DNA of 64,000 nt from an uncultured Allomuricauda sp. (GTDB taxonomy: Bacteria; Bacteroidota; Bacteroidia; Flavobacteriales; Flavobacteriaceae). Where the stretch lies: positions 1,364,001 to 1,428,000 of the forward strand of contig NZ_CANMOO010000001.1 in NCBI RefSeq assembly GCF_947499585.1. The letters are read 5' to 3'. Of the stretch, positions 1-64,000 are shown in pieces. The first letter of the stretch is position 1, and each line of letters opens with the position of its first letter. The notes under the pieces were generated by a model. The model saw only the letters and a program-made list of their open reading frames with translations, made no database searches and was not told the DNA's origin. The translations under genes were made by a program, and so were the position numbers.

Positions 1-432
1 AATCATTAACAGCCCTTTTCGCTCCAGTTGAAAATCTCCCAAATCTCCTGAAGCTTTTATGCCTTCAAAAAGGTCTCTGCTGAGAAGATTAATATCCATA
101 ATTACCGGCATAGCTTTTTCTACCTTGGCTTTAGTGGATGACTTTTTAAAGTACCAGGACCATTTCATGAATTCCATATCAAGTCTGGGTTTTATATAAA
201 AAGGGCTGGAAGAGTCAAACATATACTTGATTCCTTTTGAAATCATGCCCGGAGAGGCCAATGGAATGATATGACTTGGCGTTATATAACCTGCATTAAC
301 AAAAGAGGCTCCAGAGGATATATCAGATTTATCCAAAACAGTAACCTGATGTCCTTCCTTCTGCAAAAAATAAGCAGTTGAAAGGCCCACTATGCCCCCA
401 CCTATTACGATAACATTTTTATTAGCACCCAT
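1..432 (-). CDS. FAD-dependent D-amino-acid (D-hydroxyproline) dehydrogenase, 3' part missing
   Basis: This leftward gene starts with ATG at 432 and runs off the left edge, so only the first 144 residues are visible. The N-terminus carries a classic Rossmann FAD-binding signature (GGGIVGLSTAYFLQKEG at about residues 10-26), then VLDK, where a terminal acidic residue binds the FAD ribose, and SSGASFVNAGY, typical of DadA/glycine oxidase-type oxidoreductases. The next gene's stop codon is one base away, so the two are translated from one transcript. Next to a 4-hydroxyproline epimerase and a DapA-like deaminase, the expected role is oxidation of cis-4-hydroxy-D-proline to pyrroline-4-hydroxy-2-carboxylate. 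The substrate is inferred from context; the FAD oxidoreductase fold is seen directly. Confidence 0.85.
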   Translation of the reverse strand, partial: MGANKNVIVIGGGIVGLSTAYFLQKEGHQVTVLDKSDISSGASFVNAGYITPSHIIPLASPGMISKGIKYMFDSSSPFYIKPRLDMEFMKWSWYFKKSSTKAKVEKAMPVIMDINLLSRDLFEGIKASGDLGDFQLERKGLLMI

Positions 433-433
433 A

Positions 434-1444
434 TTAAATCACCTGAAATCCATGCGCGTATGGATCATCATCTGTATCAATTGTAATTGTATTTCTGCCA
501 TATATCTTGGCCCACCCTTGAACACTGGGTATAATGGCTTTTTTGTTGTTGAGAAAAGTTTCCTTTTCCACTTTCCCAACAAATTTAGAGCCTATAAAAC
601 TTTCATGCACATATTCTTGGCCCAAGTTTAACAGTCCCTTTCCATTTAGTTGTGCCATACGGGCGGAAGTGCCTGTGCCACAAGGAGATCTATCTATAGC
701 CTTTTCCCCATAAAAAACGGCATTTCTGCCAGATGAGTTTTCATCAATTGGTTCGCCTGTCCAAAGTATATGGGATACATGATTGATATTCGAATTTTCG
801 GGATGTATAAACTCACCTGAATATTCTTTGTTAATTTTTGTTCTAATTTCTTGAGAAAATTGAATCAGCTCACTCGCTGTAAAATCTTGGATTCCTGAGA
901 AATTTGACTGCGGGTCTACGATAGCATAAAAGTTTCCTCCAAAACCAACATCAAAAGTTAATTCTCCCAATACGCTACTTTCAACTTTTAGTTTTTCAGC
1001 TGCCAAGTAACTTTTTACATTGGTCAACTTTACCCACTCTACTTTCTCTCTAGGCTTGTGATAATCAATTTCAACCAAACCTGCAGGTGTTTCCAACTTT
1101 ACTTTTCCTGGTACTTTGGGTTTAATCAACCCTTCCTCTAAGGCAATGGTCATCGTCCCTATGGTTCCATGTCCACACATTGGCAAACAACCGCTGGTTT
1201 CTATAAAAAGAACTGCGATATCGTTTTCAGGATTATGAGGTGGATATAGTATACTGCCGCTCATCATGTCATGCCCTCTTGGCTCAAACATTAAACCGGT
1301 GCGAATCCAATCAAACTCTTTCATGAAATGCTGTCGCTTTTCCTCCATGGTACTCCCTTCAAGCTTAGGACCGCCTTCTACTACAAGTCGAACAGGATTT
1401 CCGCAGGTATGTGCATCAATACACTTGAATATGTGCGTACTCAT
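434..1444 (-). CDS. 4-hydroxyproline 2-epimerase (proline racemase family)
   Basis: The 336-residue protein belongs to the proline racemase family, cytosolic PLP-independent enzymes that invert the alpha carbon with two cysteines. Both catalytic cysteines are visible: Cys90 in MCGHGTIG and Cys255 in DRSPCGTGTSA. Two cysteines point to an epimerase or racemase; trans-3-hydroxyproline dehydratases carry Thr at the second position. The CGHG form of the first motif favours 4-hydroxyproline epimerase over proline racemase. It sits between a DapA-like deaminase, whose stop codon directly precedes this ATG, and an FAD oxidoreductase, as in the trans-4-hydroxy-L-proline degradation pathway. Converting the L-epimer to cis-4-hydroxy-D-proline would feed the downstream dehydrogenase. 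Confidence 0.9.
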   Translation of the reverse strand: MSTHIFKCIDAHTCGNPVRLVVEGGPKLEGSTMEEKRQHFMKEFDWIRTGLMFEPRGHDMMSGSILYPPHNPENDIAVLFIETSGCLPMCGHGTIGTMTIALEEGLIKPKVPGKVKLETPAGLVEIDYHKPREKVEWVKLTNVKSYLAAEKLKVESSVLGELTFDVGFGGNFYAIVDPQSNFSGIQDFTASELIQFSQEIRTKINKEYSGEFIHPENSNINHVSHILWTGEPIDENSSGRNAVFYGEKAIDRSPCGTGTSARMAQLNGKGLLNLGQEYVHESFIGSKFVGKVEKETFLNNKKAIIPSVQGWAKIYGRNTITIDTDDDPYAHGFQVI

Positions 1445-2353
1445 TTAGAACACGGGGATTTGAGGTCTGGTCTTTACTCCTTGATCAATAATAGCAAGTA
1501 CTCTATCACGTTCTTTGCCTTGAAGTGGTAACCTAGGCAGACGAACATTCTCGGTTCCTATACCAGTAGCTACTTCCGCCAGTTTTATATTCTGAACCAA
1601 CTGCGGATTAATGTCCAACTCCAACAAAGGCATAAACCAACGGTAAATAGCTGTAGCTTCTTCCACTCTACCAGCTTTTACCAATTCATAAATGGCAACG
1701 GTTTCTCTTGGAAAAGCGCATACCAAGCCTGCTACCCAGCCATCTGAGCCCATTAGTAAACTTTCCATTGCCAAAGTATCAACCCCACAAAGGATTTTTA
1801 ATCTTTCGCCAAACCTATTTTTAATACGTGTTATGTTCGTGATATCTCTGGTAGATTCTTTAACTGCTTGTATGTTGTCATATTCCAATAATTCATCAAA
1901 CATATCTAGGGTGACTTCAATTTTATAATCCACAGGGTTGTTGTACACCATAATTGGTAATGAAGTACTTTGGGCAACCGCTTTAAAATAAGCCATTGTT
2001 TCATAGTCTGTAGACTTGTAACGCATAGGCGGAAGCATCATAAGTCCCTTAGCTCCATATTTTTCCGCATTTTCTGCCGCCAGTATTGCCTTTTTTGTAG
2101 TTTGTTCGGCTATATTCATCACTACGGGAATCTTTCCATCTACCAAATTAACGGTATGCTCAATCAACGTTCGTTTTTCATCATCATCTAATGTGCTTGC
2201 TTCCCCAAGGGTACCTCCTAAAATGATGGCATTGGCTCCGGCTTCTATCTGAGCGTTTATATTTACCGCGAACATTTTCATGTCCAATTTGTCTTCTTGG
2301 GTAAATTTGGTGGTAACTGCAGGCATAACACCTTTCCAACTAAACTGTGTCAT
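1445..2353 (-). CDS. DapA/NAL-family lyase, probable pyrroline-4-hydroxy-2-carboxylate deaminase
   Basis: A 302-residue TIM-barrel protein of the dihydrodipicolinate synthase/N-acetylneuraminate lyase superfamily. The Schiff-base lysine is Lys165 in QAVKESTRD and the catalytic tyrosine is Tyr137 in MVYNNP; GGTLGEASTL near residues 46-54 corresponds to the family's GTTGE carboxylate-binding loop. Members of this family act on many 2-oxo acids. As first gene of a hydroxyproline operon, the best prediction is the deaminase that converts pyrroline-4-hydroxy-2-carboxylate to 2-oxoglutarate semialdehyde. True lysine-biosynthetic DapA is unlikely here because no lysine genes are nearby. The upstream region is shared with a divergent AraC-type regulator. 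Confidence 0.85.
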   Translation of the reverse strand: MTQFSWKGVMPAVTTKFTQEDKLDMKMFAVNINAQIEAGANAIILGGTLGEASTLDDDEKRTLIEHTVNLVDGKIPVVMNIAEQTTKKAILAAENAEKYGAKGLMMLPPMRYKSTDYETMAYFKAVAQSTSLPIMVYNNPVDYKIEVTLDMFDELLEYDNIQAVKESTRDITNITRIKNRFGERLKILCGVDTLAMESLLMGSDGWVAGLVCAFPRETVAIYELVKAGRVEEATAIYRWFMPLLELDINPQLVQNIKLAEVATGIGTENVRLPRLPLQGKERDRVLAIIDQGVKTRPQIPVF

Positions 2354-2409
2354 AGTTTACTTTTATTTTTTGTCAAAAATAGAGTTACATCTTCTTTTTA
2401 AATTCCTGA

Positions 2410-2475
2410 AAATTATCTTATACTAGTATTATTTTATCCTATTATTCCAAATAATATATACTTTTAAGATAATTT
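2410..2475. promoter_or_regulatory. 11-bp inverted repeat between the hydroxyproline operon and its regulator
   Basis: AAATTATCTTA at 2410-2420 and its exact reverse complement TAAGATAATTT at 2465-2475 are 44 bp apart in the 130-bp divergent intergenic region. The right arm ends 8 bp before the AraC-type gene. Paired half-sites separated by several helical turns fit AraC-family looping or autoregulation. This is seen in the sequence; binding is inferred. Confidence 0.4.
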
Positions 2476-2483
2476 GAGAATAC

Positions 2484-3326
2484 ATGAAAGTATACACATT
2501 TAAGATACCCAAAAAACCTGGAGAAAATATCTCGGTGCAAAGTGATAAAGGACCGGCGTTTTACGATAAACTCCATCAGCACGAAGAAATTCAGATAAGT
2601 CAAATTCTTGAAGGTGCAGGAAAATTGATTGTTGGAGATAGCGTCCATTCATTCAAAAGCGGAGATTTCTTTATCATAGGGAGTGGAATGCCACATTTGT
2701 TCAAGAGTGCAGCCAGCTCTACAAACTCACATATGATTTCCCTCTTCTTTAGAAAGGATTCCTTTGGCAGTACTTTTTTCGACATTGAAGAAATGAAGGA
2801 ATTACAAAGTTTTTTTCTTCATGCCAAAACCGGCTTTAAGGTAATTTCCCCTAACCGTCCATTTATTGAAGATATGAAGGGTTTAATTTCTTCAGGGCAT
2901 TTTTCAAGGTTTATGGTTTTGATTCGTTTACTTAAAAAACTAAGTGAATCTCAAAAAACGAAGCTTTCAGGATTTGTGCAACAAAAACAGCTATCCAATG
3001 ACCATGGTGAGCGGTTACGGGCTGTATTCGATTACGTAATGAAAAATTTCAATCAAAAAATTGAGCTGGATACCATTGCTAAATTAGCTCATATGACACC
3101 CAATGCGTTCTGCAGGTTTTTCAAAGAAAGAACCAATAAAACTTTTTTCAGGTTTTTAATCGAAGTTAGGATTGAGCATGTATGCCAACTGCTTCTAAAC
3201 CATACGGACATGACTATTGTGGAGGCTGCCAATACCTCTGGGTTCAACTCCATTTCAAATTTTAATAGAAAGTTCAAGGAAATAAAGGGAATTAATCCAA
3301 CCGAATATCTTCGACAATTAAATTAA
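2484..3326 (+). CDS. AraC-family transcriptional regulator
   Basis: The 280-residue cytosolic regulator has an N-terminal cupin sensor (about residues 25-85, with HQHEEIQISQILEGAGKL and a later GMPH) and a C-terminal AraC double helix-turn-helix (about residues 180-278, ending in the family signature GFNSISNFNRKFKEIKGINPTEYL). It is divergent from the hydroxyproline genes, so it is the likely pathway regulator, with hydroxyproline or a pathway intermediate as candidate effector. The ATG at 2484 is preceded by an AT-rich stretch without a Shine-Dalgarno sequence, normal for Bacteroidota. An 11-bp inverted repeat lies immediately upstream and is a candidate operator. Confidence 0.9.
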   Translation: MKVYTFKIPKKPGENISVQSDKGPAFYDKLHQHEEIQISQILEGAGKLIVGDSVHSFKSGDFFIIGSGMPHLFKSAASSTNSHMISLFFRKDSFGSTFFDIEEMKELQSFFLHAKTGFKVISPNRPFIEDMKGLISSGHFSRFMVLIRLLKKLSESQKTKLSGFVQQKQLSNDHGERLRAVFDYVMKNFNQKIELDTIAKLAHMTPNAFCRFFKERTNKTFFRFLIEVRIEHVCQLLLNHTDMTIVEAANTSGFNSISNFNRKFKEIKGINPTEYLRQLN

Positions 3327-3397
3327 ACATGCCATAAAAAATAAATGCAGTTGCTATGGTTTCGTTATTTTTGGGAAATTTTGATAACAAAATATCT

Positions 3398-4954
3398 ATG
3401 AAGAAAATAGCGCTGATTGTTTTTAGTCTTGCATTTTCCTGCAACACGGCTCAAAAAACAGTTTCTGAAGTTTCCAATACCGCAAAAGAAGCCGATCCTG
3501 TTGTATATGCGGAAACCATTACCCAAGATGAACTCAAGGAACATTTATATATATACGCTTCTGATGAGTTTGAAGGAAGGGAAACCGGACAGCCAGGGCA
3601 AAAAAAGGCTGTTGCTTACCTTAAAAATCAATATGAAGCTTTAGGTATTCCTGCAGCAAAAAAAGATGGCGACTATTTGCAAAATGTTCCGTTAGAAGTA
3701 ACTAAAGTTCCAGAAGGGAATATTCAAATTAATGATGCTGTTTTTCAAATAGGTGAAGATGTAGTCACATTTGATGCTGCAAGTGGCACTTACAATGATA
3801 TTGTATATGTTGGGTACGGAATTGAAGATGGTGATTATTCTGACTACAAAGAGTTGGATGTAAAAGGAAAATTGGTTTTAATTAAATCTGGTGAACCTGT
3901 AAATACAGATGGAACCTATAGTCTTTCTGGAACCGATAAGAAATCCGTTTGGAGCAATATGTCCGAGGCCATGGGCAAAAAATCCGATCTTGCCATTGAT
4001 AAGGGAGCTACAGGTGTCTTATATTATGACACTCAAAACTACCTTAGATTCAAAGGCTATTTTGATTTTATGAAAAATAATAAAGGCGGAAAGATGTCCC
4101 TAAAAGAAGAGGCTACTGACAGTTTTATTGTTCTGTTGAATCAAGAATCTTCCACAGCTATAATGGCGGACATTGAAAAAAACAATACTCCAAAATTGAT
4201 TTCCTCATCTATAAAACTTAATGCCACAAGTGGAAATGATGAAATTAGTTCTGAAAATGTAATTGCTGTCATCAAAGGATCAGAAAAGCCAGATGAATAT
4301 GTTGTGGTATCCTCCCATTTAGACCATATTGGCATTACTGCCGATGGTCAGATAAATAATGGTGCAGACGATGATGGCTCTGGAAGTGTGGCATTGTTGG
4401 AAATTGCTGAAGCTTTTAAAACGGCCAAAGAAGCTGGTCAAGGACCAAAACGTTCCATAGTGTTTTTACATGTAACAGGAGAAGAAAAAGGGCTGTTGGG
4501 ATCAAAATATTATACAGACTATGATCCTGTTTTGCCATTAGCGCAAACGGTTGCCAATCTTAATATTGATATGATTGGAAGGATTGACCCTAAAAGAGAG
4601 GGAGATAGAAATTATGTATATCTAATTGGTTCTGATAAACTTAGTACAGATTTGCATAATCTTTCTGAGGAGGTCAATAAAAAATACACCAACATTGAGT
4701 TTGACTATACTTATAATGATGAAAATGATCCCAATAGATTTTATTACAGAAGCGATCATTACAATTTTGCAAAAAATAATATTCCCATCATCTTCTATTT
4801 TAATGGAACCCATGCCGATTATCATAGACCAGGAGATACCCCGGATAAAATAAACTATGATCTTTTAGAAAACAGAACCCGTCTTGTATTTTATACGGCC
4901 TGGGAGGTTGCTAATAGAGAGAACAAAGTGGTTGTGGACAAAGCTTCTAAATAG
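3398..4954 (+). CDS. Secreted M28-family zinc peptidase with PA insert
   Basis: I place the start at the ATG at 3398 rather than the in-frame ATG at 3356, because it gives a lipoprotein signal (MKKIALIVFSLAFSC) with the acylated Cys at residue 15. The mature protein, about 500 residues, is an M28 di-zinc aminopeptidase. HLDHIG (His307), GADDDGSG (Asp325), GEEKGLLGS, NIDMIGR and a late HADYHRPGD supply the co-catalytic zinc ligands and the general base. Residues of about 90-250, before the catalytic domain, resemble a protease-associated domain. It is probably anchored in the outer membrane or periplasm and trims peptides. A strong terminator follows. Confidence 0.9.
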   Translation: MKKIALIVFSLAFSCNTAQKTVSEVSNTAKEADPVVYAETITQDELKEHLYIYASDEFEGRETGQPGQKKAVAYLKNQYEALGIPAAKKDGDYLQNVPLEVTKVPEGNIQINDAVFQIGEDVVTFDAASGTYNDIVYVGYGIEDGDYSDYKELDVKGKLVLIKSGEPVNTDGTYSLSGTDKKSVWSNMSEAMGKKSDLAIDKGATGVLYYDTQNYLRFKGYFDFMKNNKGGKMSLKEEATDSFIVLLNQESSTAIMADIEKNNTPKLISSSIKLNATSGNDEISSENVIAVIKGSEKPDEYVVVSSHLDHIGITADGQINNGADDDGSGSVALLEIAEAFKTAKEAGQGPKRSIVFLHVTGEEKGLLGSKYYTDYDPVLPLAQTVANLNIDMIGRIDPKREGDRNYVYLIGSDKLSTDLHNLSEEVNKKYTNIEFDYTYNDENDPNRFYYRSDHYNFAKNNIPIIFYFNGTHADYHRPGDTPDKINYDLLENRTRLVFYTAWEVANRENKVVVDKASK

Positions 4955-4975
4955 AAATTAGTATTATAAAAAACG

Positions 4976-5007
4976 AAAAAGCCCTCTTTAAAAGAGGGCT
5001 TTTTTTT
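4976..5007. terminator. Bidirectional intrinsic terminator
   Basis: GCCCTCTTT and AAAGAGGGC form a 7-9 bp stem flanked by A5 on the left and T8 on the right, so it can stop transcription both from the M28 peptidase gene and from the converging tRNA-His gene. Confidence 0.9.
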
Positions 5008-5008
5008 G

Positions 5009-5083
5009 GGTGGAAGACGGGATTCGAACCCGCGACCCTCGGTACCACAAACCGATGCTCTAACCAACTGAGCTACAACCACC
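5009..5083 (-). tRNA. tRNA-His (GTG)
   Basis: The reverse strand folds into a cloverleaf. The D arm begins GCTC, the anticodon stem TCGGT/ACCGA encloses loop TTGTGGT with anticodon GTG, and the T arm is GCGGG-TTCGAAT-CCCGT. An extra 5' G (G-1) can pair with C73, the usual identity element of histidine tRNAs. The 3' CCA is not encoded. The acceptor stem has two consecutive U-U oppositions (positions 5:68 and 6:67), because the 5' side reads GGTGGTTG while the 3' side reads CTTCCACC. The identity call rests on the anticodon and G-1. Confidence 0.95.
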
Positions 5084-5412
5084 ATTTAAGCGGTTGCAAA
5101 AATACTTTTTTTTATCAATTCAATCAAAAGAATTTGAACTTTACATTCACAAATAGTAAAAAGATTTGTTATCATTTCTTCTTTAGCATCTTCACGGTTT
5201 TGTATTTGTCCGTATTCAAACTAATAAATTATAGAGTACGTTTCTGAATAACCAATACTATTTTAAATATCCTCCATTATCGTATTTCTTATAAAACATC
5301 GATGAAATGCACTCTTTGAAGGGCAAAACACACAATTATCGCTTGTTCACAACAATTAATTCCAAAAAAAACTATTGAAAACTATTTTTACTAATCAAGG
5401 TTTAAAGATTTT
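5084..5412. other. 329-bp AT-rich intergenic region between tRNA-His and the TPR kinase
   Basis: Apart from the leftward tRNA promoter at its left end I find no ORF, repeat or stable hairpin here. It must contain the promoter of the rightward TPR histidine kinase, but no exact TAnnTTTG element stands out within 100 bp of that start. Near-matches occur around 5205-5212 and 5308-5316. Confidence 0.4.
5097..5123 (-). promoter_or_regulatory. Bacteroidota sigma-A promoter of tRNA-His
   Basis: On the reverse strand a consensus -7 box TATTTTTG (complement of 5097-5104) is preceded, 16 bp upstream, by TTG (complement of 5121-5123). The -7 box lies 13 bp before the tRNA 5' end, as expected for a short leader. 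Confidence 0.6.
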
Positions 5413-7500
5413 ATGTCCCAAATAAACCATTCCTTAAAGCTCCAATGTCTACTTGGAAAAGTAGTCATGGTTTTTTGTGCGCTACTATTTGCTTCTTCTG
5501 TTGAAGCCCAAAAAGATAAAAGAGATAGTATTGCATACAGATTAAAGCGCTTAGAATCCACAAATCGCTTCAACCCAAAGGATACCACACATATAAAATT
5601 GTTGTCAAGTCTAGCATTCTCTTATCGCTATATTAACAATGATAGTCTTTATTCAATCTCAAACAAGGTTTTAGTGCTTAGTGAAGCCGTAAACTTTACT
5701 TATGGTAAAATTAGAGCCTTTCAAGCATTGGGGAATTATTATTCTGATGAAGGAGATCGTCAAAAATCCAAAAAATTGTTTAAAAAAGCCTTAAAATTGG
5801 CAGGAGATGCAGAGGACAAAGAATCCGAACTAAGCATTATCAATGGTTTGGCAAATGATTATCGTGACGATGGCAACTTTGCTGAAGCATTAAACATGAA
5901 TTTAAAAGGAATTGATGTTGCCAAACTGATTGACAGTAAACCAATGCTTTCTATTCTCAATGAAAATATTGCCGGTTTGTATGCCGACCAAAAGGACTTT
6001 GATAATGCGCTCATTTTTTATGATACGGTACAGGCAATAAACAAAGCGTTGGGCAATGACAAAATTCATGCCGAGACCCAGAGCAATATGGCTTCGCTAT
6101 ACAAAGATTCTGAGAACTTTGATCATGCCATGTTCAACATCAACAAAAGTATTACCACATTTGAAAAACTTAAAATCTATGATTGGTTGGCCTATGCCTA
6201 CCAGGTAAAAGGGAGTATTTATCTGGAGCAAAAAAAGTACCAATGGGCATTGTACTGGTACGATCAAAGTAACTTGTTACATGACCAACAATTGGATGAT
6301 GATAGGGAAAAAATTCAATTGCTCAACGGTATGGCCAAAGTATATTTAGGCTTGGGAAGGGATAGCCTTTCTTTACAATATGCAAATGTTGGTTTACAAT
6401 TATCTGAAAAAATTAAATCATTACAAGGCCAAATAGATTGTTCTGAAACTTTGTACGAGCTATATAAAAACAAAGAGGACCATACTCGTGCGCTAACTTA
6501 TTTAGAAACCTTTACAAAACTTTCAGACTCTCTTTCTAAAGACAAGAACAAGCAAAGTCTTTCTTTATTAAAGACTAAAATGCAATACGAACAAGAGAAG
6601 CAAGAACTTATCGCCTCTAATGAAGTGGCACTGGCTAAACAAAGAAGCTATATCTATCTTGCCATAGCAATATTGATAATCCTAGCTATCATTACGTTCA
6701 TAATAAGGCGCAGTGAGCATATTCAGAAAAAGCTGAACAAGGAGCTACAAGAAAAATCTGAAGTGGTAAGTGAAAGAGAGTCCCAGCTAAATGAAATCAA
6801 TAAAACGAAAACCAAGCTGTTTTCTATTATTGGTCATGACTTAAGAGGTCCTATAGGTGCATTGCAAGGAATTTTAAAATTGTTTACCGACGGTGAGATT
6901 GGAAAAAACGAGTTCATCTCGTTTATACCCAAATTAAAATCCGATGTGGAGAATATATCTTTTGCTTTAAACAATCTACTGTCATGGGGGCAGACACAAC
7001 TTAATGGTGTAGTTACCAAGCCCAAAAGAATTTCTTTGGATAAATTAGTTAGTGGAAACGTGAGTTTACTCTCGGAAGTAGCCGCTGGTAAATCCATAAA
7101 AATAATAAATCAGTTGCCTGAAAACCCACTTATCTGGGCCGACCAAAATCAAATTGATATCGTCATTAGAAACCTAATGAGCAACGCAATCAAGTTTACT
7201 CCAGAAGATGGTCTCATAACTATTGAAGCTGAAGAGAAAAGAGATGTGTGGCAAATTATGATTCGTGATACCGGAATTGGCATGAACAAAGAAATTCAGA
7301 AAAAAATCTTTACAGATACAACCAATATCACCACCTATGGTACCAATAACGAAAGAGGTACGGGTCTGGGGCTTTCGCTATGTAAAGAAATGATTCTAAA
7401 AAACAATGGCGAAATTTGGGTAGAAAGCATGTTACGCAAAGGGTCTTCCTTTTATTTTACCGTGCCAAAAGCAGAAAATAGGTACCAAAAAGCTGGGTAG
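5413..7500 (+). CDS. TPR-repeat sensor histidine kinase (orphan)
   Basis: The 695-residue protein has an N-terminal hydrophobic segment ending in VEAQ, likely a cleaved signal peptide. A periplasmic array of tetratricopeptide repeats follows (about residues 70-380), then a coiled coil, one membrane helix at about 413-433 (YLAIAILIILAIITFII), a second coiled coil, and a HisKA/HATPase catalytic region. The phospho-accepting His475 is in SIIGHDLRGPIGAL. The ATP-binding N box (NLMSNAIKFTP), G1 (DTGIGM) and G2 (GTGLGLSL) are present. No response regulator is adjacent: the downstream gene converges and the upstream neighbour is tRNA-His. The signal sensed is unknown; the partner must be encoded elsewhere. 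Confidence 0.9.
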   Translation: MSQINHSLKLQCLLGKVVMVFCALLFASSVEAQKDKRDSIAYRLKRLESTNRFNPKDTTHIKLLSSLAFSYRYINNDSLYSISNKVLVLSEAVNFTYGKIRAFQALGNYYSDEGDRQKSKKLFKKALKLAGDAEDKESELSIINGLANDYRDDGNFAEALNMNLKGIDVAKLIDSKPMLSILNENIAGLYADQKDFDNALIFYDTVQAINKALGNDKIHAETQSNMASLYKDSENFDHAMFNINKSITTFEKLKIYDWLAYAYQVKGSIYLEQKKYQWALYWYDQSNLLHDQQLDDDREKIQLLNGMAKVYLGLGRDSLSLQYANVGLQLSEKIKSLQGQIDCSETLYELYKNKEDHTRALTYLETFTKLSDSLSKDKNKQSLSLLKTKMQYEQEKQELIASNEVALAKQRSYIYLAIAILIILAIITFIIRRSEHIQKKLNKELQEKSEVVSERESQLNEINKTKTKLFSIIGHDLRGPIGALQGILKLFTDGEIGKNEFISFIPKLKSDVENISFALNNLLSWGQTQLNGVVTKPKRISLDKLVSGNVSLLSEVAAGKSIKIINQLPENPLIWADQNQIDIVIRNLMSNAIKFTPEDGLITIEAEEKRDVWQIMIRDTGIGMNKEIQKKIFTDTTNITTYGTNNERGTGLGLSLCKEMILKNNGEIWVESMLRKGSSFYFTVPKAENRYQKAG

Positions 7501-8223
7501 TTAAATAAGGTCATCTAGGTTATCCACTCCAACAAAACGTTCTGCGTTAAACCCTTCCGCGTGTTCCACGCCAATAAGCCTTCCTAAATCCCTAGCTCTG
7601 TAGTTTACACTATCTATAAAGTTTTTACTACTGATAGGTGTTTCGGGCTCATCACTACTTGGGTCAAAAAATTGTGATCCATAAGCCAAAATAGACTCTG
7701 TCTTTTTTTCAATAAATCCTGATACATCCACTGCAAAATCCGGCTCCAAATTTTTCCATTGTATAAAATGATAGACAACCTTTGGGCGCCAGGCTTCTTG
7801 CCATTCATCATCGCCGTCCATTTTAGTATCTATCTTCACCAGACCGCTCAAAAAACAGGCATCACTTACCAATTTGCTTCCTTTGGGATGATCAATATGC
7901 CTGTCATCAATAGCGTTACAGAGAACAATTTCAGGGCGGTATTTACGAATCATTTTAATGATTTCCAGCTGGTGCTCCTTATCATTTACAAAAAATCCAT
8001 CTGCAAATTCCATATTTTCCCGAACTGTAATTCCCAGAATTTCAGCAGCTTTGGTTGCCTCTTTATCCCTAATTTCTGCTGACCCCCTTGTTCCCAATTC
8101 GCCACGGGTCAAATCAATTATTCCCACCTTTTTTCCTCTGGAAACTTCTTTGGCTATTGTGCCCCCGGCACCTAATTCTGCATCATCAGGATGTGCTCCA
8201 AATACTAAAATATCTAATTTCAT
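7501..8223 (-). CDS. bshB1: Bacillithiol biosynthesis deacetylase BshB1
   Basis: This 240-residue PIG-L-family zinc deacetylase removes the acetyl group from GlcNAc-malate, the second step of bacillithiol synthesis, in the cytosol. The AHPDD zinc motif sits at residues 9-13 (VFGAHPDDAELGAGG), LTRGELGTRG follows, and a later DDRHIDHPKGS supplies the third ligand and active-site His. Length and motifs match BshB1 rather than the general PIG-L class. The ATG at 8223 is preferred over an in-frame TTG just upstream. It lies 10 bp behind a trans-sulfuration enzyme, a plausible link because bacillithiol consumes cysteine. Its stop codon abuts that of the converging kinase gene. Confidence 0.88.
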   Translation of the reverse strand: MKLDILVFGAHPDDAELGAGGTIAKEVSRGKKVGIIDLTRGELGTRGSAEIRDKEATKAAEILGITVRENMEFADGFFVNDKEHQLEIIKMIRKYRPEIVLCNAIDDRHIDHPKGSKLVSDACFLSGLVKIDTKMDGDDEWQEAWRPKVVYHFIQWKNLEPDFAVDVSGFIEKKTESILAYGSQFFDPSSDEPETPISSKNFIDSVNYRARDLGRLIGVEHAEGFNAERFVGVDNLDDLI

Positions 8224-8233
8224 CAATGTGTTG

Positions 8234-9403
8234 TTATGCTGGCACAGCCATAGATTTCACTTTTGAAATGGCCTGTTCAATATCCCCTACTAAGTCTTCT
8301 ATTTCTTCTATACCTAACGAGAATCTTATCAACGAATCTTTAATCCCTTGTTTTTTGCGATCCTCAGGACTCATTAGAGCATGAGAAGTTTTTGTAGGTG
8401 AAAGAACGGTACTTTCAATCCCAGCCAAACTCATAGATGGTTTTATGAGTTTAAGGTGTTTAAAAAATAAGGAGGTATCAATTTCAGAATTCAATTCAAA
8501 AGAGAGCATTCCGCCAAATCCTTTCATCTGAGATTTTGCCAGTGCATGGCCTGGATGGGTTTCAAGCCCAGGGTAATATACATTTTCAACATCTTTGCTT
8601 GCGCTTAAATATGTTGCCATTTTCATGGCGTTGTCATTTTGTGCATTTACTCGAATACCCATTGTTTTAATACTACGCTCCAAAAGCCAAACAGTATAAT
8701 CACTTAAACTGCCTCCAAAACAAATGGCCGTCTGAAAAACCTTATCCATGTGCTCTTGCGAAGCCGCAATAACACCTGCACAGATATCTGAATGTCCACC
8801 CATATATTTTGTGGCGCTGTGTAAAATAACATCTATTCCAAAATCGATTGGATTCTGATTTATTGGGCTTGCGAAAGTATTGTCTATCATTGATACAATC
8901 CCATGTTTTTTGGCCAATTGTCCAATACCAGCTAAATCTGTAATCGTCAACAGTGGGTTAGATGGCGTTTCTATATAAATCACCTTGGTATTTGTCTTGA
9001 TTTCTTTTTCAAAATCATCAACATTCCACCCATCTGTAAACGAATAGCTGATTCCATATTTTTCAAATTGGGTAACCGCGAAATTATAAGTGCCACCATA
9101 CAATGTTTGCTGCAATACAATATGATCACCGGCCTGCAAAAAGGCCATTAACCCAGTACTGATGGCAGCCATACCGCTTCCAAAAATCAAAGCAGCTTCG
9201 GCATGTTCCAAAGCCGCTAATTTTTTGCACAATGCTTCTTGATTGGGCGTATTAAAGTATCTAGGATAACGCTTTATATCTACATCTTCAAATGCATATG
9301 AAGTACTCATATATAAAGGCGAAACAGCGCCTTTAAATTGAGTATCCTCTAATTCTCCTGTATGGGTGCAAGTGGTATTTATACCTTTTTGATTTATATT
9401 CAT
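8234..9403 (-). CDS. PLP-dependent trans-sulfuration enzyme (cystathionine gamma-synthase/lyase family)
   Basis: The 389-residue cytosolic enzyme belongs to the Cys/Met metabolism PLP family. The PLP lysine is Lys199 in SATKYMGGHSD, the cofactor-stacking Tyr is in the TLYGGTYN segment (about residues 100-107), and the ring-binding Asp is in MIDNTFASP (about 172-180). Sequence motifs alone do not separate cystathionine gamma-synthase, gamma-lyase, or methionine gamma-lyase. Position directly upstream of bshB1 in the same direction suggests a role in supplying cysteine or homocysteine. The MATE exporter gene ends 35 bp upstream, and a TATCTTTA near-match to the -7 box lies in that gap. Confidence 0.88.
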   Translation of the reverse strand: MNINQKGINTTCTHTGELEDTQFKGAVSPLYMSTSYAFEDVDIKRYPRYFNTPNQEALCKKLAALEHAEAALIFGSGMAAISTGLMAFLQAGDHIVLQQTLYGGTYNFAVTQFEKYGISYSFTDGWNVDDFEKEIKTNTKVIYIETPSNPLLTITDLAGIGQLAKKHGIVSMIDNTFASPINQNPIDFGIDVILHSATKYMGGHSDICAGVIAASQEHMDKVFQTAICFGGSLSDYTVWLLERSIKTMGIRVNAQNDNAMKMATYLSASKDVENVYYPGLETHPGHALAKSQMKGFGGMLSFELNSEIDTSLFFKHLKLIKPSMSLAGIESTVLSPTKTSHALMSPEDRKKQGIKDSLIRFSLGIEEIEDLVGDIEQAISKVKSMAVPA

Positions 9404-9438
9404 TGCTGTAAAACTTTAGGTTAAAGATACAAAACCAC

Positions 9439-10848
9439 TTATACTTGAACTTGCTTCCAATTTCCTTTTTTAAACCAGATTATTGACATTACAGCTAAAA
9501 GAATTTCAGCTGCAGTGATTGCAATAAATACGCCTATTGCTCCAAAATCCAATACTATGGCTGCTACATAAGCTATTGGCAATTGAAACATCCAAAAAGA
9601 GAAAAAATTAATCTTAGTTGGAGTTTTTGTATCGCCAGCACCGTTGAATGCTTGAGTAACAACCATACCGTAGGCGTAAAATACATACCCTATCGCAATA
9701 ATCTGAAGACAAAGCGCTCCGTTTTCAACCACAGTTGGTGTTGCATTGAACCATGAGATAATAGTCTTAGCAAAAATTAAATAAACAAGAGAAACCAAGC
9801 CCATAAAATATGCATTGTACTTTCCTGTTTTCCACACCGAGACCTCTGCCCTATCCGGTTTTTGAGCACCAAGGTTTTGACCAACCAATGTTGCCGCGGC
9901 ATTGCTCATTCCCCAAGAAGGCATTAAAGTAAACATGATGACCCTTATTGCTATGGTATAACCTGCCAATACTTCACTGCCAAATTCTGACATAATACGC
10001 ATTAGGAAAACCCAACTGGACGTCCCTATTAAAAACTGAGCTATGCCTCCCAAGGAGACTTTGACCAAATTGACCATCACCTTTAGGTTAAAAACCAAAT
10101 CTTTGAAGGCCAATTTAATTTTACCCCAACCAAAGAACAAAATACCCAATTGAAAGAGCACAGCGGTTCCGCGACCAATATTGGTGGCAATAGCGGCGCC
10201 CATTACACCATATTCAGGAACTGGTCCCCAACCAAAAATAAATATGGGGTCTAAAATAATATTCAAACCATTGGATAATACCAGAGTCCACATGGCAATA
10301 GAGGCATCACCAGCGCCCCTAAAAATTGCATTGATCAAAAACAACAGCATTATGGTTATGTTACCTCCAATTAATAACTTGGTGTAACCATATCCCTCCT
10401 CAATCAAGTCAGGTTCACCACCCATTAATGCTAATATTTCTTTAGCATAGAAGATTCCCAGGATTCCGAGTAAAATAGAAATGATTACACCCAGACCGAT
10501 AGCCTGTACGGCTGCCTCTCTAGCTCCTTTAACATCCTTTTCTCCTATTCTTCGCGCCACAACGGCCGTTGCCGCCATACTTAGACCAATTGCCAGTGCG
10601 TAGACCAGAGTGATTACAGATTCAGTTAGGCCAATGGTAGCTACAGCATTTACGCTTACTTGAGAAACGTAAGCAATGTCGACCAAGGCAAATATGGACT
10701 CCATGAGCATTTCTAAAATCATGGGAATGGAAAGCATGAAAATGGCCTTCCGGATGCTTCCTGAAGTAAATTCTGTCTCTTTGCCAGTTACGGCAATCCA
10801 GAAATAATTAAGTAATTGTTTTAAAGAAGGTGTCTTGAAATTTGTCAT
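9439..10848 (-). CDS. MATE-family multidrug/Na+ efflux transporter
   Basis: The 469-residue inner-membrane protein shows about 12 hydrophobic helices in two MatE halves. After an N-terminal cytosolic segment the first helix region reads AIFMLSIPMILEMLMESIF, with the internal MATE features ARRIGEKD (about residues 99-106) and, in the second half, LVGQNLGAQKP. MATE proteins export cationic drugs or metabolites by H+ or Na+ antiport; substrate cannot be told from sequence. It lies upstream of the trans-sulfuration enzyme with a 35-bp gap. Its roughly 120-nt leader contains a strongly base-paired three-way-junction RNA candidate, suggesting cis-regulation. Confidence 0.92.
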   Translation of the reverse strand: MTNFKTPSLKQLLNYFWIAVTGKETEFTSGSIRKAIFMLSIPMILEMLMESIFALVDIAYVSQVSVNAVATIGLTESVITLVYALAIGLSMAATAVVARRIGEKDVKGAREAAVQAIGLGVIISILLGILGIFYAKEILALMGGEPDLIEEGYGYTKLLIGGNITIMLLFLINAIFRGAGDASIAMWTLVLSNGLNIILDPIFIFGWGPVPEYGVMGAAIATNIGRGTAVLFQLGILFFGWGKIKLAFKDLVFNLKVMVNLVKVSLGGIAQFLIGTSSWVFLMRIMSEFGSEVLAGYTIAIRVIMFTLMPSWGMSNAAATLVGQNLGAQKPDRAEVSVWKTGKYNAYFMGLVSLVYLIFAKTIISWFNATPTVVENGALCLQIIAIGYVFYAYGMVVTQAFNGAGDTKTPTKINFFSFWMFQLPIAYVAAIVLDFGAIGVFIAITAAEILLAVMSIIWFKKGNWKQVQV

Positions 10849-10880
10849 TATAAAAAATTATGTGTGAAAAAAAAATGAAT

Positions 10881-10941
10881 ATGTCAACCTGGCCGAATAA
10901 GTTTTTCGGCTACTTTTTTGGCTCAAAGCCAAAGGTGACAT
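10881..10941 (-). ncRNA. Candidate structured leader RNA (three-way junction) upstream of the MATE gene
   Basis: In 61 nt, 42 bases can pair. An outer stem pairs 10881-10889 (ATGTCAACC, one bulged A) with 10934-10941 (GGTGACAT). One inner hairpin is GCCGAA/TTCGGC (10892-10897 with 10905-10910, 7-nt loop). A second is TTTGGCT/AGCCAAA (10917-10923 with 10927-10933). Read on the reverse strand it lies 32 nt before the MATE start and is followed 5 nt later by a U9 run (10867-10875), so it could act as a conditional terminator. A CATCTTTG box at 10979-10986 could be its promoter. I do not recognise a known riboswitch core. It could instead be read on the plus strand as leader of the M14 gene. Confidence 0.45.
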
Positions 10942-11102
10942 CTATCGTATACATAATTCTTATAACTTCATGATAAAGCAAAGATGCTAAAAAAAATGAT
11001 ATGCTACATCCGAATGCACATTATAAATTCAAAAAAAATTATAAAGTCATACTTTTATACTTAACTAGAAATCATCAAAACCAAACCACTAAAACCTTCT
11101 CT

Positions 11103-12407
11103 ATGAGATTTATTTTAGCAACCCTGTTCATTGCGATATTAGTCTTTACTTCTTGTAAAAACACAGCCAGTCCCATTGCTGCAGATACAGCCGTAAAACA
11201 AAAACCATCCGGTTATCAAGGTCAACAGCCGAGTCCTATTGTGCCCACCGTAAATAGACCTGTGCAAAAACAGTGGAAAGGAATATGGTCTTTTGATGAT
11301 AATACCACCTTTTTCACCAATGATTTTGATGGTGCTCGTCTAAACGGAGTTGCAGTCGATGGAAATGATCATTACACCATATGGATAACCGCAGAAAATA
11401 CACCTATTAATGTAAGTCCATGGTACGCATTTAAGGTGTGGACAGAAAATCCACGAGAGATTACCATTAAACTATCTTATCAAGATTCTAGAAGCCGTTA
11501 TTATCCAAAAATCAGTACAGACGGCATTCACTTTAAACCCATTGACAGCACTGCTTATAAACCTATTAACTTAGGAGAAGGGGATTTTGGCATTAAAGCG
11601 GCACCAGAATTTGTTGAGTTGACCTTAGCAATTAAAAAAGAACCTATTTGGGTAACAGCGCAAGAATTATATACTTCCAAACGAGTAAAAAGTTGGGTGG
11701 ATTCTCTTTCTGTAAAGCCATTTATCTCTAACTACGAAATAGGGAAAACTACAGAAGAACGGTCAATGCAGCTTATGGAAATAAAGGGGGATAGTACAGC
11801 AAAAAAGGCATTGATGATTATCTCTAGACAGCATCCGCCAGAGGTTACCGGTTTTATTGCAATGAAATCTTTTATTGAAACAATTTCTGGAGAAAGTGCA
11901 CAGGCTGAAAAGTTTAGAAAGAACCATACAGTTTTTGTGGTTCCTCTGATGAATCCAGATGGGGCAGATAATGGACATTGGAGGCATAATATGGGTGGCA
12001 TTGATTTAAATAGGGATTGGCAAAATTTCAATCAACCCGAAACCAAAAGTGTACGAGACTTTTTAAATAAAAAAAGTAGTGAGGAGTATGAGTTTGTTTT
12101 TGGTGCTGATTTTCATTCTACCTGGGATGATATCTATTATCCTTTGGATACAACAGTTACCGGCCAAAAGGGTAAGATTGTATTTGATTGGATAGAAAGT
12201 ATAAGCGATAGGTTACCTCAGAAAAAATCTAACGTAAAAGCTTCAGATAAGTTAGACCCTACCATGGTTTCGCGAACTTACTTTTACGTAAAACATAAAA
12301 TGCCAGCTATTGTTTTTGAACTTGGCGATGACACGCCAAGACCATTTTTAAAAGAAAAAGGAAAGGTTGCTGCTGAAGAATTAATGCGTCTTTTAGACGG
12401 TAATTAA
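11103..12407 (+). CDS. Secreted M14-family zinc carboxypeptidase-like lipoprotein
   Basis: The ATG at 11103 is chosen over 11001 because it yields a lipoprotein signal (MRFILATLFIAILVFTSC, Cys18). Of 434 residues, the N-terminal half (about 60-205) looks like a beta-sandwich domain. The C-terminal half is an M14 peptidase: HPPE gives His244 and Glu247, FHSTWD gives His338, and IVFELGDD supplies the catalytic Glu406. The substrate-contact motif GGIDLNRDWQNF is intact. Together this indicates an active peptidoglycan- or peptide-trimming carboxypeptidase outside the inner membrane. It converges with the cytochrome c gene, with only a 4-bp gap. Confidence 0.85.
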   Translation: MRFILATLFIAILVFTSCKNTASPIAADTAVKQKPSGYQGQQPSPIVPTVNRPVQKQWKGIWSFDDNTTFFTNDFDGARLNGVAVDGNDHYTIWITAENTPINVSPWYAFKVWTENPREITIKLSYQDSRSRYYPKISTDGIHFKPIDSTAYKPINLGEGDFGIKAAPEFVELTLAIKKEPIWVTAQELYTSKRVKSWVDSLSVKPFISNYEIGKTTEERSMQLMEIKGDSTAKKALMIISRQHPPEVTGFIAMKSFIETISGESAQAEKFRKNHTVFVVPLMNPDGADNGHWRHNMGGIDLNRDWQNFNQPETKSVRDFLNKKSSEEYEFVFGADFHSTWDDIYYPLDTTVTGQKGKIVFDWIESISDRLPQKKSNVKASDKLDPTMVSRTYFYVKHKMPAIVFELGDDTPRPFLKEKGKVAAEELMRLLDGN

Positions 12408-12411
12408 AAAG

Positions 12412-15400
12412 TTATTTTGCGTAATTGACTCGATACCTCCAAAAACTTATGCCGCCTAAAATAAACACCCCAAGTACGGTAAACCATATGAAGTTGGGAG
12501 TTATTACTTGGTCACCGCTTGCATAACTATGCAAACCAACCAAATAAAAGTTGACTCCAAAATAGGTCATCATAATACTGGCAAAGGCTATAATACTAGC
12601 AAAGCTAAAAGACCATTTTCCTCTGAGTCCGGGTACCAAACGCATGTGTATTACAAACGCATAGATCATAATGGAAATTAAAGCCCATGTTTCCTTGGGG
12701 TCCCATCCCCAATAACGCCCCCAGCTTTCATTGGCCCATTGACCTCCTAAAAAGTTACCAATTGTAAGCATTACAAGGCCGGTGGTCAAAGCCAATTCGT
12801 TAATAACTATGAGCTCTTTTAAATTAAGTTCCATACGCTCTTTATTCTTCTTGGTGGTAAGAATAATCAGTAGCAAAGAAACAACACCTAAAATCATACC
12901 AACGGTCAGCGGTCCATAGCTGCCAACAATTACCGCTACATGAATCATTAGCCAATAGCTGTCCAGAACAGGCTGCAAATTGGCTATGGCGGGGTCTATC
13001 CAACTTTGATGGGCCACTGCGAGAAGCAAGGACGTTACAAAGGCACTTGCTGCCAGCGTCAACTCACTTTTCCTTCCCAAAGCCAAGCCTATTGCCATGG
13101 TCGCCCAAGAAACGTACAAAATACTTTCATAGGCATCACTCCACGGAGCATGGCCAGAGATATACCAGCGTAAAATAAGACCTGCAGTATGCCAAACAAA
13201 TAAGATAATCACCAATCCTTTAAGTGCGTATGCAGCTGCCTTCCAAATTTCTCTGTCTTTAAAAATTCGGAATATCAGGATAAAGAACAGCAATAAGCCA
13301 ACCATACCGTAATACTTGTACAATCGGTTGAAAATATCCAACTTGTTGTACATGATTTCAATCTCTACCTTTTTCTCATCAGGAAGCACCTCAGCACCAT
13401 GGTTTCTATGATTCTGTTTAAAAGCTTCTAGCAACATATCTGGCTGGGTATAATCTCCAGAAGCAATTGAAGTTTTAAGGGAACCCAAATAATAGGGCAT
13501 TGAATTTCTTATGAAATTGGAATACAAAGAATCTGACACTTGATATTGTCCGGAACGATATTCAATGGCCGATATCCATTTATTATTTTCATCATTCAAC
13601 AAGGGAAATATTTTAACGATCTGTCCGCTAAGGGCTATGTTTAACAAACTTAACCGTTCACCAACCTTTTTAAAATCCTTTTCAAAATTGGAAGGATTAG
13701 TGGTTGAAGTTGCCTTCTCCAAATAAGGTTGCAGCTTATAAGTCCCTTTCTCGTCAAAAAAATCTGTAGCTTTTACATACTTTGTTCCCTTTGGCACATC
13801 AATAATACTCCGAAGACTATCATTTTCTTTTTTTCCTAGTGCTATAAATTCGGTGTTGTACCAAATCCCTGGATTCATCATCATGGAAAGGAAGACTTGA
13901 TTTGCCGTAAAGCCGTCATAGGTATTCTTCCCGCTTAGTCTACGCAACAACTCTGAAGCAAATGTATGAATGGGTTTCATTCTACCTCCTTCATCTTGAA
14001 TAACAAGTGCTCCAAAACTTTCAGCATGTTGCTCGTCCACAATGGTGGTTTGAATAATGGAATCTACCAGTTCCTGTGGTGGAAGATTGGAATGTTCGTG
14101 GTTTTCAGGATCCTCATGTTGGGCCGTAGCCAAAGAAGTAAACAAGAAAAAAGCAGCTGCGGCCAAAGTTGCTTTTTTGGCTTTGATTTTTTCCAAAGAT
14201 TTTTGAAGATCACGAAAACGGGTTTTCCCAAAGAACATGATTCCCATTAGCCCCAGATAGAGTAAAAAGTAACCAATATAGGTAATCCATGTACCCCAAA
14301 AGTCATGATTAACGGATAAAACAGTTCCTTTTTCATCTGGGTGAAAGCTGGACTGAAAGAATCGATATCCTTTATGGTCCAAAACATGGTTCATAAAAAT
14401 ATCATAGTCAAATGGACGTTCATCTTCAACAGTAATCTTACTCATAAAAGAAGCATAACCCGCTTCTGTACCTGGGTATTTTTCAGCAATAAAGTCATTC
14501 AATTGAATTGAAAATGGAAGCTCATATACTTTAGACCCGTAACTGAGCGAAAAATCCATCCCGCCTACTTTTACTTTATCTGAAAAATTGGAACTTCCCT
14601 TTCCTCCCAATAATTTCTGTTCTACAGTTTCCCCATTTACAGTTATGGATACCACCAAAGCATCTTGTGTTGCCTCTGTAACTTCATTATCTGGAACTTT
14701 GACCACTCCATAACTCCCTTTAACCAAAGGTTCAGGAATTACAAACTGCATTCCGGCCATATTGTACAGGGAACGTAACTGTAATGTCTGAAGACTGTCA
14801 TTCACGACTTCTCCTCGCAATTGATCGGCCATTCGCATAAAATCTCCAGAAAAAGGGGATTTAATTTGATAACCCTCGCTGTTCGAGTAAATATTTATCG
14901 CCCCATTCGTTTCATTATTTAAAGAAAATAACACGTTATGAATACTGGCAACCTTTCCGTTTTCCAAATAGTGCTCATGGCGTTCACCATCACCTGCTTC
15001 AACAATTTTAAGGTATTCATTGCCATTTTCATCTGCAATCAATCCTTCTTCTGCCCCAGCTATAAAATCAACATAAGAAATAGTAAAGGGTTGGCCATTA
15101 AAATCTGATTTCCATGGTAAACTGGAACGCATACCTTCTGGAGTAATAATCAAATCATCTTCTAACACCCTGCGTTTTGTCTCTCCTCCAATATCACCAT
15201 CCACAAAAGCTGTTAAATAGGTTTTATCCGAATAAAATCTATTTTCGGTATTTCCCTCCCTAATGGGCATCACACCTTCATAGCTTATATATCTTGTTAC
15301 AAAAGCTCCAATTATGATCAAAACCCATGAAAGGTGCAGGGTGAGCACTGGCCATTTTTTCCAGCTGAAAAGTTTATAGCGGAACATATTCCCTACAAAA

Positions 15401-15582
15401 TTGATGACAAAAAATACCATAATGGCCTCAAACCAGGTGGCATTGTAAATGTAAATTCGAGCTGTTTCAGTACTGTACCAACTTTCAACAAAAGTTCCAA
15501 TGGCCATCGCAGTAGCGAAAACCAAAAAAAGAACAGCCATAAGTTTTGTAGAAAAAAGGGTCTTTTTAAGAATGTCTATCAT
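12412..15582 (-). CDS. Fused cytochrome c biogenesis protein ResB-CcsA (System II)
   Basis: This 1056-residue inner-membrane protein combines a ResB/CcsB-like N-terminal half (four membrane helices and a large periplasmic domain, to about residue 480) with a CcsA half. The CcsA half has the WWD haem-handling motif near residue 950-965 (NESWGRYWGWDPKETWAL). Histidines flanking the haem site appear in VWHTAGLILRW and GLHSYASGD. System II moves haem across the membrane and ligates it to apocytochrome c CxxCH motifs. Fusion of both subunits is the usual Bacteroidota arrangement. A TATTTTTG -7 box (reverse complement of 15609-15616) lies upstream of the ATG, so it is probably transcribed alone. 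Confidence 0.93.
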   Translation of the reverse strand: MIDILKKTLFSTKLMAVLFLVFATAMAIGTFVESWYSTETARIYIYNATWFEAIMVFFVINFVGNMFRYKLFSWKKWPVLTLHLSWVLIIIGAFVTRYISYEGVMPIREGNTENRFYSDKTYLTAFVDGDIGGETKRRVLEDDLIITPEGMRSSLPWKSDFNGQPFTISYVDFIAGAEEGLIADENGNEYLKIVEAGDGERHEHYLENGKVASIHNVLFSLNNETNGAINIYSNSEGYQIKSPFSGDFMRMADQLRGEVVNDSLQTLQLRSLYNMAGMQFVIPEPLVKGSYGVVKVPDNEVTEATQDALVVSITVNGETVEQKLLGGKGSSNFSDKVKVGGMDFSLSYGSKVYELPFSIQLNDFIAEKYPGTEAGYASFMSKITVEDERPFDYDIFMNHVLDHKGYRFFQSSFHPDEKGTVLSVNHDFWGTWITYIGYFLLYLGLMGIMFFGKTRFRDLQKSLEKIKAKKATLAAAAFFLFTSLATAQHEDPENHEHSNLPPQELVDSIIQTTIVDEQHAESFGALVIQDEGGRMKPIHTFASELLRRLSGKNTYDGFTANQVFLSMMMNPGIWYNTEFIALGKKENDSLRSIIDVPKGTKYVKATDFFDEKGTYKLQPYLEKATSTTNPSNFEKDFKKVGERLSLLNIALSGQIVKIFPLLNDENNKWISAIEYRSGQYQVSDSLYSNFIRNSMPYYLGSLKTSIASGDYTQPDMLLEAFKQNHRNHGAEVLPDEKKVEIEIMYNKLDIFNRLYKYYGMVGLLLFFILIFRIFKDREIWKAAAYALKGLVIILFVWHTAGLILRWYISGHAPWSDAYESILYVSWATMAIGLALGRKSELTLAASAFVTSLLLAVAHQSWIDPAIANLQPVLDSYWLMIHVAVIVGSYGPLTVGMILGVVSLLLIILTTKKNKERMELNLKELIVINELALTTGLVMLTIGNFLGGQWANESWGRYWGWDPKETWALISIMIYAFVIHMRLVPGLRGKWSFSFASIIAFASIMMTYFGVNFYLVGLHSYASGDQVITPNFIWFTVLGVFILGGISFWRYRVNYAK

Positions 15583-15756
15583 CTAATTGCAGATGTGTTT
15601 TCAGCATGCAAAAATACCATCTTTTTACCATTTATCTTGGTGTTGATGCCCAGAAAAGGTTAAACAAATTTGTTAATTCTTCAAATTCCCAAAAGCTATG
15701 TCATGATGTTATTCAAATTGTAGAAATATACTTAGCAACGTCTATTACCAAATGCC

Positions 15757-16437
15757 TTAAAGTATCTTACACATAACGGTATCTGTGATTCTATCACATT
15801 TGCTAAAGCCAAAGCCAAATACGTCCTCTTTGTTAGCCGTGAGTTCATAAAGTTTTTCTTTTAGCATGCTTTTAGCTCGATGCAGGCGTACCTTAACATT
15901 TGAAATCGAAACATCCAAACATTCAGAGATTTCCTTAATTTTCATTCCCTCAATCTCCCTTAGCATGTATACCGTACGATACTTGATATCTAAAGAGTCA
16001 ATGGCGTTTTCTAAAAATTGTTTTGCCTCGTTTCTAATAATTCTTTTTTCGGGATTCAATTGATTGCTATCAGGTATTTCCAAAATAGTATTTTGTTTTA
16101 TTTCTGATGGTCGACGGTTGAGATCAATAACTTTCTCCTTTTCTTTTAATCGGGCCAAAACTTCATTGATTCCTATTCTAATTAGCCAGGTGGTATAAGA
16201 TGAAGCATGTTTAAATTGATATAGTTTTTCGAATGCTTTTAAATATGTGTTTTGCATGATATCTTCAATTTCCGCGACATCATTTATATAACTTCTAATC
16301 ACACGAAAAAGCTTTTGGTTATTTCGTCTCAAAAGAATTTCATACAGCTCTTTTTCACCTGAGAGAATGCGCTTAATTATTTCAGATTCAGATATTTTAT
16401 GGCTGTTAAAATCGCTTATTTTAATCGGTTCCATCAT
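15757..16437 (-). CDS. ECF-family RNA polymerase sigma factor
   Basis: The 226-residue protein has sigma region 2 (about residues 40-105, with DIMQNTYLKAFEKLYQF and TTWLIRIGINEV) and region 4 (about 150-200, with YRTVYMLREIEGMKIKEI and the recognition helix SISNVKVRLHRAKSML). A C-terminal extension of about 25 residues contains two cysteines (FSKCDRITDTVMCKI), resembling tails of some redox- or metal-linked ECF groups. No anti-sigma gene is adjacent. It is divergent from a DoxX-like gene, with a nearly symmetric shared control region between them, which suggests it transcribes both itself and that operon. Its ATG lies only 10 bp after the predicted -10 element, so the mRNA would be almost leaderless. 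Confidence 0.92.
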   Translation of the reverse strand: MMEPIKISDFNSHKISESEIIKRILSGEKELYEILLRRNNQKLFRVIRSYINDVAEIEDIMQNTYLKAFEKLYQFKHASSYTTWLIRIGINEVLARLKEKEKVIDLNRRPSEIKQNTILEIPDSNQLNPEKRIIRNEAKQFLENAIDSLDIKYRTVYMLREIEGMKIKEISECLDVSISNVKVRLHRAKSMLKEKLYELTANKEDVFGFGFSKCDRITDTVMCKIL

Positions 16438-16447
16438 TTTGCTTTGT

Positions 16448-16515
16448 CTTTAGATGGTGTTTCATATAAATAGTTACAAAATTTTGTAACCTTTTTGAGC
16501 TTCTCTTATCTAAAG
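16448..16515. promoter_or_regulatory. Symmetric divergent ECF-type promoter pair
   Basis: A perfect 18-bp palindrome GTTACAAAATTTTGTAAC (16473-16490) lies midway between the sigma gene and the doxX-like gene. Each outward TGTAAC is followed by exactly 17 bp and then ATCTAAAG: 16508-16515 on the plus strand, and the complement of 16448-16455 on the minus strand. TGTAAC is a standard ECF -35 type; ATCTAAAG would be the -10. The start codons lie 14 bp and 10 bp beyond. An alternative reading is a palindromic repressor site, or degenerate sigma-A promoters (TTTTG, 20 bp, [TC]ATCTAAA). Confidence 0.7.
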
Positions 16516-16529
16516 TTAAAAATTAATAA

Positions 16530-16904
16530 ATGATGGATTCAAATGTTCAACAAGTAAGATTAATATTAAAATACACCTATGGTTTAGTTCCTATTATCGC
16601 TGGACTGGATAAGTTTACCAATCTATTGACTGACTGGAGTCATTATGTTTCCCCAGGGCTTTCTGATATAGTTCCATTAGAAGCTGGTGCATTTATGATG
16701 GTTGTTGGGGTAATAGAGATTATAGCTGGCGTTCTTGTGCTAGTAAGGCCAAAAATTGGCGCTTTAGTGGTTATGGCATGGTTAATAGCCATTGCACTTG
16801 TTTTGGTTCTTAGTGGCACTTTTATAGATGTCGCAGTCAGAGACCTTGTAATGGCTGTAGGCGCATTCTCACTAGCTAAGTTGTTAGAATCTAAACCGTT
16901 ATAA
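16530..16904 (+). CDS. DoxX-like small membrane protein
   Basis: The 124-residue protein has four hydrophobic helices (about residues 10-28, 52-72, 76-98 and 105-120) and the DoxX-type ending RDLVMAVGAFSLAKLLESK. DoxX-family proteins are small inner-membrane subunits associated with quinone-linked oxidoreduction or envelope redox stress, but for this branch the function is unknown. It starts with ATGATG, 14 bp after a predicted ECF -10 element and divergent from the sigma gene. The H-x-H lipoprotein gene follows 99 bp downstream without an intervening terminator, so the two are probably one operon. Family assignment is by topology and C-terminal motif. Confidence 0.7.
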   Translation: MMDSNVQQVRLILKYTYGLVPIIAGLDKFTNLLTDWSHYVSPGLSDIVPLEAGAFMMVVGVIEIIAGVLVLVRPKIGALVVMAWLIAIALVLVLSGTFIDVAVRDLVMAVGAFSLAKLLESKPL

Positions 16905-16906
16905 CA

Positions 16907-16946
16907 CCTTGTTAGTCTAATTACTTCCGTAGATTTCACTACAAGG
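16907..16946 (+). other. Hairpin between the DoxX-like and HxH lipoprotein genes
   Basis: CCTTGT-AGT (16907-16916, one bulged T) pairs with ACTACAAGG (16938-16946) around a 21-nt loop. There is no U-run after it, so it is not an intrinsic terminator. It may be an mRNA processing or stability element that changes the ratio of the two products. Confidence 0.35.
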
Positions 16947-17003
16947 CTTGCCTATTATTCTTGATTAAGAACCTGAAACTAAGTAACTTTAAGAAAAAAC
17001 ACT

Positions 17004-17387
17004 ATGAAAATGGACAGAAAAACTTTTATCAAAAAAACGACAGGTGCCTTGCTTGTGGTAATTCCTGCGTATTCAATTTTAAGCTGCTCTGGTGATGACA
17101 GTGCAAATGGGGATCCTAACATTAATCCAAGTTCGCGTGATTGCGCCGCGAATGGTGCCAATGCAATTTCTATTAGCAGTAATCATGGCCATACCCTTAC
17201 CGTTCCAAAAGCGGATATTGATGCTGGCGCTGAAAAAGAATATTCCATACAGGGAGGGTCAGGACACAATCATAAGGTGAAATTAACTGCTAGTAATTTT
17301 GCTTCTTTAAGAGGAAACAATCAAATTACTATCGAGTCCACTACTGGAGGGGCTCATAGACATGATGTCACCGTAGCATGTGCTTAA
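17004..17387 (+). CDS. Small lipoprotein with three H-x-H motifs (unknown function)
   Basis: The 127-residue protein begins with a Tat-like, lysine-rich signal (DRKTFIKKTTGALL) ending in lipobox ILSC, with Cys28 followed by SGDD. Acidic residues just after the lipidated Cys resemble the Bacteroidota surface-export signal. The mature part carries three spaced motifs, NHGHTLTV, GHNHKVKL and AHRHDVTV, each H-x-H leading into an alternating hydrophobic strand, plus Cys residues near the start (RDCAANG) and at the end (VACA). Six histidines in paired H-x-H suggest metal binding, for example Cu or Zn; that is inference. It follows the DoxX-like gene and is probably controlled by the adjacent ECF sigma factor. 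A strong terminator closes the operon. Confidence 0.75.
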   Translation: MKMDRKTFIKKTTGALLVVIPAYSILSCSGDDSANGDPNINPSSRDCAANGANAISISSNHGHTLTVPKADIDAGAEKEYSIQGGSGHNHKVKLTASNFASLRGNNQITIESTTGGAHRHDVTVACA

Positions 17388-17405
17388 AATGATTATTGTA
17401 TTTAT

Positions 17406-17432
17406 AGCCGCCAAAACCTGGCGGCTTTTTTT
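17406..17432 (+). terminator. Intrinsic terminator of the DoxX/HxH operon
   Basis: AGCCGCC (17406-17412) and GGCGGCT (17420-17426) form a 7-bp GC-rich stem with a 7-nt loop followed by T7. Confidence 0.92.
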
Positions 17433-17471
17433 GTTTTAGCCTTTTACACTTCATTGGCTTATTTTTGATTC

Positions 17472-18233
17472 ATGTACTCAATTATTATTTTGGGAACGGG
17501 TAACCTTGCTCAGCATTTATGTCATTCTTTTTCGGAGGTAAGTTCAATAAATCTTATACAGGTATTTGGGCGAAATACAGAAACTTTGAAAAAGTTTAGC
17601 ACATATGCGGAGACTTGTTCCAATCCTAATGAGATTAAAGATGCAGATGTTTATATCATTGCTGTAAAAGATGATGCCATTGCCAAAGTTTCTCAATCGC
17701 TTACCAGTAAAAAAGGAATTGTAGTGCATACCTCTGGAGCTGTTGAAATGGATGCCATAGAATCGGTCAACAGTGGAATCTTTTATCCTTTGCAAACTTT
17801 TACCAAAGGTAAAGCCATAGATTTTAAATCTATTCCTATTTGTATTGAAGCAAAACAAAGTTCAGCCCTTCAAGTATTGCGGATATTGGGAGAAGCAATT
17901 TCAGAAACGGTTTATGAAATAACTTCTGATCAAAGAAAAAAGTTACATCTCGCCGCAGTTTTTGCCAACAATTTCACCAACCATTTGTATAGTATCAGTG
18001 AAGATATTTGTCTGCAAGAAGGATTACCCTTTGAGCTTTTGCAACCCTTAATACTTGAGACTGCCAAAAAAGTACAATCTATTACTCCAAAAGAAGCACA
18101 GACCGGTCCGGCAAGGAGAGATGATAAAAAGAGTATTCAAAATCACTTAAGTCTATTAAAAGATAAAAAACAAACCGAACTTTACATTTTATTTAGTGAA
18201 GCCATAAAAAAAGTATATGAAGAAGAATTATAA
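17472..18233 (+). CDS. Rossmann-fold protein with DUF2520 domain
   Basis: The 253-residue cytosolic protein starts with a nucleotide-binding Rossmann motif (IIILGTGNLAQHLCHSF) and has NADP-oxidoreductase-like architecture. The N-terminal dinucleotide domain runs to about residue 115, followed by the all-helical DUF2520 region with AAVFANNFTNHLYSISEDI and a conserved late TGPARRDD. It resembles ketopantoate or pyrroline-5-carboxylate reductases in layout, but no substrate is established for the family. It overlaps the KdsC-like phosphatase gene by 17 bp, and maf follows, so the three form a tight operon. Confidence 0.85.
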   Translation: MYSIIILGTGNLAQHLCHSFSEVSSINLIQVFGRNTETLKKFSTYAETCSNPNEIKDADVYIIAVKDDAIAKVSQSLTSKKGIVVHTSGAVEMDAIESVNSGIFYPLQTFTKGKAIDFKSIPICIEAKQSSALQVLRILGEAISETVYEITSDQRKKLHLAAVFANNFTNHLYSISEDICLQEGLPFELLQPLILETAKKVQSITPKEAQTGPARRDDKKSIQNHLSLLKDKKQTELYILFSEAIKKVYEEEL

Positions 18234-18744
18234 AGAGCTTTTGAATAATATTACCACCTTCGTCTTTGATGTTGATGGTGTGTTTACTGATGGTTCAATT
18301 TTGATAACTACCCAGGGAGAAATGCTTCGCAAAATGAACGTTAAAGATGGTTATGCACTAAAAACTGCTTTGCAGAAAGGATATAAGGTCTGTATCATTT
18401 CTGGTGGCACCAATGAAGGTGTCAAGGAGCGCTTAAAAGGGCTTGGAGTAACAGATATTTATTTGGGAGCCCATCATAAGCAAGACCCTTTGGAAGAGTA
18501 TCTTGACATTTACAATATTGATGCTAAGAACGTTCTATATATGGGTGATGATCTGCCGGATATACCTCCTATGAAAATGGTGGCCCTTGCCACCGCTCCG
18601 CAAAATGCGGTTGCAGAAGTGAAGGCTATTTCTGACTATGTTTCGCATAAAAATGGTGGTGAAGGCTGTGTTCGTGATATCATAGAACAAGTATTGAAAG
18701 TAAGAGGCGATTGGAACGATAATTATAGTGCCAAGAATGATTGA
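18217..18744 (+). CDS. KdsC-like HAD phosphatase
   Basis: The 175-residue HAD-superfamily enzyme matches the tetrameric KdsC type (no cap domain) in length and motifs. DVDGVFTDGS near residue 15 holds the nucleophilic Asp and the second acid, SGGTNEGVKERL is motif II/III, and MGDDLPDIPPM provides the Mg2+-binding Asp pair. KdsC hydrolyses 3-deoxy-manno-octulosonate 8-phosphate during lipopolysaccharide core synthesis. No other Kdo gene is adjacent, so related sugar acid phosphates remain possible. It overlaps both neighbours (DUF2520 gene and maf), which supports translational coupling. Confidence 0.85.
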   Translation: MKKNYKELLNNITTFVFDVDGVFTDGSILITTQGEMLRKMNVKDGYALKTALQKGYKVCIISGGTNEGVKERLKGLGVTDIYLGAHHKQDPLEEYLDIYNIDAKNVLYMGDDLPDIPPMKMVALATAPQNAVAEVKAISDYVSHKNGGEGCVRDIIEQVLKVRGDWNDNYSAKND

Positions 18745-19339
18745 ACCTAATCCTCTAAACGAAAAACTTAAAGGCTACAAACTTATTCTAGGTTCTGCCT
18801 CCCCAAGAAGAAAAATGTTTTTAGAAGAAATGGGGTTAGATTTTGAGGTAATGCCAAAATCTGTAGAAGAGGTCTACCCAGAAGAATTACAAGGAGAAAA
18901 AATATCTAGATTTCTCGCTGAATTAAAAGCGACTCCATTTAAAGGTGAATTAAAGAAAAACGAGATTGTGCTCACTTCTGATACCGTAGTATGGTATAAA
19001 GGTATGTCTCTAGCCAAAGCCTCTAATAAAAAAGAAGCTTTTGATATGCTTCGCACATTATCAGGAGATTGGCACGAAGTGATTACCTCTGTATGCTTTA
19101 CCACACCGACAATGCAAAAAACGGTAAGTGCAACTACCTGGGTAAAACTTATGGATTTTACCGATGAAGAAATCGAACATTACATTGATATCTGTAACCC
19201 TTTTGATAAAGCAGGTGCCTATGGCATACAAGAGTGGATCGGACTGGTGGGAATTTCTGAAATAAAAGGACCTTATACTAACGTTGTTGGGTTACCTACT
19301 CATTTAGTTTATAAAACGTTAATGGACATGGTTTCCTAA
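18737..19339 (+). CDS. maf: Maf-type nucleoside triphosphate pyrophosphatase
   Basis: The ATG at 18737 overlaps the kdsC-like stop by 8 bp and is preferred over an in-frame GTG nine bases earlier. The 200-residue product has the Maf signature GSASPRRKMFLEEMGLDF (about residues 19-36), the central TSDTVVWYKG and the late CNPFDKAGAYGIQEW. Maf proteins hydrolyse non-canonical or modified nucleoside triphosphates to monophosphates in the cytosol, a house-cleaning activity; overproduction blocks septation in some bacteria. It is third in the DUF2520-kdsC-maf operon. Confidence 0.9.
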   Translation: MIEPNPLNEKLKGYKLILGSASPRRKMFLEEMGLDFEVMPKSVEEVYPEELQGEKISRFLAELKATPFKGELKKNEIVLTSDTVVWYKGMSLAKASNKKEAFDMLRTLSGDWHEVITSVCFTTPTMQKTVSATTWVKLMDFTDEEIEHYIDICNPFDKAGAYGIQEWIGLVGISEIKGPYTNVVGLPTHLVYKTLMDMVS

Positions 19340-19375
19340 GCAGGGTTCCTTAATTTTACTAAAATTCCTTCCGTT

Positions 19376-20332
19376 ATGAAAAAACTATTCAAAATAGAGT
19401 TTGCTATTGTATTGCTTTTAGTGATTTCTGTCACCTTAGTTTCTTGTGTTGAAAAAACGAAGGCCTCTAACAAAGAAATGGCCCTCAATACCGAAGAAGT
19501 ATCTGAAAAAGTTGAAAGCCCAAAAAAGCAACTTTCTGAAGATTTTAAAAAATACTGGTATGCCGGTAATGCCGAAATCACTTCTTATAAATTAGAACAA
19601 GCCAGATATGGTGAAATTAGAGATGGGCATTCCGTACTCATATATGTTACTGAACCATTCTTGCCAGAAAAACAAGTAAAGGCCGACAGAGATAATTCCA
19701 ATAATATTCCTGTCTTAAAACTAAACACCACAAAAAAATACTTAACAGGCATTTATCCTTACTCTGTAATGAGCAGTACTTTCTATCCGGTTTTTGACAA
19801 CCAACATGCAGTAAAAACAAGCCTGTCCATGCAAGAATGGTGTGGACACATGTATTCACAAATCAATAATAGGAAGCAATTTGAATTTATGTCCCACTCC
19901 TATTTTGAAAATGAAGCAGATCAAAACATAACATTGGAAAAAGATCTTCTGGAAAATGAAATATGGAACAAAATTAGAATCAATCCTAACGATTTACCCG
20001 TTGGAAATTTAAAAATGATTCCATCTCTGGAGTACACAAGGTTAAGACATGTGGAACTTAAGGCTTACAATGTAAAAGCTGAGCTATCAACAAAAAATGG
20101 GGTTAGTAGCTATACTTTGATTTACCCAGATTTGGAAAGAAGCCTTAGTATTAATTTTACTTCTGAGTTCCCCTACGCAATCGAGAGTTGGTCCGAAGAT
20201 TTTAAAAGTGGCTTTGGTCCAAAAGCAAAAATAATGACCACAAAGGCAACAAGGTTAAAATCTTTAAAGACAGCCTACTGGGGGCAGAACGGAAATGAGG
20301 ATCTAATCTTAAGAGATAGCTTAGGGCTATAG
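19376..20332 (+). CDS. Uncharacterised lipoprotein conserved in flavobacteria
   Basis: The 318-residue protein has a membrane-targeting N-terminus with lipobox LVSC (MKKLFKIEFAIVLLLVISVT, Cys near residue 23), followed by a Lys/Glu-rich linker and a globular domain from about residue 55. I recognise no catalytic motif. Homologues are sometimes mislabelled as septum formation inhibitor Maf, probably because the gene follows maf; this sequence has none of the Maf signatures. It lies 36 bp behind maf in the same direction. Function unknown; the lipoprotein nature is well supported. Confidence 0.75.
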   Translation: MKKLFKIEFAIVLLLVISVTLVSCVEKTKASNKEMALNTEEVSEKVESPKKQLSEDFKKYWYAGNAEITSYKLEQARYGEIRDGHSVLIYVTEPFLPEKQVKADRDNSNNIPVLKLNTTKKYLTGIYPYSVMSSTFYPVFDNQHAVKTSLSMQEWCGHMYSQINNRKQFEFMSHSYFENEADQNITLEKDLLENEIWNKIRINPNDLPVGNLKMIPSLEYTRLRHVELKAYNVKAELSTKNGVSSYTLIYPDLERSLSINFTSEFPYAIESWSEDFKSGFGPKAKIMTTKATRLKSLKTAYWGQNGNEDLILRDSLGL

Positions 20333-20436
20333 TCTTACCGTTTTTGTCATAATCGCACCCTGTTAAAGATGTTCTAAATTGCATCCAGTCTGATTTGAAT
20401 CTTTCTATATTTGGAGCAACCACTAAAAAACTTCCT

Positions 20437-22968
20437 ATGCGAAACTTTTGGGTCAGCGTTCTGACTTTAGCTACCGTTGTTTCAAACACCTATGCCCAAA
20501 GGCCAAATAAACCTTCATCTACAGAAATACATCATAGCCTTCAAAAATTAAACTTTTTAGGTACGGCACTATATATTGCTGCTCATCCCGATGATGAAAA
20601 TACTAGGTTGATTTCCTATTTATCCAATCATGACAAGGCACGTACTGCTTATCTTTCCATTACCAGAGGTGACGGGGGGCAAAATTTAATTGGTTCAGAA
20701 TTAAGAGAGCTTTTAGGCGTTTTAAGAACACAAGAACTATTGGCTGCCAGAAGAATTGACGGTGGAGAACAATGGTTTACACGCGCTAATGATTTTGGGT
20801 ACTCCAAACACCCTAACGAAACCCTGAAAATATGGGATAAAGAAAAGGTCTTGGGCGATGTTGTCTGGGCCATCAGAAACCTAAAACCCGATGTTGTTAT
20901 AAATCGGTTTGACCATAGAACTCCTGGTTCTACTCACGGGCATCATACTTCGTCGGCCATGTTGAGCATGGAGGCTTTTGATATGGCCAATAACCAAAGT
21001 GCCTATCCAGAACAATTACAGCTTACCTCCACATGGCAACCAAAAAGAGTGTTTTTCAATACCTCTTGGTGGTTTTATGGTAGTCAAGAAAATTTTGAAA
21101 AAGCAGACAAATCCAACATGTTGAAAATGGATATTGGTGTTTTCTATCCAGAACTTGGACTTTCCAACAATGAAATAGCATCAATGGCCAGCAGCCAACA
21201 TTTATGTCAAGGTTTTGGTAGAGTAACTACAAGAGGTTCTCAAGATGAGTATGTAGAATTATTAAAAGGAGATTTACCAGCAAGTAACAATTTGTTTGAT
21301 GGTATAAACACCACCTGGTCAAGAGTTGAAGGCGGTAAGGCCATAGGCGATATTTTATACAAAGTGGAAGAAGATTTTGATTTTACAAACCCTTCAACAC
21401 ATGTTCCAGAATTGGTCAAAGCATATCAGCTATTGCAAAACATAGAGGATGCACATTGGAAAGCTTTAAAATCTGAAGAATTAAAGTCACTCATATTGGC
21501 ATGCTCGGGACTGTATTTGGAAATTAGCTCTGAATCCGCATCCACTACACTAGGTAGTACCTCTAAACTTAATGTAGAAGCTTTAAACCGAAGCACACAA
21601 AATGTTACCCTGAAAGAAATCAAACTGATGGGTTCAGAAACAAACATGTTGCCCAATAAGGTTTTATCAGAAAACAAGAAAGAAAACTTTAGCATTGAAT
21701 TCCCCGTTCCAGAAACAGCAATCATTTCCGGTCCGTACTGGTTAAAAGAACAAGGTAGTCTGGGCATGTATACGGTTAAAAGCCAAAAAATGATTGGGAA
21801 GGCAGAAACGCCAAGTGCTTTCAATGCTCAATTCACGCTAGATTTTGATGGTGTTCAAATTAATTTTGAAAAGCCTGTTGTATACCGACATTCAAAACCA
21901 GACAGAGGGGAATTATACGAACCTTTTGTGGTGCTTCCGGAAGCAACCTCCAAAATAGAAGAAAAGGTTTTAATTTTTTCCGATTCCAAAACCAAAGATG
22001 TATTAGTAAGTGTAAAAGCTGGAAAAGATAGTGTTTCGGGTGAAATAGCATTGCAACATCCTTTGGGGTGGACGGTTTCTCCAAAAAGCAAATCCTTTTC
22101 AATTACACAAAAAGGACAGGAACAATCCGTTACTTTTAAAGTAACACCACCTGATACGGATAGCGAAGGCAAGATTTCTCCAATTATCACTATTGCCAAC
22201 AAGTCATATGACAAAGAGCTAGTGGAAATTGGCTATCAACATATCCCTAAACAATCTATCTTATTGCCTTCCGAGGCCAAGGTGGTTAGAATGAATATTC
22301 AAAAATCAGGAGAACATATTGGTTATATAGTTGGTGCAGGAGATAAAGTTCCAGAAAGTTTGAAGCAAATCGGATATCAAGTGCATATCATTGATCCAAA
22401 TGACATTCAAAAAGGGTCTTTGGACAAATATGATGCAGTAGTAGTTGGTATTAGAGCATATAATGTTGTAGAAGATTTAAAGTTTAAGCAGCCTATTTTG
22501 TTTGACTATGTTGAGCGTGGCGGAAATATGATAGTACAATACAATACGGCAGGTAGATGGTCCAAGCAATTTGAGAATATTGCTCCCTATAACCTTACTT
22601 TATCAAGGGATAGAGTCACGGACGAGACAGCAGCTGTAAATATTATAGCAAACGATCATTCCCTTGTCAATTTCCCTAACACTATTAAGGAAAGTGATTT
22701 TAACGGATGGGTTCAAGAGAGAGGCTTATATTTTCCTAAGGAATGGAGCTCAGAGTTCACACCAATACTTTCAATGGGTGATGAAGGCGAAGATCCAAAA
22801 GATGGCAGTCTTTTAGTCGCTCCACACGGAGAAGGTCATTACATTTATACGGGCTTAAGCTTTTTTAGGGAACTTCCTGCTGGTGTATCCGGAGCATACA
22901 AGCTTTTTGCAAATATGCTTTCCGTTGGAAAAAGTGAAGTAAAAACCGAGAGTGATGTCAAAGGATAA
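20437..22968 (+). CDS. Large secreted PIG-L-family deacetylase
   Basis: The ATG at 20437 gives a normal signal peptide (MRNFWVSVLTLATVVSNTYA, cleaved before QRPN); the longer frame starts with TTG. Of about 843 residues, the first 270 form a PIG-L (LmbE-like) deacetylase domain with AAHPDDENTRLI and the downstream HGHHTSSA zinc ligand region. A long C-terminal part contains beta-sandwich segments and, near residues 620-800, a GATase-like region (DAVVVGIRAYNV). PIG-L enzymes remove N-acetyl groups from amino sugars; a secreted version suggests a polysaccharide or glycan substrate. A 33-codon membrane peptide gene and a sodium symporter follow directly, so deacetylated product uptake is a possible operon role. 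Confidence 0.85.
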   Translation: MRNFWVSVLTLATVVSNTYAQRPNKPSSTEIHHSLQKLNFLGTALYIAAHPDDENTRLISYLSNHDKARTAYLSITRGDGGQNLIGSELRELLGVLRTQELLAARRIDGGEQWFTRANDFGYSKHPNETLKIWDKEKVLGDVVWAIRNLKPDVVINRFDHRTPGSTHGHHTSSAMLSMEAFDMANNQSAYPEQLQLTSTWQPKRVFFNTSWWFYGSQENFEKADKSNMLKMDIGVFYPELGLSNNEIASMASSQHLCQGFGRVTTRGSQDEYVELLKGDLPASNNLFDGINTTWSRVEGGKAIGDILYKVEEDFDFTNPSTHVPELVKAYQLLQNIEDAHWKALKSEELKSLILACSGLYLEISSESASTTLGSTSKLNVEALNRSTQNVTLKEIKLMGSETNMLPNKVLSENKKENFSIEFPVPETAIISGPYWLKEQGSLGMYTVKSQKMIGKAETPSAFNAQFTLDFDGVQINFEKPVVYRHSKPDRGELYEPFVVLPEATSKIEEKVLIFSDSKTKDVLVSVKAGKDSVSGEIALQHPLGWTVSPKSKSFSITQKGQEQSVTFKVTPPDTDSEGKISPIITIANKSYDKELVEIGYQHIPKQSILLPSEAKVVRMNIQKSGEHIGYIVGAGDKVPESLKQIGYQVHIIDPNDIQKGSLDKYDAVVVGIRAYNVVEDLKFKQPILFDYVERGGNMIVQYNTAGRWSKQFENIAPYNLTLSRDRVTDETAAVNIIANDHSLVNFPNTIKESDFNGWVQERGLYFPKEWSSEFTPILSMGDEGEDPKDGSLLVAPHGEGHYIYTGLSFFRELPAGVSGAYKLFANMLSVGKSEVKTESDVKG

Positions 22969-22969
22969 C

Positions 22970-23071
22970 ATGGAAAATAGGCCTATTTGGAAGAAAGAGT
23001 ATTCAATAGTGCTTCTGCTTAATTTTCTTTATATTTTGATTTTCTACTTCATAATGGTACTAAATAACTAA
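22970..23071 (+). CDS. 33-residue single-helix membrane peptide
   Basis: A short ORF begins with ATG two bases after the PIG-L stop and ends 8 bp before the symporter ATG, with no room for other elements. The product has a charged start (MENRPIWKKEYS), a hydrophobic helix of about 20 residues (IVLLLNFLYILIFYFIMVL) and ends NN. By position and topology it may be a small accessory subunit of the downstream sodium:solute symporter. It is too short for most gene finders. The exact fit into the operon supports it as a real gene. Confidence 0.6.
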   Translation: MENRPIWKKEYSIVLLLNFLYILIFYFIMVLNN

Positions 23072-23079
23072 AATTCTTA

Positions 23080-24786
23080 ATGGGCGTATTAGATTGGATT
23101 GTTCTAGGCAGTGCACTATTATTTATTGTTGGATATGGGGTTTGGAAAACCCAAGGAAGTAAAAATGTAGATGATTATGTTCGCGGTGGCAATGATGCCA
23201 AATGGTGGACAATAGGTCTATCCGTAATGGCCACTCAAGCCAGTGCTATTACTTTCCTATCCACTCCGGGACAAGCTTTTCATGATGGATTGGGTTTTGT
23301 GCAGTTCTACTTTGGATTACCATTGGCCATGATTGTTATTTGTTTGGTATTCATTCCTATTTATAAAAAACTAAAAGTTTTTACTGCATATGAGATGCTA
23401 GAAGGTAGATTCGATTTAAAAACCCGAACGCTTACGGCAATATTATTTTTAATTCAGAGAGGTTTAGCTGCAGGAATAACAATATTTGCACCTTCTATCA
23501 TACTTTCCGCGGTATTAGGTTGGGATTTGCGCACATTGAACATCATCATTGGAGTTTTGGTTATCATCTATACGGTATCTGGAGGTACCAAGGCCGTTAG
23601 TGTGACGCAAAAACAACAAATGTTCATTATAATGGTGGGCATGTTCTTTGCTTTCTTTTTTATTCTTGGTTCCCTTCCAACAGGGGTATCTTTTGGTGAG
23701 GCTTTAAAAATAGCTGGGGCAAACGGAAAATTGGAGGTTTTGGATTTTAGTTTGGATACCAATAACAGATACACATTCTGGAGCGGTATAACTGGTGGAT
23801 TCTTTCTAGCACTCGCCTATTTTGGAACAGACCAAAGTCAAGTACAGCGATATCTTTCCGGTAAATCTGTTCGTGAAAGTCAGCTAGGTCTTATTTTCAA
23901 TGGTGTTTTTAAAATTCCGATGCAGTTTTTCATATTATTGGTTGGCGCAATGGTGTTCGTTTTTTATCAGTATAACCCATCCCCTTTAAACTTCAACCCA
24001 GCTGCTACCCAAGCGGTTATGGAATCAGAATACTTAGGAGAATATAAAGCTTTGGAACAAGAACATTTAGTACTAGAGCAAGAGAAAAAAATGGCTCAAA
24101 ATGCTTTTTCTGCTGCTCTGGAGTTGAAGGAATACAATGCAATTGAGCAAGCTAAGCAGGACATTTTAAAAATTAACCAGAGAGAAAGAGCAAGCAGAGA
24201 TACAGCCAAAACTTTAATAGCAAAAGCCAGTGATACGGTAGAGACCAATGATAAGGATTATGTTTTCATTCACTTTATTTTGGATAACCTGCCTACTGGA
24301 CTCATTGGGTTACTTTTAGCCGTTATTCTCTCCGCTGCCATGTCTTCCACTGCATCCGAACTAAATGCCCTTGGAACGATTACCGCACTTGATTTATATA
24401 GGAGAAACAAAAAAGAGAAAAAAGATGAGAAGCATTATGTTCTTGCAACCAAAGGATTTACACTGCTTTGGGGTATTGTAGCTATTTGCATAGCTTGCTT
24501 TGCCAATCTTTTTGACAACCTCATACAACTTGTAAATATTATTGGTTCCATCTTTTACGGCAATGTTCTGGGCATCTTCCTATTGGCATTCTTCTTCAAG
24601 TTCGTAAAAGGAAATGCTGTGTTTATAGCTGCACTGGTAACCCAAGTCATTGTAATTATTGGATGGTATATGGACTGGATGTCCTATCTATGGCTAAACG
24701 CATTTGGATGCATTTTGGTCATTTGCCTTGCAATGTTAATTGAAAGCTTCGATAGTTTTCTAAGTAAGCCTCCAATAAAGGCATAA
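23080..24786 (+). CDS. Sodium:solute symporter (SSS family) with coiled-coil insert
   Basis: The 568-residue inner-membrane protein has about 13 helices of the LeuT-fold SSS family. The family region AAMSSTASELNALGTITALDLYRR (split here as AAMSSTASELNALG then TITALDLYRR) marks the helix 8-9 sodium site. An unusual hydrophilic insert, about residues 300-390, is rich in Glu, Lys and Gln and predicted coiled coil (LEQEHLVLEQEKKM, AIEQAKQDILKI); it lies just before LPTGLIGLLLAV. Substrate is unknown; co-transcription with a secreted PIG-L deacetylase suggests a sugar or sialic-acid-like solute. A terminator closes the unit. Confidence 0.88.
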   Translation: MGVLDWIVLGSALLFIVGYGVWKTQGSKNVDDYVRGGNDAKWWTIGLSVMATQASAITFLSTPGQAFHDGLGFVQFYFGLPLAMIVICLVFIPIYKKLKVFTAYEMLEGRFDLKTRTLTAILFLIQRGLAAGITIFAPSIILSAVLGWDLRTLNIIIGVLVIIYTVSGGTKAVSVTQKQQMFIIMVGMFFAFFFILGSLPTGVSFGEALKIAGANGKLEVLDFSLDTNNRYTFWSGITGGFFLALAYFGTDQSQVQRYLSGKSVRESQLGLIFNGVFKIPMQFFILLVGAMVFVFYQYNPSPLNFNPAATQAVMESEYLGEYKALEQEHLVLEQEKKMAQNAFSAALELKEYNAIEQAKQDILKINQRERASRDTAKTLIAKASDTVETNDKDYVFIHFILDNLPTGLIGLLLAVILSAAMSSTASELNALGTITALDLYRRNKKEKKDEKHYVLATKGFTLLWGIVAICIACFANLFDNLIQLVNIIGSIFYGNVLGIFLLAFFFKFVKGNAVFIAALVTQVIVIIGWYMDWMSYLWLNAFGCILVICLAMLIESFDSFLSKPPIKA

Positions 24787-24787
24787 A

Positions 24788-24814
24788 AAAACCCACGCTA
24801 GTAGCGTGGGTTTT
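24788..24814. terminator. Bidirectional intrinsic terminator
   Basis: ACCCACGC and GCGTGGGT form an 8-bp stem around TAGTA, flanked by A runs on the left and T runs on the right. It serves both the symporter operon and the converging DUF2911 gene. Confidence 0.92.
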
Positions 24815-24834
24815 CATTTTTTAAAAGAGAAGCC

Positions 24835-25680
24835 TTAAAGAGCTCCCCATTCTTTTAAAGAATCTTTGTTCATTTTAACATAGTCATCATTTCCTGCAGT
24901 TTCAGATGCAGCTAATGATTTTTTAGCAGTTTCAATAGCCGCTTTCTTATCCCCAGCCTTGGCATAAATCAAGGACTGCTGACGTAACTGCCAAAATCTT
25001 GGCTCTTCTGTCATGGACATTGCTTTTTCCATCCATTCTTTAGCTTTGGAAATATCTTTATCCGCATTTAAATAATAAACCGCTGCAGTATAATAATCTC
25101 CTGCACTGGGTCCTGCCAATGTATTCTCAATATCCTTAAGAACAGTTGCATCAGAAGGAACAGTAAAAGGAACAGCTACATATGCCTTCTCCCATAGAAT
25201 TCCCAAGTTAGCTCCAGTACTTTTTAAATCATCAATAGTAATGGTAAATGTTTCTACCGGCATTGACATTGGATAAACTTGTACGGTAGTTTTCGCAACC
25301 ACTTTACTATCATCCCATTCTTGTGGAGTTCCGCCTCCTTGAGTGTCAGTATAAAAGAATACTTCCCAGTTAGATTCACCTGGCTTTGTAAAAACTGAAT
25401 ATGTACCAGCCTTAACTTCTTGATCAGCTATGGCAACATCAGTGCTAAAGCTAACTTTTGTGTATGCATTAGCTCCTGTTCTCCATAATTTATTATAAGG
25501 AACCAAATCTCCAAAAATTGTTCTTCCGCGCATTGAAGGCCTTGAATAATCCACAGTAACATCAGTCAAGCCAACCGTTTGTTCCAATTTGGAAGAAGGG
25601 CTTGGGGCAGGGGTTGTAATCTGAGCTTCCACAGTAAGGGAAACAGATACAACGCATAGTAATAAGAGTAATTTTTTCAT
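24835..25680 (-). CDS. Secreted DUF2911 protein with TPR-like tail
   Basis: The 281-residue protein has a cleavable signal peptide (MKKLLLLLCVVSVSLTVEA) followed by DUF2911 (about residues 25-165), recognised by VDYSRPSMRGRTIFG, VPYNKLWRTGANAYT and AGTYSVFTKPG. The C-terminal 100 residues contain helical repeat segments (AAVYYLNADKDISKAKEWM, AKAGDKKAAIETAKKSLA) that look like two TPRs. DUF2911 is common in Bacteroidota and has no established function. The gene stands alone, converging with the symporter gene and divergent from the photolyase operon. A TAGTTTTG box (reverse complement of 25710-25717) is a candidate -7 element. Confidence 0.88.
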   Translation of the reverse strand: MKKLLLLLCVVSVSLTVEAQITTPAPSPSSKLEQTVGLTDVTVDYSRPSMRGRTIFGDLVPYNKLWRTGANAYTKVSFSTDVAIADQEVKAGTYSVFTKPGESNWEVFFYTDTQGGGTPQEWDDSKVVAKTTVQVYPMSMPVETFTITIDDLKSTGANLGILWEKAYVAVPFTVPSDATVLKDIENTLAGPSAGDYYTAAVYYLNADKDISKAKEWMEKAMSMTEEPRFWQLRQQSLIYAKAGDKKAAIETAKKSLAASETAGNDDYVKMNKDSLKEWGAL

Positions 25681-25832
25681 TAGAAAGTGTTTTAGATTTG
25701 TTAGTGCAACAAAACTAAATATAAAGGGATGTTAGGATTGTTAAGAAACCCTTAAAAGAGTGGTCCATTTTAAGGCAGGTTATAACACTTTGTTTGGTTT
25801 GAAAAAGACTTACGAGGAGAAGGCAATCTATT

Positions 25833-25864
25833 TTGTTTAATATTTTATGTTTTTTGTTAAACAA
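25833..25864. promoter_or_regulatory. Inverted repeat overlapping the photolyase-operon promoter
   Basis: TTGTTTAA (25833-25840) and TTAAACAA (25857-25864) are exact inverted copies 16 bp apart. The right copy is part of the 11-bp dyad TTGTTAAACAA and overlaps the promoter -33 region. This geometry fits a repressor or activator operator for the SRPBCC-SDR-photolyase operon; the regulator is not in this window. Confidence 0.45.
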
Positions 25865-25880
25865 TTTGAAAGTATCTTTG
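25854..25880 (+). promoter_or_regulatory. Bacteroidota promoter of the SRPBCC-SDR-photolyase operon
   Basis: TTG at 25854-25856, a 16-bp spacer and a perfect -7 box TATCTTTG at 25873-25880 lie 14 bp before the first ATG at 25895, giving a very short leader. Confidence 0.65.
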
Positions 25881-25894
25881 TAAAAAATTCTTAG

Positions 25895-26392
25895 ATGAAA
25901 TTATATCAGCTCCACTCAACCCAAGTATTGCCTATATCCAAACAAGAAGCATGGAATTTCTTGTCTAGTCCTAAAAACTTGAAGGTAATTACACCGGATC
26001 ACATGGGGTTTCATATATTATCCGGAGCCGATAAACCAATGTTCTCAGGGCAAATCATTCAATACATCGTAAAACCATTTCCTTTCTTCAATACAAAATG
26101 GGTAACTGAAATTACACACGTGGCCCAAGGTGATTATTTTGTTGATGAACAGCGTTTTGGTCCTTATGCCTTGTGGCACCACAAGCATTTTCTTAAAGAA
26201 GTAGAAGGAGGAGTGCTTATGGAAGACATTATAGACTACAAACTTCCTTTCGGTATTTTGGGTCAGTTGGCCTATCCAATCGTAGTCAAAAAACAACTGC
26301 GGGAAATTTTCAAATACAGGGAGCAAAAATTAATTGAGCTTTTTGGAGAAGTTGAGGGTAAATCAAATACGCTCGAATTAAAATCAATTTAG
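25895..26392 (+). CDS. SRPBCC (START/polyketide cyclase-like) ligand-binding protein
   Basis: The 165-residue cytosolic protein has the helix-grip layout of SRPBCC proteins: an N-terminal strand (YQLHSTQVLPISKQEAW), a middle region with FVDEQRFGPYALWHHKHF, and a long C-terminal helix ending KYREQKLIELFG. Relatives are often labelled cell division inhibitor SulA-like or CDP-paratose synthetase-like without evidence. It is first in an operon with an SDR and a photolyase (5-bp gap, then overlap), a grouping found in light-responsive loci of several bacteria. The hydrophobic ligand is unknown. Confidence 0.85.
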   Translation: MKLYQLHSTQVLPISKQEAWNFLSSPKNLKVITPDHMGFHILSGADKPMFSGQIIQYIVKPFPFFNTKWVTEITHVAQGDYFVDEQRFGPYALWHHKHFLKEVEGGVLMEDIIDYKLPFGILGQLAYPIVVKKQLREIFKYREQKLIELFGEVEGKSNTLELKSI

Positions 26393-26396
26393 AAGA

Positions 26397-27089
26397 ATGA
26401 AAAAGAATATTTTACTAATTGGCGGATCGCACGGTATTGGTTTTGAAATGACTAAAAGTCTTGTAGAAGAAAACAATGTCTATGTTGCTTCAAGAACCAA
26501 TGAAGAATTAGGAAATCTAGATGTACACCACATCCTTTTTGATGCCACTACGGATTCTTTGAATGAAACTCAACTTCCTGATGAAATTCACGGTTTTGCT
26601 TACTGCCCTGGTAGTATCAATTTAAAACCTTTTAAAATGTTATCAGTTGATACCTTTAAAGAGGACATGGATTTGAACTTCTTTTCTCTTATAAATGTGG
26701 TCAAAACAATACTTCCTAAAATGGCGGAAGGTTCCAGTATGGTGTTTTTTAGTACTGTTGCAGTAGGTACTGGAATGCCATTTCATACAAGTGTTGCAGC
26801 GGCAAAAGGCGCTATTGAAGGCTTTTCCAAGTCAATGGCGGCAGAGTATGCTCCAAAAATACGCGTAAATACCATTGCACCTTCCCTAGTAGATACACCA
26901 CTTGCAAAACGTTTGCTCAATAACGATAAGAAAAAGGAATTAATGTCAGAAAGGCATCCCTTAAAAAGATATGGAGAAACAGCAGATATTGCCAACTTAG
27001 CGGTATTCTTGCTAAGCGAAAAGAGTACATGGATTACTGGGCAAGTTTTAGGAGTTGATGGCGGAATGTCCACTTTGAACGTAAATTAA
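26397..27089 (+). CDS. SDR-fold protein lacking the catalytic tyrosine
   Basis: The 230-residue protein is a classical short-chain dehydrogenase by fold. The NAD(P) loop GGSHGIGFEM is at residues 9-18, Ser119-120 lies in MVFFSTVAVG, and the late LSEKSTWITGQVLGVDGG is typical. The Y-x-x-x-K motif is altered: Lys137 is present in SVAAAKGAIEG but the position four before it is Val133, not Tyr. Normal proton-relay chemistry is therefore unlikely, and it may bind nucleotide without classical dehydrogenase activity, or use another acid. It sits between the SRPBCC and photolyase genes, overlapping the latter by one base. Confidence 0.88.
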   Translation: MKKNILLIGGSHGIGFEMTKSLVEENNVYVASRTNEELGNLDVHHILFDATTDSLNETQLPDEIHGFAYCPGSINLKPFKMLSVDTFKEDMDLNFFSLINVVKTILPKMAEGSSMVFFSTVAVGTGMPFHTSVAAAKGAIEGFSKSMAAEYAPKIRVNTIAPSLVDTPLAKRLLNNDKKKELMSERHPLKRYGETADIANLAVFLLSEKSTWITGQVLGVDGGMSTLNVN

Positions 27090-28399
27090 TGAAGGAAAAG
27101 ATTTGTATTTTTTGGTTTCGCAGGGATTTGCGTTTAGATGATAACGTGGGTCTGTACCAAGCTTTGCAAACGGAGTACCCAGTTCTGCCCATTTTCATTT
27201 TTGATACTGAAATTCTTGTAAAACTGCCTAAAAATGATGCAAGGGTTTCTTTTTTTCATGGACAGCTTCAAATGATGCAAAAAAAGCTTCAGAGCAAGTT
27301 TGAAAGTGGTGTTGCCATGTATAAAGGCAATCCACTTAGAGTTTTTGATCAGCTTATAAAAGAGTTTAATATTGATTCAGTCTTCACAAATCATGACTAT
27401 GAACCATATGCCAAAGATCGTGATATGCAAGTGCAATTATTTTTAGATAAAAATGGTATAAACTTCTACACATTTAAAGATCAAGTCATTTTTGAAAAGA
27501 ACGATATACTAAAAAATGATGGAAACCCATATGTAGTCTACACTCCTTATAAAAACCGTTGGAAAGAAAACTTTAATCCATCAGTTCATCTTGTAGAATA
27601 TGATACGTTTTCCAACTTTCATAAACTTTACAAGAAGGCGAATCTACCGAATTTGCAACTCAATGATATCGGTTTTGAGCAATCTAATATAAATGTTGAG
27701 GAATATAAGGTCACTCCTACCCTTATTCAACACTATGAAGAAACTAGAAATTTTCCAGCAAAGAAAAATGGAACGTCAAGATTGGGGCCTCATCTACGGT
27801 TTGGAACAGTTTCCATACGCAAAATGGTAAAAAAAGCTATTGCTGAGGAAAATGAAGTATTCTGGAACGAGCTGATTTGGCGTGAGTTTTTCATGCAAAT
27901 TTTATGGCATTTCCCAAATACAGTGAATAATGCCTTCAAGCCCAAATACGACCGAATAGTCTGGCGCAACAATGAAGTAGAATTTGAATGTTGGAAAAAG
28001 GGGCAAACTGGCTATCCTTTAGTAGATGCTGGCATGAGAGAACTGAACACAACTGGTTTCATGCACAACAGAGTTCGTATGTTGGTAGCAAGTTTCCTAT
28101 GTAAACATCTATTAATAGACTGGCGTTGGGGAGAGGACTACTTTGCGGAAAAGCTATTGGATTATGACCTTGCCAGCAATATTGGTAACTGGCAATGGGC
28201 CTCTGGTAGCGGTGTGGATGCTGCTCCATATTTTAGAATATTCAATCCCACTACTCAAGTGGACAAATTTGATAGCCAAAAGGAATACATCAATAAATGG
28301 GTTCCTGAACTTCAAGACCTTACCTACCCTCCTCAAATGGTCGACCATAAAATGGCTCGAGAACGTTGTTTAAAAGTTTACAAAGAAGCTGTAGGTTAA
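27089..28399 (+). CDS. Deoxyribodipyrimidine photolyase/cryptochrome (class I type)
   Basis: The 436-residue cytosolic flavoprotein uses blue light to repair cyclobutane pyrimidine dimers. The N-terminal antenna-binding alpha/beta domain starts IFWFRRDLRLDDNVGL; the C-terminal FAD domain contains GTSRLGPHLRFG, ELIWREFFMQILWHFPN, GYPLVDAGMRELNTTGFMHN and NIGNWQWASGSGVDAAPYFR. Trp residues fitting the electron-transfer chain and the dimer-pocket contacts are present. These motifs fit a class I photolyase; a photosensory cryptochrome role cannot be excluded. Its ATG overlaps the SDR stop codon. Confidence 0.93.
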   Translation: MKEKICIFWFRRDLRLDDNVGLYQALQTEYPVLPIFIFDTEILVKLPKNDARVSFFHGQLQMMQKKLQSKFESGVAMYKGNPLRVFDQLIKEFNIDSVFTNHDYEPYAKDRDMQVQLFLDKNGINFYTFKDQVIFEKNDILKNDGNPYVVYTPYKNRWKENFNPSVHLVEYDTFSNFHKLYKKANLPNLQLNDIGFEQSNINVEEYKVTPTLIQHYEETRNFPAKKNGTSRLGPHLRFGTVSIRKMVKKAIAEENEVFWNELIWREFFMQILWHFPNTVNNAFKPKYDRIVWRNNEVEFECWKKGQTGYPLVDAGMRELNTTGFMHNRVRMLVASFLCKHLLIDWRWGEDYFAEKLLDYDLASNIGNWQWASGSGVDAAPYFRIFNPTTQVDKFDSQKEYINKWVPELQDLTYPPQMVDHKMARERCLKVYKEAVG

Positions 28400-28515
28400 C
28401 TCTTTTTCAGTATTTTTAGTATTCGTTTTTATCCTTTAGGTTTCTTCCTATATAAATCAATGATTTGCCTAATGATACTGACTTTCTAAATGCGGACTAA
28501 TTCAAACATTATAAC

Positions 28516-29943
28516 ATGAAAAAATTGACTACCCTAGTACTTCTTTGCTTGCTTTCAATACCTATGACAGCGCAAAAAATGAATTCAAACAAGAAAGCAA
28601 TTGTTGCCTCCGTTGAAGCACATAAAGAGAACCTCATTAAGATAAGTGACTCTATTTGGGCTCTTGCTGAAACGGCATTCAACGAGTCTAAATCTGCAGA
28701 GGTTTTGGCAGACTATGCTGAGAAAAACGGATTGACCGTAACTAGAGGTGTAGCGGACATCCCCACTGCATTTACTGCTACTTATGGTTCAGGAAAGCCA
28801 GTAATAAGCGTTTTGGGCGAGTTTGATGCACTACCCGGTCTTTCTCAAAAAACAGAACCTACCAAAAATCCACGGATTGATGGAGCACCTGGCCACGGAT
28901 GTGGACACAACATGTTCGGCGCAGCGAGTTTAGGAGCTGCAATAGCCATAAAAGAACAAATAGAAGCTGGAAAATTAAAAGGCACTGTGAAATTCTTGGG
29001 GACTCCTGCAGAAGAAAAGTTTTTTGCAAAAGTTTGGATGGTAGAAGCTGGACTTTGGGATGATGTAGATGTAAATGTAAGCTGGCACCCAGGGGCTAAT
29101 ATTGAAGCCGATGTACAGAGTGGTCTGTCTTTGATAGATTTTATAGTGGAATTCTATGGACAGGCTGCACATGCCTCTGCAGATCCATGGAATGGTCGTA
29201 GTGCTTCTGATGCTCTGGAACTGTACACAACAGGAATGAACTACTATAGAGAACACATATTGCCAACATCTAGAATCCATTATCATATTCAGGATGGTGG
29301 ACAAGTTGTAAATGTTGTGCCAGATTATTCTAAGATTTGGGTAAGGGTTCGTGATCCTAAGCGTAAAGTAATGCTTCCTACTTATGAACGTGTTAAAAAA
29401 ATGGCCGAGGGAGCAGCGATTATGGCCAATGTGGATTATAAAATATCCTTGGTTTCAGGAATTTATGAGGTTTTGGTAAACAGAGCTGGAGGAGAAATTA
29501 TGCAAAAGAATTTGGAACTTTTGGGCCCAATTTCATATACCGAGGATGAAATCACATTCGGCAAGGCCATTCAAAATGCAACAGGAAAACCTGAAATAGG
29601 AATGGATAGCAAAATTCAGCCTTTACGAGAAACGGAAAAAAGTCCAGGAGGTGGTTCCACAGATGTGGGTGATGTAAGTTGGAATGTGCCAAACATTAAC
29701 CTAAGTGTAACCGTGGCACCTAAAGATACCCCTTGGCATTCATGGGCAGTTGTAGCATGCGGCGGCATGAGTATTGGCCATAAAGGAATGGTCTATGCCT
29801 CTAAGGCAATGGCTATGACTATGGCGGATCTTTTTGAGAATCCAAAATTGGTAGAAAAGGTAAAAGAAGAGTACAGGACTAGAAAAGGTGATGAAAAATA
29901 CGAAGCCATGATTGATGGTCCTCCACCTATCGGAAAAAACTAG
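28516..29943 (+). CDS. Secreted M20-family amidohydrolase (AbgB-like)
   Basis: The 475-residue protein has a signal peptide (MKKLTTLVLLCLLSIPMTAQ) and an M20 zinc hydrolase domain. Metal and catalytic residues are seen in LGEFDALPGL, GHGCGHNMFGAAS, GTPAEEKFFAKVWM and the late HSWAVVACGGMSIGHKG. It most resembles the aminobenzoyl-glutamate hydrolase (AbgB) branch, which cleaves N-acyl amino acids, here probably in the periplasm. The lid/dimerisation domain occupies about residues 205-330. It has its own upstream region and is followed by a VOC fusion gene 75 bp downstream. Confidence 0.9.
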   Translation: MKKLTTLVLLCLLSIPMTAQKMNSNKKAIVASVEAHKENLIKISDSIWALAETAFNESKSAEVLADYAEKNGLTVTRGVADIPTAFTATYGSGKPVISVLGEFDALPGLSQKTEPTKNPRIDGAPGHGCGHNMFGAASLGAAIAIKEQIEAGKLKGTVKFLGTPAEEKFFAKVWMVEAGLWDDVDVNVSWHPGANIEADVQSGLSLIDFIVEFYGQAAHASADPWNGRSASDALELYTTGMNYYREHILPTSRIHYHIQDGGQVVNVVPDYSKIWVRVRDPKRKVMLPTYERVKKMAEGAAIMANVDYKISLVSGIYEVLVNRAGGEIMQKNLELLGPISYTEDEITFGKAIQNATGKPEIGMDSKIQPLRETEKSPGGGSTDVGDVSWNVPNINLSVTVAPKDTPWHSWAVVACGGMSIGHKGMVYASKAMAMTMADLFENPKLVEKVKEEYRTRKGDEKYEAMIDGPPPIGKN

Positions 29944-30018
29944 ACAGAATAGTTGAATTCTGCTAGATAAAATAGCGCGAAAAAAGGAACGCCATAAACC
30001 TTGAGGTAAACAATAAAA

Positions 30019-30903
30019 ATGAAGAAGTATTTAGTGGTATTTGCCATGGGGTTGATTTTTCAGTCCCATGGTCAACAAAATAAATTGTCTCTTTTTGATA
30101 ACCTAATCGGGAAAACATGGAAGGCTGAAGGCAAATGGGGTGATGGCTCAAAATTCAAACAAGAAATTGAGTTTAAATACAGCTTGGATAGTACGCTAAT
30201 CGTTACAAAAGCACTTGGCTTTATTAATAAAGAGCAAACTGTTTACGGCCCTAGGAACCATGGTATTCGAAAGTTTGATGAACAGTCAAATACCATCAAG
30301 TTTTGGGAATTTGATGTTTTTGGTGGAGTAACAGAAGGTACGGTTAAAAGCAAGGGTCGAGATATTATTTACACCTACGCTTATGGTGAATCAACTGTCA
30401 CCGATTACTGGCAATATGTAGATGCACATACTTATGATTTTATTGTTGGTGATTTTGAGAATGGTCAATGGAAACAAAAATACTTAAGTACTCAATTTAC
30501 TGCCGCTAAAAGAAATGGGGTAAGTTTTGATTTTGACCATCAATCCCTTGTGGTCACCAATCTCATGAAAACAGGAGATTTTTACAAAGATGTTTTTGGT
30601 TTTGAGGAAATTCCACATCCAGAGCGAAAACCTGGATTCAGGTGGTTCAATATTTATGGGAACTCTCAATTGCACTTGATTAAAAAGGATGTCATTGAAT
30701 TCAAAAAAGATAAGAGCATTCATTTATGCTTGGCAGTTCAGAATTTAGAAGGTTTTATTGAGCGTCTAATTTTAAAGGACATTGACTTTTATGATTGGCC
30801 CGGTAACAAAGGTTCTGTAACCGATAGAGCTGATGGTGTAAAACAGATTTACATTCAAGACCCTGAGGGATATTGGATTGAAATAAACACAGCAAAACAT
30901 TAA
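30019..30903 (+). CDS. Signal-peptide protein fusing a beta-barrel domain to a VOC (glyoxalase-like) domain
   Basis: The 294-residue protein begins with a signal peptide (MKKYLVVFAMGLIFQSHGQ). Residues of about 25-155 form a DUF1579-like beta-barrel (LIGKTWKAEGKWGDGS, FWEFDVFGGVTEG). Residues of about 175-292 form a vicinal-oxygen-chelate domain with LVVTNLMKTGDFYKDVFGF, HLCLAVQNLEGFIERL and YIQDPEGYWIEIN; the last Glu and the central His match VOC metal ligands. VOC domains catalyse glyoxalase, dioxygenase or epimerase reactions. A secreted VOC fused to a lipocalin-like barrel is uncommon and its reaction is unknown. A pirin gene follows after 2 bp. Confidence 0.8.
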   Translation: MKKYLVVFAMGLIFQSHGQQNKLSLFDNLIGKTWKAEGKWGDGSKFKQEIEFKYSLDSTLIVTKALGFINKEQTVYGPRNHGIRKFDEQSNTIKFWEFDVFGGVTEGTVKSKGRDIIYTYAYGESTVTDYWQYVDAHTYDFIVGDFENGQWKQKYLSTQFTAAKRNGVSFDFDHQSLVVTNLMKTGDFYKDVFGFEEIPHPERKPGFRWFNIYGNSQLHLIKKDVIEFKKDKSIHLCLAVQNLEGFIERLILKDIDFYDWPGNKGSVTDRADGVKQIYIQDPEGYWIEINTAKH

Positions 30904-30905
30904 TT

Positions 30906-31910
30906 ATGAGTGATGCTATACTACAAACATTTCCTTTAGGATTTCCATGGCAAACCCAAGACCCTTTTCTTTTTTGTGTATATCATTTGGACCACTACCC
31001 AAAAGGAACCGAGACCATGGGCCCTGACCCCAAACTTCTTGAAGGTAGAAATATGGGGAATGACTTTACCATAAAAGATGGATGGCGCATGTATCATGGG
31101 CAGACTATTCCAGGTTTCCCATATCATCCGCATAGAGGATTTGAGACCATAACCATTGTAAATAAAGGGTATTGTGACCATTCCGATTCTCTGGGAGCAG
31201 CAGGAAGGTTTGGAGAAGGTGATGTGCAGTGGATGACTGCGGGGCGTGGAGTTCAACATTCAGAAATGTTTCCTTTGTTGAATACAGAAAAGGATAATCC
31301 ACTGGAGCTTTTTCAGATTTGGTTGAATTTGCCCAAAGCGGATAAGTTTGTGGAACCTCATTTTAAAATGCTGTGGCATGAAGATATTCCAATTATCGAT
31401 GAAGGAAATGCTCAAATAAAGGTTGTTGCCGGAAGTTATAAGAATACTACAGCCAATGACCCTGCTCCCAACTCATGGGCTGCAAAAGATGAAAATGAAG
31501 TAGGTATTTGGAACATTCATGTCGATGGCAATTCGGAGTATACGTTACCAAAGACAAATACGCTGGTTACCAGAACGCTTTATTTTTATGAAGGCTCTGA
31601 AATTTACTTCGGAGACCGAAAAGTGAATCCAAATTTTGGAATTGCTTTGGATGCATCACAAGAGGTTACTATAAAAATTGGCTCCGAAAAGGCGCATTTC
31701 TTATTGTTACAAGGCAAACCCATTGACGAACCTGTAGCAAAATATGGCCCTTTTGTAATGAACACAGATGAAGAGATCCAACAGGCGATGGAAGAGTATC
31801 GCTTGACCCAATTTGGTGGTTGGCCTTGGCCCTATCCAGATAATGTACATGATAAAAGTAAAGGACGATTTGCATTATACCCCGGAGGCAACTTAGAAGA
31901 AAAAAGTTAG
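30906..31910 (+). CDS. Pirin family protein
   Basis: The 334-residue bicupin has the pirin N-terminal cupin with metal ligands in HPHRGFETITIV and GRGVQHSEMF, and a C-terminal cupin ending in GPFVMNTDEEIQQAMEEY. Bacterial pirins are Fe-binding cytosolic proteins; some have quercetinase activity and others modulate central metabolism. The N-terminal 60 residues are longer than in E. coli YhhW. It follows the VOC fusion gene by 2 bp, so the pair are co-transcribed; a shared role in aromatic or reactive-carbonyl detoxification is possible but not shown. Confidence 0.9.
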   Translation: MSDAILQTFPLGFPWQTQDPFLFCVYHLDHYPKGTETMGPDPKLLEGRNMGNDFTIKDGWRMYHGQTIPGFPYHPHRGFETITIVNKGYCDHSDSLGAAGRFGEGDVQWMTAGRGVQHSEMFPLLNTEKDNPLELFQIWLNLPKADKFVEPHFKMLWHEDIPIIDEGNAQIKVVAGSYKNTTANDPAPNSWAAKDENEVGIWNIHVDGNSEYTLPKTNTLVTRTLYFYEGSEIYFGDRKVNPNFGIALDASQEVTIKIGSEKAHFLLLQGKPIDEPVAKYGPFVMNTDEEIQQAMEEYRLTQFGGWPWPYPDNVHDKSKGRFALYPGGNLEEKS

Positions 31911-31985
31911 ATATGAATATCTAATTTGGATTTTTGTTCAATTCAACTAAACTTGAAATCAAATTGTTGTCCACTTATACAATTA

Positions 31986-32059
31986 ATAGTTAGTTTTATA
32001 CATATTTCCCAAGAAACCTCCAGTTTTATTAGGCATTTTGTCTAGGTATAACTAACTAT
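31986..32059. promoter_or_regulatory. 10-bp inverted repeat upstream of the LytS-like kinase
   Basis: ATAGTTAGTT (31986-31995) and AACTAACTAT (32050-32059) are exact inverted copies 54 bp apart. The right arm ends 11 bp before the ATG at 32070. They may be operator half-sites. No exact TAnnTTTG box is visible in this 159-bp gap. Confidence 0.35.
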
Positions 32060-32069
32060 ATTATCATCT

Positions 32070-34043
32070 ATGAGGCTTCCTACTTCCTTGTTTAAATCAT
32101 TAATTACCATACTGTTGGCTACAACTTTTTGTTCTGCCCAAACAAAAAAGTTAGATAGTATTAAAAATCTTATGAAGACCGCCAATGATACTACAATGGT
32201 TAGTCTTATAAGATGGCGAGGCAACTATACACGGCCCCAAAGTACCGAAGAAGCGCTAAAGCTATATGATCAAAGTATAGAAAAAGCGAAGGAAATTGGT
32301 TTTGTACAAGGAGAAATCAAAGGTTTGTATTCAATTGGGGTAAGTTATGGCATGGCTGGCAACTATCCCGAATCACTTTTCCATTTAAAACAGTCCCTTG
32401 CCCTGGCAATCGCTCATAGCAAATTTGAAGATGTAAGTCTTAACTATGGAGCTTTGGGTATCGTTTATAAGCGCATTGGAGATTATTCAACAAGTCAAGA
32501 CTATTACCTTAAGGATTTAAAACTGGCAGATTCACTTCAACTGGATACTGATAAATCAGACACCTATATAAATTTGGGGATTTTGTATGATTTAATGGAC
32601 CAACAAGAAAAAGCAGTTGAAAGTTATGAAAAAGCGCTGGAGGTGGTACCAGAAGCTGATAGGGCCAATAAAGAAAAAACTGTTTTGGTCAACCTTGGAG
32701 ACATGGACTTTGAAAATAAGGACTATGAGGCTGCCCTTAAAAAATTTATAAAAGGTGCTGCCTACGACAAAACCCAGAATAACGAAATAAACCTTTCCAT
32801 TTCGTATGGTGAAATTGGCACCTGCTATCTTAATTTAGGTCGATGGAAACAAGCTGAAGATTATCTCTTAAAATCGTTAAAGCTTGCCCAAAAACTATCT
32901 CTACAGCAAGAAGTTGTTGTGGCTTACCAAAATCTTGCCGACCTCTGGTTCCGTCAAAAAAGATATACTAAGGCTCTTGAATATTCGAACAAGAACTTGG
33001 AGTCTTTAAAAACAATGATTGGAGCATACGAACAAAAAAAAGATGCGCATGAACTAGCAAGTAGAATCCACGAGGAAATCGGCCAACTTCCCAATGCGAT
33101 ACAGCACCTTGACCAAATGATGGCTTACAAGGATAGCCTGCTCAATGAGGCAAAAGTCAGAGAAATCCAAAACTTGCAAGTACAACATGAAGTATATCTC
33201 AAAGACCGGGAAATCCAAGGGAATGTACTTCAGTTGACGCTGCTCAACACTCAGGTTGCTCTCAACAACAGAAGGATGGTTTATCTATCCATTATCGCAT
33301 TCCTTCTCCTATTTTCTGCTGGATTACTCTACTTTAGGTTTAGGGCAAAGAAGAGGGCAAATACTCAATTACAAGATAAAAACCAGTTAATCTCCGAGCA
33401 AAACCAGATTATTGAGGAAATGAATCAAAGATTGGAGAAACAAATGTTGCGTGCCCAAATGAATCCGCATTTTATCTTCAACTCCCTGAACTCTATACAG
33501 CACTTGATCAATTCTGACGACAGAATTAATGCCTTGAATTATCTTTCCAAATTTTCCAAGCTATTGCGTCAGGTACTAGAAAGTTCTATAAACATAAATT
33601 TGGTTTTAAGGGAAGAAATCGAATTGCTTAAAATTTATTTAGAACTGGAATCACTTCGATTCGACAATGCATTCAGCTACGATGTGGTTGTCGATGATCA
33701 ACTGGATATCAACGAACATGAATTACCTATGTTACTAGTCCAACCCTATGCGGAAAATGCCATAATACACGGTTTAATGCCCAAACAAGGTTCAAAAGAA
33801 CTTTTAATAGCATTCAATGATAAAAATGACTTTGTGGAATGTATCATAATGGATAATGGCATTGGAATCAACACTGATAAAAAGCAGGAGGAATCAGGAA
33901 CTCCATCTAGGGGCATGTCGATAACTGCTAAACGAATTGAAAATCTAAAAAGGTTCACAAGCGAGAAGCTAATTAAGATAGAAAACTTAAATAAAGGGAC
34001 CGCTACTGGAACAAAGGTGACAATCTTAATTCCAAAGAATTAA
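32070..34043 (+). CDS. TPR-repeat sensor histidine kinase, LytS type (orphan)
   Basis: The 657-residue protein has an N-terminal signal peptide ending CSAQ, a periplasmic TPR array (about residues 50-370), one membrane helix at about 404-424 (VYLSIIAFLLLFSAGLLYF) and a coiled coil. A LytS/YehU-type kinase domain follows, with His467 in RAQMNPHFIFNSLNSIQ and an ATP lid with DNGIGIN. This family normally pairs with a LytTR response regulator encoded next door, but here the downstream gene is the converging murA and none is visible. Its partner must be elsewhere, as for the other TPR kinase at 5413. Confidence 0.9.
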   Translation: MRLPTSLFKSLITILLATTFCSAQTKKLDSIKNLMKTANDTTMVSLIRWRGNYTRPQSTEEALKLYDQSIEKAKEIGFVQGEIKGLYSIGVSYGMAGNYPESLFHLKQSLALAIAHSKFEDVSLNYGALGIVYKRIGDYSTSQDYYLKDLKLADSLQLDTDKSDTYINLGILYDLMDQQEKAVESYEKALEVVPEADRANKEKTVLVNLGDMDFENKDYEAALKKFIKGAAYDKTQNNEINLSISYGEIGTCYLNLGRWKQAEDYLLKSLKLAQKLSLQQEVVVAYQNLADLWFRQKRYTKALEYSNKNLESLKTMIGAYEQKKDAHELASRIHEEIGQLPNAIQHLDQMMAYKDSLLNEAKVREIQNLQVQHEVYLKDREIQGNVLQLTLLNTQVALNNRRMVYLSIIAFLLLFSAGLLYFRFRAKKRANTQLQDKNQLISEQNQIIEEMNQRLEKQMLRAQMNPHFIFNSLNSIQHLINSDDRINALNYLSKFSKLLRQVLESSININLVLREEIELLKIYLELESLRFDNAFSYDVVVDDQLDINEHELPMLLVQPYAENAIIHGLMPKQGSKELLIAFNDKNDFVECIIMDNGIGINTDKKQEESGTPSRGMSITAKRIENLKRFTSEKLIKIENLNKGTATGTKVTILIPKN

Positions 34044-34070
34044 AGCATTCTATTAAATAGCCTCAAAAAA

Positions 34071-35378
34071 CTAAACACGAACAATCTTAGCACCTATTGC
34101 CCTCAAACGTTCATCAATATTTTCGTAACCGCGATCTATTTGCTCAATATTATTGATTGTGGAAGTTCCCTTGGCCGAAAGCGCCGCTATCAGCAAAGAA
34201 ACACCAGCTCTAATATCAGGAGAAACCATTGTGGTGGCTTTTAATGTGGATTTAAAATCATGCCCAATAACCGTAGCACGGTGTGGGTCGCATAAAATAA
34301 TTTTGGCACCCATATCAATTAATTTATCCACAAAGAACAATCGGCTTTCAAACATTTTTTGGTGAATGACCACCTCGCCTTTTGCCTGGATGGCCACAAC
34401 CAACAGAATACTCAACAAATCCGGTGTCAAACCTGGCCATGGAGCATCAGCGATCGTAAGAATTGAACCATCAATATAATTCTGTACCTCATACCCATTC
34501 TCATGTCTCGGAATATAGATGTCATCACCCTTACGTTCTAGCTTGATACCCAATTTTTGAAAAGCATTGGGTATTTGTCCCAAATCATCCCAACTCACAT
34601 TCTTAATTGTAAGTTCACTACGGGTCATTGCTGCCAAACCTACCCAGCTACCAATTTCAATCATATCTGGTAACATAGTATGCTCGGTACCTCCTAAAGT
34701 CTCAACACCTTCAATGGTCAAAAGATTGGAGCCAATACCAGATATCTTCGCCCCCATTCTGTTCAACATCTTGCATAATTGCTGCAAGTAAGGCTCACAC
34801 GCAGCATTATAAATTGTGGTCGTGCCTTCCGCTAAAACGGCTGCCATTACAATGTTTGCGGTTCCAGTAACAGAAGCCTCATCCAAAAGCATATAAGTAC
34901 CCTTGAGCTTTTCAGCTTCTACACCGTAAAAATATTCCTCCTTGTTATATCTAAATTTTGCTCCAAGCTTAATAAACCCTTCAAAATGGGTATCCAAACG
35001 TCTTCTTCCTATTTTGTCTCCACCTGGTTTGGGTATATAGCCCTTTCCAAATCTTGCCAATAACGGACCTACAAGCATAATGGAACCCCTCAACCCGCGA
35101 CCATCTTGTTTAAACTGGTCAGATTGCAAGTACTCCAAGTTGATGTCATCTGCTTTAAAAGTATAGGACCCTTTACCTTTTTTTTGGATTTTAACACCCA
35201 AATCTTCCAGCAAAGCGATAAGCTTATTTACATCAATAATATCTGGAATATTATTAATAGTGATTTTTTCTCCTGAAAGCAAAACCGCACAAAGAATTTG
35301 TAGTGCTTCGTTCTTTGCGCCTTGAGGTGTAATTTCACCATGAAGTTGGTGGCCACCCTCTATTCGAAATGTTCCCAT
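34071..35378 (-). CDS. murA: UDP-N-acetylglucosamine 1-carboxyvinyltransferase with Cys-to-Asp active site
   Basis: The 435-residue cytosolic enzyme transfers enolpyruvate from PEP to UDP-GlcNAc, the first committed step of peptidoglycan synthesis. N-terminal GAKNEALQIL contains the PEP-binding Lys22 and Asn23. The catalytic loop reads PKPGGDKIGRRRLD: Asp121 replaces the Cys that in E. coli (Cys115) is alkylated by fosfomycin. Asp variants elsewhere, for example in mycobacteria, are active and fosfomycin resistant. The gene is followed upstream, in transcription order, by DUF4290 with a 15-bp gap, a common flavobacterial pair. Confidence 0.95.
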   Translation of the reverse strand: MGTFRIEGGHQLHGEITPQGAKNEALQILCAVLLSGEKITINNIPDIIDVNKLIALLEDLGVKIQKKGKGSYTFKADDINLEYLQSDQFKQDGRGLRGSIMLVGPLLARFGKGYIPKPGGDKIGRRRLDTHFEGFIKLGAKFRYNKEEYFYGVEAEKLKGTYMLLDEASVTGTANIVMAAVLAEGTTTIYNAACEPYLQQLCKMLNRMGAKISGIGSNLLTIEGVETLGGTEHTMLPDMIEIGSWVGLAAMTRSELTIKNVSWDDLGQIPNAFQKLGIKLERKGDDIYIPRHENGYEVQNYIDGSILTIADAPWPGLTPDLLSILLVVAIQAKGEVVIHQKMFESRLFFVDKLIDMGAKIILCDPHRATVIGHDFKSTLKATTMVSPDIRAGVSLLIAALSAKGTSTINNIEQIDRGYENIDERLRAIGAKIVRV

Positions 35379-35393
35379 GTATTCCTTTGGAAT

Positions 35394-36059
35394 TTAATAC
35401 CTCTTTTTTCCTCTATTATTGTTTCGCTGACCTTTCTTATTGTTATTGTTACTGGTGCCGTTCCTGTTAGATTTAGCCAAGCGATTCTTAAGGAATTGTC
35501 CACTATCAGTCAAACTTTCACCATCCGGAGCTAAATCAATCTGTCCATCGCTCAAGTCTTTTAGATGATTAAAGATTGCTGAGTCTTCCACAGTATCCTT
35601 GTTCCAGTTCAGATAGCATTTTTTCATGTGATTTGCTATGGCATATTCCAAGCCAGAACGCATATCGCCCTTTTCCCAGCTTATGGCAACATCTACCATT
35701 CTTTTGATGTTGTTTCCATAAAACCTGTATTTAGGATGGTTTTGCGGATATTCCAAAGGTTCTGGACGTTGTTGCAATACTTCTTTAGGGGTAATTGGGA
35801 AAGGGGAATCTACATCCAATTTAAAATCAGACATGATAAAAAGTTGATCCCATAGTTTATGCTGAAAATCAGGAACATCACGAAAATGCGGCTGTAGATT
35901 GCCCATTACACTTATAATGGATTTTGCAACTTTATTTCGTTCTTCCCTATCCGCTATGGAAACTGCATGGTCAACCATTTTTTGAAAATGACGGCCATAC
36001 TCGGGAATGATGAGCTTAGAGCGCTCTGTATTATATTCTAAATTCTCTACTAGATTCAA
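35394..36059 (-). CDS. DUF4290 protein
   Basis: The 221-residue protein belongs to a Bacteroidota-restricted family of unknown function. The N-terminal conserved segment is NLEYNTERSKLIIPEYGRHF; the middle contains FPITPKEVLQQRPEPLEYP and KYRFYGNNIKRMVD. The last 35 residues are low-complexity Asn/Lys/Arg (RNGTSNNNNKKGQRNNNRG), probably disordered and possibly nucleic-acid binding. The only suitable start is TTG at 36059, directly before the conserved NLVENLEYN. It precedes murA by 15 bp on the same strand, so a cell-envelope role is plausible from context only. Confidence 0.85.
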   Translation of the reverse strand: MNLVENLEYNTERSKLIIPEYGRHFQKMVDHAVSIADREERNKVAKSIISVMGNLQPHFRDVPDFQHKLWDQLFIMSDFKLDVDSPFPITPKEVLQQRPEPLEYPQNHPKYRFYGNNIKRMVDVAISWEKGDMRSGLEYAIANHMKKCYLNWNKDTVEDSAIFNHLKDLSDGQIDLAPDGESLTDSGQFLKNRLAKSNRNGTSNNNNKKGQRNNNRGKKRY

Positions 36060-36144
36060 ATTAAAGAGTTTAATGAAGTTAAATTATTGGGAAGTATATC
36101 CAATAACGTTCGCAAAATAATAAAATTATAGCAATCCGCGTGAT

Positions 36145-36432
36145 TTAAAGGGAAATAACCCCTTCTACTGTAGATACTTCCTTGTATTTGGCAATTACCT
36201 CGTCAGGACTGTCTAAATGTACAGTAATGGAAATACTGGTATACGTACCTTTTTTAGATTTTTTTGATTCTATGACCGCCCCTGTGTTGTTGAAAATGTT
36301 ATTTATTTGCTCTATTCGCTCCTCATCCGTAGGCACAATAAATTTGTATAAATAGTTAGATGGCCATTTTGTGGTCTCCAACAATTGTTCTTTAAGCCTA
36401 GAATAAAACTCATCGGATTTCTCCTTCTCCAT
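36145..36432 (-). CDS. DUF493 family protein (YbeD-like)
   Basis: The 95-residue ACT-like alpha/beta protein matches the DUF493/YbeD family: WPSNYLYKFIVPTDEERIEQI at the start of the fold, and KGTYTSISITVHLDSPDEVIAKY in the second half. The family has no settled function; E. coli YbeD lies in a lipoate/peptidoglycan neighbourhood. Its start lies 90 bp from the divergent ATPase gene. The DUF4290 gene follows after an 85-bp gap in the same direction. Confidence 0.88.
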   Translation of the reverse strand: MEKEKSDEFYSRLKEQLLETTKWPSNYLYKFIVPTDEERIEQINNIFNNTGAVIESKKSKKGTYTSISITVHLDSPDEVIAKYKEVSTVEGVISL

Positions 36433-36522
36433 TCTGCTATTTTTTTACAAAGATATGGGTTAGTCTACAATTTTTTTTTCCTTCTTCCTATTTCATTACT
36501 TTGTGTTTATAAATATTTGTGG

Positions 36523-37086
36523 TTGAACAACAATAAAGTAGTCATTACAGGAGCACCGGGAACAGGAAAAACATCTATCATAAATGGGTTGGAAGACAAA
36601 GGTTATTATTGTTTTCACGAAATTATCAGGGATATGACCTCAAATGCAAAAAAAGAAGGAGAGGCGGAAGCATTTGTATCCAACCCTTTGGTCTTTGTAG
36701 AGGATGCTTTACAGTTCAATAAAGATTTACTTTCTGGCAGGGTGCAACACTACAAAAATTCATTAGAATTAGACGTTCCTTTTAGTTTCTTTGATCGTGG
36801 TGTTCCGGATGTCCTTGCATATATGGACTTCTTTGATCAAACGTATCAGGAAGAATTTATTTCTGCTTGTGAGGACCATCGCTACGACTCCATATTTATT
36901 GTGCCCCCGTGGCAAGAGATTTACATATCTGACAACGAAAGATTAGAAACATTTGATGAGGCAGAGAAAATTCACGAGGCTCTAGTCAACACCTATACTA
37001 GGTTTGGGTACGACCCCATTATTGTACCAAAAAACCCAGTTTCTGATCGCATAGCATTTGTTTTGGAAACACTTAATCCTAACTAG
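36523..37086 (+). CDS. Small P-loop ATPase (AAA_28/NadR-like)
   Basis: The protein starts directly before the Walker A loop, so I take the TTG at 36523, giving 187 residues. The open frame extends back to 36385, but that part lies antisense to the DUF493 gene and reads as hydrophobic nonsense. Walker A is VVITGAPGTGKTSI at residues 5-18. A Walker-B-like PFSFFDRGVPDVLAYM and a C-terminal ETFDEAEKIHEALVNTY are typical of the AAA_28 family, thought to be kinase-like. Substrate unknown. Its TAG stop overlaps the GTG start of recQ by one base. Confidence 0.82.
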   Translation: MNNNKVVITGAPGTGKTSIINGLEDKGYYCFHEIIRDMTSNAKKEGEAEAFVSNPLVFVEDALQFNKDLLSGRVQHYKNSLELDVPFSFFDRGVPDVLAYMDFFDQTYQEEFISACEDHRYDSIFIVPPWQEIYISDNERLETFDEAEKIHEALVNTYTRFGYDPIIVPKNPVSDRIAFVLETLNPN

Positions 37087-38978
37087 TGCAAAAGGAAGCT
37101 AAAACCATTTTAAAAGAGTACTGGGGTCATGATGGTTTTAGAGGGTCTCAAAAAGAAATCATTGATACTGTTTCAGATGGGAAAGATGTATTGGCATTAA
37201 TGCCCACTGGAGGAGGAAAATCTGCTTGCTATCAAATTCCGGCCTTGTTAAAAGATGGTATTTGCATTGTTGTTTCACCTTTAGTTGCTTTAATACAAGA
37301 CCAAGTAAGTCAGTTAAAAGAAAGAGGTATCAAAGCTCTTGCGCTTACTGGTGGTATTTCTTTTGAGGAGTTAAACGACCTTTTAGATAATTGTCTGTAC
37401 GGGAATTATAAGTTTTTGTATTTATCTCCTGAACGTCTTCAGCAATCCATAGTTCAGGAAAGAATAATGGAAATGAACGTAAATGTTATCGCTATTGATG
37501 AGGCACACTGTATCTCTCAATGGGGAAACGATTTTAGACCTGCTTACTTAGATTGTGCTATTCTTAAAGACCTAGCTCCAGATGCCCCTATGATTGCACT
37601 CACCGCTACCGCAACACCGAAAGTGGTGGAAGATATTGTTGAAAATCTACAGCTAAATCAGGCTAAAATATTTAAAGATTCCTTTTCTAGGTCAAACATT
37701 GTTTTTAAAGTAAAAGAGACAGAAGACAAACGCTATCAGTTAAAAAAATACGTGAGTGCCAACCCTGGAAGTTCAATTGTCTATGTGCGTTCCCGTAAAA
37801 TGTCTTTGTTTCTTTCTGAGTTTTTGAACAAAAATGGTTTTAAAGCCTCGTTTTTCCATGGTGGGATTTCAAGAGCTGAAAAAGAGCAAAGGTTAGAGCA
37901 TTGGTTAAAAGAGAAAGTAAATGTTATGATTGCTACCAACGCTTTTGGGATGGGCGTGGACAAACCTAATGTGCGGCTGGTCGTGCATTATCAAATACCA
38001 GATAGTTTAGAGAGTTATTTTCAAGAAGCAGGAAGAGCAGGAAGAGACGGTAATACATCAACAGCTATTCTTCTTACTACAAAAGAAGATGAAGAATTGG
38101 CAAAACAACAATTTTTATCCTCTTTGCCAGATGTTGATTTTGTAAAGAAACTATATATGCAGTTGAATAACTATTTTCAGATTTCTTATGGGGAATCAAC
38201 TGCAGAAACCTTTGCATTAAAATTCAATAAGTTTTGTAAACGATATGAGTTTAATCCTAACATGGCTTATAACGGATTAAGGATTCTTGACCAAAACTCC
38301 GTAATTGCATTATCCGATACTTTTAATGAAAAGACTGCACTCAAATTTGTAGCTTCAAAAGCAGGTATTTTTGAATATTTAAAAAACAACCGTAAGAAGG
38401 CTCCTATCATTCAAACCATTCTGCGTACTTATGGAGGAATAACAGATTATGAAACGAAAATAAATCTTCATCTATTATCTAAAAAAACTGGAGTACAAGA
38501 AAAAGTCATTAAAAAAATACTGGAACAATTACACAAAGATGGTATTGCAGAATATAAAAATATCACAAGTGATTTAGAGGTTACTTTTTTAGTGCCTAGA
38601 GAGGACGATCGTACCATTAACCTGTTTGCAAAAAAAATCAGAGATTTCAATACTGTAAAACAGGACAATATGACCTCCATGTTGGATTATGTAAAAAACA
38701 CGAAAGTATGTCGCAGTGTTTTCTTACTAAACTATTTTGGAGAAAAAGCAAAAGATAAATGCGGTACATGCGATATTTGCACAAAAAAGGACAATGTGCC
38801 CTCAGGCACATTAAAAGATAGGGTATTTGACCTCTTGAAGACGGCTCCGCATACCTCCAGACAATTAATGCAAATAGTTGAAGGTGAAGAAAAGATAGTA
38901 CTACAGGTGCTACAAAGATTGTTAGAGGACGAATTAATTATATTGAATCAGAAGAATGAGTACATCATCAAAACATAA
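37086..38978 (+). CDS. recQ: RecQ-family ATP-dependent DNA helicase
   Basis: The 630-residue helicase starts with GTG overlapping the preceding stop. SF2 motifs are intact: Walker A MPTGGGKSACYQIP, DEAH box IDEAHCISQWGNDFRP, ATATPKV (motif III), ATNAFGMGVDKPNVR (motif V) and EAGRAGRDG (motif VI). The RQC zinc knuckle C..C-GTCDIC (KDKCGTCDICTKK, about residue 560) is followed by a short winged-helix ending. No HRDC domain follows, so it is shorter than E. coli RecQ in that part. It unwinds 3'-5' in recombination and fork repair. The fmt start lies 23 bp inside its 3' end. Confidence 0.93.
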   Translation: MQKEAKTILKEYWGHDGFRGSQKEIIDTVSDGKDVLALMPTGGGKSACYQIPALLKDGICIVVSPLVALIQDQVSQLKERGIKALALTGGISFEELNDLLDNCLYGNYKFLYLSPERLQQSIVQERIMEMNVNVIAIDEAHCISQWGNDFRPAYLDCAILKDLAPDAPMIALTATATPKVVEDIVENLQLNQAKIFKDSFSRSNIVFKVKETEDKRYQLKKYVSANPGSSIVYVRSRKMSLFLSEFLNKNGFKASFFHGGISRAEKEQRLEHWLKEKVNVMIATNAFGMGVDKPNVRLVVHYQIPDSLESYFQEAGRAGRDGNTSTAILLTTKEDEELAKQQFLSSLPDVDFVKKLYMQLNNYFQISYGESTAETFALKFNKFCKRYEFNPNMAYNGLRILDQNSVIALSDTFNEKTALKFVASKAGIFEYLKNNRKKAPIIQTILRTYGGITDYETKINLHLLSKKTGVQEKVIKKILEQLHKDGIAEYKNITSDLEVTFLVPREDDRTINLFAKKIRDFNTVKQDNMTSMLDYVKNTKVCRSVFLLNYFGEKAKDKCGTCDICTKKDNVPSGTLKDRVFDLLKTAPHTSRQLMQIVEGEEKIVLQVLQRLLEDELIILNQKNEYIIKT

Positions 38979-39924
38979 TAATCCTTTACGAATTGTATTT
39001 ATGGGCACTCCTGACTTTGCAGTGGGAACTCTAAAAAGCATTCTAGACGCTGGCCTTGATGTTGTAGGTGTAATCACAGCTCCGGATAGACCGGCAGGTA
39101 GGGGTAGAAAAATTCAAGAATCAGCGGTTAAACAATTTGCTATTAAGCATAACCTTAAAGTACTGCAACCTACAAATCTAAAGGATGAAGTTTTTTTGGA
39201 AGAACTAAGAAACCTAAGAGCAAACCTACAGGTAGTGGTTGCTTTTAGAATGCTGCCCAAAGTCGTTTGGCAAATGCCCCAATACGGAACGTTTAACCTT
39301 CATGCTTCTCTCCTACCCCAGTATCGTGGTGCGGCTCCAATAAATTGGGCCATCATTAATGGTGAAACAGAAACGGGCGTAACTACATTCTTTATCGATG
39401 ATAAAATTGATACAGGAAACATCATACTTCAAAAAACCGAAGCAATATATCCGGAAGATAATGTGGGTACACTGCATGATAGGTTAATGGAGCTTGGTGC
39501 TAAACTAGTTGTGGAAACCTGCCTGCAAATTGCCAACAATGATTTTTCAACCACTGCACAAAAGGAATTTGATGACTTAAAACCAGCCCACAAAATTCAT
39601 AAAGAAACCTGCCAAATAGATTGGAACGCTCCATTGAACAAAATACAGGACTTTATAAGAGGCCTGAGTCCTTATCCCGCTGCGTGGACACATTTGATAA
39701 ATAATGGAAAGGAAGAAAGCATGAAAATTTATAAAACAAAAATGGAACCTTGCGAACATGAGCATCCTATCGGTAATCTTTTTTCAGATAAAAAGACTTT
39801 AAAAGTTGCTACAAAAGGAGGATATCTTCAAATTCTTGAATTACAATTACCAGGGAAGCGAAAAATGCAAGTATCTGAAATTCTGAATGGTCTAAATTTT
39901 GATAAAACTGCTCATCTTCGCTAA
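38956..39924 (+). CDS. fmt: Methionyl-tRNA formyltransferase
   Basis: The 322-residue cytosolic enzyme formylates initiator Met-tRNA with 10-formyl-THF. The start is preceded by recQ coding sequence (overlap 23 bp), and MGTPDFAVGTLKSILDAG begins the formyltransferase domain. Catalytic signature HASLLPQYRGAAPINWAI contains the active-site Asn and His, with the general-base Asp in FIDDKIDTGNI. The C-terminal OB-fold domain spans about residues 205-320. Length and motifs are standard. Confidence 0.95.
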   Translation: MSTSSKHNNPLRIVFMGTPDFAVGTLKSILDAGLDVVGVITAPDRPAGRGRKIQESAVKQFAIKHNLKVLQPTNLKDEVFLEELRNLRANLQVVVAFRMLPKVVWQMPQYGTFNLHASLLPQYRGAAPINWAIINGETETGVTTFFIDDKIDTGNIILQKTEAIYPEDNVGTLHDRLMELGAKLVVETCLQIANNDFSTTAQKEFDDLKPAHKIHKETCQIDWNAPLNKIQDFIRGLSPYPAAWTHLINNGKEESMKIYKTKMEPCEHEHPIGNLFSDKKTLKVATKGGYLQILELQLPGKRKMQVSEILNGLNFDKTAHLR

Positions 39925-40025
39925 GCCCTTACTATCACTAGGCTTGCAAATGACCCCATTTTTTTCAACTTTATCAACAAACCTTTCAAGTTATTAACAA
40001 AAAGCCCTATTTCCCTTGGTTTTAC

Positions 40026-40055
40026 TTGCGTTAAAAGCAAATCCATATAAATTTG
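40026..40055 (+). promoter_or_regulatory. Bacteroidota sigma-A promoter of the HU gene
   Basis: TTG at 40026-40028, a 19-bp spacer and a perfect -7 box TAAATTTG at 40048-40055 lie 44 bp upstream of the HU ATG. It is the best consensus promoter in the window. Confidence 0.75.
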
Positions 40056-40099
40056 TTTAGCATTAAAATTATATTAACAACAATTAATTTAATTCCATT

Positions 40100-40372
40100 A
40101 TGAACAAAACAGAATTAATCGATGCTATGGCAGCCGATGCGGGCATCACTAAGGCAGCAGCCAAAAAAGCATTGGAATCTTTCTTAGGAAATGTAGAGGG
40201 ATCACTTAAAAAAGGAAACAGAGTTTCTTTAGTAGGTTTTGGTTCTTGGTCAGTATCCAGGAGAAACGCAAGAGATGGTAGAAACCCACAAACGGGACAA
40301 ACTATCAAGATTGCAGCTAAGAACGTTGTAAAGTTCAAAGCAGGAGCAGAATTGAGCGGCTCTGTAAACTAA
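40100..40372 (+). CDS. HU-family DNA-binding protein
   Basis: The 90-residue nucleoid protein has the canonical HU fold: helices MNKTELIDAMAADAGITKA and KKALESFLGNVEGSLKKG, the beta-ribbon arm with GFGSWSVSRRNARDGRNPQTG, and the C-terminal IKIAAKNVVKFKAGAEL. It binds DNA without strict specificity and compacts and bends it. It has its own strong promoter and terminator, consistent with an abundant monocistronic mRNA. Confidence 0.96.
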   Translation: MNKTELIDAMAADAGITKAAAKKALESFLGNVEGSLKKGNRVSLVGFGSWSVSRRNARDGRNPQTGQTIKIAAKNVVKFKAGAELSGSVN

Positions 40373-40396
40373 TCAATTAGATTTTCAGATATATAG

Positions 40397-40426
40397 AAGC
40401 ACTTCTTTTAAAAGAAGTGCTTTTTT
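40397..40426 (+). terminator. Intrinsic terminator of the HU gene
   Basis: AAGCACTTCTTTT and AAAAGAAGTGCTT are perfect complements (40397-40409 and 40410-40422), followed by a T run. Confidence 0.93.
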
Positions 40427-40497
40427 ATTTTAACAAAGTTGTAGTTTTTTGTAATTATCAGATATTATATTACATTTAGAAATAAGAATGTTGCACT

Positions 40498-41058
40498 ATG
40501 GTTAGCGATGAACCTAAAAAAGGGAAATTATTGGTTGCGGAACCCACACTAACTGGTGATGTTTCTTTTAATCGGTCTGTAGTCTTACTCGCTGAGCATA
40601 ACCATGAAGGTTCTGTAGGGTTTATCCTGAATAAACCATTGGATTATAACATATGTGACCTTATTTCTGAGATTACAATTCCCTTCAAAGTTTTCAATGG
40701 TGGACCTGTGGAGCAGGACAACCTATACTTTATACATAAAGTTCCTGAACTTATTGATGATAGCATCGAAATTTCGGATGGTATTTTTTGGGGAGGTAAT
40801 TTTGAGAAAACCGTTGAGCTCATCAATAACAAAACCATTTCGGAACAAGATATCCGTTTCTTTTTGGGGTATTCTGGTTGGGACTCTAGCCAGTTAGACC
40901 AAGAGCTTTCTTCAAAATCATGGGTAGTGGTGCAAAATGAGTATGAAAGTAGCATCCTAGAAAAATCTTCCAATGCATTTTGGAAGGAGAAAATGGTGGA
41001 ATTGGGTGGTGATTATTTGTTATGGTCCAATGCCCCTGAAAATCCCTCTCTAAACTGA
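40498..41058 (+). CDS. YqgE/AlgH family protein
   Basis: The 186-residue protein matches the UPF0301/AlgH family: GKLLVAEPTLTGDVSFNRSV at the start, HEGSVGFILNKPL in the middle, VFNGGPVEQDNLYFIHK, and the late FFLGYSGWDSSQLDQEL. AlgH is linked to alginate regulation in Pseudomonas, but the biochemical activity is unsettled. It has its own upstream region after the HU terminator. It converges with a 4-amino-4-deoxychorismate lyase-like gene with a 1-bp gap. Confidence 0.9.
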   Translation: MVSDEPKKGKLLVAEPTLTGDVSFNRSVVLLAEHNHEGSVGFILNKPLDYNICDLISEITIPFKVFNGGPVEQDNLYFIHKVPELIDDSIEISDGIFWGGNFEKTVELINNKTISEQDIRFFLGYSGWDSSQLDQELSSKSWVVVQNEYESSILEKSSNAFWKEKMVELGGDYLLWSNAPENPSLN

Positions 41059-41059
41059 T

Positions 41060-41905
41060 TTAGCCAATTCTAGCTTTGGCATTCAATTTTCCCAAAAGAC
41101 TTTTTGCAACAGTATTAGTGTATTCTTTTTTCCGGTATTTGTATATAGGTCTTATACCTTGAATGCTATTTGTAATAAAAAGTTCATCTGCTTTTTGAAG
41201 TTCAAATGGCGATATGGATTCTTCCAACAATTGATAATCCTCAGTAGAATCAATTATTTCCATTAGTTTTTTTCTAATAATACCATTCAAACAGCCATCA
41301 TCTAAAGGTGGTGTTTTTATAATATTCCCTTTTATCAAGAAAAGGTTTCCGTTAATGACCTCAACAACTTGTTTATCATTATTGATTAGCAAACAATTAT
41401 TATATCCATTTTCTTTTGCGTAAACACTTGCAACTACATTAAGTATTTTATTGGTGGTTTTTAAGTTGGAGAGCATGTCTTTGTTCACAAAATAATCTTT
41501 GAACAGCTCCACTTCATAACTTTCCTCATCGATAAGATAAAACGGAGATTCCAACGAGCTTGTTTCTATAACAAATGAAACTTCATTAGTTGTGGGATTG
41601 TACAATCCTCCTTCGTTCCTAAAAACGGTCAATCTAACCCTAGCTGGCCTTGCTTCAAAACCGTTTTCAGCGACAGTTTTTATAATCTCTTCTTCAAGAA
41701 ACTCCAAAGTAAATTCCATAGGAATTTCCATTCTTAGGATCCGCATGGAGGCCATCAACCTAAAATAATGGTCTTCCCAAAAAAAGATAGTACCATTAAT
41801 GCACCTAACAGTTTCAAAAAGAGCGTCACCGTACTTTAATCCCCTATTGCTATAATTGAAAATACTTTTTTCTTCTGAAAAAAGTTTGCCGTTAAAATTG
41901 ACCAT
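41060..41905 (-). CDS. Class IV aminotransferase (aminodeoxychorismate lyase-like)
   Basis: The 281-residue PLP enzyme belongs to the branched-chain aminotransferase/PabC fold. The N-terminal NRGLKYGDALFETVRCING is typical of PabC. The PLP lysine is expected in LKTTNKILNVVASVYAKE (about residue 152), and the cofactor phosphate loop in TNSIQGIRPI near the C-terminus. PabC makes p-aminobenzoate for folate; D-amino-acid aminotransferase is the alternative and no folate genes are adjacent. A terminator hairpin ends directly at its start codon, and a -7 box just upstream implies its own near-leaderless transcript. Confidence 0.82.
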   Translation of the reverse strand: MVNFNGKLFSEEKSIFNYSNRGLKYGDALFETVRCINGTIFFWEDHYFRLMASMRILRMEIPMEFTLEFLEEEIIKTVAENGFEARPARVRLTVFRNEGGLYNPTTNEVSFVIETSSLESPFYLIDEESYEVELFKDYFVNKDMLSNLKTTNKILNVVASVYAKENGYNNCLLINNDKQVVEVINGNLFLIKGNIIKTPPLDDGCLNGIIRKKLMEIIDSTEDYQLLEESISPFELQKADELFITNSIQGIRPIYKYRKKEYTNTVAKSLLGKLNAKARIG

Positions 41906-41931
41906 AAAAAAAGCCTTGAAAAAATCAAGGC
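41906..41931 (-). terminator. Terminator of the START-like gene abutting the next start codon
   Basis: On the reverse strand GCCTTGA (complement of 41925-41931) pairs with TCAAGGC (complement of 41913-41919) around a 5-nt T loop, then T7 (41906-41912) runs directly into the ATG of the aminotransferase at 41905. This is an unusual position for an intrinsic terminator. Confidence 0.75.
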
Positions 41932-41939
41932 CAAATATA
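41932..41939 (-). promoter_or_regulatory. -7 box inferred to initiate the class IV aminotransferase
   Basis: The reverse strand carries TATATTTG here, a perfect TAnnTTTG match. Initiation 5-7 bp further on would fall inside the upstream arm of the terminator hairpin, giving a transcript that cannot form it. No clear TTG is seen in the -33 region. Confidence 0.45.
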
Positions 41940-41959
41940 CGTTATAGTTAAGAATCTCT

Positions 41960-42343
41960 CTACTTTGATCCAAGTACTTGTTTAAGATCAGACACTTGGT
42001 TTTCCCAAAGCATTTTTGCCTCGTCCACTTCATCATCATCTGCAAAATCTGTTATAAACAATGAAACATCTTTGGTGATTTCATCCACAATAATACGCAT
42101 TTCAAAAAAGCTGTCGTCTTCATTTTCTTCCCAAGAAAACTTAACGAACTCGTCGCTTTTTCGTTTTAACATCTTTGCATTTTCCTCAGAACCATCCCAA
42201 ATAAAAGTGAACATTTCACTACGGGAATTTACATTGTCTGCATACCATTCAGATAAACCAGAGGGAGTGGAAATATATTGGTAAAGCAACTGTGGAGAAG
42301 CTTGAATAACAAACTCTATTTCAAATTTAATCTTATCACTCAT
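41960..42343 (-). CDS. START-like domain protein (AHSA1/SRPBCC superfamily)
   Basis: The ATG at 42343 is preferred over the in-frame TTG at 42355. The 127-residue protein is a compact helix-grip fold found mainly in Bacteroidota: MSDKIKFEIEFVIQASPQLL, LSEWYADNVNSR, an acidic middle (WEENEDDSFFEMRII) and a C-terminal helix AKMLWENQVSDLKQVLG. SRPBCC domains bind lipids or act as co-chaperones; no specific ligand is known here. It precedes the class IV aminotransferase and is separated from it by a hairpin terminator. Confidence 0.85.
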   Translation of the reverse strand: MSDKIKFEIEFVIQASPQLLYQYISTPSGLSEWYADNVNSRSEMFTFIWDGSEENAKMLKRKSDEFVKFSWEENEDDSFFEMRIIVDEITKDVSLFITDFADDDEVDEAKMLWENQVSDLKQVLGSK

Positions 42344-42432
42344 TATAGTGCTCAATTTTTCCTTTCAACATTTGATATAATTCGGGAAGATATAAAAATA
42401 AATATCAAATAATAAATTAATTTGAATTTTGA

Positions 42433-42459
42433 TTGAGCAAAAATTAAACTTTATATTTG
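42433..42459 (+). promoter_or_regulatory. Bacteroidota promoter of tRNA-Met
   Basis: TTG at 42433-42435, 16 bp, then TATATTTG at 42452-42459, a perfect -7 match 20 bp before the tRNA 5' end. Confidence 0.65.
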
Positions 42460-42479
42460 CAGCCGCTTAACGGCACCAT

Positions 42480-42553
42480 GGCGAGGTAGCTCAGGTGGTT
42501 AGAGCGCAGGATTCATAACCCTGAGGTCGGGGGTTCAAGTCCCCCTCTCGCTA
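42480..42553 (+). tRNA. tRNA-Met (CAT), elongator-type
   Basis: The 74-nt sequence folds as a cloverleaf. Acceptor GGCGAGG pairs with TCTCGCT (two G-U pairs), the anticodon arm encloses TTCATAA with anticodon CAT, and the T arm is GGGGG-TTCAAGT-CCCCC, with discriminator A. The 3' CCA is not encoded. CAT tRNAs can be initiator Met, elongator Met or lysidine-modified Ile2. Initiator is excluded by the paired first base and lack of the GGG/CCC anticodon stem. Elongator Met is favoured, but Ile2 is not fully ruled out. An A-C mismatch sits at the top of the anticodon stem. Confidence 0.93.
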
Positions 42554-42554
42554 C

Positions 42555-42583
42555 AAAAAAGACCATCAATTGATGGTCTTTTT
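42555..42583 (+). terminator. Intrinsic terminator of tRNA-Met
   Basis: GACCATCAA (42561-42569) and TTGATGGTC (42570-42578) form a perfect stem with A6 before it and T5 after it. Confidence 0.92.
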
Positions 42584-42628
42584 CTTTTTAAACACTTTAA
42601 GAATTGGTTTTAGACCTAAATTTGTGGT

Positions 42629-44548
42629 ATGAAAAATACCATTTCTGAACGGGTTGCAGATTTTCTTAAAAACTTCCCTCCTTTTAATATCTTGGAGGGG
42701 AATCAGTTACAAAAGCTTTCCTACGAAGTATCCATTATCTACAAAGAAAACAACAGTGTAATTTTCACAGAAAATGAGGAACCTCATGAATATTTTTATG
42801 TAGTCCACAAAGGTGCCATAGCCCTTGCAAAAAAAGAAACGACCAATATTCTGGATATATGTGATGAGGGAGATATTTTTGGTTTGCGCCCCTTAATGGC
42901 AAAGGAGAAATACAAATTAGAGGCAAAGGCACATGAGGAAACGATATTATATGCTATCCCAATCAAGGAATTTAAGCCCATTGCCCTTGAAAATAAAAGG
43001 GTAGGTGATTTTTTGATAGAAAGCTTTGCATCTAATACCCGCAATCCATATTCAATAAAACATAGTGGAAAGCTATATGGTGTTTCTAATAACACTGATA
43101 CTAATCCTGAAAATAAACTTCTAGATCTTCAACCAGTCCGTTATTCAACAAATTTGGTCACCTGTTCAGAAAGCACCAAAATAAAAGTAGTCGCCAATAC
43201 CATGACCATTAACAATGTGGGGTGTATTCTGGTTGTAAAAAAGAACCTTCCTGTTGGTATTATCACAGATAAAGATATCAGAAATAAGGTTTTTACGGGT
43301 CTGGTGCCTATTACTGGGACTGCAAAAGAGGTTATGACATCCCCTGTTATCACCTACCCAAAAGAGCTTACCATTACCCAGGCCCAAATGGCCATGATGA
43401 AAAGCAACATAAGCCATCTATGTTTAACCGAAGATGGAACTCCTGAAACACCTGCCGTTGGAATACTGTCCAAACATGATGTAATGGTGGCTATTGGTAA
43501 TAATCCTGCAGTACTGATGCGGGCCATTAAAAGATGTAGAAGCACCAAAAGTTTACGTTCTATAAGGCATGGGGTAATGAATTTGTTAAGGGGATATTTA
43601 GAAGAAAATATTCCTATTAGGCTAGTTTCCAAAATTATATCTGAGCTAAATGATGCCACAATAAAACAGGTGATAAAAATTGTCATCAAAAATATGGATA
43701 CCGAGCCGCCCGTTAGATTTGCATGGCTCACCATGGGAAGCCAAGGAAGGGCTGAACAATTATTGAATACAGATCAGGACAACGCCATTCTTTTTGAAGA
43801 TGTCCCAAAAAACAAGCGAAAAGAGACCACTGCTTACTTTTTGAAACTTGGAGCAATGATAACCAAGGAACTTAATACTATAGGTTACGAATATTGTCCT
43901 GCAGAAATGATGGCTTCCAATCCATTATGGTGCCATAGCCTAAGCGAATGGAAAGAGGTGACCACCCATTGGATCAGTAACCCTGGACCAGATGAAGTGC
44001 TTCTATCCTCTATCTTTTTTGATTACAATGTTACCTATGGAGATAAAAAGCTTACTGATGAGCTTTCTAAACACATTTTTGAGAGTGTAAAAGACCATCC
44101 GTTGTTCTTAACACATTTAGCCAGTGGAGCTTTACAGAACCCATCTCCTACTGGGTTTTTCAGGGATTTTTTAGTGGAACAGGATGGAGCCCATAAAGAT
44201 TTTTTTGATCTTAAACTTCGTGCATTGATGCCCCTGATAGATGCGGCAAGAGTATTGATTCTCTCCCATTCTGTAAAGTCTATCAACAATACGGCGGAAC
44301 GCTATGAGAAACTGGCAGAACTGGAACCCCAAAATAAAGAATTCTATTTGGCATGTTCCTATGCCAGCAAAGCGTTATTAAAATTTAGGACCATTCAAGG
44401 TTTGCAACATAATGATTCAGGTAGGTTTATAGCTTTGGACAAGCTCAACAAAGAAGAAAAAATAAAACTTAAAAGAACTTTTAAAACCATTAAGGAAATT
44501 CAAGAATTATTGCAGGTACGGTTTCAAATCAAGAATATTTTAGGGTAA
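42629..44548 (+). CDS. cNMP-binding/CBS/DUF294 nucleotidyltransferase-like protein
   Basis: The 639-residue cytosolic protein has, in order, a cyclic-nucleotide-binding-like domain (about residues 15-130), a CBS pair (about 170-290, with VGCILVVKKNLPVGIITDKDIR), and a DUF294 nucleotidyltransferase core (about 355-440, MGSQGRAEQLLNTDQDNAILFED). A C-terminal DUF294_C helical domain follows (about 480-625). The GS...D-x-D motif resembles GlnD/KNTase enzymes, but the substrate is unknown. It overlaps the exonuclease gene by one base and lies next to acs. In Vibrio and others this pair accompanies the acetate symporter genes, so a link to acetate or cyclic-nucleotide signalling is likely. Confidence 0.9.
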   Translation: MKNTISERVADFLKNFPPFNILEGNQLQKLSYEVSIIYKENNSVIFTENEEPHEYFYVVHKGAIALAKKETTNILDICDEGDIFGLRPLMAKEKYKLEAKAHEETILYAIPIKEFKPIALENKRVGDFLIESFASNTRNPYSIKHSGKLYGVSNNTDTNPENKLLDLQPVRYSTNLVTCSESTKIKVVANTMTINNVGCILVVKKNLPVGIITDKDIRNKVFTGLVPITGTAKEVMTSPVITYPKELTITQAQMAMMKSNISHLCLTEDGTPETPAVGILSKHDVMVAIGNNPAVLMRAIKRCRSTKSLRSIRHGVMNLLRGYLEENIPIRLVSKIISELNDATIKQVIKIVIKNMDTEPPVRFAWLTMGSQGRAEQLLNTDQDNAILFEDVPKNKRKETTAYFLKLGAMITKELNTIGYEYCPAEMMASNPLWCHSLSEWKEVTTHWISNPGPDEVLLSSIFFDYNVTYGDKKLTDELSKHIFESVKDHPLFLTHLASGALQNPSPTGFFRDFLVEQDGAHKDFFDLKLRALMPLIDAARVLILSHSVKSINNTAERYEKLAELEPQNKEFYLACSYASKALLKFRTIQGLQHNDSGRFIALDKLNKEEKIKLKRTFKTIKEIQELLQVRFQIKNILG

Positions 44549-45225
44549 TGAGACTTTTTCAAAAGAGAAAACAACAGGATTTACCAACTTTCTGGAAAGA
44601 CTATTCCAATCAGTTTAAAGATAAACTTCCTGTCAACATTAATGAAAATCAGTTTGTAATTTTCGATACAGAAACTACGGGGTTTAGTTTTGATAGAGAT
44701 AGAATCCTTAGTATTGGGGCTTTGAAACTCATCAACAAAAATATTCTGGTTAAAGAAAGTTTTGAGGTATACATTACCCAAACTCATTATAATGCTGATA
44801 GTGCTGAGATTCATGGTATTCTTAAAAAAGGAAAGAAAGAATGCATTACTGAAATTGAAGCGTTGGAACAATTCTTATCCTACATTAAAAACCATGTTTT
44901 GGTCGGGCATCATGTAATGTTCGATGTTACCATGATCAACGAGGCCTTAAAACGTAATGGATTACCCAAACTGAAAAACCAAACACTTGATACTGGATTA
45001 CTTTACAAAAGAACCTTACTTACCTCACCTGTACTGCAAAAGAAAGAGCAGTATTCTTTGGATGATTTGGCAGAAAAATTTAGCATTTCCAAAAAAGATA
45101 GGCATACAGCCTTGGGAGATGCCTATATTACCGTGATATCTTTCCTTGCTATTTTAGACAAACTCAAGCCAAAAAATCTTGGTGACCTCATCAACAAACA
45201 AAAGCCACCAAAATTTGGACTTTGA
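44548..45225 (+). CDS. DEDDh 3'-5' exonuclease (DnaQ-like)
   Basis: The 225-residue protein has the DnaQ/DEDDh exonuclease motifs: IFDTETTGF (ExoI, Asp and Glu ligands), HHVMFDVTMIN (ExoII) and DRHTALGDAY (ExoIII, catalytic His and Asp). It lacks the polymerase-binding features of a replicative epsilon subunit. Pairing with the upstream DUF294 protein (one-base overlap) suggests an accessory nuclease, possibly acting on RNA or a cyclic dinucleotide-like product. This exonuclease/DUF294 pair is conserved beside acs/actP loci in many bacteria. It converges with acs with 3 bp between stops. Confidence 0.9.
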   Translation: MRLFQKRKQQDLPTFWKDYSNQFKDKLPVNINENQFVIFDTETTGFSFDRDRILSIGALKLINKNILVKESFEVYITQTHYNADSAEIHGILKKGKKECITEIEALEQFLSYIKNHVLVGHHVMFDVTMINEALKRNGLPKLKNQTLDTGLLYKRTLLTSPVLQKKEQYSLDDLAEKFSISKKDRHTALGDAYITVISFLAILDKLKPKNLGDLINKQKPPKFGL

Positions 45226-45228
45226 GAA

Positions 45229-47136
45229 TTATAGGCTCTCTTCAATAATTTTCTCAACAACCTCAGGATTCAATAAAGTTGAAATATCCCCTAAATTATC
45301 AGTTTCCTTTGATGCAATTTTTCTTAGAATACGTCGCATGATTTTTCCACTACGAGTTTTTGGTAATCCTGGTACAAATTGAATTTTATCCAATTTAGCT
45401 ATAGGGCCAATATGCTCTGTAATCATCTGATTGATCTCTTTTTTTAGATTATCACGATCTCTAGATTCCCCCGTTTCTTTAAGAATAACATACCCATACA
45501 AGGCATTTCCTTTAATATCATGTGGAAAACCAACTATAGCAGATTCTGCAACAGCAGGGTGTTCGTTAATGGCGTCTTCAATAGGTGCTGTACCTAAATT
45601 ATGACCAGAAACAATGATGACATCATCAACTCTACCAGTGATTCTATAATAGCCAACCTCATCCCTTAAAGCGCCATCACCAGTAAAATATTTGCCCTCA
45701 TAAGCGGAAAAATAAGTGTCTTTATAGCGTTGATGATCTCCCCAAATCGTTCGTGCAATAGAGGGCCATGGAAATTTAATGCACAATCGACCATCCGCTT
45801 GATTACCTTTTATTTCTTTACCATGTTCGTCCATTAAGGCCGGTTGAATTCCTGGCATTGGTAAGGTAGCATAGGTTGGCTTGGTGGGTGTTGAAAACGG
45901 AATTGGTGAAATGAGCACACCGCCCGTTTCTGTTTGCCACCATGTATCCACAATGGGGCATTTCTTTTCACCAACATGATCATTGTACCAGTGCCATGCT
46001 TCTTCATTTATAGGTTCGCCAACTGTCCCTAAAACCTTCAAACTGGAAAGGTCATATTTGGTTACAAAATCCAAATTCTCTTTTGCCAGAGCTCTAATAG
46101 CCGTAGGAGCTGTATAGAATTGGGTGATTTTATGCTTTTGAACAATATCCCAAAATCGACCAAAATCCGGGTATGAAGGAACACCTTCAAACATAACGGT
46201 TGTGGCACCATTGGTTAAGGGGCCATACACAATATAAGAATGACCTGTAATCCAACCAATATCTGCTGTGCACCAATATATATCTTCCTCTTTATACTGA
46301 AACACATTTTTAAACGTATAGGCAGTATAAACCATATAACCCGCTGTGGTGTGCATCATTCCTTTTGGGCGACCGGTGGACCCTGAAGTGTATAAAATGA
46401 AAAGAGGGTCTTCAGCTTCCATAATTTCAGGGACGCAATCGGAGTATGCCTTATCTAGTAATGGTTGTAACCAATGATCTCGACCTTTTTCCATCACAAT
46501 ATCCGCATCGGTGCGTTTAACGACCAGGACTGTCTCTACACCTGGACACTGTGTTAGTGCATCATCTACAATACCTTTTAAATCTATTGTTTTGTTGCCT
46601 CTAAAAGAACCGTCAGAAGTAAGCACCATTCTTGCTTCACAATCATTGATTCTCGTGGCTAAAGCGGTAGAGGAAAACCCAGCAAACACCACTGAATGAA
46701 CAGCGCCAATTCGAGCGCATGCCAAAACTGAAATAGCCAACTCAGGAATCATAGGTAGATAAATAACCACCCTATCCCCTTTTTGAATGCCTTTATCCTT
46801 TAAAACATTGGCAAACTTGCATACGCGCTCATGTAATTGTGCATATGTAATATGCTGCGCTTCTTCCTTTGGGTCATTGGGTTCAAAAAGAATGGCCGTC
46901 TTATCTCCTCTAATTCGCAAATGCCTATCAATGCAATTTTCGGTAATATTGAGTTGAGCACCATCAAACCACTTTATTTCTGGTTTAGAGAAATCCCAAT
47001 CCAATACGGTATCCCATTTTTTTCGCCATTCAAAATGCTCTTCCGCTACTTCTTCCCAAAAAGCTTCAGGGTTCCGTACTGATTTTCTGTATACTTGAAA
47101 ATATTCTTCTAAATGTTTGATGTGGTAATTGCTCAT
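45229..47136 (-). CDS. acs: Acetate--CoA ligase
   Basis: The 635-residue cytosolic enzyme activates acetate to acetyl-CoA through acetyl-AMP. AMP-binding motif YTSGSTGRPKGMMHTTAGY, WWQTETGGVLISP (acetate pocket Trp region) and the C-terminal PKTRSGKIMRRILRKIAS, with the regulatory acetylation Lys, are all present. Length is slightly below E. coli Acs (652). It is transcribed alone from a 199-bp upstream region shared with the divergent amidohydrolase. It is near a DUF294/exonuclease pair and a two-part sodium symporter, which together make an acetate uptake and activation module. Confidence 0.96.
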   Translation of the reverse strand: MSNYHIKHLEEYFQVYRKSVRNPEAFWEEVAEEHFEWRKKWDTVLDWDFSKPEIKWFDGAQLNITENCIDRHLRIRGDKTAILFEPNDPKEEAQHITYAQLHERVCKFANVLKDKGIQKGDRVVIYLPMIPELAISVLACARIGAVHSVVFAGFSSTALATRINDCEARMVLTSDGSFRGNKTIDLKGIVDDALTQCPGVETVLVVKRTDADIVMEKGRDHWLQPLLDKAYSDCVPEIMEAEDPLFILYTSGSTGRPKGMMHTTAGYMVYTAYTFKNVFQYKEEDIYWCTADIGWITGHSYIVYGPLTNGATTVMFEGVPSYPDFGRFWDIVQKHKITQFYTAPTAIRALAKENLDFVTKYDLSSLKVLGTVGEPINEEAWHWYNDHVGEKKCPIVDTWWQTETGGVLISPIPFSTPTKPTYATLPMPGIQPALMDEHGKEIKGNQADGRLCIKFPWPSIARTIWGDHQRYKDTYFSAYEGKYFTGDGALRDEVGYYRITGRVDDVIIVSGHNLGTAPIEDAINEHPAVAESAIVGFPHDIKGNALYGYVILKETGESRDRDNLKKEINQMITEHIGPIAKLDKIQFVPGLPKTRSGKIMRRILRKIASKETDNLGDISTLLNPEVVEKIIEESL

Positions 47137-47335
47137 GAGTGAACTCGAAAATTTTTGAACTTTAAAAATAGCAAAAAAGAAACAGTGCTTTCACGATTCT
47201 ATAATTAATCGACGGAAGGGAAATGTACGACTTTAACTTACTAAACAGCATCGACTAATGACTTACAAAAAACAGGAGCATTCTTAACAAAAACTGTAAA
47301 TTGTGCCCAGCTACTTCAACCAAATAAAATAAATC

Positions 47336-48754
47336 ATGCGAAACCTTTCCTTCTTAATAGCAATATTGCTTGCTAATTTTTCTGTTTTTGGGCAAACTAA
47401 CCTATCCAAAGAAACAAAGGCCTACGTATCTCATGAAAGGGGAACATACCTGCTCCAAAACCTTACGTTAGTTGATGGCACCGGAAGTGCTGCCAAAACA
47501 AATCAAGATATTCTCGTTGTTGCCAATACCATAGAAAAAGTAGGTATGGATTTGCCAATACCTAAAAACGCCACTGTTTTGGATATGGAAGGAAAAAGTG
47601 CTATTCCTGGCTTGGTTATGTTACATGAACATTTGTTCTACCCAAAAACCACTCCAGAGCATATTTACGGTGTGGATCAAATGAGTTATTCTTTCCCAAA
47701 ATTGTATCTGGCCGCTGGAGTTACTACCATGCGAACCGCTGGAAGTATTATGCCACAAGCAGATGTAAATATTAAAAAGGCCATTGATAAAGGACAAACC
47801 CCTGGTCCTAATATGGATGTGACCAGTCCCCATCTAGATCGAGAAGGCTTAGCAATCTATGAGTTAGGTGCTTTTACTTCAACTGAGCAGTTTATAAATG
47901 CCATCAATTTCTATGCGGACATGGGTGTAACGTCAATCAAAGTATACAATTTTATTACTCGAGAAGATCTTAAGGCAATTGTAAAGGCAGCGCATTCGAG
48001 AAATATGAAAGTTACAGGTCATTTATGTTCCATCACCTATCGAGAAGCCGCTGATATTGGAATTGATAATCTGGAGCATGGTTTCTTTGCAAGTAGTGAT
48101 TTTGTCCAAGATAAGGTTGAAGATGAATGCCAACCTTTTAAAATGCGCAAGGCCATGTTAGAAATGTCAACAGATTCAGAAATGGTGACCGATCTTATCG
48201 ACCATTTGGTGAGGAAAAAAGTTGCTTTGACCTCAACCATTAATGTTTTTGAGCCGTACACGGGTAGAGAAGTTGTGCCAGGTGGCGGCACCGAAGCGCT
48301 TTATACTAACGCCAAAGAAAGAGTGTACAAAAGATGGGCAAGCAAACAAGGTAGAGATTCCTTGGACTATATATTATTCAACAAATCTAAGGTTTGGGAA
48401 AAAATGTTTTATGATGCTGGTGGCCTGTTAGTGGCCGGTACAGACCCAACTTATGATGGTCGGATTGTAGCTGGCTATGCCAATATGAGATTGTTGGAAT
48501 TATTTGTGGAAATGGGCTTTACCATTCCAGAAGCCATTAAAATATCCTCACTGAATGGGGCCAAGTATTTAGAAAAAGAGGCCTCTATTGGAACTATAGC
48601 ACCTTCTAAAATTGCAGATTTGGTTATTATTGATGGAGATATCAGCAAAGATATATCGGCAATACGTTCTATAGATACCGTGTTTAAAAATGGTATTGGG
48701 TATGATTCCAAAAAACTTTTTGAGGCAGCAAAAGGCTTGGTCGGTATTCGTTAA
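47336..48754 (+). CDS. Secreted amidohydrolase-family protein (imidazolonepropionase-like)
   Basis: The 472-residue protein has a signal peptide (MRNLSFLIAILLANFSVFGQ). The amidohydrolase-superfamily domain starts VDGTGSAAKTNQDI and holds the metal ligands in MLHEHLFYPK (usual H-x-H changed to H-E-H), KVTGHLCS, NLEHGF and AGTDPTYDG. The latter Asp is the catalytic base. Periplasmic members of this group hydrolyse cyclic amides or peptides (prolidase-like). It interrupts the acs-symporter acetate locus on the opposite strand, so its role there is unclear. Confidence 0.86.
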   Translation: MRNLSFLIAILLANFSVFGQTNLSKETKAYVSHERGTYLLQNLTLVDGTGSAAKTNQDILVVANTIEKVGMDLPIPKNATVLDMEGKSAIPGLVMLHEHLFYPKTTPEHIYGVDQMSYSFPKLYLAAGVTTMRTAGSIMPQADVNIKKAIDKGQTPGPNMDVTSPHLDREGLAIYELGAFTSTEQFINAINFYADMGVTSIKVYNFITREDLKAIVKAAHSRNMKVTGHLCSITYREAADIGIDNLEHGFFASSDFVQDKVEDECQPFKMRKAMLEMSTDSEMVTDLIDHLVRKKVALTSTINVFEPYTGREVVPGGGTEALYTNAKERVYKRWASKQGRDSLDYILFNKSKVWEKMFYDAGGLLVAGTDPTYDGRIVAGYANMRLLELFVEMGFTIPEAIKISSLNGAKYLEKEASIGTIAPSKIADLVIIDGDISKDISAIRSIDTVFKNGIGYDSKKLFEAAKGLVGIR

Positions 48755-48769
48755 ATTTGATTTTTAGCT

Positions 48770-50545
48770 CTAGTGTTCCGCAGCATCTCCTGCCCCACTC
48801 GGAATCCTTATGTTTTCTACAATTTCTTGAACATTTTCAGGTGGTGGGGAAGTAAACCCTGAAACCACAAGGGCAACTGCAAAGTTGACCAACATACCCA
48901 CTGTGCCAAACCCTTCTGGTGAAATACCAAACCACCAATCTTTAGCTGTACTTGTTTCTGGATTTCCAATCCATTGCAGCTTAAAACGAGCAATGTAATA
49001 TGTTGTTATGGCCAAACCAGCAATCATACCAGAGATGGCTCCTTCCCTATTCATTCGCTTGCTAAAAATACCCATCACGATAGCCGGAAAAAAGGATGAA
49101 GCTGCCAAACCAAATGCCAATGCTACTACTGAGGCCACAAAACCAGGTGGGTTAATACCAAAATAGCCTGCAACAATTACGGCCAAAACCGCTGAAAGAC
49201 GAGCAATCAATAATTCTTTTTTATCAGATATATCCCTTGCAAACTGCTTTTTAATCAAATCGTGTGAAATGGAAGTTGAAATGACCAATAACAAACCAGC
49301 TGCAGTTGAAAGTGCCGCTGCCAAACCACCTGCGGCCACCAAGGCAATAATCCAATTGGGTAGTCCTGCAATTTCAGGATTTGCCAATACCGTAATGTCT
49401 CGATCCACATACAGCTCATTTGCAGTCATGCTAGGATTGGAAATTTTTCGTTGGCCATATTCAGCTCTACCCTCAACAAATTCAGGCTTTTTGCCTTCAA
49501 CAGCAGAACCGGGTAAATATTGTATTTTCCCATCACCGTTTTTATCTGTCCAAGCGATAAGACCTGTATCCTCCCATTTAGTGAACCAAGAGGGGATTTC
49601 TTTATACGGAGTGTCTTGAACGGTTTCCATTAGATTGGTACGTGCAAAAACAGCTATGGCAGGAGCTGTAGTGTAGAGAATCGCAATAAACAATAGCGCA
49701 TACCCTGCAGATTTTCGGGCATCCTTTACTTTGGGAACCGTAAAAAACCTGATAATAACATGTGGTAATCCTGCAGTGCCCATCATCAAAGCAGCTGTAA
49801 TAAAGAATACATCCGTTGTAGATTTAGTACCGTCTGTATATGCGGTAAAACCGAGCTCGGTCATCAATCCGTCCAATTTATCTAGAAGGTATACTCCGTC
49901 TTCACCTGCGGAACCAAAACCTAGCTGAGGAATTGGATTCCCTGTTGCCATAAGGGATATAAAAATAGCAGGTACCATAAAGGCAAAAATGAGCACGCAA
50001 TATTGGGCAACTTGCGTATAGGTAATGCCTTTCATTCCACCTAAAAAGGCATAGAAAAGCACAACGGTCATTCCAATATATACACCAGTGTTTACTTCAA
50101 CATCCAAAAATCTGGAGAAAACCACGCCGACTCCACGCATTTGACCAGCAACATAAGTGAACGATACGAAAAGTGCCGCAACTACAGCTACTGTTCTTGC
50201 CACATTGGAATAATAGCGGTCACCAATAAAATCTGGGACAGTAAACTTTCCAAATTTTCGTAAATATGGAGCAAGTAGTAATGCTAAGAGCACGTAACCA
50301 CCTGTCCATCCCATTAAGTACACAGAGCCATCATAACCTGAGAAAGCTATAATCCCTGCCATTCCCAAAAAAGAGGCCGCAGACATCCAGTCTGCAGCTG
50401 TAGCCAGACCATTAGCTAAAGGTGAAACCCCACCTCCAGCAATATAAAATTCTTTGGTCGACTTAGCTCTAGACCATATCGCAATTCCAATATATAAAGC
50501 AAACGTAATTCCGACAATGATAAACGTCCATGTTTGAATTCCCAT
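48770..50545 (-). CDS. Large subunit of a two-part sodium/solute (acetate-type) symporter, VC_2705 type
   Basis: The 591-residue inner-membrane protein is an SSS-family symporter (ActP-like). Helices begin TWTFIIVGITFALYIGIAI. The characteristic ADWMSAASFLGMAG is followed by the sodium-site region AAGGLAAALSTAAGLLLVIS. Between helices it carries a 90-residue hydrophilic insert at about residues 320-400 with WTDKNGDGKIQYLPG, close to an EF-hand calcium loop. The preceding gene encodes the DUF4212 small subunit, 3 bp apart. The large/small pair typifies the TIGR03648/TIGR03647 symporters found with acs; acetate or a related short-chain acid is the probable substrate. Confidence 0.88.
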   Translation of the reverse strand: MGIQTWTFIIVGITFALYIGIAIWSRAKSTKEFYIAGGGVSPLANGLATAADWMSAASFLGMAGIIAFSGYDGSVYLMGWTGGYVLLALLLAPYLRKFGKFTVPDFIGDRYYSNVARTVAVVAALFVSFTYVAGQMRGVGVVFSRFLDVEVNTGVYIGMTVVLFYAFLGGMKGITYTQVAQYCVLIFAFMVPAIFISLMATGNPIPQLGFGSAGEDGVYLLDKLDGLMTELGFTAYTDGTKSTTDVFFITAALMMGTAGLPHVIIRFFTVPKVKDARKSAGYALLFIAILYTTAPAIAVFARTNLMETVQDTPYKEIPSWFTKWEDTGLIAWTDKNGDGKIQYLPGSAVEGKKPEFVEGRAEYGQRKISNPSMTANELYVDRDITVLANPEIAGLPNWIIALVAAGGLAAALSTAAGLLLVISTSISHDLIKKQFARDISDKKELLIARLSAVLAVIVAGYFGINPPGFVASVVALAFGLAASSFFPAIVMGIFSKRMNREGAISGMIAGLAITTYYIARFKLQWIGNPETSTAKDWWFGISPEGFGTVGMLVNFAVALVVSGFTSPPPENVQEIVENIRIPSGAGDAAEH

Positions 50546-50548
50546 ATC

Positions 50549-50803
50549 TTATTCGTTTACCTCGTATTTTTTATCCAATTTGTTCATCAAACGGACATAG
50601 ACAAAAATCAGCAATACAAAAACATAGATAGAACCTTGTTGAGCAAACCAAAAGCCCAATTTAAAACCACCCAAGCGAATGGTATTCAATTCATCTACCA
50701 ATAAAATACCAAATCCGTAGGAGACCAAGAACCAGATGGTTAAAAGAATAGAGAGGTACTTTAGATTTTCCCTCCAGTATTTTTTTCGTTGTGAGGCATC
50801 CAT
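50549..50803 (-). CDS. DUF4212 small subunit of sodium/solute symporter
   Basis: The 84-residue protein has two membrane helices: one in the segment LKYLSILLTIWFLVSYGFGI, the other near GFWFAQQGSIYVFVLLIFVY. It ends with a charged tail KLDKKYEVNE. This matches the DUF4212 (Na_symport_sm) partner of VC_2705-type symporters. It lies 3 bp upstream of the large subunit and is transcribed with it. Its function is presumed to be assembly or regulation of the transporter. Confidence 0.9.
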   Translation of the reverse strand: MDASQRKKYWRENLKYLSILLTIWFLVSYGFGILLVDELNTIRLGGFKLGFWFAQQGSIYVFVLLIFVYVRLMNKLDKKYEVNE

Positions 50804-50910
50804 TTTTAGTTCAAGGTTGGTTTATTCTTGAAATATAAGAAATATGATGCAATAACCTAAAAAGCCATTTACCCTGATTAAGGTAACTTCTATAAACTTA
50901 TTGTAAAAGG

Positions 50911-51864
50911 TTAAATTGAATTGAGGTATGAAGATATACTCTGACCAATGCGCTCTTGAATACTGGAAACATCTGCCTTCTCAAAAGCTTCTCCCATAAT
51001 GCTCTCGTAAAGCTCAATGTATCGTTCAGAGACTGATTCTACATAAGCATCACTCATTTCTGGAACTATTTGCCCTTCCAGTCCCTGAAATCCATTAGAG
51101 ATTAGCCATTGGCGAACAAATTCTTTTGATAGTTGCTTTTGCGTCTCGCCATTTGCCTGACGTTCTTTATAGCCTTCAGCATAAAAATAACGGGACGAGT
51201 CTGGTGTATGGATTTCGTCTATCAAAACGATTTCGCCATCTTTAGTCTTTCCAAACTCATATTTGGTATCGACTAAAATCAATCCTCTCTTGGCAGCAAT
51301 TTCTGTCCCTCTTTGAAATAATGCTCTAGTATATTTTTCCAATACTTCGTAATCGGTTTTAGACACGATTCCCCTATTCAGGATTTCACCTTTGGAAATA
51401 TCTTCATCATGATCTCCTTTTTCAGCTTTAGTGGCCGGTGTTATAATGGGTTCCGGAAATTTATCGTTTTCCTTCATTCCCTCAGGCATGGGTTCCCCGC
51501 ACAAAATCCGTTTCCCTGCCTTATACTCCCGCGCTGCATGACCCGAAAGATAACCGCGAATTACCATTTCAACTTTGAAGGGTTCGCAGGCTTTACCTAC
51601 GGCTACATTGGCATCTGGGGTGGCCATTAACCAGTTTGGAACAATATCTTCCGTGGCTTGCATCATTTTAGTTGCAATCTGGTTTAGAATTTGACCCTTG
51701 TATGGAATTCCCTTTGGCATTACTACATCAAACGCAGATAAACGATCTGTAGCAATCATAACCAAAATATCATTTTCCAAAGTATAAACTTCCCTCACCT
51801 TTCCTTTATAAATGGCCTTCTGACCAGTAAAGTGAAAATTGGTGTCCATTAAAGTGTTTGACAT
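50911..51864 (-). CDS. purC: Phosphoribosylaminoimidazole-succinocarboxamide synthase
   Basis: The 317-residue cytosolic enzyme joins aspartate to CAIR in purine synthesis. The nucleotide-binding start [14 protein letters not shown] is followed by [39 protein letters not shown] and [20 protein letters not shown], all SAICAR synthetase signatures. It is the longer eukaryote-like form common in Bacteroidota. It lies 6 bp behind phoH and no other purine gene is adjacent. Confidence 0.95.
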
Positions 51865-51870
51865 GCGCTG

Positions 51871-52824
51871 CTAGTTATGGTGCTCAATATTCTTATAAGC
51901 GTCAATGACTTTTTTGACCAATTTATGACGAATTACATCTTTATCGTCTAGATAAATCATACTGATTCCCGGTACATTCTGCAAAATCAAAAGAGCTTCC
52001 TTTAAACCAGAAGTCACTCTGCGTGGAAGATCTATTTGCCCAGGATCCCCTGTTAATAAAAATTTGGCGTTTTTACCCATCCGTGTCAGGAACATTTTCA
52101 TTTGGGCATGAGTTGTGTTCTGAGCCTCATCTAAAATAACAAAGGCATTGTCCAAAGTTCTACCCCGCATAAAGGCCATAGGTGCAATTTGAATAGTACC
52201 GTCTTCTATGTACTTGTCAAGTCTCTCGGGAGCGATCATATCCCTGAGCGCATCATAAAGCGGTTGCATATAAGGATCCAGTTTTTCTTTTAAATCTCCA
52301 GGGAGGAAACCGAGATTCTCCCCTGCTTCCACCGCAGGGCGAGTTAAAATAATTCGTCTTACTTGTTTTTCCTTTAATGCTTTTACGGCCAGGGCTACAC
52401 CTGTATAGGTTTTTCCTGTACCCGCAGGGCCGATGGCAAAAACCATATCATCTGTTTTACAAGCATCAACAAGACGTCTTTGGTTTGCTGTTTGAGCCTT
52501 AATCAGTTTACCACTTACACCATGTACCAAAACATCTCCACTGCTTTTAGAAGACGTGTAATCTTCCTTGCCATTGCTGGTAAGCACACGTTCAATCATA
52601 TTCTCATCCAGCTTGTTATATTTAGCAAAATGGGTTGTGAGCATATCAAATCGTTTATCAAACTCTTCCAATAGCTCTTCATCTCCGTAAACCTTAATTT
52701 TACTGCCACGTGCAACAATCTTAAGCTTAGGGAAATATTTTTTTAATAATTCTATATTTTCATTGCTTTGCCCAAAGAAATCCTGTGGGCTAATATCTGT
52801 AAGTTCTATGATTAACTCGTTCAA
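51871..52824 (-). CDS. PhoH-family ATPase
   Basis: The 317-residue cytosolic protein has an N-terminal KH-like region (about residues 1-105) and a PhoH ATPase core with Walker A FAIGPAGTGKTYTGVALAVK and Walker B AFVILDEAQNTTHAQMKMFL. It is named for phosphate-starvation induction in E. coli; family members act in RNA metabolism with YbeY. The start codon is TTG at 52824; no ATG lies near the conserved N-terminus NELIIELTDI. purC follows after 6 bp. Confidence 0.93.
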   Translation of the reverse strand: MNELIIELTDISPQDFFGQSNENIELLKKYFPKLKIVARGSKIKVYGDEELLEEFDKRFDMLTTHFAKYNKLDENMIERVLTSNGKEDYTSSKSSGDVLVHGVSGKLIKAQTANQRRLVDACKTDDMVFAIGPAGTGKTYTGVALAVKALKEKQVRRIILTRPAVEAGENLGFLPGDLKEKLDPYMQPLYDALRDMIAPERLDKYIEDGTIQIAPMAFMRGRTLDNAFVILDEAQNTTHAQMKMFLTRMGKNAKFLLTGDPGQIDLPRRVTSGLKEALLILQNVPGISMIYLDDKDVIRHKLVKKVIDAYKNIEHHN

Positions 52825-52846
52825 AAAAAGTGGGATATTTTAAGGT

Positions 52847-52854
52847 TATTTTTG
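52847..52854 (+). promoter_or_regulatory. -7 box upstream of the SAM hydrolase gene
   Basis: TATTTTTG matches the TAnnTTTG consensus, 93 bp before the ATG at 52948. No TTG is seen at the expected -33 position, so it may be weak. Confidence 0.3.
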
Positions 52855-52947
52855 AAGAAATTTTATTCTTTCTTTTTTATTTAATTTTACCCCACAAACT
52901 TAACCAAAAATCATTTTGAGCACGGAAAAACATATCAACAGTATTGC

Positions 52948-53778
52948 ATGGCAATCATAACACTAACTACAGATTTTGGGCATAAAGACCACTTTGTAGG
53001 TGCCATTAAGGGGACAATCTTAAATAATTTGCCAGAAGTCAGTATTGTTGATATTTCGCACGCTATAAGTCCGTTTAACATCCAAGAGTGTGCTTACATC
53101 TTAAAAAACGCCTATCGTTCTTTTCCAATAGGCACTGTGCACGTGGTTGGGGTGGATTCTGAATTATCTCCCGAAAATCAACATATTGTGGTGCTCGTAG
53201 ATGGGCATTATTTTGTTAGTGCCAATAATGGTGTCATTTCTTTGATTACTTCAGAAATTCAGCCAGAAAAGGTCATGCAAGTGAATATTCCCAATTTGAA
53301 TTCTGCTTCTTTTCCAGTACTTGATGTGTTTGTGCAGGTTGCTTGCCATATAGCTAGAGGAGGAAAGTTAGAAGTAATTGGAAAGCCTTTTGATGCCCTC
53401 AGGGAATTGAAAGAATTTGAGCCTAGAGTTACCAATGATGGTAAAACGATAATTGGCAATGTAATTTACATTGATAACTATGGCAATGTAATAACCAATA
53501 TACAAAGAGGTCTTTTTGAAGCTTATAGAAATGGAAGAAGTTTTGAAGTGATTGCAAGGACCAACAAAATAAAGACCATTCATAATAGCTATAATGGGAT
53601 TATCAACTATAATCTGGAAAAGGGACAACGTAGAGGCCCAGGAGATGCTTTGGCGCTATTTAATTCAGCGTCCTATTTGGAGCTCGCAATATATAAAAGT
53701 GATGAAAATACTGTAGGTGGTGCTTCTACCCTACTTGGACTTAATTACAGGGATACTGTAACCATAAATTTTCTGTAA
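52948..53778 (+). CDS. S-adenosyl-L-methionine hydrolase (DUF62 family)
   Basis: The 276-residue protein belongs to the DUF62/SAM hydroxide adenosyltransferase family, relatives of fluorinase that use water to split SAM into adenosine and methionine. The N-terminal ITLTTDFGHKDHFVGAIKG holds the key Asp and SAM-contact residues. ISHAISPFNIQECAYILKN and VVGVDSE follow, and the C-terminal barrel has GNVIYIDNYGNVITNI and GPGDALALFNS. It is divergent from phoH and directly followed by a small monooxygenase-like gene with no gap. Confidence 0.9.
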   Translation: MAIITLTTDFGHKDHFVGAIKGTILNNLPEVSIVDISHAISPFNIQECAYILKNAYRSFPIGTVHVVGVDSELSPENQHIVVLVDGHYFVSANNGVISLITSEIQPEKVMQVNIPNLNSASFPVLDVFVQVACHIARGGKLEVIGKPFDALRELKEFEPRVTNDGKTIIGNVIYIDNYGNVITNIQRGLFEAYRNGRSFEVIARTNKIKTIHNSYNGIINYNLEKGQRRGPGDALALFNSASYLELAIYKSDENTVGGASTLLGLNYRDTVTINFL

Positions 53779-54081
53779 ATGCTCATCCGTATCGTAAAAC
53801 TCACTTTTAAACCCGAAAATATTCCTAGTTTTGAACGAATTTTTGAAGAATCAAAACACGGTATATTGGCTTTTGAAGGTTGCACTTTTGTAGAATTATA
53901 TCAAGACCTTAAAAATCCATGTATCTTTTTTACTTACAGTTTTTGGAATGATGAATCAAATTTGGAAAGCTACAGAACATCAGACTTCTTTAAAGGTGTT
54001 TGGTCCAGTACCAAAGTATTGTTTGCAGAAAAACCCGAAGCTTGGAGTGTTGCTAAAATTCAATCCTCAAACCAATTTTAA
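53779..54081 (+). CDS. ABM-domain protein (antibiotic biosynthesis monooxygenase-like)
   Basis: The 100-residue protein has the ferredoxin-like ABM fold: MLIRIVKLTFKPENIPSF begins strand 1, GCTFVELYQDLKNPCIFFTYSFW lies centrally, and SYRTSDFFKGVW ends with the usual helix. Members dimerise and include quinol monooxygenases and haem-degrading enzymes; no haem or quinone contact can be assigned. The ATG follows the SAM hydrolase stop immediately and its own stop overlaps gldF by one base, so it belongs to the gldFG operon. Confidence 0.85.
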   Translation: MLIRIVKLTFKPENIPSFERIFEESKHGILAFEGCTFVELYQDLKNPCIFFTYSFWNDESNLESYRTSDFFKGVWSSTKVLFAEKPEAWSVAKIQSSNQF

Positions 54082-54812
54082 TGTTTGCAATTTTTAAAAG
54101 AGAGGTACAATCTTTTTTTACATCACCTATAGGGTATTTGATTGTGGGCCTGTTTTTGTTGCTAAACGGTCTCTTCCTATGGGTCTTCAAGGGAGATTTC
54201 AATATTTTTGATTATGGTTTTGCCGATTTAGGAAACCTATTTTTATTGGCTCCCTGGATTTTTATCTTTTTGGTTCCAGCAATTACTATGAAAAGTTTTT
54301 CCGAAGAACGCAAAGTTGGGACCTTAGAACTGCTGCTAATAAAACCCATATCTATTTGGAAATTGGTTTTGGGGAAATTCTGGGGAGCGTTTCTTTTATG
54401 TATTATAGCAGTCATACCTACCATTATTTATGTATTTGCAATTTCAAATTTGGGAATAACTGAGGGTAACTTTGATTTAGGAGTTGTTTTGGGTTCCTAT
54501 TTTGGTCTTCTATTCCTGATCGGAGCTTACACTTCAATAGGGCTTTTCTCTTCAACACTATCAGATAATCAGATTGTATCCTTTATCATAGGCATTCTAA
54601 TGTGTTTCCTTCTTTTTAATGGTTTTGATGCAATTTCATCCTTGTTTGCGGATGGAGAAACGCAACGGTTGATTCAAGAAATAGGTGCTAAATCGCATTT
54701 TGACAGTATTGCCGGAGGGATAGTAGATACAAGGGATTTACTTTATTTTATTTCATTAACGCTGTTCTTTCTGTACCTCACCTTTCTACGACTAAAACAA
54801 ATACCAAGATGA
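54081..54812 (+). CDS. gldF: Gliding motility ABC transporter permease GldF
   Basis: The 243-residue inner-membrane protein has six helices of the ABC-2 type. The N-terminus MFAIFKREVQSFFTSPIGYLI is characteristic, as is FLVPAITMKSFSEERKVGTLELLLIKP. With GldG and the ATPase GldA it forms a transporter required for gliding in Flavobacterium johnsoniae; gldA is not in this window. The start overlaps the preceding stop and the stop overlaps gldG (ATGA), showing tight coupling. Confidence 0.93.
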   Translation: MFAIFKREVQSFFTSPIGYLIVGLFLLLNGLFLWVFKGDFNIFDYGFADLGNLFLLAPWIFIFLVPAITMKSFSEERKVGTLELLLIKPISIWKLVLGKFWGAFLLCIIAVIPTIIYVFAISNLGITEGNFDLGVVLGSYFGLLFLIGAYTSIGLFSSTLSDNQIVSFIIGILMCFLLFNGFDAISSLFADGETQRLIQEIGAKSHFDSIAGGIVDTRDLLYFISLTLFFLYLTFLRLKQIPR

Positions 54813-56476
54813 TGGGGAAATTTTTAATTTCTGTTCTTAAAGCTCTAGTTGCGGTGATTATTCTAAATGTCATCGGTAGTTTTGTTTCCACCCGTTTTGA
54901 TTTAACAGAAGACAAACGGTTTACTTTATCCGCACCGGCTATTGATGCAGCTAAAAAGTTTGATTCCCCTGTAGTGATTGACATTCTTTTAGAAGGAAAT
55001 ATTCCACCAGAGTTTTCCAAACTAAAAATAGAGACTATTCAATTATTGAAGGCTTTTGCTTCTAAAAACAAAAACATTAAATATAATTTGGTGAACCCTC
55101 TGGAGGATGAAACCCAAACACAAGAGACCATTGCCAATTTACAACGTATTGGTCTAACGCCGGCCAATGTAACGGTAGAAGAAAATGGGAAAGTTTCTCA
55201 AGAGCTTGTTTTTCCATGGGCCATGGTCAATTATAACAACCAAACTGTTAAAGTTGCGCTTCTAAAGAACAAACTTGGTTCATCTACAGAAGAGCGTGTT
55301 AACAATTCCGTACAACAACTGGAATATGCTTTCGCAGATGCTTTCACCAAATTGAGCATTACTGAAAAGAAACGAGTAGCGGTCATCAAAGGTAATGGAG
55401 AATTGGAAGATATCTTCTTGGCTGACTACTTGACCACAATTCAGGAATACTATAACATTGGTGCCATTACCTTGGATTCTGTTGCCAAGAATCCCCAAAG
55501 AGTCTTAGAACAATTAAAGGGTTTTGATCTTGCAATTATTGCAAAACCAACAGAAGCGTTCTCAGATGGAGAAAAATACGTTATGGATCAGTTCATCGTA
55601 AATGGAGGGAAATCCATTTGGTTAATGGATCAAGTGGCCATGGAGATAGATAGCATTTTTAAGAGTGGCGGAAGTGCCATGGCCATACCAAGAGATTTAA
55701 ACCTCAATGACTTCTTCTTCAAGTATGGTGTTCGAATAAATCCTGTTTTAGTAAATGATCTTTACTTCACGCAAATAGTATTGGCTACCGGTGAAGGAAA
55801 TGACTCGCAATACAATCCCGTACCATGGTATTATAACCCTATGGTGTTTTCTAGAAACAATCACCCTATTAATACCAATATAGAAGCGGTGAGATATCAG
55901 TTTGCAAACGCAATGGATGTTTTAGAGAATGATTATCAAAAAACAGTTTTGTTAAGAAGTTCTCCATTATCAAAAACTGAAGGTACTCCAAAACAAATAG
56001 GCTTGAATATTTTGGACACACCACCAAATAAAGAAGCCTACAATAACGGTAATCAACCATTGGCCATATTAATAGAGGGAAAATTCACTTCTATGTTTAA
56101 AAATCGGGTGAGACCAATAAAATTGGAAAATACCCTGGAAGAAGGAGGCAATAACAAAATGATAGTAATTTCTGATGGGGATGTTATCAAAAATCAATTA
56201 AGAAATGGCAGACCTTTAGAACTAGGTTATGATAAATGGACCAATAGTTCTTATGGCAACAAAGAGTTTTTAATCAATTGCACTAATTACCTCTTGGATG
56301 ATACGGGACTTATAAACATAAGAAACAAGAAAGTATCCATACCATTATTGGATGTTGAAAAAATTGCTGAACAAAAAACAAAGTGGCAACTAATAAACAT
56401 TGGGGTTCCCGTTCTTTTGACTTTGATCCTGGGCATTTTCTTTGGTGCTTCCCGCAAGCGTAAATATGCAAGTTAA
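54809..56476 (+). CDS. gldG: Gliding motility-associated ABC transporter substrate-binding protein GldG
   Basis: The 555-residue protein has an N-terminal helix (about residues 5-22) and a large periplasmic part, then a C-terminal helix (LINIGVPVLLTLILGIFF) ending RKRKYAS. The N-terminal region FDLTEDKRFTLSAPAIDAAK and VVIDILLEGNIPPEFSKLK match the ABC_transp_aux (GldG) family. It works with GldF and GldA in gliding; genes of this pair also occur in non-gliding Bacteroidota. The start overlaps the gldF stop (ATGA). Confidence 0.93.
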   Translation: MMGKFLISVLKALVAVIILNVIGSFVSTRFDLTEDKRFTLSAPAIDAAKKFDSPVVIDILLEGNIPPEFSKLKIETIQLLKAFASKNKNIKYNLVNPLEDETQTQETIANLQRIGLTPANVTVEENGKVSQELVFPWAMVNYNNQTVKVALLKNKLGSSTEERVNNSVQQLEYAFADAFTKLSITEKKRVAVIKGNGELEDIFLADYLTTIQEYYNIGAITLDSVAKNPQRVLEQLKGFDLAIIAKPTEAFSDGEKYVMDQFIVNGGKSIWLMDQVAMEIDSIFKSGGSAMAIPRDLNLNDFFFKYGVRINPVLVNDLYFTQIVLATGEGNDSQYNPVPWYYNPMVFSRNNHPINTNIEAVRYQFANAMDVLENDYQKTVLLRSSPLSKTEGTPKQIGLNILDTPPNKEAYNNGNQPLAILIEGKFTSMFKNRVRPIKLENTLEEGGNNKMIVISDGDVIKNQLRNGRPLELGYDKWTNSSYGNKEFLINCTNYLLDDTGLINIRNKKVSIPLLDVEKIAEQKTKWQLINIGVPVLLTLILGIFFGASRKRKYAS

Positions 56477-56483
56477 GTGTTGA

Positions 56484-56523
56484 TAAATTTGTTTCTTTAC
56501 TTAAGCGTTTTAAGATATATTTG
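56484..56523 (+). promoter_or_regulatory. Two tandem -7 boxes upstream of dnaN
   Basis: TAAATTTG (56484-56491) and TATATTTG (56516-56523) both match the TAnnTTTG consensus within the 121-bp gldG-dnaN gap, 106 and 74 bp before the dnaN start. The -33 elements are not convincing. Confidence 0.45.
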
Positions 56524-56597
56524 TTTCTATTGATTTTATGAGTTTTACCCACAAGAAGATTTCTGGGCAAACACAATGCTAAAAAAGAGTTCTGTTA

Positions 56598-57716
56598 ATG
56601 AAATTTATCGTATCCAGTACATATTTATTAAAACAATTACAGGTTTTAGGTGGTGTAATCAACAACAGTAATACACTCCCAATTCTAGACAATTTTCTTT
56701 TCGATTTAAAACAAACGAAACTAACTGTTTCTGCCTCAGATTTGGAAACAACCATGAGTTCTGTATTAGAAGTTGATTCTGATGCAGAAGGTACCATTGC
56801 AGTTCCTGCTAGATTGTTGCTAGATACTTTGAAGACTTTTCCAGAGCAGCCCTTGACATTTGTTGTGGAGGATAACAATACAGTGGAGATTAGCTCTAAC
56901 CATGGTAAATATGCTTTGGCATATGCCGATGGAGCTGAATTCCCAAAGGCAGTAGAAGTCTCTAATCCAAGTTCTACAACCTTACTAGGTGATATTTTAG
57001 CTACAGCTATTAACAAAACTATATTTGCTGCTGGAAACGATGATTTACGCCCTGTCATGAGTGGTATTTTCTTCCAGTTTTCCACTGAAAATTTGACTTT
57101 TGTAGCTACGGACGCTCACAAATTGGTGAAATACCAACGACATGATGTTACTGCTTCCGAAGTTGCGGAATTCATTATGCCAAAAAAACCATTGAATCTT
57201 TTAAAAGGGATTTTATCAGGTTCAGAGTCAGAAATTACTATTGAATATAATGACAGTAATGCAAAGTTTATTTTTGATAACTCGGAATTGATTTGCAGAT
57301 TGATTGATGGGAAATATCCTAATTACGAAGCTGTTATCCCAAAAGAAAATCCTAACAAATTATCAATTTCTAGAAATCAATTTTTGAGTTCTGTTCGTAG
57401 GGTTTCTATATTTTCCAATAAAACCACACACCAAATACGATTAAAGATTGCAGGTGCTGAATTGAATATTTCTGCAGAAGATGTTGATTATAGCAATAAG
57501 GCCGAAGAAAGGCTTTCTTGTTCTTATCAAGGTGATGATATGCAAATAGGATTCAACTCTAGGTTTTTGACAGAAATGCTCAACAACTTAACTTCTGATG
57601 AAGTTTCCTTGGAAATGAGTTTACCAAACAGAGCAGGGATTTTAACCCCTGCTGATGGATTGGATGAAGGCGAACACGTTACAATGCTGGTTATGCCAGT
57701 TATGCTAAACAACTAA
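56598..57716 (+). CDS. dnaN: DNA polymerase III beta sliding clamp
   Basis: The 372-residue protein has three clamp domains with the usual start MKFIVSSTYLLKQLQVLGGVI and an ending TPADGLDEGEHVTMLVMPVML, close to the family's M-P-M-R/K-L terminus. Length is normal. Dimers encircle DNA and tether the replicative polymerase. In this organism it is not next to dnaA but sits between gldFG and a DUF4870 gene, as in other flavobacteria. It has its own upstream region with two -7 boxes and its own terminator. Confidence 0.96.
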   Translation: MKFIVSSTYLLKQLQVLGGVINNSNTLPILDNFLFDLKQTKLTVSASDLETTMSSVLEVDSDAEGTIAVPARLLLDTLKTFPEQPLTFVVEDNNTVEISSNHGKYALAYADGAEFPKAVEVSNPSSTTLLGDILATAINKTIFAAGNDDLRPVMSGIFFQFSTENLTFVATDAHKLVKYQRHDVTASEVAEFIMPKKPLNLLKGILSGSESEITIEYNDSNAKFIFDNSELICRLIDGKYPNYEAVIPKENPNKLSISRNQFLSSVRRVSIFSNKTTHQIRLKIAGAELNISAEDVDYSNKAEERLSCSYQGDDMQIGFNSRFLTEMLNNLTSDEVSLEMSLPNRAGILTPADGLDEGEHVTMLVMPVMLNN

Positions 57717-57737
57717 ATATTCTACCTAAATATTTTG

Positions 57738-57767
57738 AAAGCTAGAGCAATTGCTCTAGCTTTTTTT
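57738..57767. terminator. Intrinsic terminator of dnaN
   Basis: GCTAGAGCAA (57741-57750) and TTGCTCTAGC (57751-57760) form a perfect stem followed by T7, with A3 on the other side. It may also serve the converging DUF4870 gene. Confidence 0.92.
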
Positions 57768-57770
57768 GTT

Positions 57771-58130
57771 TTAAACGAACGGAATGGTCAAAAACTTAGA
57801 CGGTGATTCCCCATTAGCTGCCTTTACCGCATTTACTATTGGTAATACAAAGCCTAAAATGGCAACTCCAATTAAGCCTAAAATTCCCAATCCTAACAAC
57901 AAAATTGCAGGTATGCTTATTATAATATAGAGCAATAAGCTTAACTGTAAATTAATTACGGCTTTTCCGTGTTCGTCCATTCCTTCAACGGTTCTCCTAG
58001 AGGATAGCCAAATGATGAGAGGGACTATAAAACCGCCAAAACCAGTTACATAGTGCAACAATTGCGAAAGATGTGTGATGGCCAACAATGTGTTGTCCTT
58101 CCTAATTACATTTTGATTGATGATTTCCAT
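57771..58130 (-). CDS. DUF4870 membrane protein
   Basis: The 119-residue inner-membrane protein shows three hydrophobic segments: TGFGGFIVPLIIWL, INLQLSLLLYIIISIPAILLL, and GVAILGFVLPIVNAV (about residues 30, 65 and 95). It has the family features LAITHLSQLL and VDEHGKAVINLQ-like MDEHGKAVINLQ. DUF4870 proteins are widespread and of unknown function, related to Tic20-like proteins. The gene is alone and divergent from mnmE. Confidence 0.85.
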   Translation of the reverse strand: MEIINQNVIRKDNTLLAITHLSQLLHYVTGFGGFIVPLIIWLSSRRTVEGMDEHGKAVINLQLSLLLYIIISIPAILLLGLGILGLIGVAILGFVLPIVNAVKAANGESPSKFLTIPFV

Positions 58131-58217
58131 TTTTGATTGATTTTAATGATGTACTATATCTGTACCACTTCTTTATAAAATGTTACAACATTCTACTAAT
58201 TCGTATTTTTGTTCCCT

Positions 58218-59588
58218 ATGTCATATACCGATACAATTATAGCAATGGCAACACCTTCTGGGATTGGTGCCATTGCAGTAATCAGAATTTCTGGACCCAA
58301 AGCTATTTCTATTTCTGATGTCCTTTTTCAATCTATACGAAACAAAAAATTGATTGATCAAAAGAGTCATACCATTCATTTAGGACATATCATCGAAAAT
58401 GATAAAATTTTGGACAAAGTCTTGGTTTCAATATTCAAAGGACCAAATTCTTATACTTCCGAAGATATCATTGAAGTTTCATGTCATGGTTCACCCTATA
58501 TTCAACAGCAGATTATTCAACTTTTTTTAAGACATGGTTGTCGAATGGCTACTGCCGGCGAATTTACACTACGAGCATTTTTAAATGGTAAAATGGATTT
58601 AAGTCAAGCTGAAGCGGTAGCTGATTTAATTGTAAGCGATAGTGAGGCTGCACATGAAATTGCCATGAAGCAAATGAGAGGTGGTTTCAGTGGAGAAATT
58701 GAAAAGCTGAGAGAAGAGCTTTTAAATTTCGCATCCTTAATTGAGCTTGAACTCGATTTCTCCCAAGAAGATGTGGAATTTGCGGATAGAACCCAGTTTA
58801 ATGAGCTCATGAACCGTATCAGCGAAACTCTTAAAAAATTGATTGATTCTTTTGCTCTGGGCAATGTCATAAAAAATGGAATTCCAATAGCAATTGTTGG
58901 TGAGCCAAATGTAGGCAAGTCAACGTTATTGAATGCATTATTGAACGAAGAACGTGCAATTGTTAGCGATATACCTGGTACCACTCGTGATACCGTTGAA
59001 GATCAAATTAGCATTAATGGTATTAATTTCAGATTTGTAGACACTGCTGGAATAAGAGAAACAAAAGATGTAGTTGAAAAAATTGGAATTGAACGGACTT
59101 TTGAAAAAATTGATAAAGCCAAACTCATTATTTTCCTTTTTGACAGTCCTGACTTTGACAAAGCGGAATTGGAAAATATAAGGAATCGGTATCCAAACAA
59201 AAATCTACTTCCAATTTGCAATAAAGTAGATCTATTAAGCAACACAGAAATTAATCAGTTAAAATCTGAGATTCCAAACACTCTTTTTATTTCCGCAAAA
59301 GCAAAAAAGGGTATCTCTGAACTAGAAAAAGAATTGCTTTTATTGATTGATTCTGGGGTATTGAGCGGTGATGAAATCATTGTAACCAATAGTAGACATT
59401 ATGATGCCCTACTAAAGGCGTTAGAAGAAATTCAGAAGGTAAAAGAAGGTATGGATGTAGGCTTGGCAAGTGACCTTATGGCCATTGACATTCGTCAAAC
59501 GCTTTTTTATTTGGGAGAAATTACCGGGAGTGTTACAACCGATGATTTGTTAGGGAATATCTTTTCTAATTTTTGTATCGGGAAATAA
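58218..59588 (+). CDS. mnmE: tRNA uridine-5-carboxymethylaminomethyl GTPase
   Basis: The ATG at 58218 (MSYTDTIIAMATPSGIGA) is chosen over the upstream TTG. The 456-residue enzyme, with MnmG, modifies U34 of several tRNAs. The N-terminal formyl-THF-binding domain has TPSGIGAIAVIRISG. The G domain, about residues 215-375, carries the P-loop GEPNVGKSTLLNALL, DTAGIRET (switch II) and NKVD. The C-terminal CIGK ends the protein with the active-site Cys. Its last 16 bases were open in the next frame too, but the following gene begins 50 bp later. Confidence 0.96.
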   Translation: MSYTDTIIAMATPSGIGAIAVIRISGPKAISISDVLFQSIRNKKLIDQKSHTIHLGHIIENDKILDKVLVSIFKGPNSYTSEDIIEVSCHGSPYIQQQIIQLFLRHGCRMATAGEFTLRAFLNGKMDLSQAEAVADLIVSDSEAAHEIAMKQMRGGFSGEIEKLREELLNFASLIELELDFSQEDVEFADRTQFNELMNRISETLKKLIDSFALGNVIKNGIPIAIVGEPNVGKSTLLNALLNEERAIVSDIPGTTRDTVEDQISINGINFRFVDTAGIRETKDVVEKIGIERTFEKIDKAKLIIFLFDSPDFDKAELENIRNRYPNKNLLPICNKVDLLSNTEINQLKSEIPNTLFISAKAKKGISELEKELLLLIDSGVLSGDEIIVTNSRHYDALLKALEEIQKVKEGMDVGLASDLMAIDIRQTLFYLGEITGSVTTDDLLGNIFSNFCIGK

Positions 59589-59613
59589 CTATTAGGCAAG
59601 CACACTTATCGCT

Positions 59614-59621
59614 TATCTTTG
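59614..59621 (+). promoter_or_regulatory. -7 box upstream of the PHP tyrosine phosphatase gene
   Basis: TATCTTTG matches TAnnTTTG and lies 17 bp before the ATG at 59639, which supports that start over an upstream TTG inside mnmE. Confidence 0.5.
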
Positions 59622-59638
59622 CAATCCAAATTTTATGC

Positions 59639-60382
59639 ATGTTCAGCTTTTTTCATAAGAAAATCTTTTTAGTAGACTACCTTCATGGACTTGTGGATAT
59701 CCACAATCATATTCTCCCAGGAATTGATGATGGAGCAAAAACAGTTGATGATTCCATTGATTTAATAAAGGGGTTTTCAGAGTTTGGAATAACCAATTTT
59801 GTTTGCACTCCTCATATTATGAACAACTATTACCCCAATACTCCTGAGACCATTAACAACTCCTTTGAAATTTTAAAAAAAGAAATGGAAAATTTAGGTC
59901 TGGATACTATCAAAATAGATAGTGCTGCAGAGCATATGATAGATGACAATTTCGAAAACATTTTGGAAAACAATGAGGTAATGCAGCTTAAAAAAGAATA
60001 CCTACTCGTTGAAATGTCCTATCTACAACCTTCCTTCAATTTTGATATTGCAATTGGAAAAATCGCTAAACATGGTTACTTTCCAATTTTAGCACACCCC
60101 GAAAGATATGTTTACTTCCATCATAAATACAGTAGTTACTTAAAACTTAAAAAACAAGGGATTCTCTTTCAAATGAATCTATCATCTCTCAATTCGGAAT
60201 CATATGGGGCTGAAATTCAAAAGATTGGACAAAAACTCTTAGAAGATAAATCTGTAAATTTTCTAGCTTCAGATGTGCATAACCTAAGACAATTGACTCT
60301 AATCAAGGAAACAAAAATATCCAGAAGAACATTAAACTTAATTCTCCCCGTAATAGATCAAACAATAAAAACATTTTATTAG
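59639..60382 (+). CDS. CpsB/CapC-type PHP-fold tyrosine phosphatase
   Basis: The 247-residue protein, starting MFSFFHKKIFLVDYL, is a PHP-domain metal-dependent phosphotyrosine phosphatase of the CpsB/YwqE family. The first metal motif VDIHNHILPGIDDGAKTV is followed by TPHIM, AAEHMIDDNF, LAHPERYVYFHH, and the last ligands ASDVHN. The family dephosphorylates the bacterial tyrosine kinase controlling capsule length. That kinase (Wzc) is the converging neighbour, ending at the next base. An adjacent -7 box suggests separate transcription. Confidence 0.92.
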   Translation: MFSFFHKKIFLVDYLHGLVDIHNHILPGIDDGAKTVDDSIDLIKGFSEFGITNFVCTPHIMNNYYPNTPETINNSFEILKKEMENLGLDTIKIDSAAEHMIDDNFENILENNEVMQLKKEYLLVEMSYLQPSFNFDIAIGKIAKHGYFPILAHPERYVYFHHKYSSYLKLKKQGILFQMNLSSLNSESYGAEIQKIGQKLLEDKSVNFLASDVHNLRQLTLIKETKISRRTLNLILPVIDQTIKTFY

Positions 60383-62746
60383 TCAGGAAAATTTCCACCA
60401 TTTCTTGACAGTCTTACCATAACCATAACCGTATTTACCACCGTAACCTAAATTGGATTGCTTAACATTATTAACCACAAAAGAAAGTTTCTTTAGTTTG
60501 CCTTCTTTTTTGAGTTTAAGAGGGTACTCCAATACCTTTCTTTCTGTGAAACCCGCTTTGGTAACATACAGCGTTTGATCTGCATATTGGTTTATCAATA
60601 AAGTGTCTGCCACAACCATTAAGGGTGCGGTGTCTACTATGATATAATCATATTCATTTCTTAAAGACTTGAATATATCGGCTACTCTTTTATTCATAAG
60701 CAACTCCGCAGGATTTGGCGGTATTTTACCTGAGCTTATTATATCTATGGTCTGAGAGTTTATATGCAGTTTTTGAACTATTTCCTGAACAGGTAAAGAG
60801 GGATCTGTAAGATAGTCTGTCAATCCCAATACTCTCTTTTTATTGATTTCATTTGACTCATCACCTTCAGAGAAAAATCTATAGATTTTTGGATTTCGAA
60901 TATCCGCTCCAAGCAAAAGAACCTTTTTATTGGTACTTGCAAAAATCAATGATAAATTAGAGGATAAAAAAGTTTTGCCCTCTCCTGGCACACTTGAAGT
61001 AACAAAAATCGTTTTTCCTGAACCTTCTTCTCCATCGGAGGATTTAAAAATATAACTTAGATTAGTTCTTAAAATTCTCAATGATTCCGCCAAAACCGAT
61101 CTATCGTTATCCTGTATAATCTTTGATTCTTTTCTTAATAACCTAGGTACCTCGGCTATAACCGGTATATTGGAAATTAGATTTTCTAAGTCAATCTTAT
61201 TATGAATTTTATTATCAAGCAATTCTTGCGCATAAATAACTGAAAACGGGATCAAAAAGCCCAGCATTACAGCCAGAACTATTACAAATTTAGGCTTTGG
61301 TGAAACCGGTATTCCCGCGCTATATGCGCTATCTACAATCTTAGATTTGGGACTGGCAGAAGCAAATGTAATCTGAGACTCTTCCCTTTTTTGCAATAGG
61401 TAAAGGTATAATTGCTCCGTTGTTTGCTGTCTTCTCGAAATGTCCCTTAAAGCCCTTTCATTACTAGGAGCTGCATAAATTCTTGAATTTATTTGAGATA
61501 ATTGCTTACTAAGACTATTAACCTGAAGGTTTAAATTGTTTGATACATTATTTAAACTTGACCGCATTCCCTTTTGTAGACCTTCAAGTTGTCTGTCCAA
61601 TTCAACCACTGCAGGATGTTTTTCACTTGAGCTTTCAAGTAATCTATTTCTTTGAGCTACCAGTTCATTGTACCTTTGCGCAGTGCCAGCAATTCCCTGA
61701 TCTGAAAGTCCTACATTTGTCGGAATAAAATCAAAACCTTCCTGTTCACCAATCAAATCTTTCATTGAATTGGCTATATTTAATTGAATACTAACATCCT
61801 GTAATTGTTTCTCGCTAGCGGCACTTTGAGTAAAATTGACATTGGACTGTGAGCCCAAATCGGCAATCCCTCTGCTTGCTTTATACGTTTCGGCCGTTTG
61901 ATCAACAGATGATAGATTACTATATATATCAGAAATACGGTCGTTGATAAATTTTGAGGTCTTATCAGCAATTGACTTCTTATCTTCTACAGCATTATCA
62001 TTGTTTATTTCAATCAATGAATTAATTACGTCAATGGCCCTTTGTTTAATAGGGTCCGTTAGCGTAATGTTGAGTATATTGGATAATTTGTCAGCTGACG
62101 TAACATTAACCTTGGTTTGATAATCTTGCGCGACAAGAGGGATAGGATTAACTATTACTTTAATAACCTGGCCATCATATTTACTAATAGTTGTTATATT
62201 GGGTGTTAAAACAACGTCACCTATTTTGGTCTTTACTCCTGATCCAAATGAGTATGTTTTAAAAGGACCTGCCGTTTCTTCGGAATAACCAAAGGAGATG
62301 TCTGAATTAAGTTTAACAAAAAATTCATGCCTACTTTTATTGACAATTGAATCTGCAGCCAAAAAGCTGACATTAAAGGGAAAATCATTATTATATAATT
62401 CTTTATCCTTTATATTCCCAATAACATAATATCTAAAATTCAATTTCAACTTATTAACAACTGCAATAAAATTACTCCTGGATTTTAAAAGCTCTACCTC
62501 ATCCTCAATCTTAGCATCTGCCTGAGAAAAGACATTTAAGTCTTCCAATACTGAAAGTTCGGAAGTGCCTTTTGAGTCTGCCAATATTTGGATTTTAGCG
62601 ATAGCGCTATATTTGGGCACAGAATATCTAAGATACATAAAGGATACGCCAAGTGCAATGATAACAACAAGTAAAAACCACTTCCACTGTTTCAAGTACC
62701 TATTAAGAATAGTTGTTAAGTCTTGGTTAGGAGAATTATTTATCAT
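60383..62746 (-). CDS. Wzc-type polysaccharide co-polymerase tyrosine autokinase
   Basis: The 787-residue inner-membrane protein controls capsule or exopolysaccharide chain length. An N-terminal helix at about residues 20-38 begins the Wzz domain, a periplasmic coiled-coil region (about 260-470) follows, and the second helix (about 490-508) precedes the BY-kinase. Walker A is TSSVPGEGKTFLSSN, Walker A' is LLLGADIRNP and Walker B is DYIIVDTAPL. The C-terminal tail (YGGKYGYGYGKTVKKWW) holds a tyrosine cluster, the expected autophosphorylation site. Wza precedes it by 36 bp and the PHP phosphatase converges with it. Confidence 0.94.
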   Translation of the reverse strand: MINNSPNQDLTTILNRYLKQWKWFLLVVIIALGVSFMYLRYSVPKYSAIAKIQILADSKGTSELSVLEDLNVFSQADAKIEDEVELLKSRSNFIAVVNKLKLNFRYYVIGNIKDKELYNNDFPFNVSFLAADSIVNKSRHEFFVKLNSDISFGYSEETAGPFKTYSFGSGVKTKIGDVVLTPNITTISKYDGQVIKVIVNPIPLVAQDYQTKVNVTSADKLSNILNITLTDPIKQRAIDVINSLIEINNDNAVEDKKSIADKTSKFINDRISDIYSNLSSVDQTAETYKASRGIADLGSQSNVNFTQSAASEKQLQDVSIQLNIANSMKDLIGEQEGFDFIPTNVGLSDQGIAGTAQRYNELVAQRNRLLESSSEKHPAVVELDRQLEGLQKGMRSSLNNVSNNLNLQVNSLSKQLSQINSRIYAAPSNERALRDISRRQQTTEQLYLYLLQKREESQITFASASPKSKIVDSAYSAGIPVSPKPKFVIVLAVMLGFLIPFSVIYAQELLDNKIHNKIDLENLISNIPVIAEVPRLLRKESKIIQDNDRSVLAESLRILRTNLSYIFKSSDGEEGSGKTIFVTSSVPGEGKTFLSSNLSLIFASTNKKVLLLGADIRNPKIYRFFSEGDESNEINKKRVLGLTDYLTDPSLPVQEIVQKLHINSQTIDIISSGKIPPNPAELLMNKRVADIFKSLRNEYDYIIVDTAPLMVVADTLLINQYADQTLYVTKAGFTERKVLEYPLKLKKEGKLKKLSFVVNNVKQSNLGYGGKYGYGYGKTVKKWWKFS

Positions 62747-62782
62747 AATTAATTTTGCGAAGATGAAGCTATACCCTTTCCA

Positions 62783-63547
62783 TTAATTTCGGGTCAATAA
62801 TACTACTGTGGAAGTAATCAAAATTGATATTATGGAAACTGCTATTGATGCTCTTTGATCGAAGTTGGATGCTGTTTTTCCAGATTCGTTTGGCTCAACA
62901 TATACCACATCATTCTGGGTCAAGTAATATATCGGAGATGTAAGGGCATTTTTTTGATTCAGGTTAATCCTGTTATAAACTTTTGTTCCATCAAAATCTC
63001 GAATAACCATCACATTATCACGTCTACCCTTGATATTTATATCTCCAGCCATACCCAAAGCCTCCATAATAGTTATCTGTTGTCCATTAACACTATATGT
63101 CCCTGGTCTATTTACAGCACCTAAAACAGAAACGGAAAAGTTTCTGATTCTAATATTGATAATTGGATTCTTCAGATAGTCCGATAGTTTGTCCCTTAAC
63201 AGTTCTTGAGCCTCCGCTGGTGATAATCCAACTATTTTAACTTTCCCAATAACAGGAAAATCAATTTCCCCATTTTTATCAACCAGATAGTTCACTTGCT
63301 CAGGTCTAATACCTCCTTCTTCAGCCCCTCTAAATAGGTTGAACGGGGCGCTAGCTTCAGGATCCAATGTTGAGACATGGATACTGATTAAGTCATCAAC
63401 CTTAAATTTGGTTGTAAAAGAACTATCATCAACAAGGGTTTCAAATTGGTCGGCATCCTGAAAATAGACCACTCCTTTCTTAGATCCGCATGAAAACATC
63501 ATTAGTGTGAGCAATGAAATACAGACCAATTTAAAATTTTGGCTCAT
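62783..63547 (-). CDS. Wza-type outer-membrane polysaccharide export lipoprotein
   Basis: The ATG at 63547 gives a lipoprotein signal (MSQNFKLVCISLLTLMMFSC, Cys20) and is chosen over a TTG at 63580 that would overlap the upstream gene. The 254-residue product has a polysaccharide export domain (about residues 45-130, with FKVDDLISIHVSTLDP) and a SLBB region (VNRPGTYSVNGQQITIMEALG). It ends with a hydrophobic helix (ASIAVSIISILITSTVVLL), unlike E. coli Wza, which ends in an amphipathic barrel helix. It forms the export channel with the Wzc protein encoded next. Confidence 0.93.
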   Translation of the reverse strand: MSQNFKLVCISLLTLMMFSCGSKKGVVYFQDADQFETLVDDSSFTTKFKVDDLISIHVSTLDPEASAPFNLFRGAEEGGIRPEQVNYLVDKNGEIDFPVIGKVKIVGLSPAEAQELLRDKLSDYLKNPIINIRIRNFSVSVLGAVNRPGTYSVNGQQITIMEALGMAGDINIKGRRDNVMVIRDFDGTKVYNRINLNQKNALTSPIYYLTQNDVVYVEPNESGKTASNFDQRASIAVSIISILITSTVVLLTRN

Positions 63548-63560
63548 AAAATGTTTGTGT

Positions 63561-64000
63561 TTAGCTTTTGAATTCTGCAATTTTTGATTCTGGAGCTTTT
63601 TTCGCTATATCTCGCTCCTTTTCATTATCCAATTTACAAAAATCCGAATTGTTTGATATATATTCAGGCACAATACTTTTCATAAGTTTTACAACATTGT
63701 CCTTAAAGAACAAATTAGAAATACAAAGCTCATCTATCATGGTTCTTGTTTTAGCATAGTCAATGTCCCTAACCTTACTTATCATTATTTTATCATGATA
63801 AGTAGGAAGTGTATTTTCACCATTAGCCAATAGTTCTTCATAAAGTTTCTCTCCTGGCCTAAGTCCTGTTATTTTAATATCAATATCATCTGGATAATGA
63901 AGGCCAGAGAGTCTAATCATATTTTTGGCCAAATCCAAAATCTTAACGGACTCACCCATATCAAATATAAATATTTCTCCGCCCTTGCCCATTGCTCCTG
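63561..64000 (-). CDS. FlaA1/CapD-type UDP-sugar dehydratase/epimerase, 5' part missing
   Basis: The 3' end of a leftward gene that runs off the right edge; only the last 146 residues are visible. The apparent internal Met at 63992 is inside the conserved segment GAMGKGGEIFIFDMGE, so the frame continues to 64000. The following motifs SVKILDLAKNMIRLSG and TGLRPGEKLYEELL are typical of polysaccharide biosynthesis proteins of the CapD/WbpM/FlaA1 group. These are inner-membrane or soluble 4,6-dehydratases or 5-epimerases that supply deoxysugars for capsule or O-antigen. It ends 13 bp before the wza start, in the same direction, so it is upstream in the capsule operon. Confidence 0.9.
   Translation of the reverse strand, partial: GAMGKGGEIFIFDMGESVKILDLAKNMIRLSGLHYPDDIDIKITGLRPGEKLYEELLANGENTLPTYHDKIMISKVRDIDYAKTRTMIDELCISNLFFKDNVVKLMKSIVPEYISNNSDFCKLDNEKERDIAKKAPESKIAEFKS

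Follow-up and report, generated by a model that had tools for sequence, protein, structure and literature searches.

A conserved pair of putative back-to-back ECF-type promoters between a PRK11922/ECF29-like sigma factor gene and a DoxX/MauE-like operon

The 64,000-nucleotide stretch of DNA analyzed here (the window) appears to carry two ECF-type promoters set back to back between an ECF sigma factor gene and a probable target operon, and it is very likely that the PRK11922/ECF29-like sigma factor whose gene lies to the left recognizes both. Based on the comparative evidence, the promoter pair is real and deeply conserved, and it probably represents a variant form of a known type, the divergent ECF promoter with autoregulation. 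What appears to be new is the promoter sequence in the Bacteroidota, its conserved arrangement in back-to-back pairs, and a small set of genes proposed as a redox regulon. The element would thereby provide a sequence-level promoter definition for a widespread and little-studied sigma group, a short candidate regulon whose parts recur beside proteobacterial homologues, and a natural test case for the sharing of a single polymerase docking site by autoregulation and output. The features of the region are as follows.

15757..16437, minus strand: ECF sigma factor gene, 226 aa, NCBIfam NF008888/PRK11922 (ECF29-like), from Pfam and NCBIfam profiles
16448..16455, minus strand: -10 of the putative sigma gene promoter, ATCTAAAG, by direct reading and conservation
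16473..16478, minus strand: -35 of the putative sigma gene promoter, TGTAAC, by direct reading and conservation
16473-16490, no strand: 18-bp palindrome GTTACAAAATTTTGTAAC, formed by two back-to-back TTTTGTAAC -35 regions
16485..16490, plus strand: -35 of the putative doxX-like operon promoter, TGTAAC, by direct reading
16508..16515, plus strand: -10 of the putative doxX-like operon promoter, ATCTAAAG, by direct reading and conservation
16530..16904, plus strand: DoxX/MauE-like small membrane protein, 124 aa, probable target, from a Pfam match below the cut-off and from relatives
17004..17387, plus strand: His-rich protein, 127 aa, with a lipoprotein-like start (by reading), probable second operon gene, from its position
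17406..17426, plus strand: terminator-like hairpin with a T-run, directly 3' of the His-rich gene

The divergent element and its sigma factor gene

The first-pass annotation of this DNA had described a palindrome from which TGTAAC-N17-ATCTAAAG exits on both strands, followed within 10-14 bp by two genes with a common opening, and each of these observations, coordinates included, is exact. The minus-strand spacer occupies 16456-16472. The sigma ATG lies at 16437 (minus), 10 bp from its ATCTAAAG, the doxX-like ATG lies at 16530, 14 bp from the other copy, and both genes open with ATGATGGA. The -35 elements had also been called overlapping, but the two hexamers are adjacent, with 6 bp (AAATTT) between them and no overlap. 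They are 12 bp apart centre to centre, 52 bp separate the two -10 boxes (16455 to 16508), and the whole element spans 68 bp. With the next base included, the -35 reads TGTAACC in the doxX arm and TGTAACT in the sigma arm.

The pattern is rare in its surroundings. Within the 64-kb window, the 31-bp pattern with up to two mismatches has three matches where 0.93 are expected, the exact ones being the two arms only, and the palindrome with up to three mismatches is matched once, exactly, against an expectation of 0.11. The genome-wide scan that had been suggested for TGTAAC-N17-ATCTAAAG also came out in favor of the element: over the whole 3.77-Mb genome, TGTAACN{16,18}ATCTAAAG has three matches, two of which are these arms, and none in the backwards control. 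A relaxed scan of the same genome gave 10 matches against 3 backwards, comprising the two arms, three sites in a second ECF cluster and five noise-like sites inside predicted open frames. A promoter of the housekeeping type was considered as well. TAnnTTTG is the -7 box of the Bacteroidota primary sigma factor, and no exact copy lies between the genes (16438 to 16529); both genes therefore probably depend on ECF-type initiation. Since the sigma/doxX-like intergenic region also yielded no sigma-70-type site, a sigma-A promoter reading was rejected.

The sigma protein scores 40.1 bits against Sigma70_r2 (cut-off 24) and 56.1 bits against Sigma70_r4_2 (cut-off 25.7), which identifies it as an ECF sigma factor, and it passes NF008888 with 217.6 bits (cut-off 204). 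This profile is also passed by the Sinorhizobium meliloti homologue at locus L160 (320.1 bits), by homologues from R. leguminosarum, Variovorax, Roseibium and Methylocystis, and at loci L068, L101 and L115; L119 falls below the cut-off, with 186.7 bits. A C-terminal extension carries F209-G-x3-C214-D215; C214 does not vary among 12 Bacteroidota rows, nor in an alignment of 9 rows that includes Proteobacteria. The AlphaFold model has a mean pLDDT of 68.4 that drops under 50 over residues 204-226, so that the extension is not placeable, and a PDB sequence search returned ordinary ECF sigmas with the extension outside the alignments. The neighbors of the gene are the doxX-like and His-rich genes and genes of the DUF2520 and ResB/CcsA types. 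Because no anti-sigma gene was recognized among these neighbors, the activity of the sigma factor is probably set via the conserved C-terminal CD motif or another partner.

Downstream of the sigma gene, positions 12412-15582 encode a fused ResB/CcsA-type cytochrome c biogenesis protein with ResB-like and Cytochrom_C_asm domains. This gene stays near the sigma gene in several Flagellimonas relatives.

Conservation of the arms and the origin of the symmetry

A search with the sigma protein identified 33 related loci. The closest named relatives are Flagellimonas species, by which the genome of the window is probably placed in the Flavobacteriaceae. For the comparison, 65 sigma upstream regions were pooled and 9 duplicates removed, leaving 56, of which 53 (the window included) have a recognizable centre. 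The three without a centre matching the half-site pattern are L028, which has TGCAAC, L070, which has the sigma arm only, and L087, which belongs to a different ECF (28% identity). One locus, L054, is cut by a contig end, so 52 divergent arms stand against 53 sigma arms. Near-identical Aquimarina and Gelidibacter rows were kept in the 53-locus set, and 32 of 52 loci are independent in that more than 40% of their spacer positions differ from every other kept locus.

The loci were anchored by the half-site pattern, so that counts for the -35 arise partly by construction, whereas those for the -10 and its distance do not; the -10 search used the consensus of the window itself. The distance from GTAAC to a -10-like box is exactly 17 bp in all 53 sigma arms and in 51 of the 52 divergent arms, the other having 18 bp (104 of 105 in total), and these counts are unchanged when the first best match is taken instead of breaking ties towards 17. 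The box reads ATC[T/A/C]AA in 104 arms and GTCAAA in one divergent arm. When the letters were shuffled 200 times, the best match to [A/G]TC[A/C/T]AA fell at 17 bp in a mean of 0.32 and a maximum of 2 of the 105 arms. Pairwise identity on the sigma and divergent sides, respectively, is 0.97 and 0.93 for the -35, 0.955 and 0.91 for the -10, and 0.35 and 0.37 for the distal 11 bp of the spacer. TGTAAC is present in 48/53 sigma arms and 37/52 divergent arms, and TGTATC in 14/52 divergent arms, counts that are partly by construction; among all 105 arms the two forms number 85 and 17. Orthologous sigma/doxX pairs thus keep both arms and the 17-bp spacing while their spacers mutate, which is the outcome that had been named in advance as support. 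On this ground the central proposal of the first-pass annotation, that one near-symmetric divergent ECF promoter serves both a sigma factor gene and the probable target operon of that factor, appears well founded.

The same data bear on how the symmetry arose. Dyads rich in A/T are favored in AT-rich intergenic DNA, and the palindrome could in principle be a chance or compositional artefact. This explanation is refuted by the comparative counts, with conservation alongside neutral-looking spacers in 52-53 loci and no matches in the backwards controls, and its probability is practically nil. A more substantial alternative is that a dimeric transcription factor controls both genes and uses the palindrome as its operator, in which case the ATCTAAAG boxes would be incidental or belong to another promoter type. 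A perfect 18-bp dyad centred between divergent genes is typical of operators, and the centre is 18 bp long in 44 of the 53 loci. A dimeric regulator, however, calls for a fixed half-site distance, and the distance varies between 16 and 19 bp in the 53 loci (17 bp in six, 16 in two and 19 in one) and reaches 32 bp in the distant locus L115. Moreover, half-sites also stand alone. The fetched loci contain 134 distinct motifs, of which 22 stand without a second arm back to back; TGTAAC is immediately preceded by TTT in 13 of them. Among the 22, L061 and L139 are noise-like, and in L085, L101 and L105 the gene runs off the locus. Such lone half-sites each retain a -10 at N17. Single arms lacking a palindrome are found ahead of doxX-like genes (L020, L070, L079, L080, L085, L101), cytochrome-like genes (L037, L039, L067, L108) and DUF4142 genes (L054, L055). 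In L070, L079 and L080 sigma and doxX run in the same direction and doxX has its own single arm, and in L020, where no sigma gene is adjacent to doxX, only the doxX arm is kept. The arms also drift separately: 14 of the 52 divergent arms read TGTATC (13 with ATCAAA, one with GTCAAA), while the sigma arm stays TGTAAC/ATCTAA in 10 of those 14 loci. The operator reading was rejected for its variable half-site distance and self-standing half-sites, and we regard it as very improbable. Because the distance varies, single arms stand alone and arms drift separately, the arms behave, to judge from these sequence comparisons, as two independent promoters rather than one operator, and the palindrome is best read as a by-product of two TTTTGTAAC elements set back to back.

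Conservation extends in part beyond the family. A phylum sample of 247 genomes gave 13 loci of at least 170 bits, of which three lie in the family and nine distant ones were inspected, the second locus of genome G398 being left out. Both boxes occur at 17 bp in four of the distant loci, L112, L113, L114 and L115, with centres of 20, 19, 22 and 32 bp; the divergent -10 of L114 is CTCCAA. No TGTA[A/T]C-N15-19-ATC[A/C/T]AA was found in the fetched stretch of four others (L117-L120), and in L118 the doxX gene seems to lie ahead of the sigma gene, both on one strand. The remaining distant relative, L116 (reverse complement 1425-1468), has the opposite symmetry, with -10s nearly touching (TTGGATGCATCTAA) and TGTAAC outside on each side. 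In a different variation, the DoxX-like gene of L014 keeps both arms beside a mere start-like remnant with no sigma match; the genome of L014 has a second sigma/doxX pair (L035).

The cognate sigma factor and related systems

Within the genus, the sigma factor (E<=1e-40) is present in 13 of 71 genomes. The N17 motif occurs in 13/13 genomes with the sigma and in 2/58 without it (Fisher 1.8e-12), and in the latter two it lies in apparent coding sequence (L072, L081). When the spacer was allowed to be N16-17, the genus-wide pattern search returned 23 hits, compared with 4 in the backwards control. The strict motif, scanned over 299 family genomes, was found 10 times in 6 genomes and never backwards. 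Nine of these sites are arms beside this sigma gene; the other one (L108), in a genome that likewise encodes the sigma, precedes a cytochrome-like gene. The motif therefore tracks the sigma gene, and its -10 and spacing recur in the published ECF29 promoter. Both points lend weight to the claim, made when the element was first described, that it defines the recognition sequence of this sigma factor.

It is nevertheless conceivable that both arms are ECF promoters but that a different ECF sigma encoded in this genome, which has 28 sigma-like matches, is the main reader of one arm or of both. A second ECF gene at G000:C1:352572-354147 (L091, L092, L093) is accompanied by two polyketide-cyclase-like (SRPBCC) genes, and TGTAAC-N17-ATCAAA precedes each, giving three copies within 1.6 kb, some 20-30 bp before start codons, so cross-recognition is possible. 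Furthermore, six genus genomes that lack this sigma carry TGTAAC-N16-ATCTAAAG elsewhere, in three of them before an alpha/beta-hydrolase gene; this motif is perhaps the promoter of another ECF with a 16-bp spacer. S. meliloti RpoE8, the experimentally studied ECF29 sigma factor, activated nothing when overexpressed, as far as the available part of that study goes (PMC6180224). Against this reading, the N17 form with ATCTAAAG follows this particular sigma (13/13 vs 2/58), and the motif remains with it even when the partner gene differs. We therefore consider a main role for a different sigma improbable, and favor the sigma factor encoded beside the element. At five loci in genomes without this sigma (L074, L075, L082, L083 and L088), the N16 form reads TGTAACATTTT-N16-ATCTAAAG, and an alpha/beta-hydrolase gene is next in L075, L082 and L088.

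The closest known relatives of the sigma factor are of the ECF29 type. Its matches to plasmid-borne rhizobial sigmas cover most of the protein (93-94% for the best rhizobial rows). The homologue at L160 is 31.5% identical over 94% (E 9e-31), and the homology is full-length and includes the C-terminal extension with its invariant Cys. According to the available text of PMC6180224, the S. meliloti rpoE8 (ECF29) promoter is GGGAAC/GCATCCAA with one start mapped. L160 contains two copies of GGGAAC-N17-ATCCAA, almost identical to the motifs published for the rpoE8 region, although this sequence is found in only 3 of 8 plasmid homologue loci (L160, L162, L166). The two branches have in common a -10 of the ATCCAA type at 17 bp, the window family carrying its counterpart of GCATCCAA at that distance, as well as DUF4142 and GTP cyclohydrolase I neighbors. 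The GC preceding ATCCAA in GCATCCAA is not kept in Bacteroidota arms, and the -10 of the window is ATCTAA. In contrast, the -35 is GGGAAC there and TGTAAC here, which may be due to the recognition helix, since it reads T(V/A)(R/K)(T/S)R in proteobacterial rows and NVKVRLHRA in the window. The partner genes differ too, the L160 neighbors being by reading an acylphosphatase and an amicyanin-type protein instead of doxX-like and His-rich genes. Because its -35 is TGTAAC, not GGGAAC, the sigma factor is labelled ECF29-like and not a proven ECF29 member. Within the accessible account, 126-fold overexpression of RpoE8 in S. meliloti activated no target, including a gene with a perfect motif, so that even the ECF29 promoter is not proven to be read by its own sigma; no anti-sigma is known for ECF29, and the regulation of RpoE8 is termed a mystery (PMC6180224).

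ECF16 sigma factors, as described in the portions of the literature available for Caulobacter SigF, Bradyrhizobium EcfF, S. meliloti RpoE7 and Brucella BcrS, resemble the window system in their -35, TGTAAC(C), in autoregulation together with a divergently transcribed target operon (RpoE7, bcrS/bcrX), and in a Caulobacter regulon that includes a DoxX-family gene. However, their -10 is CGAA and not ATCTAA, an anti-sigma gene accompanies the ECF16 examples but none was recognized beside the window sigma, and the Brucella -35s are 38 bp apart rather than abutting. Assignment to ECF16 was rejected on the -10. The bidirectional promoters of Warman et al. 2026 likewise use symmetry to load RNA polymerase in two orientations, one binding event excluding the other, but in the sections available their divergent starts are mostly 18 bp apart, with distances of 10 and 23 bp also frequent (PMC12825309). 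The starts in the window are predicted to lie some 77 bp apart, and its -35s are central, with 52 bp between the -10 boxes in place of an overlapping core; with this difference in geometry, a promoter of that type was rejected. A start map of Flavobacterium psychrophilum, in its available part, contains an ECF motif with a CGT -10, unlike that of the window. Among the matches listed from open-licence papers, none describes a Bacteroidota ECF linked to this promoter or to DoxX.

Predicted mechanism and candidate regulon

In the proposed mechanism, each promoter would consist of a -35, (TTT)TGTAAC(C/T), a 17-bp spacer and a -10, ATC(T/A/C)AA. The left arm would be the promoter of the sigma gene itself, resulting in positive autoregulation, and the right arm would drive the doxX-like/His-rich operon, such that the sigma factor most likely activates both from one element. 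The geometry suggests that the two -35s are usable by only one polymerase at a time; with their centres so close together relative to promoter footprints, two holoenzymes probably cannot sit there together. The mRNAs had also been expected to be nearly leaderless. Judged from the -10 boxes, this would hold mainly on the sigma side, where 8-19 nt separate the end of the -10 hexamer from the start codon in 47/52 loci; on the divergent side the distance is at most 19 nt in only 6/50 loci and 24-43 nt in 41/50. In the window itself the distances are 12 and 16 nt on the two sides.

Selection may have acted on the abutting geometry itself, so that a polymerase docking at the shared site would serve either sigma synthesis or the output of the regulon, a proposal that is tentative and rather doubtful. 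If it is true, each initiation would feed back or report, not both, which would limit the runaway autoactivation of a sigma factor without a known anti-sigma. The back-to-back centre occurs with various partners (doxX-like, folE, an exported protein with no Pfam match and an FNR-like oxidoreductase), which is consistent with such selection. The nearly touching -10s of L116 would exclude double occupancy too and are counted as support. In the available text on E. coli bidirectional promoters, competition appeared in those tested only once activity was raised (PMC12825309), and exclusion at the window element may thus matter mainly at full sigma activity.

The probable target protein is called DoxX/MauE-like only, because it scores 16.3 bits against DoxX (PF07681), below the cut-off of 23.6. 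Among 13 aligned DoxX-like members, at E<=0.1, MauE matches 13 and DoxX 11, with a best DoxX E value of 2.6e-5. Across 149 family genomes, the protein found a match at E<=0.001 in 24, and in 19 of these the E value was 1e-13 or lower. The His-rich protein has no match in Pfam or NCBIfam. It has 72 homologues, of which all those with an organism name are from Flavobacteriaceae, and its gene follows doxX in Flagellimonas relatives. The hairpin after it is weak evidence on its own, being one in 2 kb where 1.2 are expected by chance; the argument for it is its position right after the gene.

In 45 of the 53 loci, the strand opposite the sigma gene carries a doxX-like match. In the eight without such a partner, the place is taken by folE (L055), an exported protein without a Pfam match (L056), an FNR-like oxidoreductase identified by Pfam (L085) or genes resembling the latter (L071, L079, L080); in L069 no doxX was found, and L054 ends with its contig. 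In L115 a single divergent row combines doxX-like, folE-like and FNR-like genes (names by reading). DUF4142 stands beside the proteobacterial sigma in L162, L163 and L164 and beside the Bacteroidota sigma in L055 and L117 (L054 is near-identical to L055). GTP cyclohydrolase I adjoins the sigma gene in Roseibium and occurs in L053, L055 and L101 (by Pfam) and in L115 (by reading). Overall, a small candidate regulon can be proposed that consists of the DoxX/MauE-like protein, FolE, an FNR-like oxidoreductase, DUF4142 and a cytochrome-like protein. Its inferred functions point to an envelope redox or metal stress response, because a redox role would suit the FolE, FNR-like and cytochrome-like proteins and ECF16 sigmas, which have a similar -35, are linked to hypochlorite, peroxide or metals in the accessible reports. 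RpoE7 of S. meliloti, an ECF16 sigma, is described in the available excerpt as giving no response to peroxide, cadmium or chromate.

The cytochrome-like genes at L037:4723, L039:4719, L067:575 and L108:1501 have their own TGTAACC-N17-ATC arm, downstream of sigma or elsewhere. The L108 gene has a weak match to CCP_MauG, below the cut-off, and the L037 gene has none. L040:4723 also retains a TGTAACC-N17-ATC arm, with the next gene found 352 nt on.
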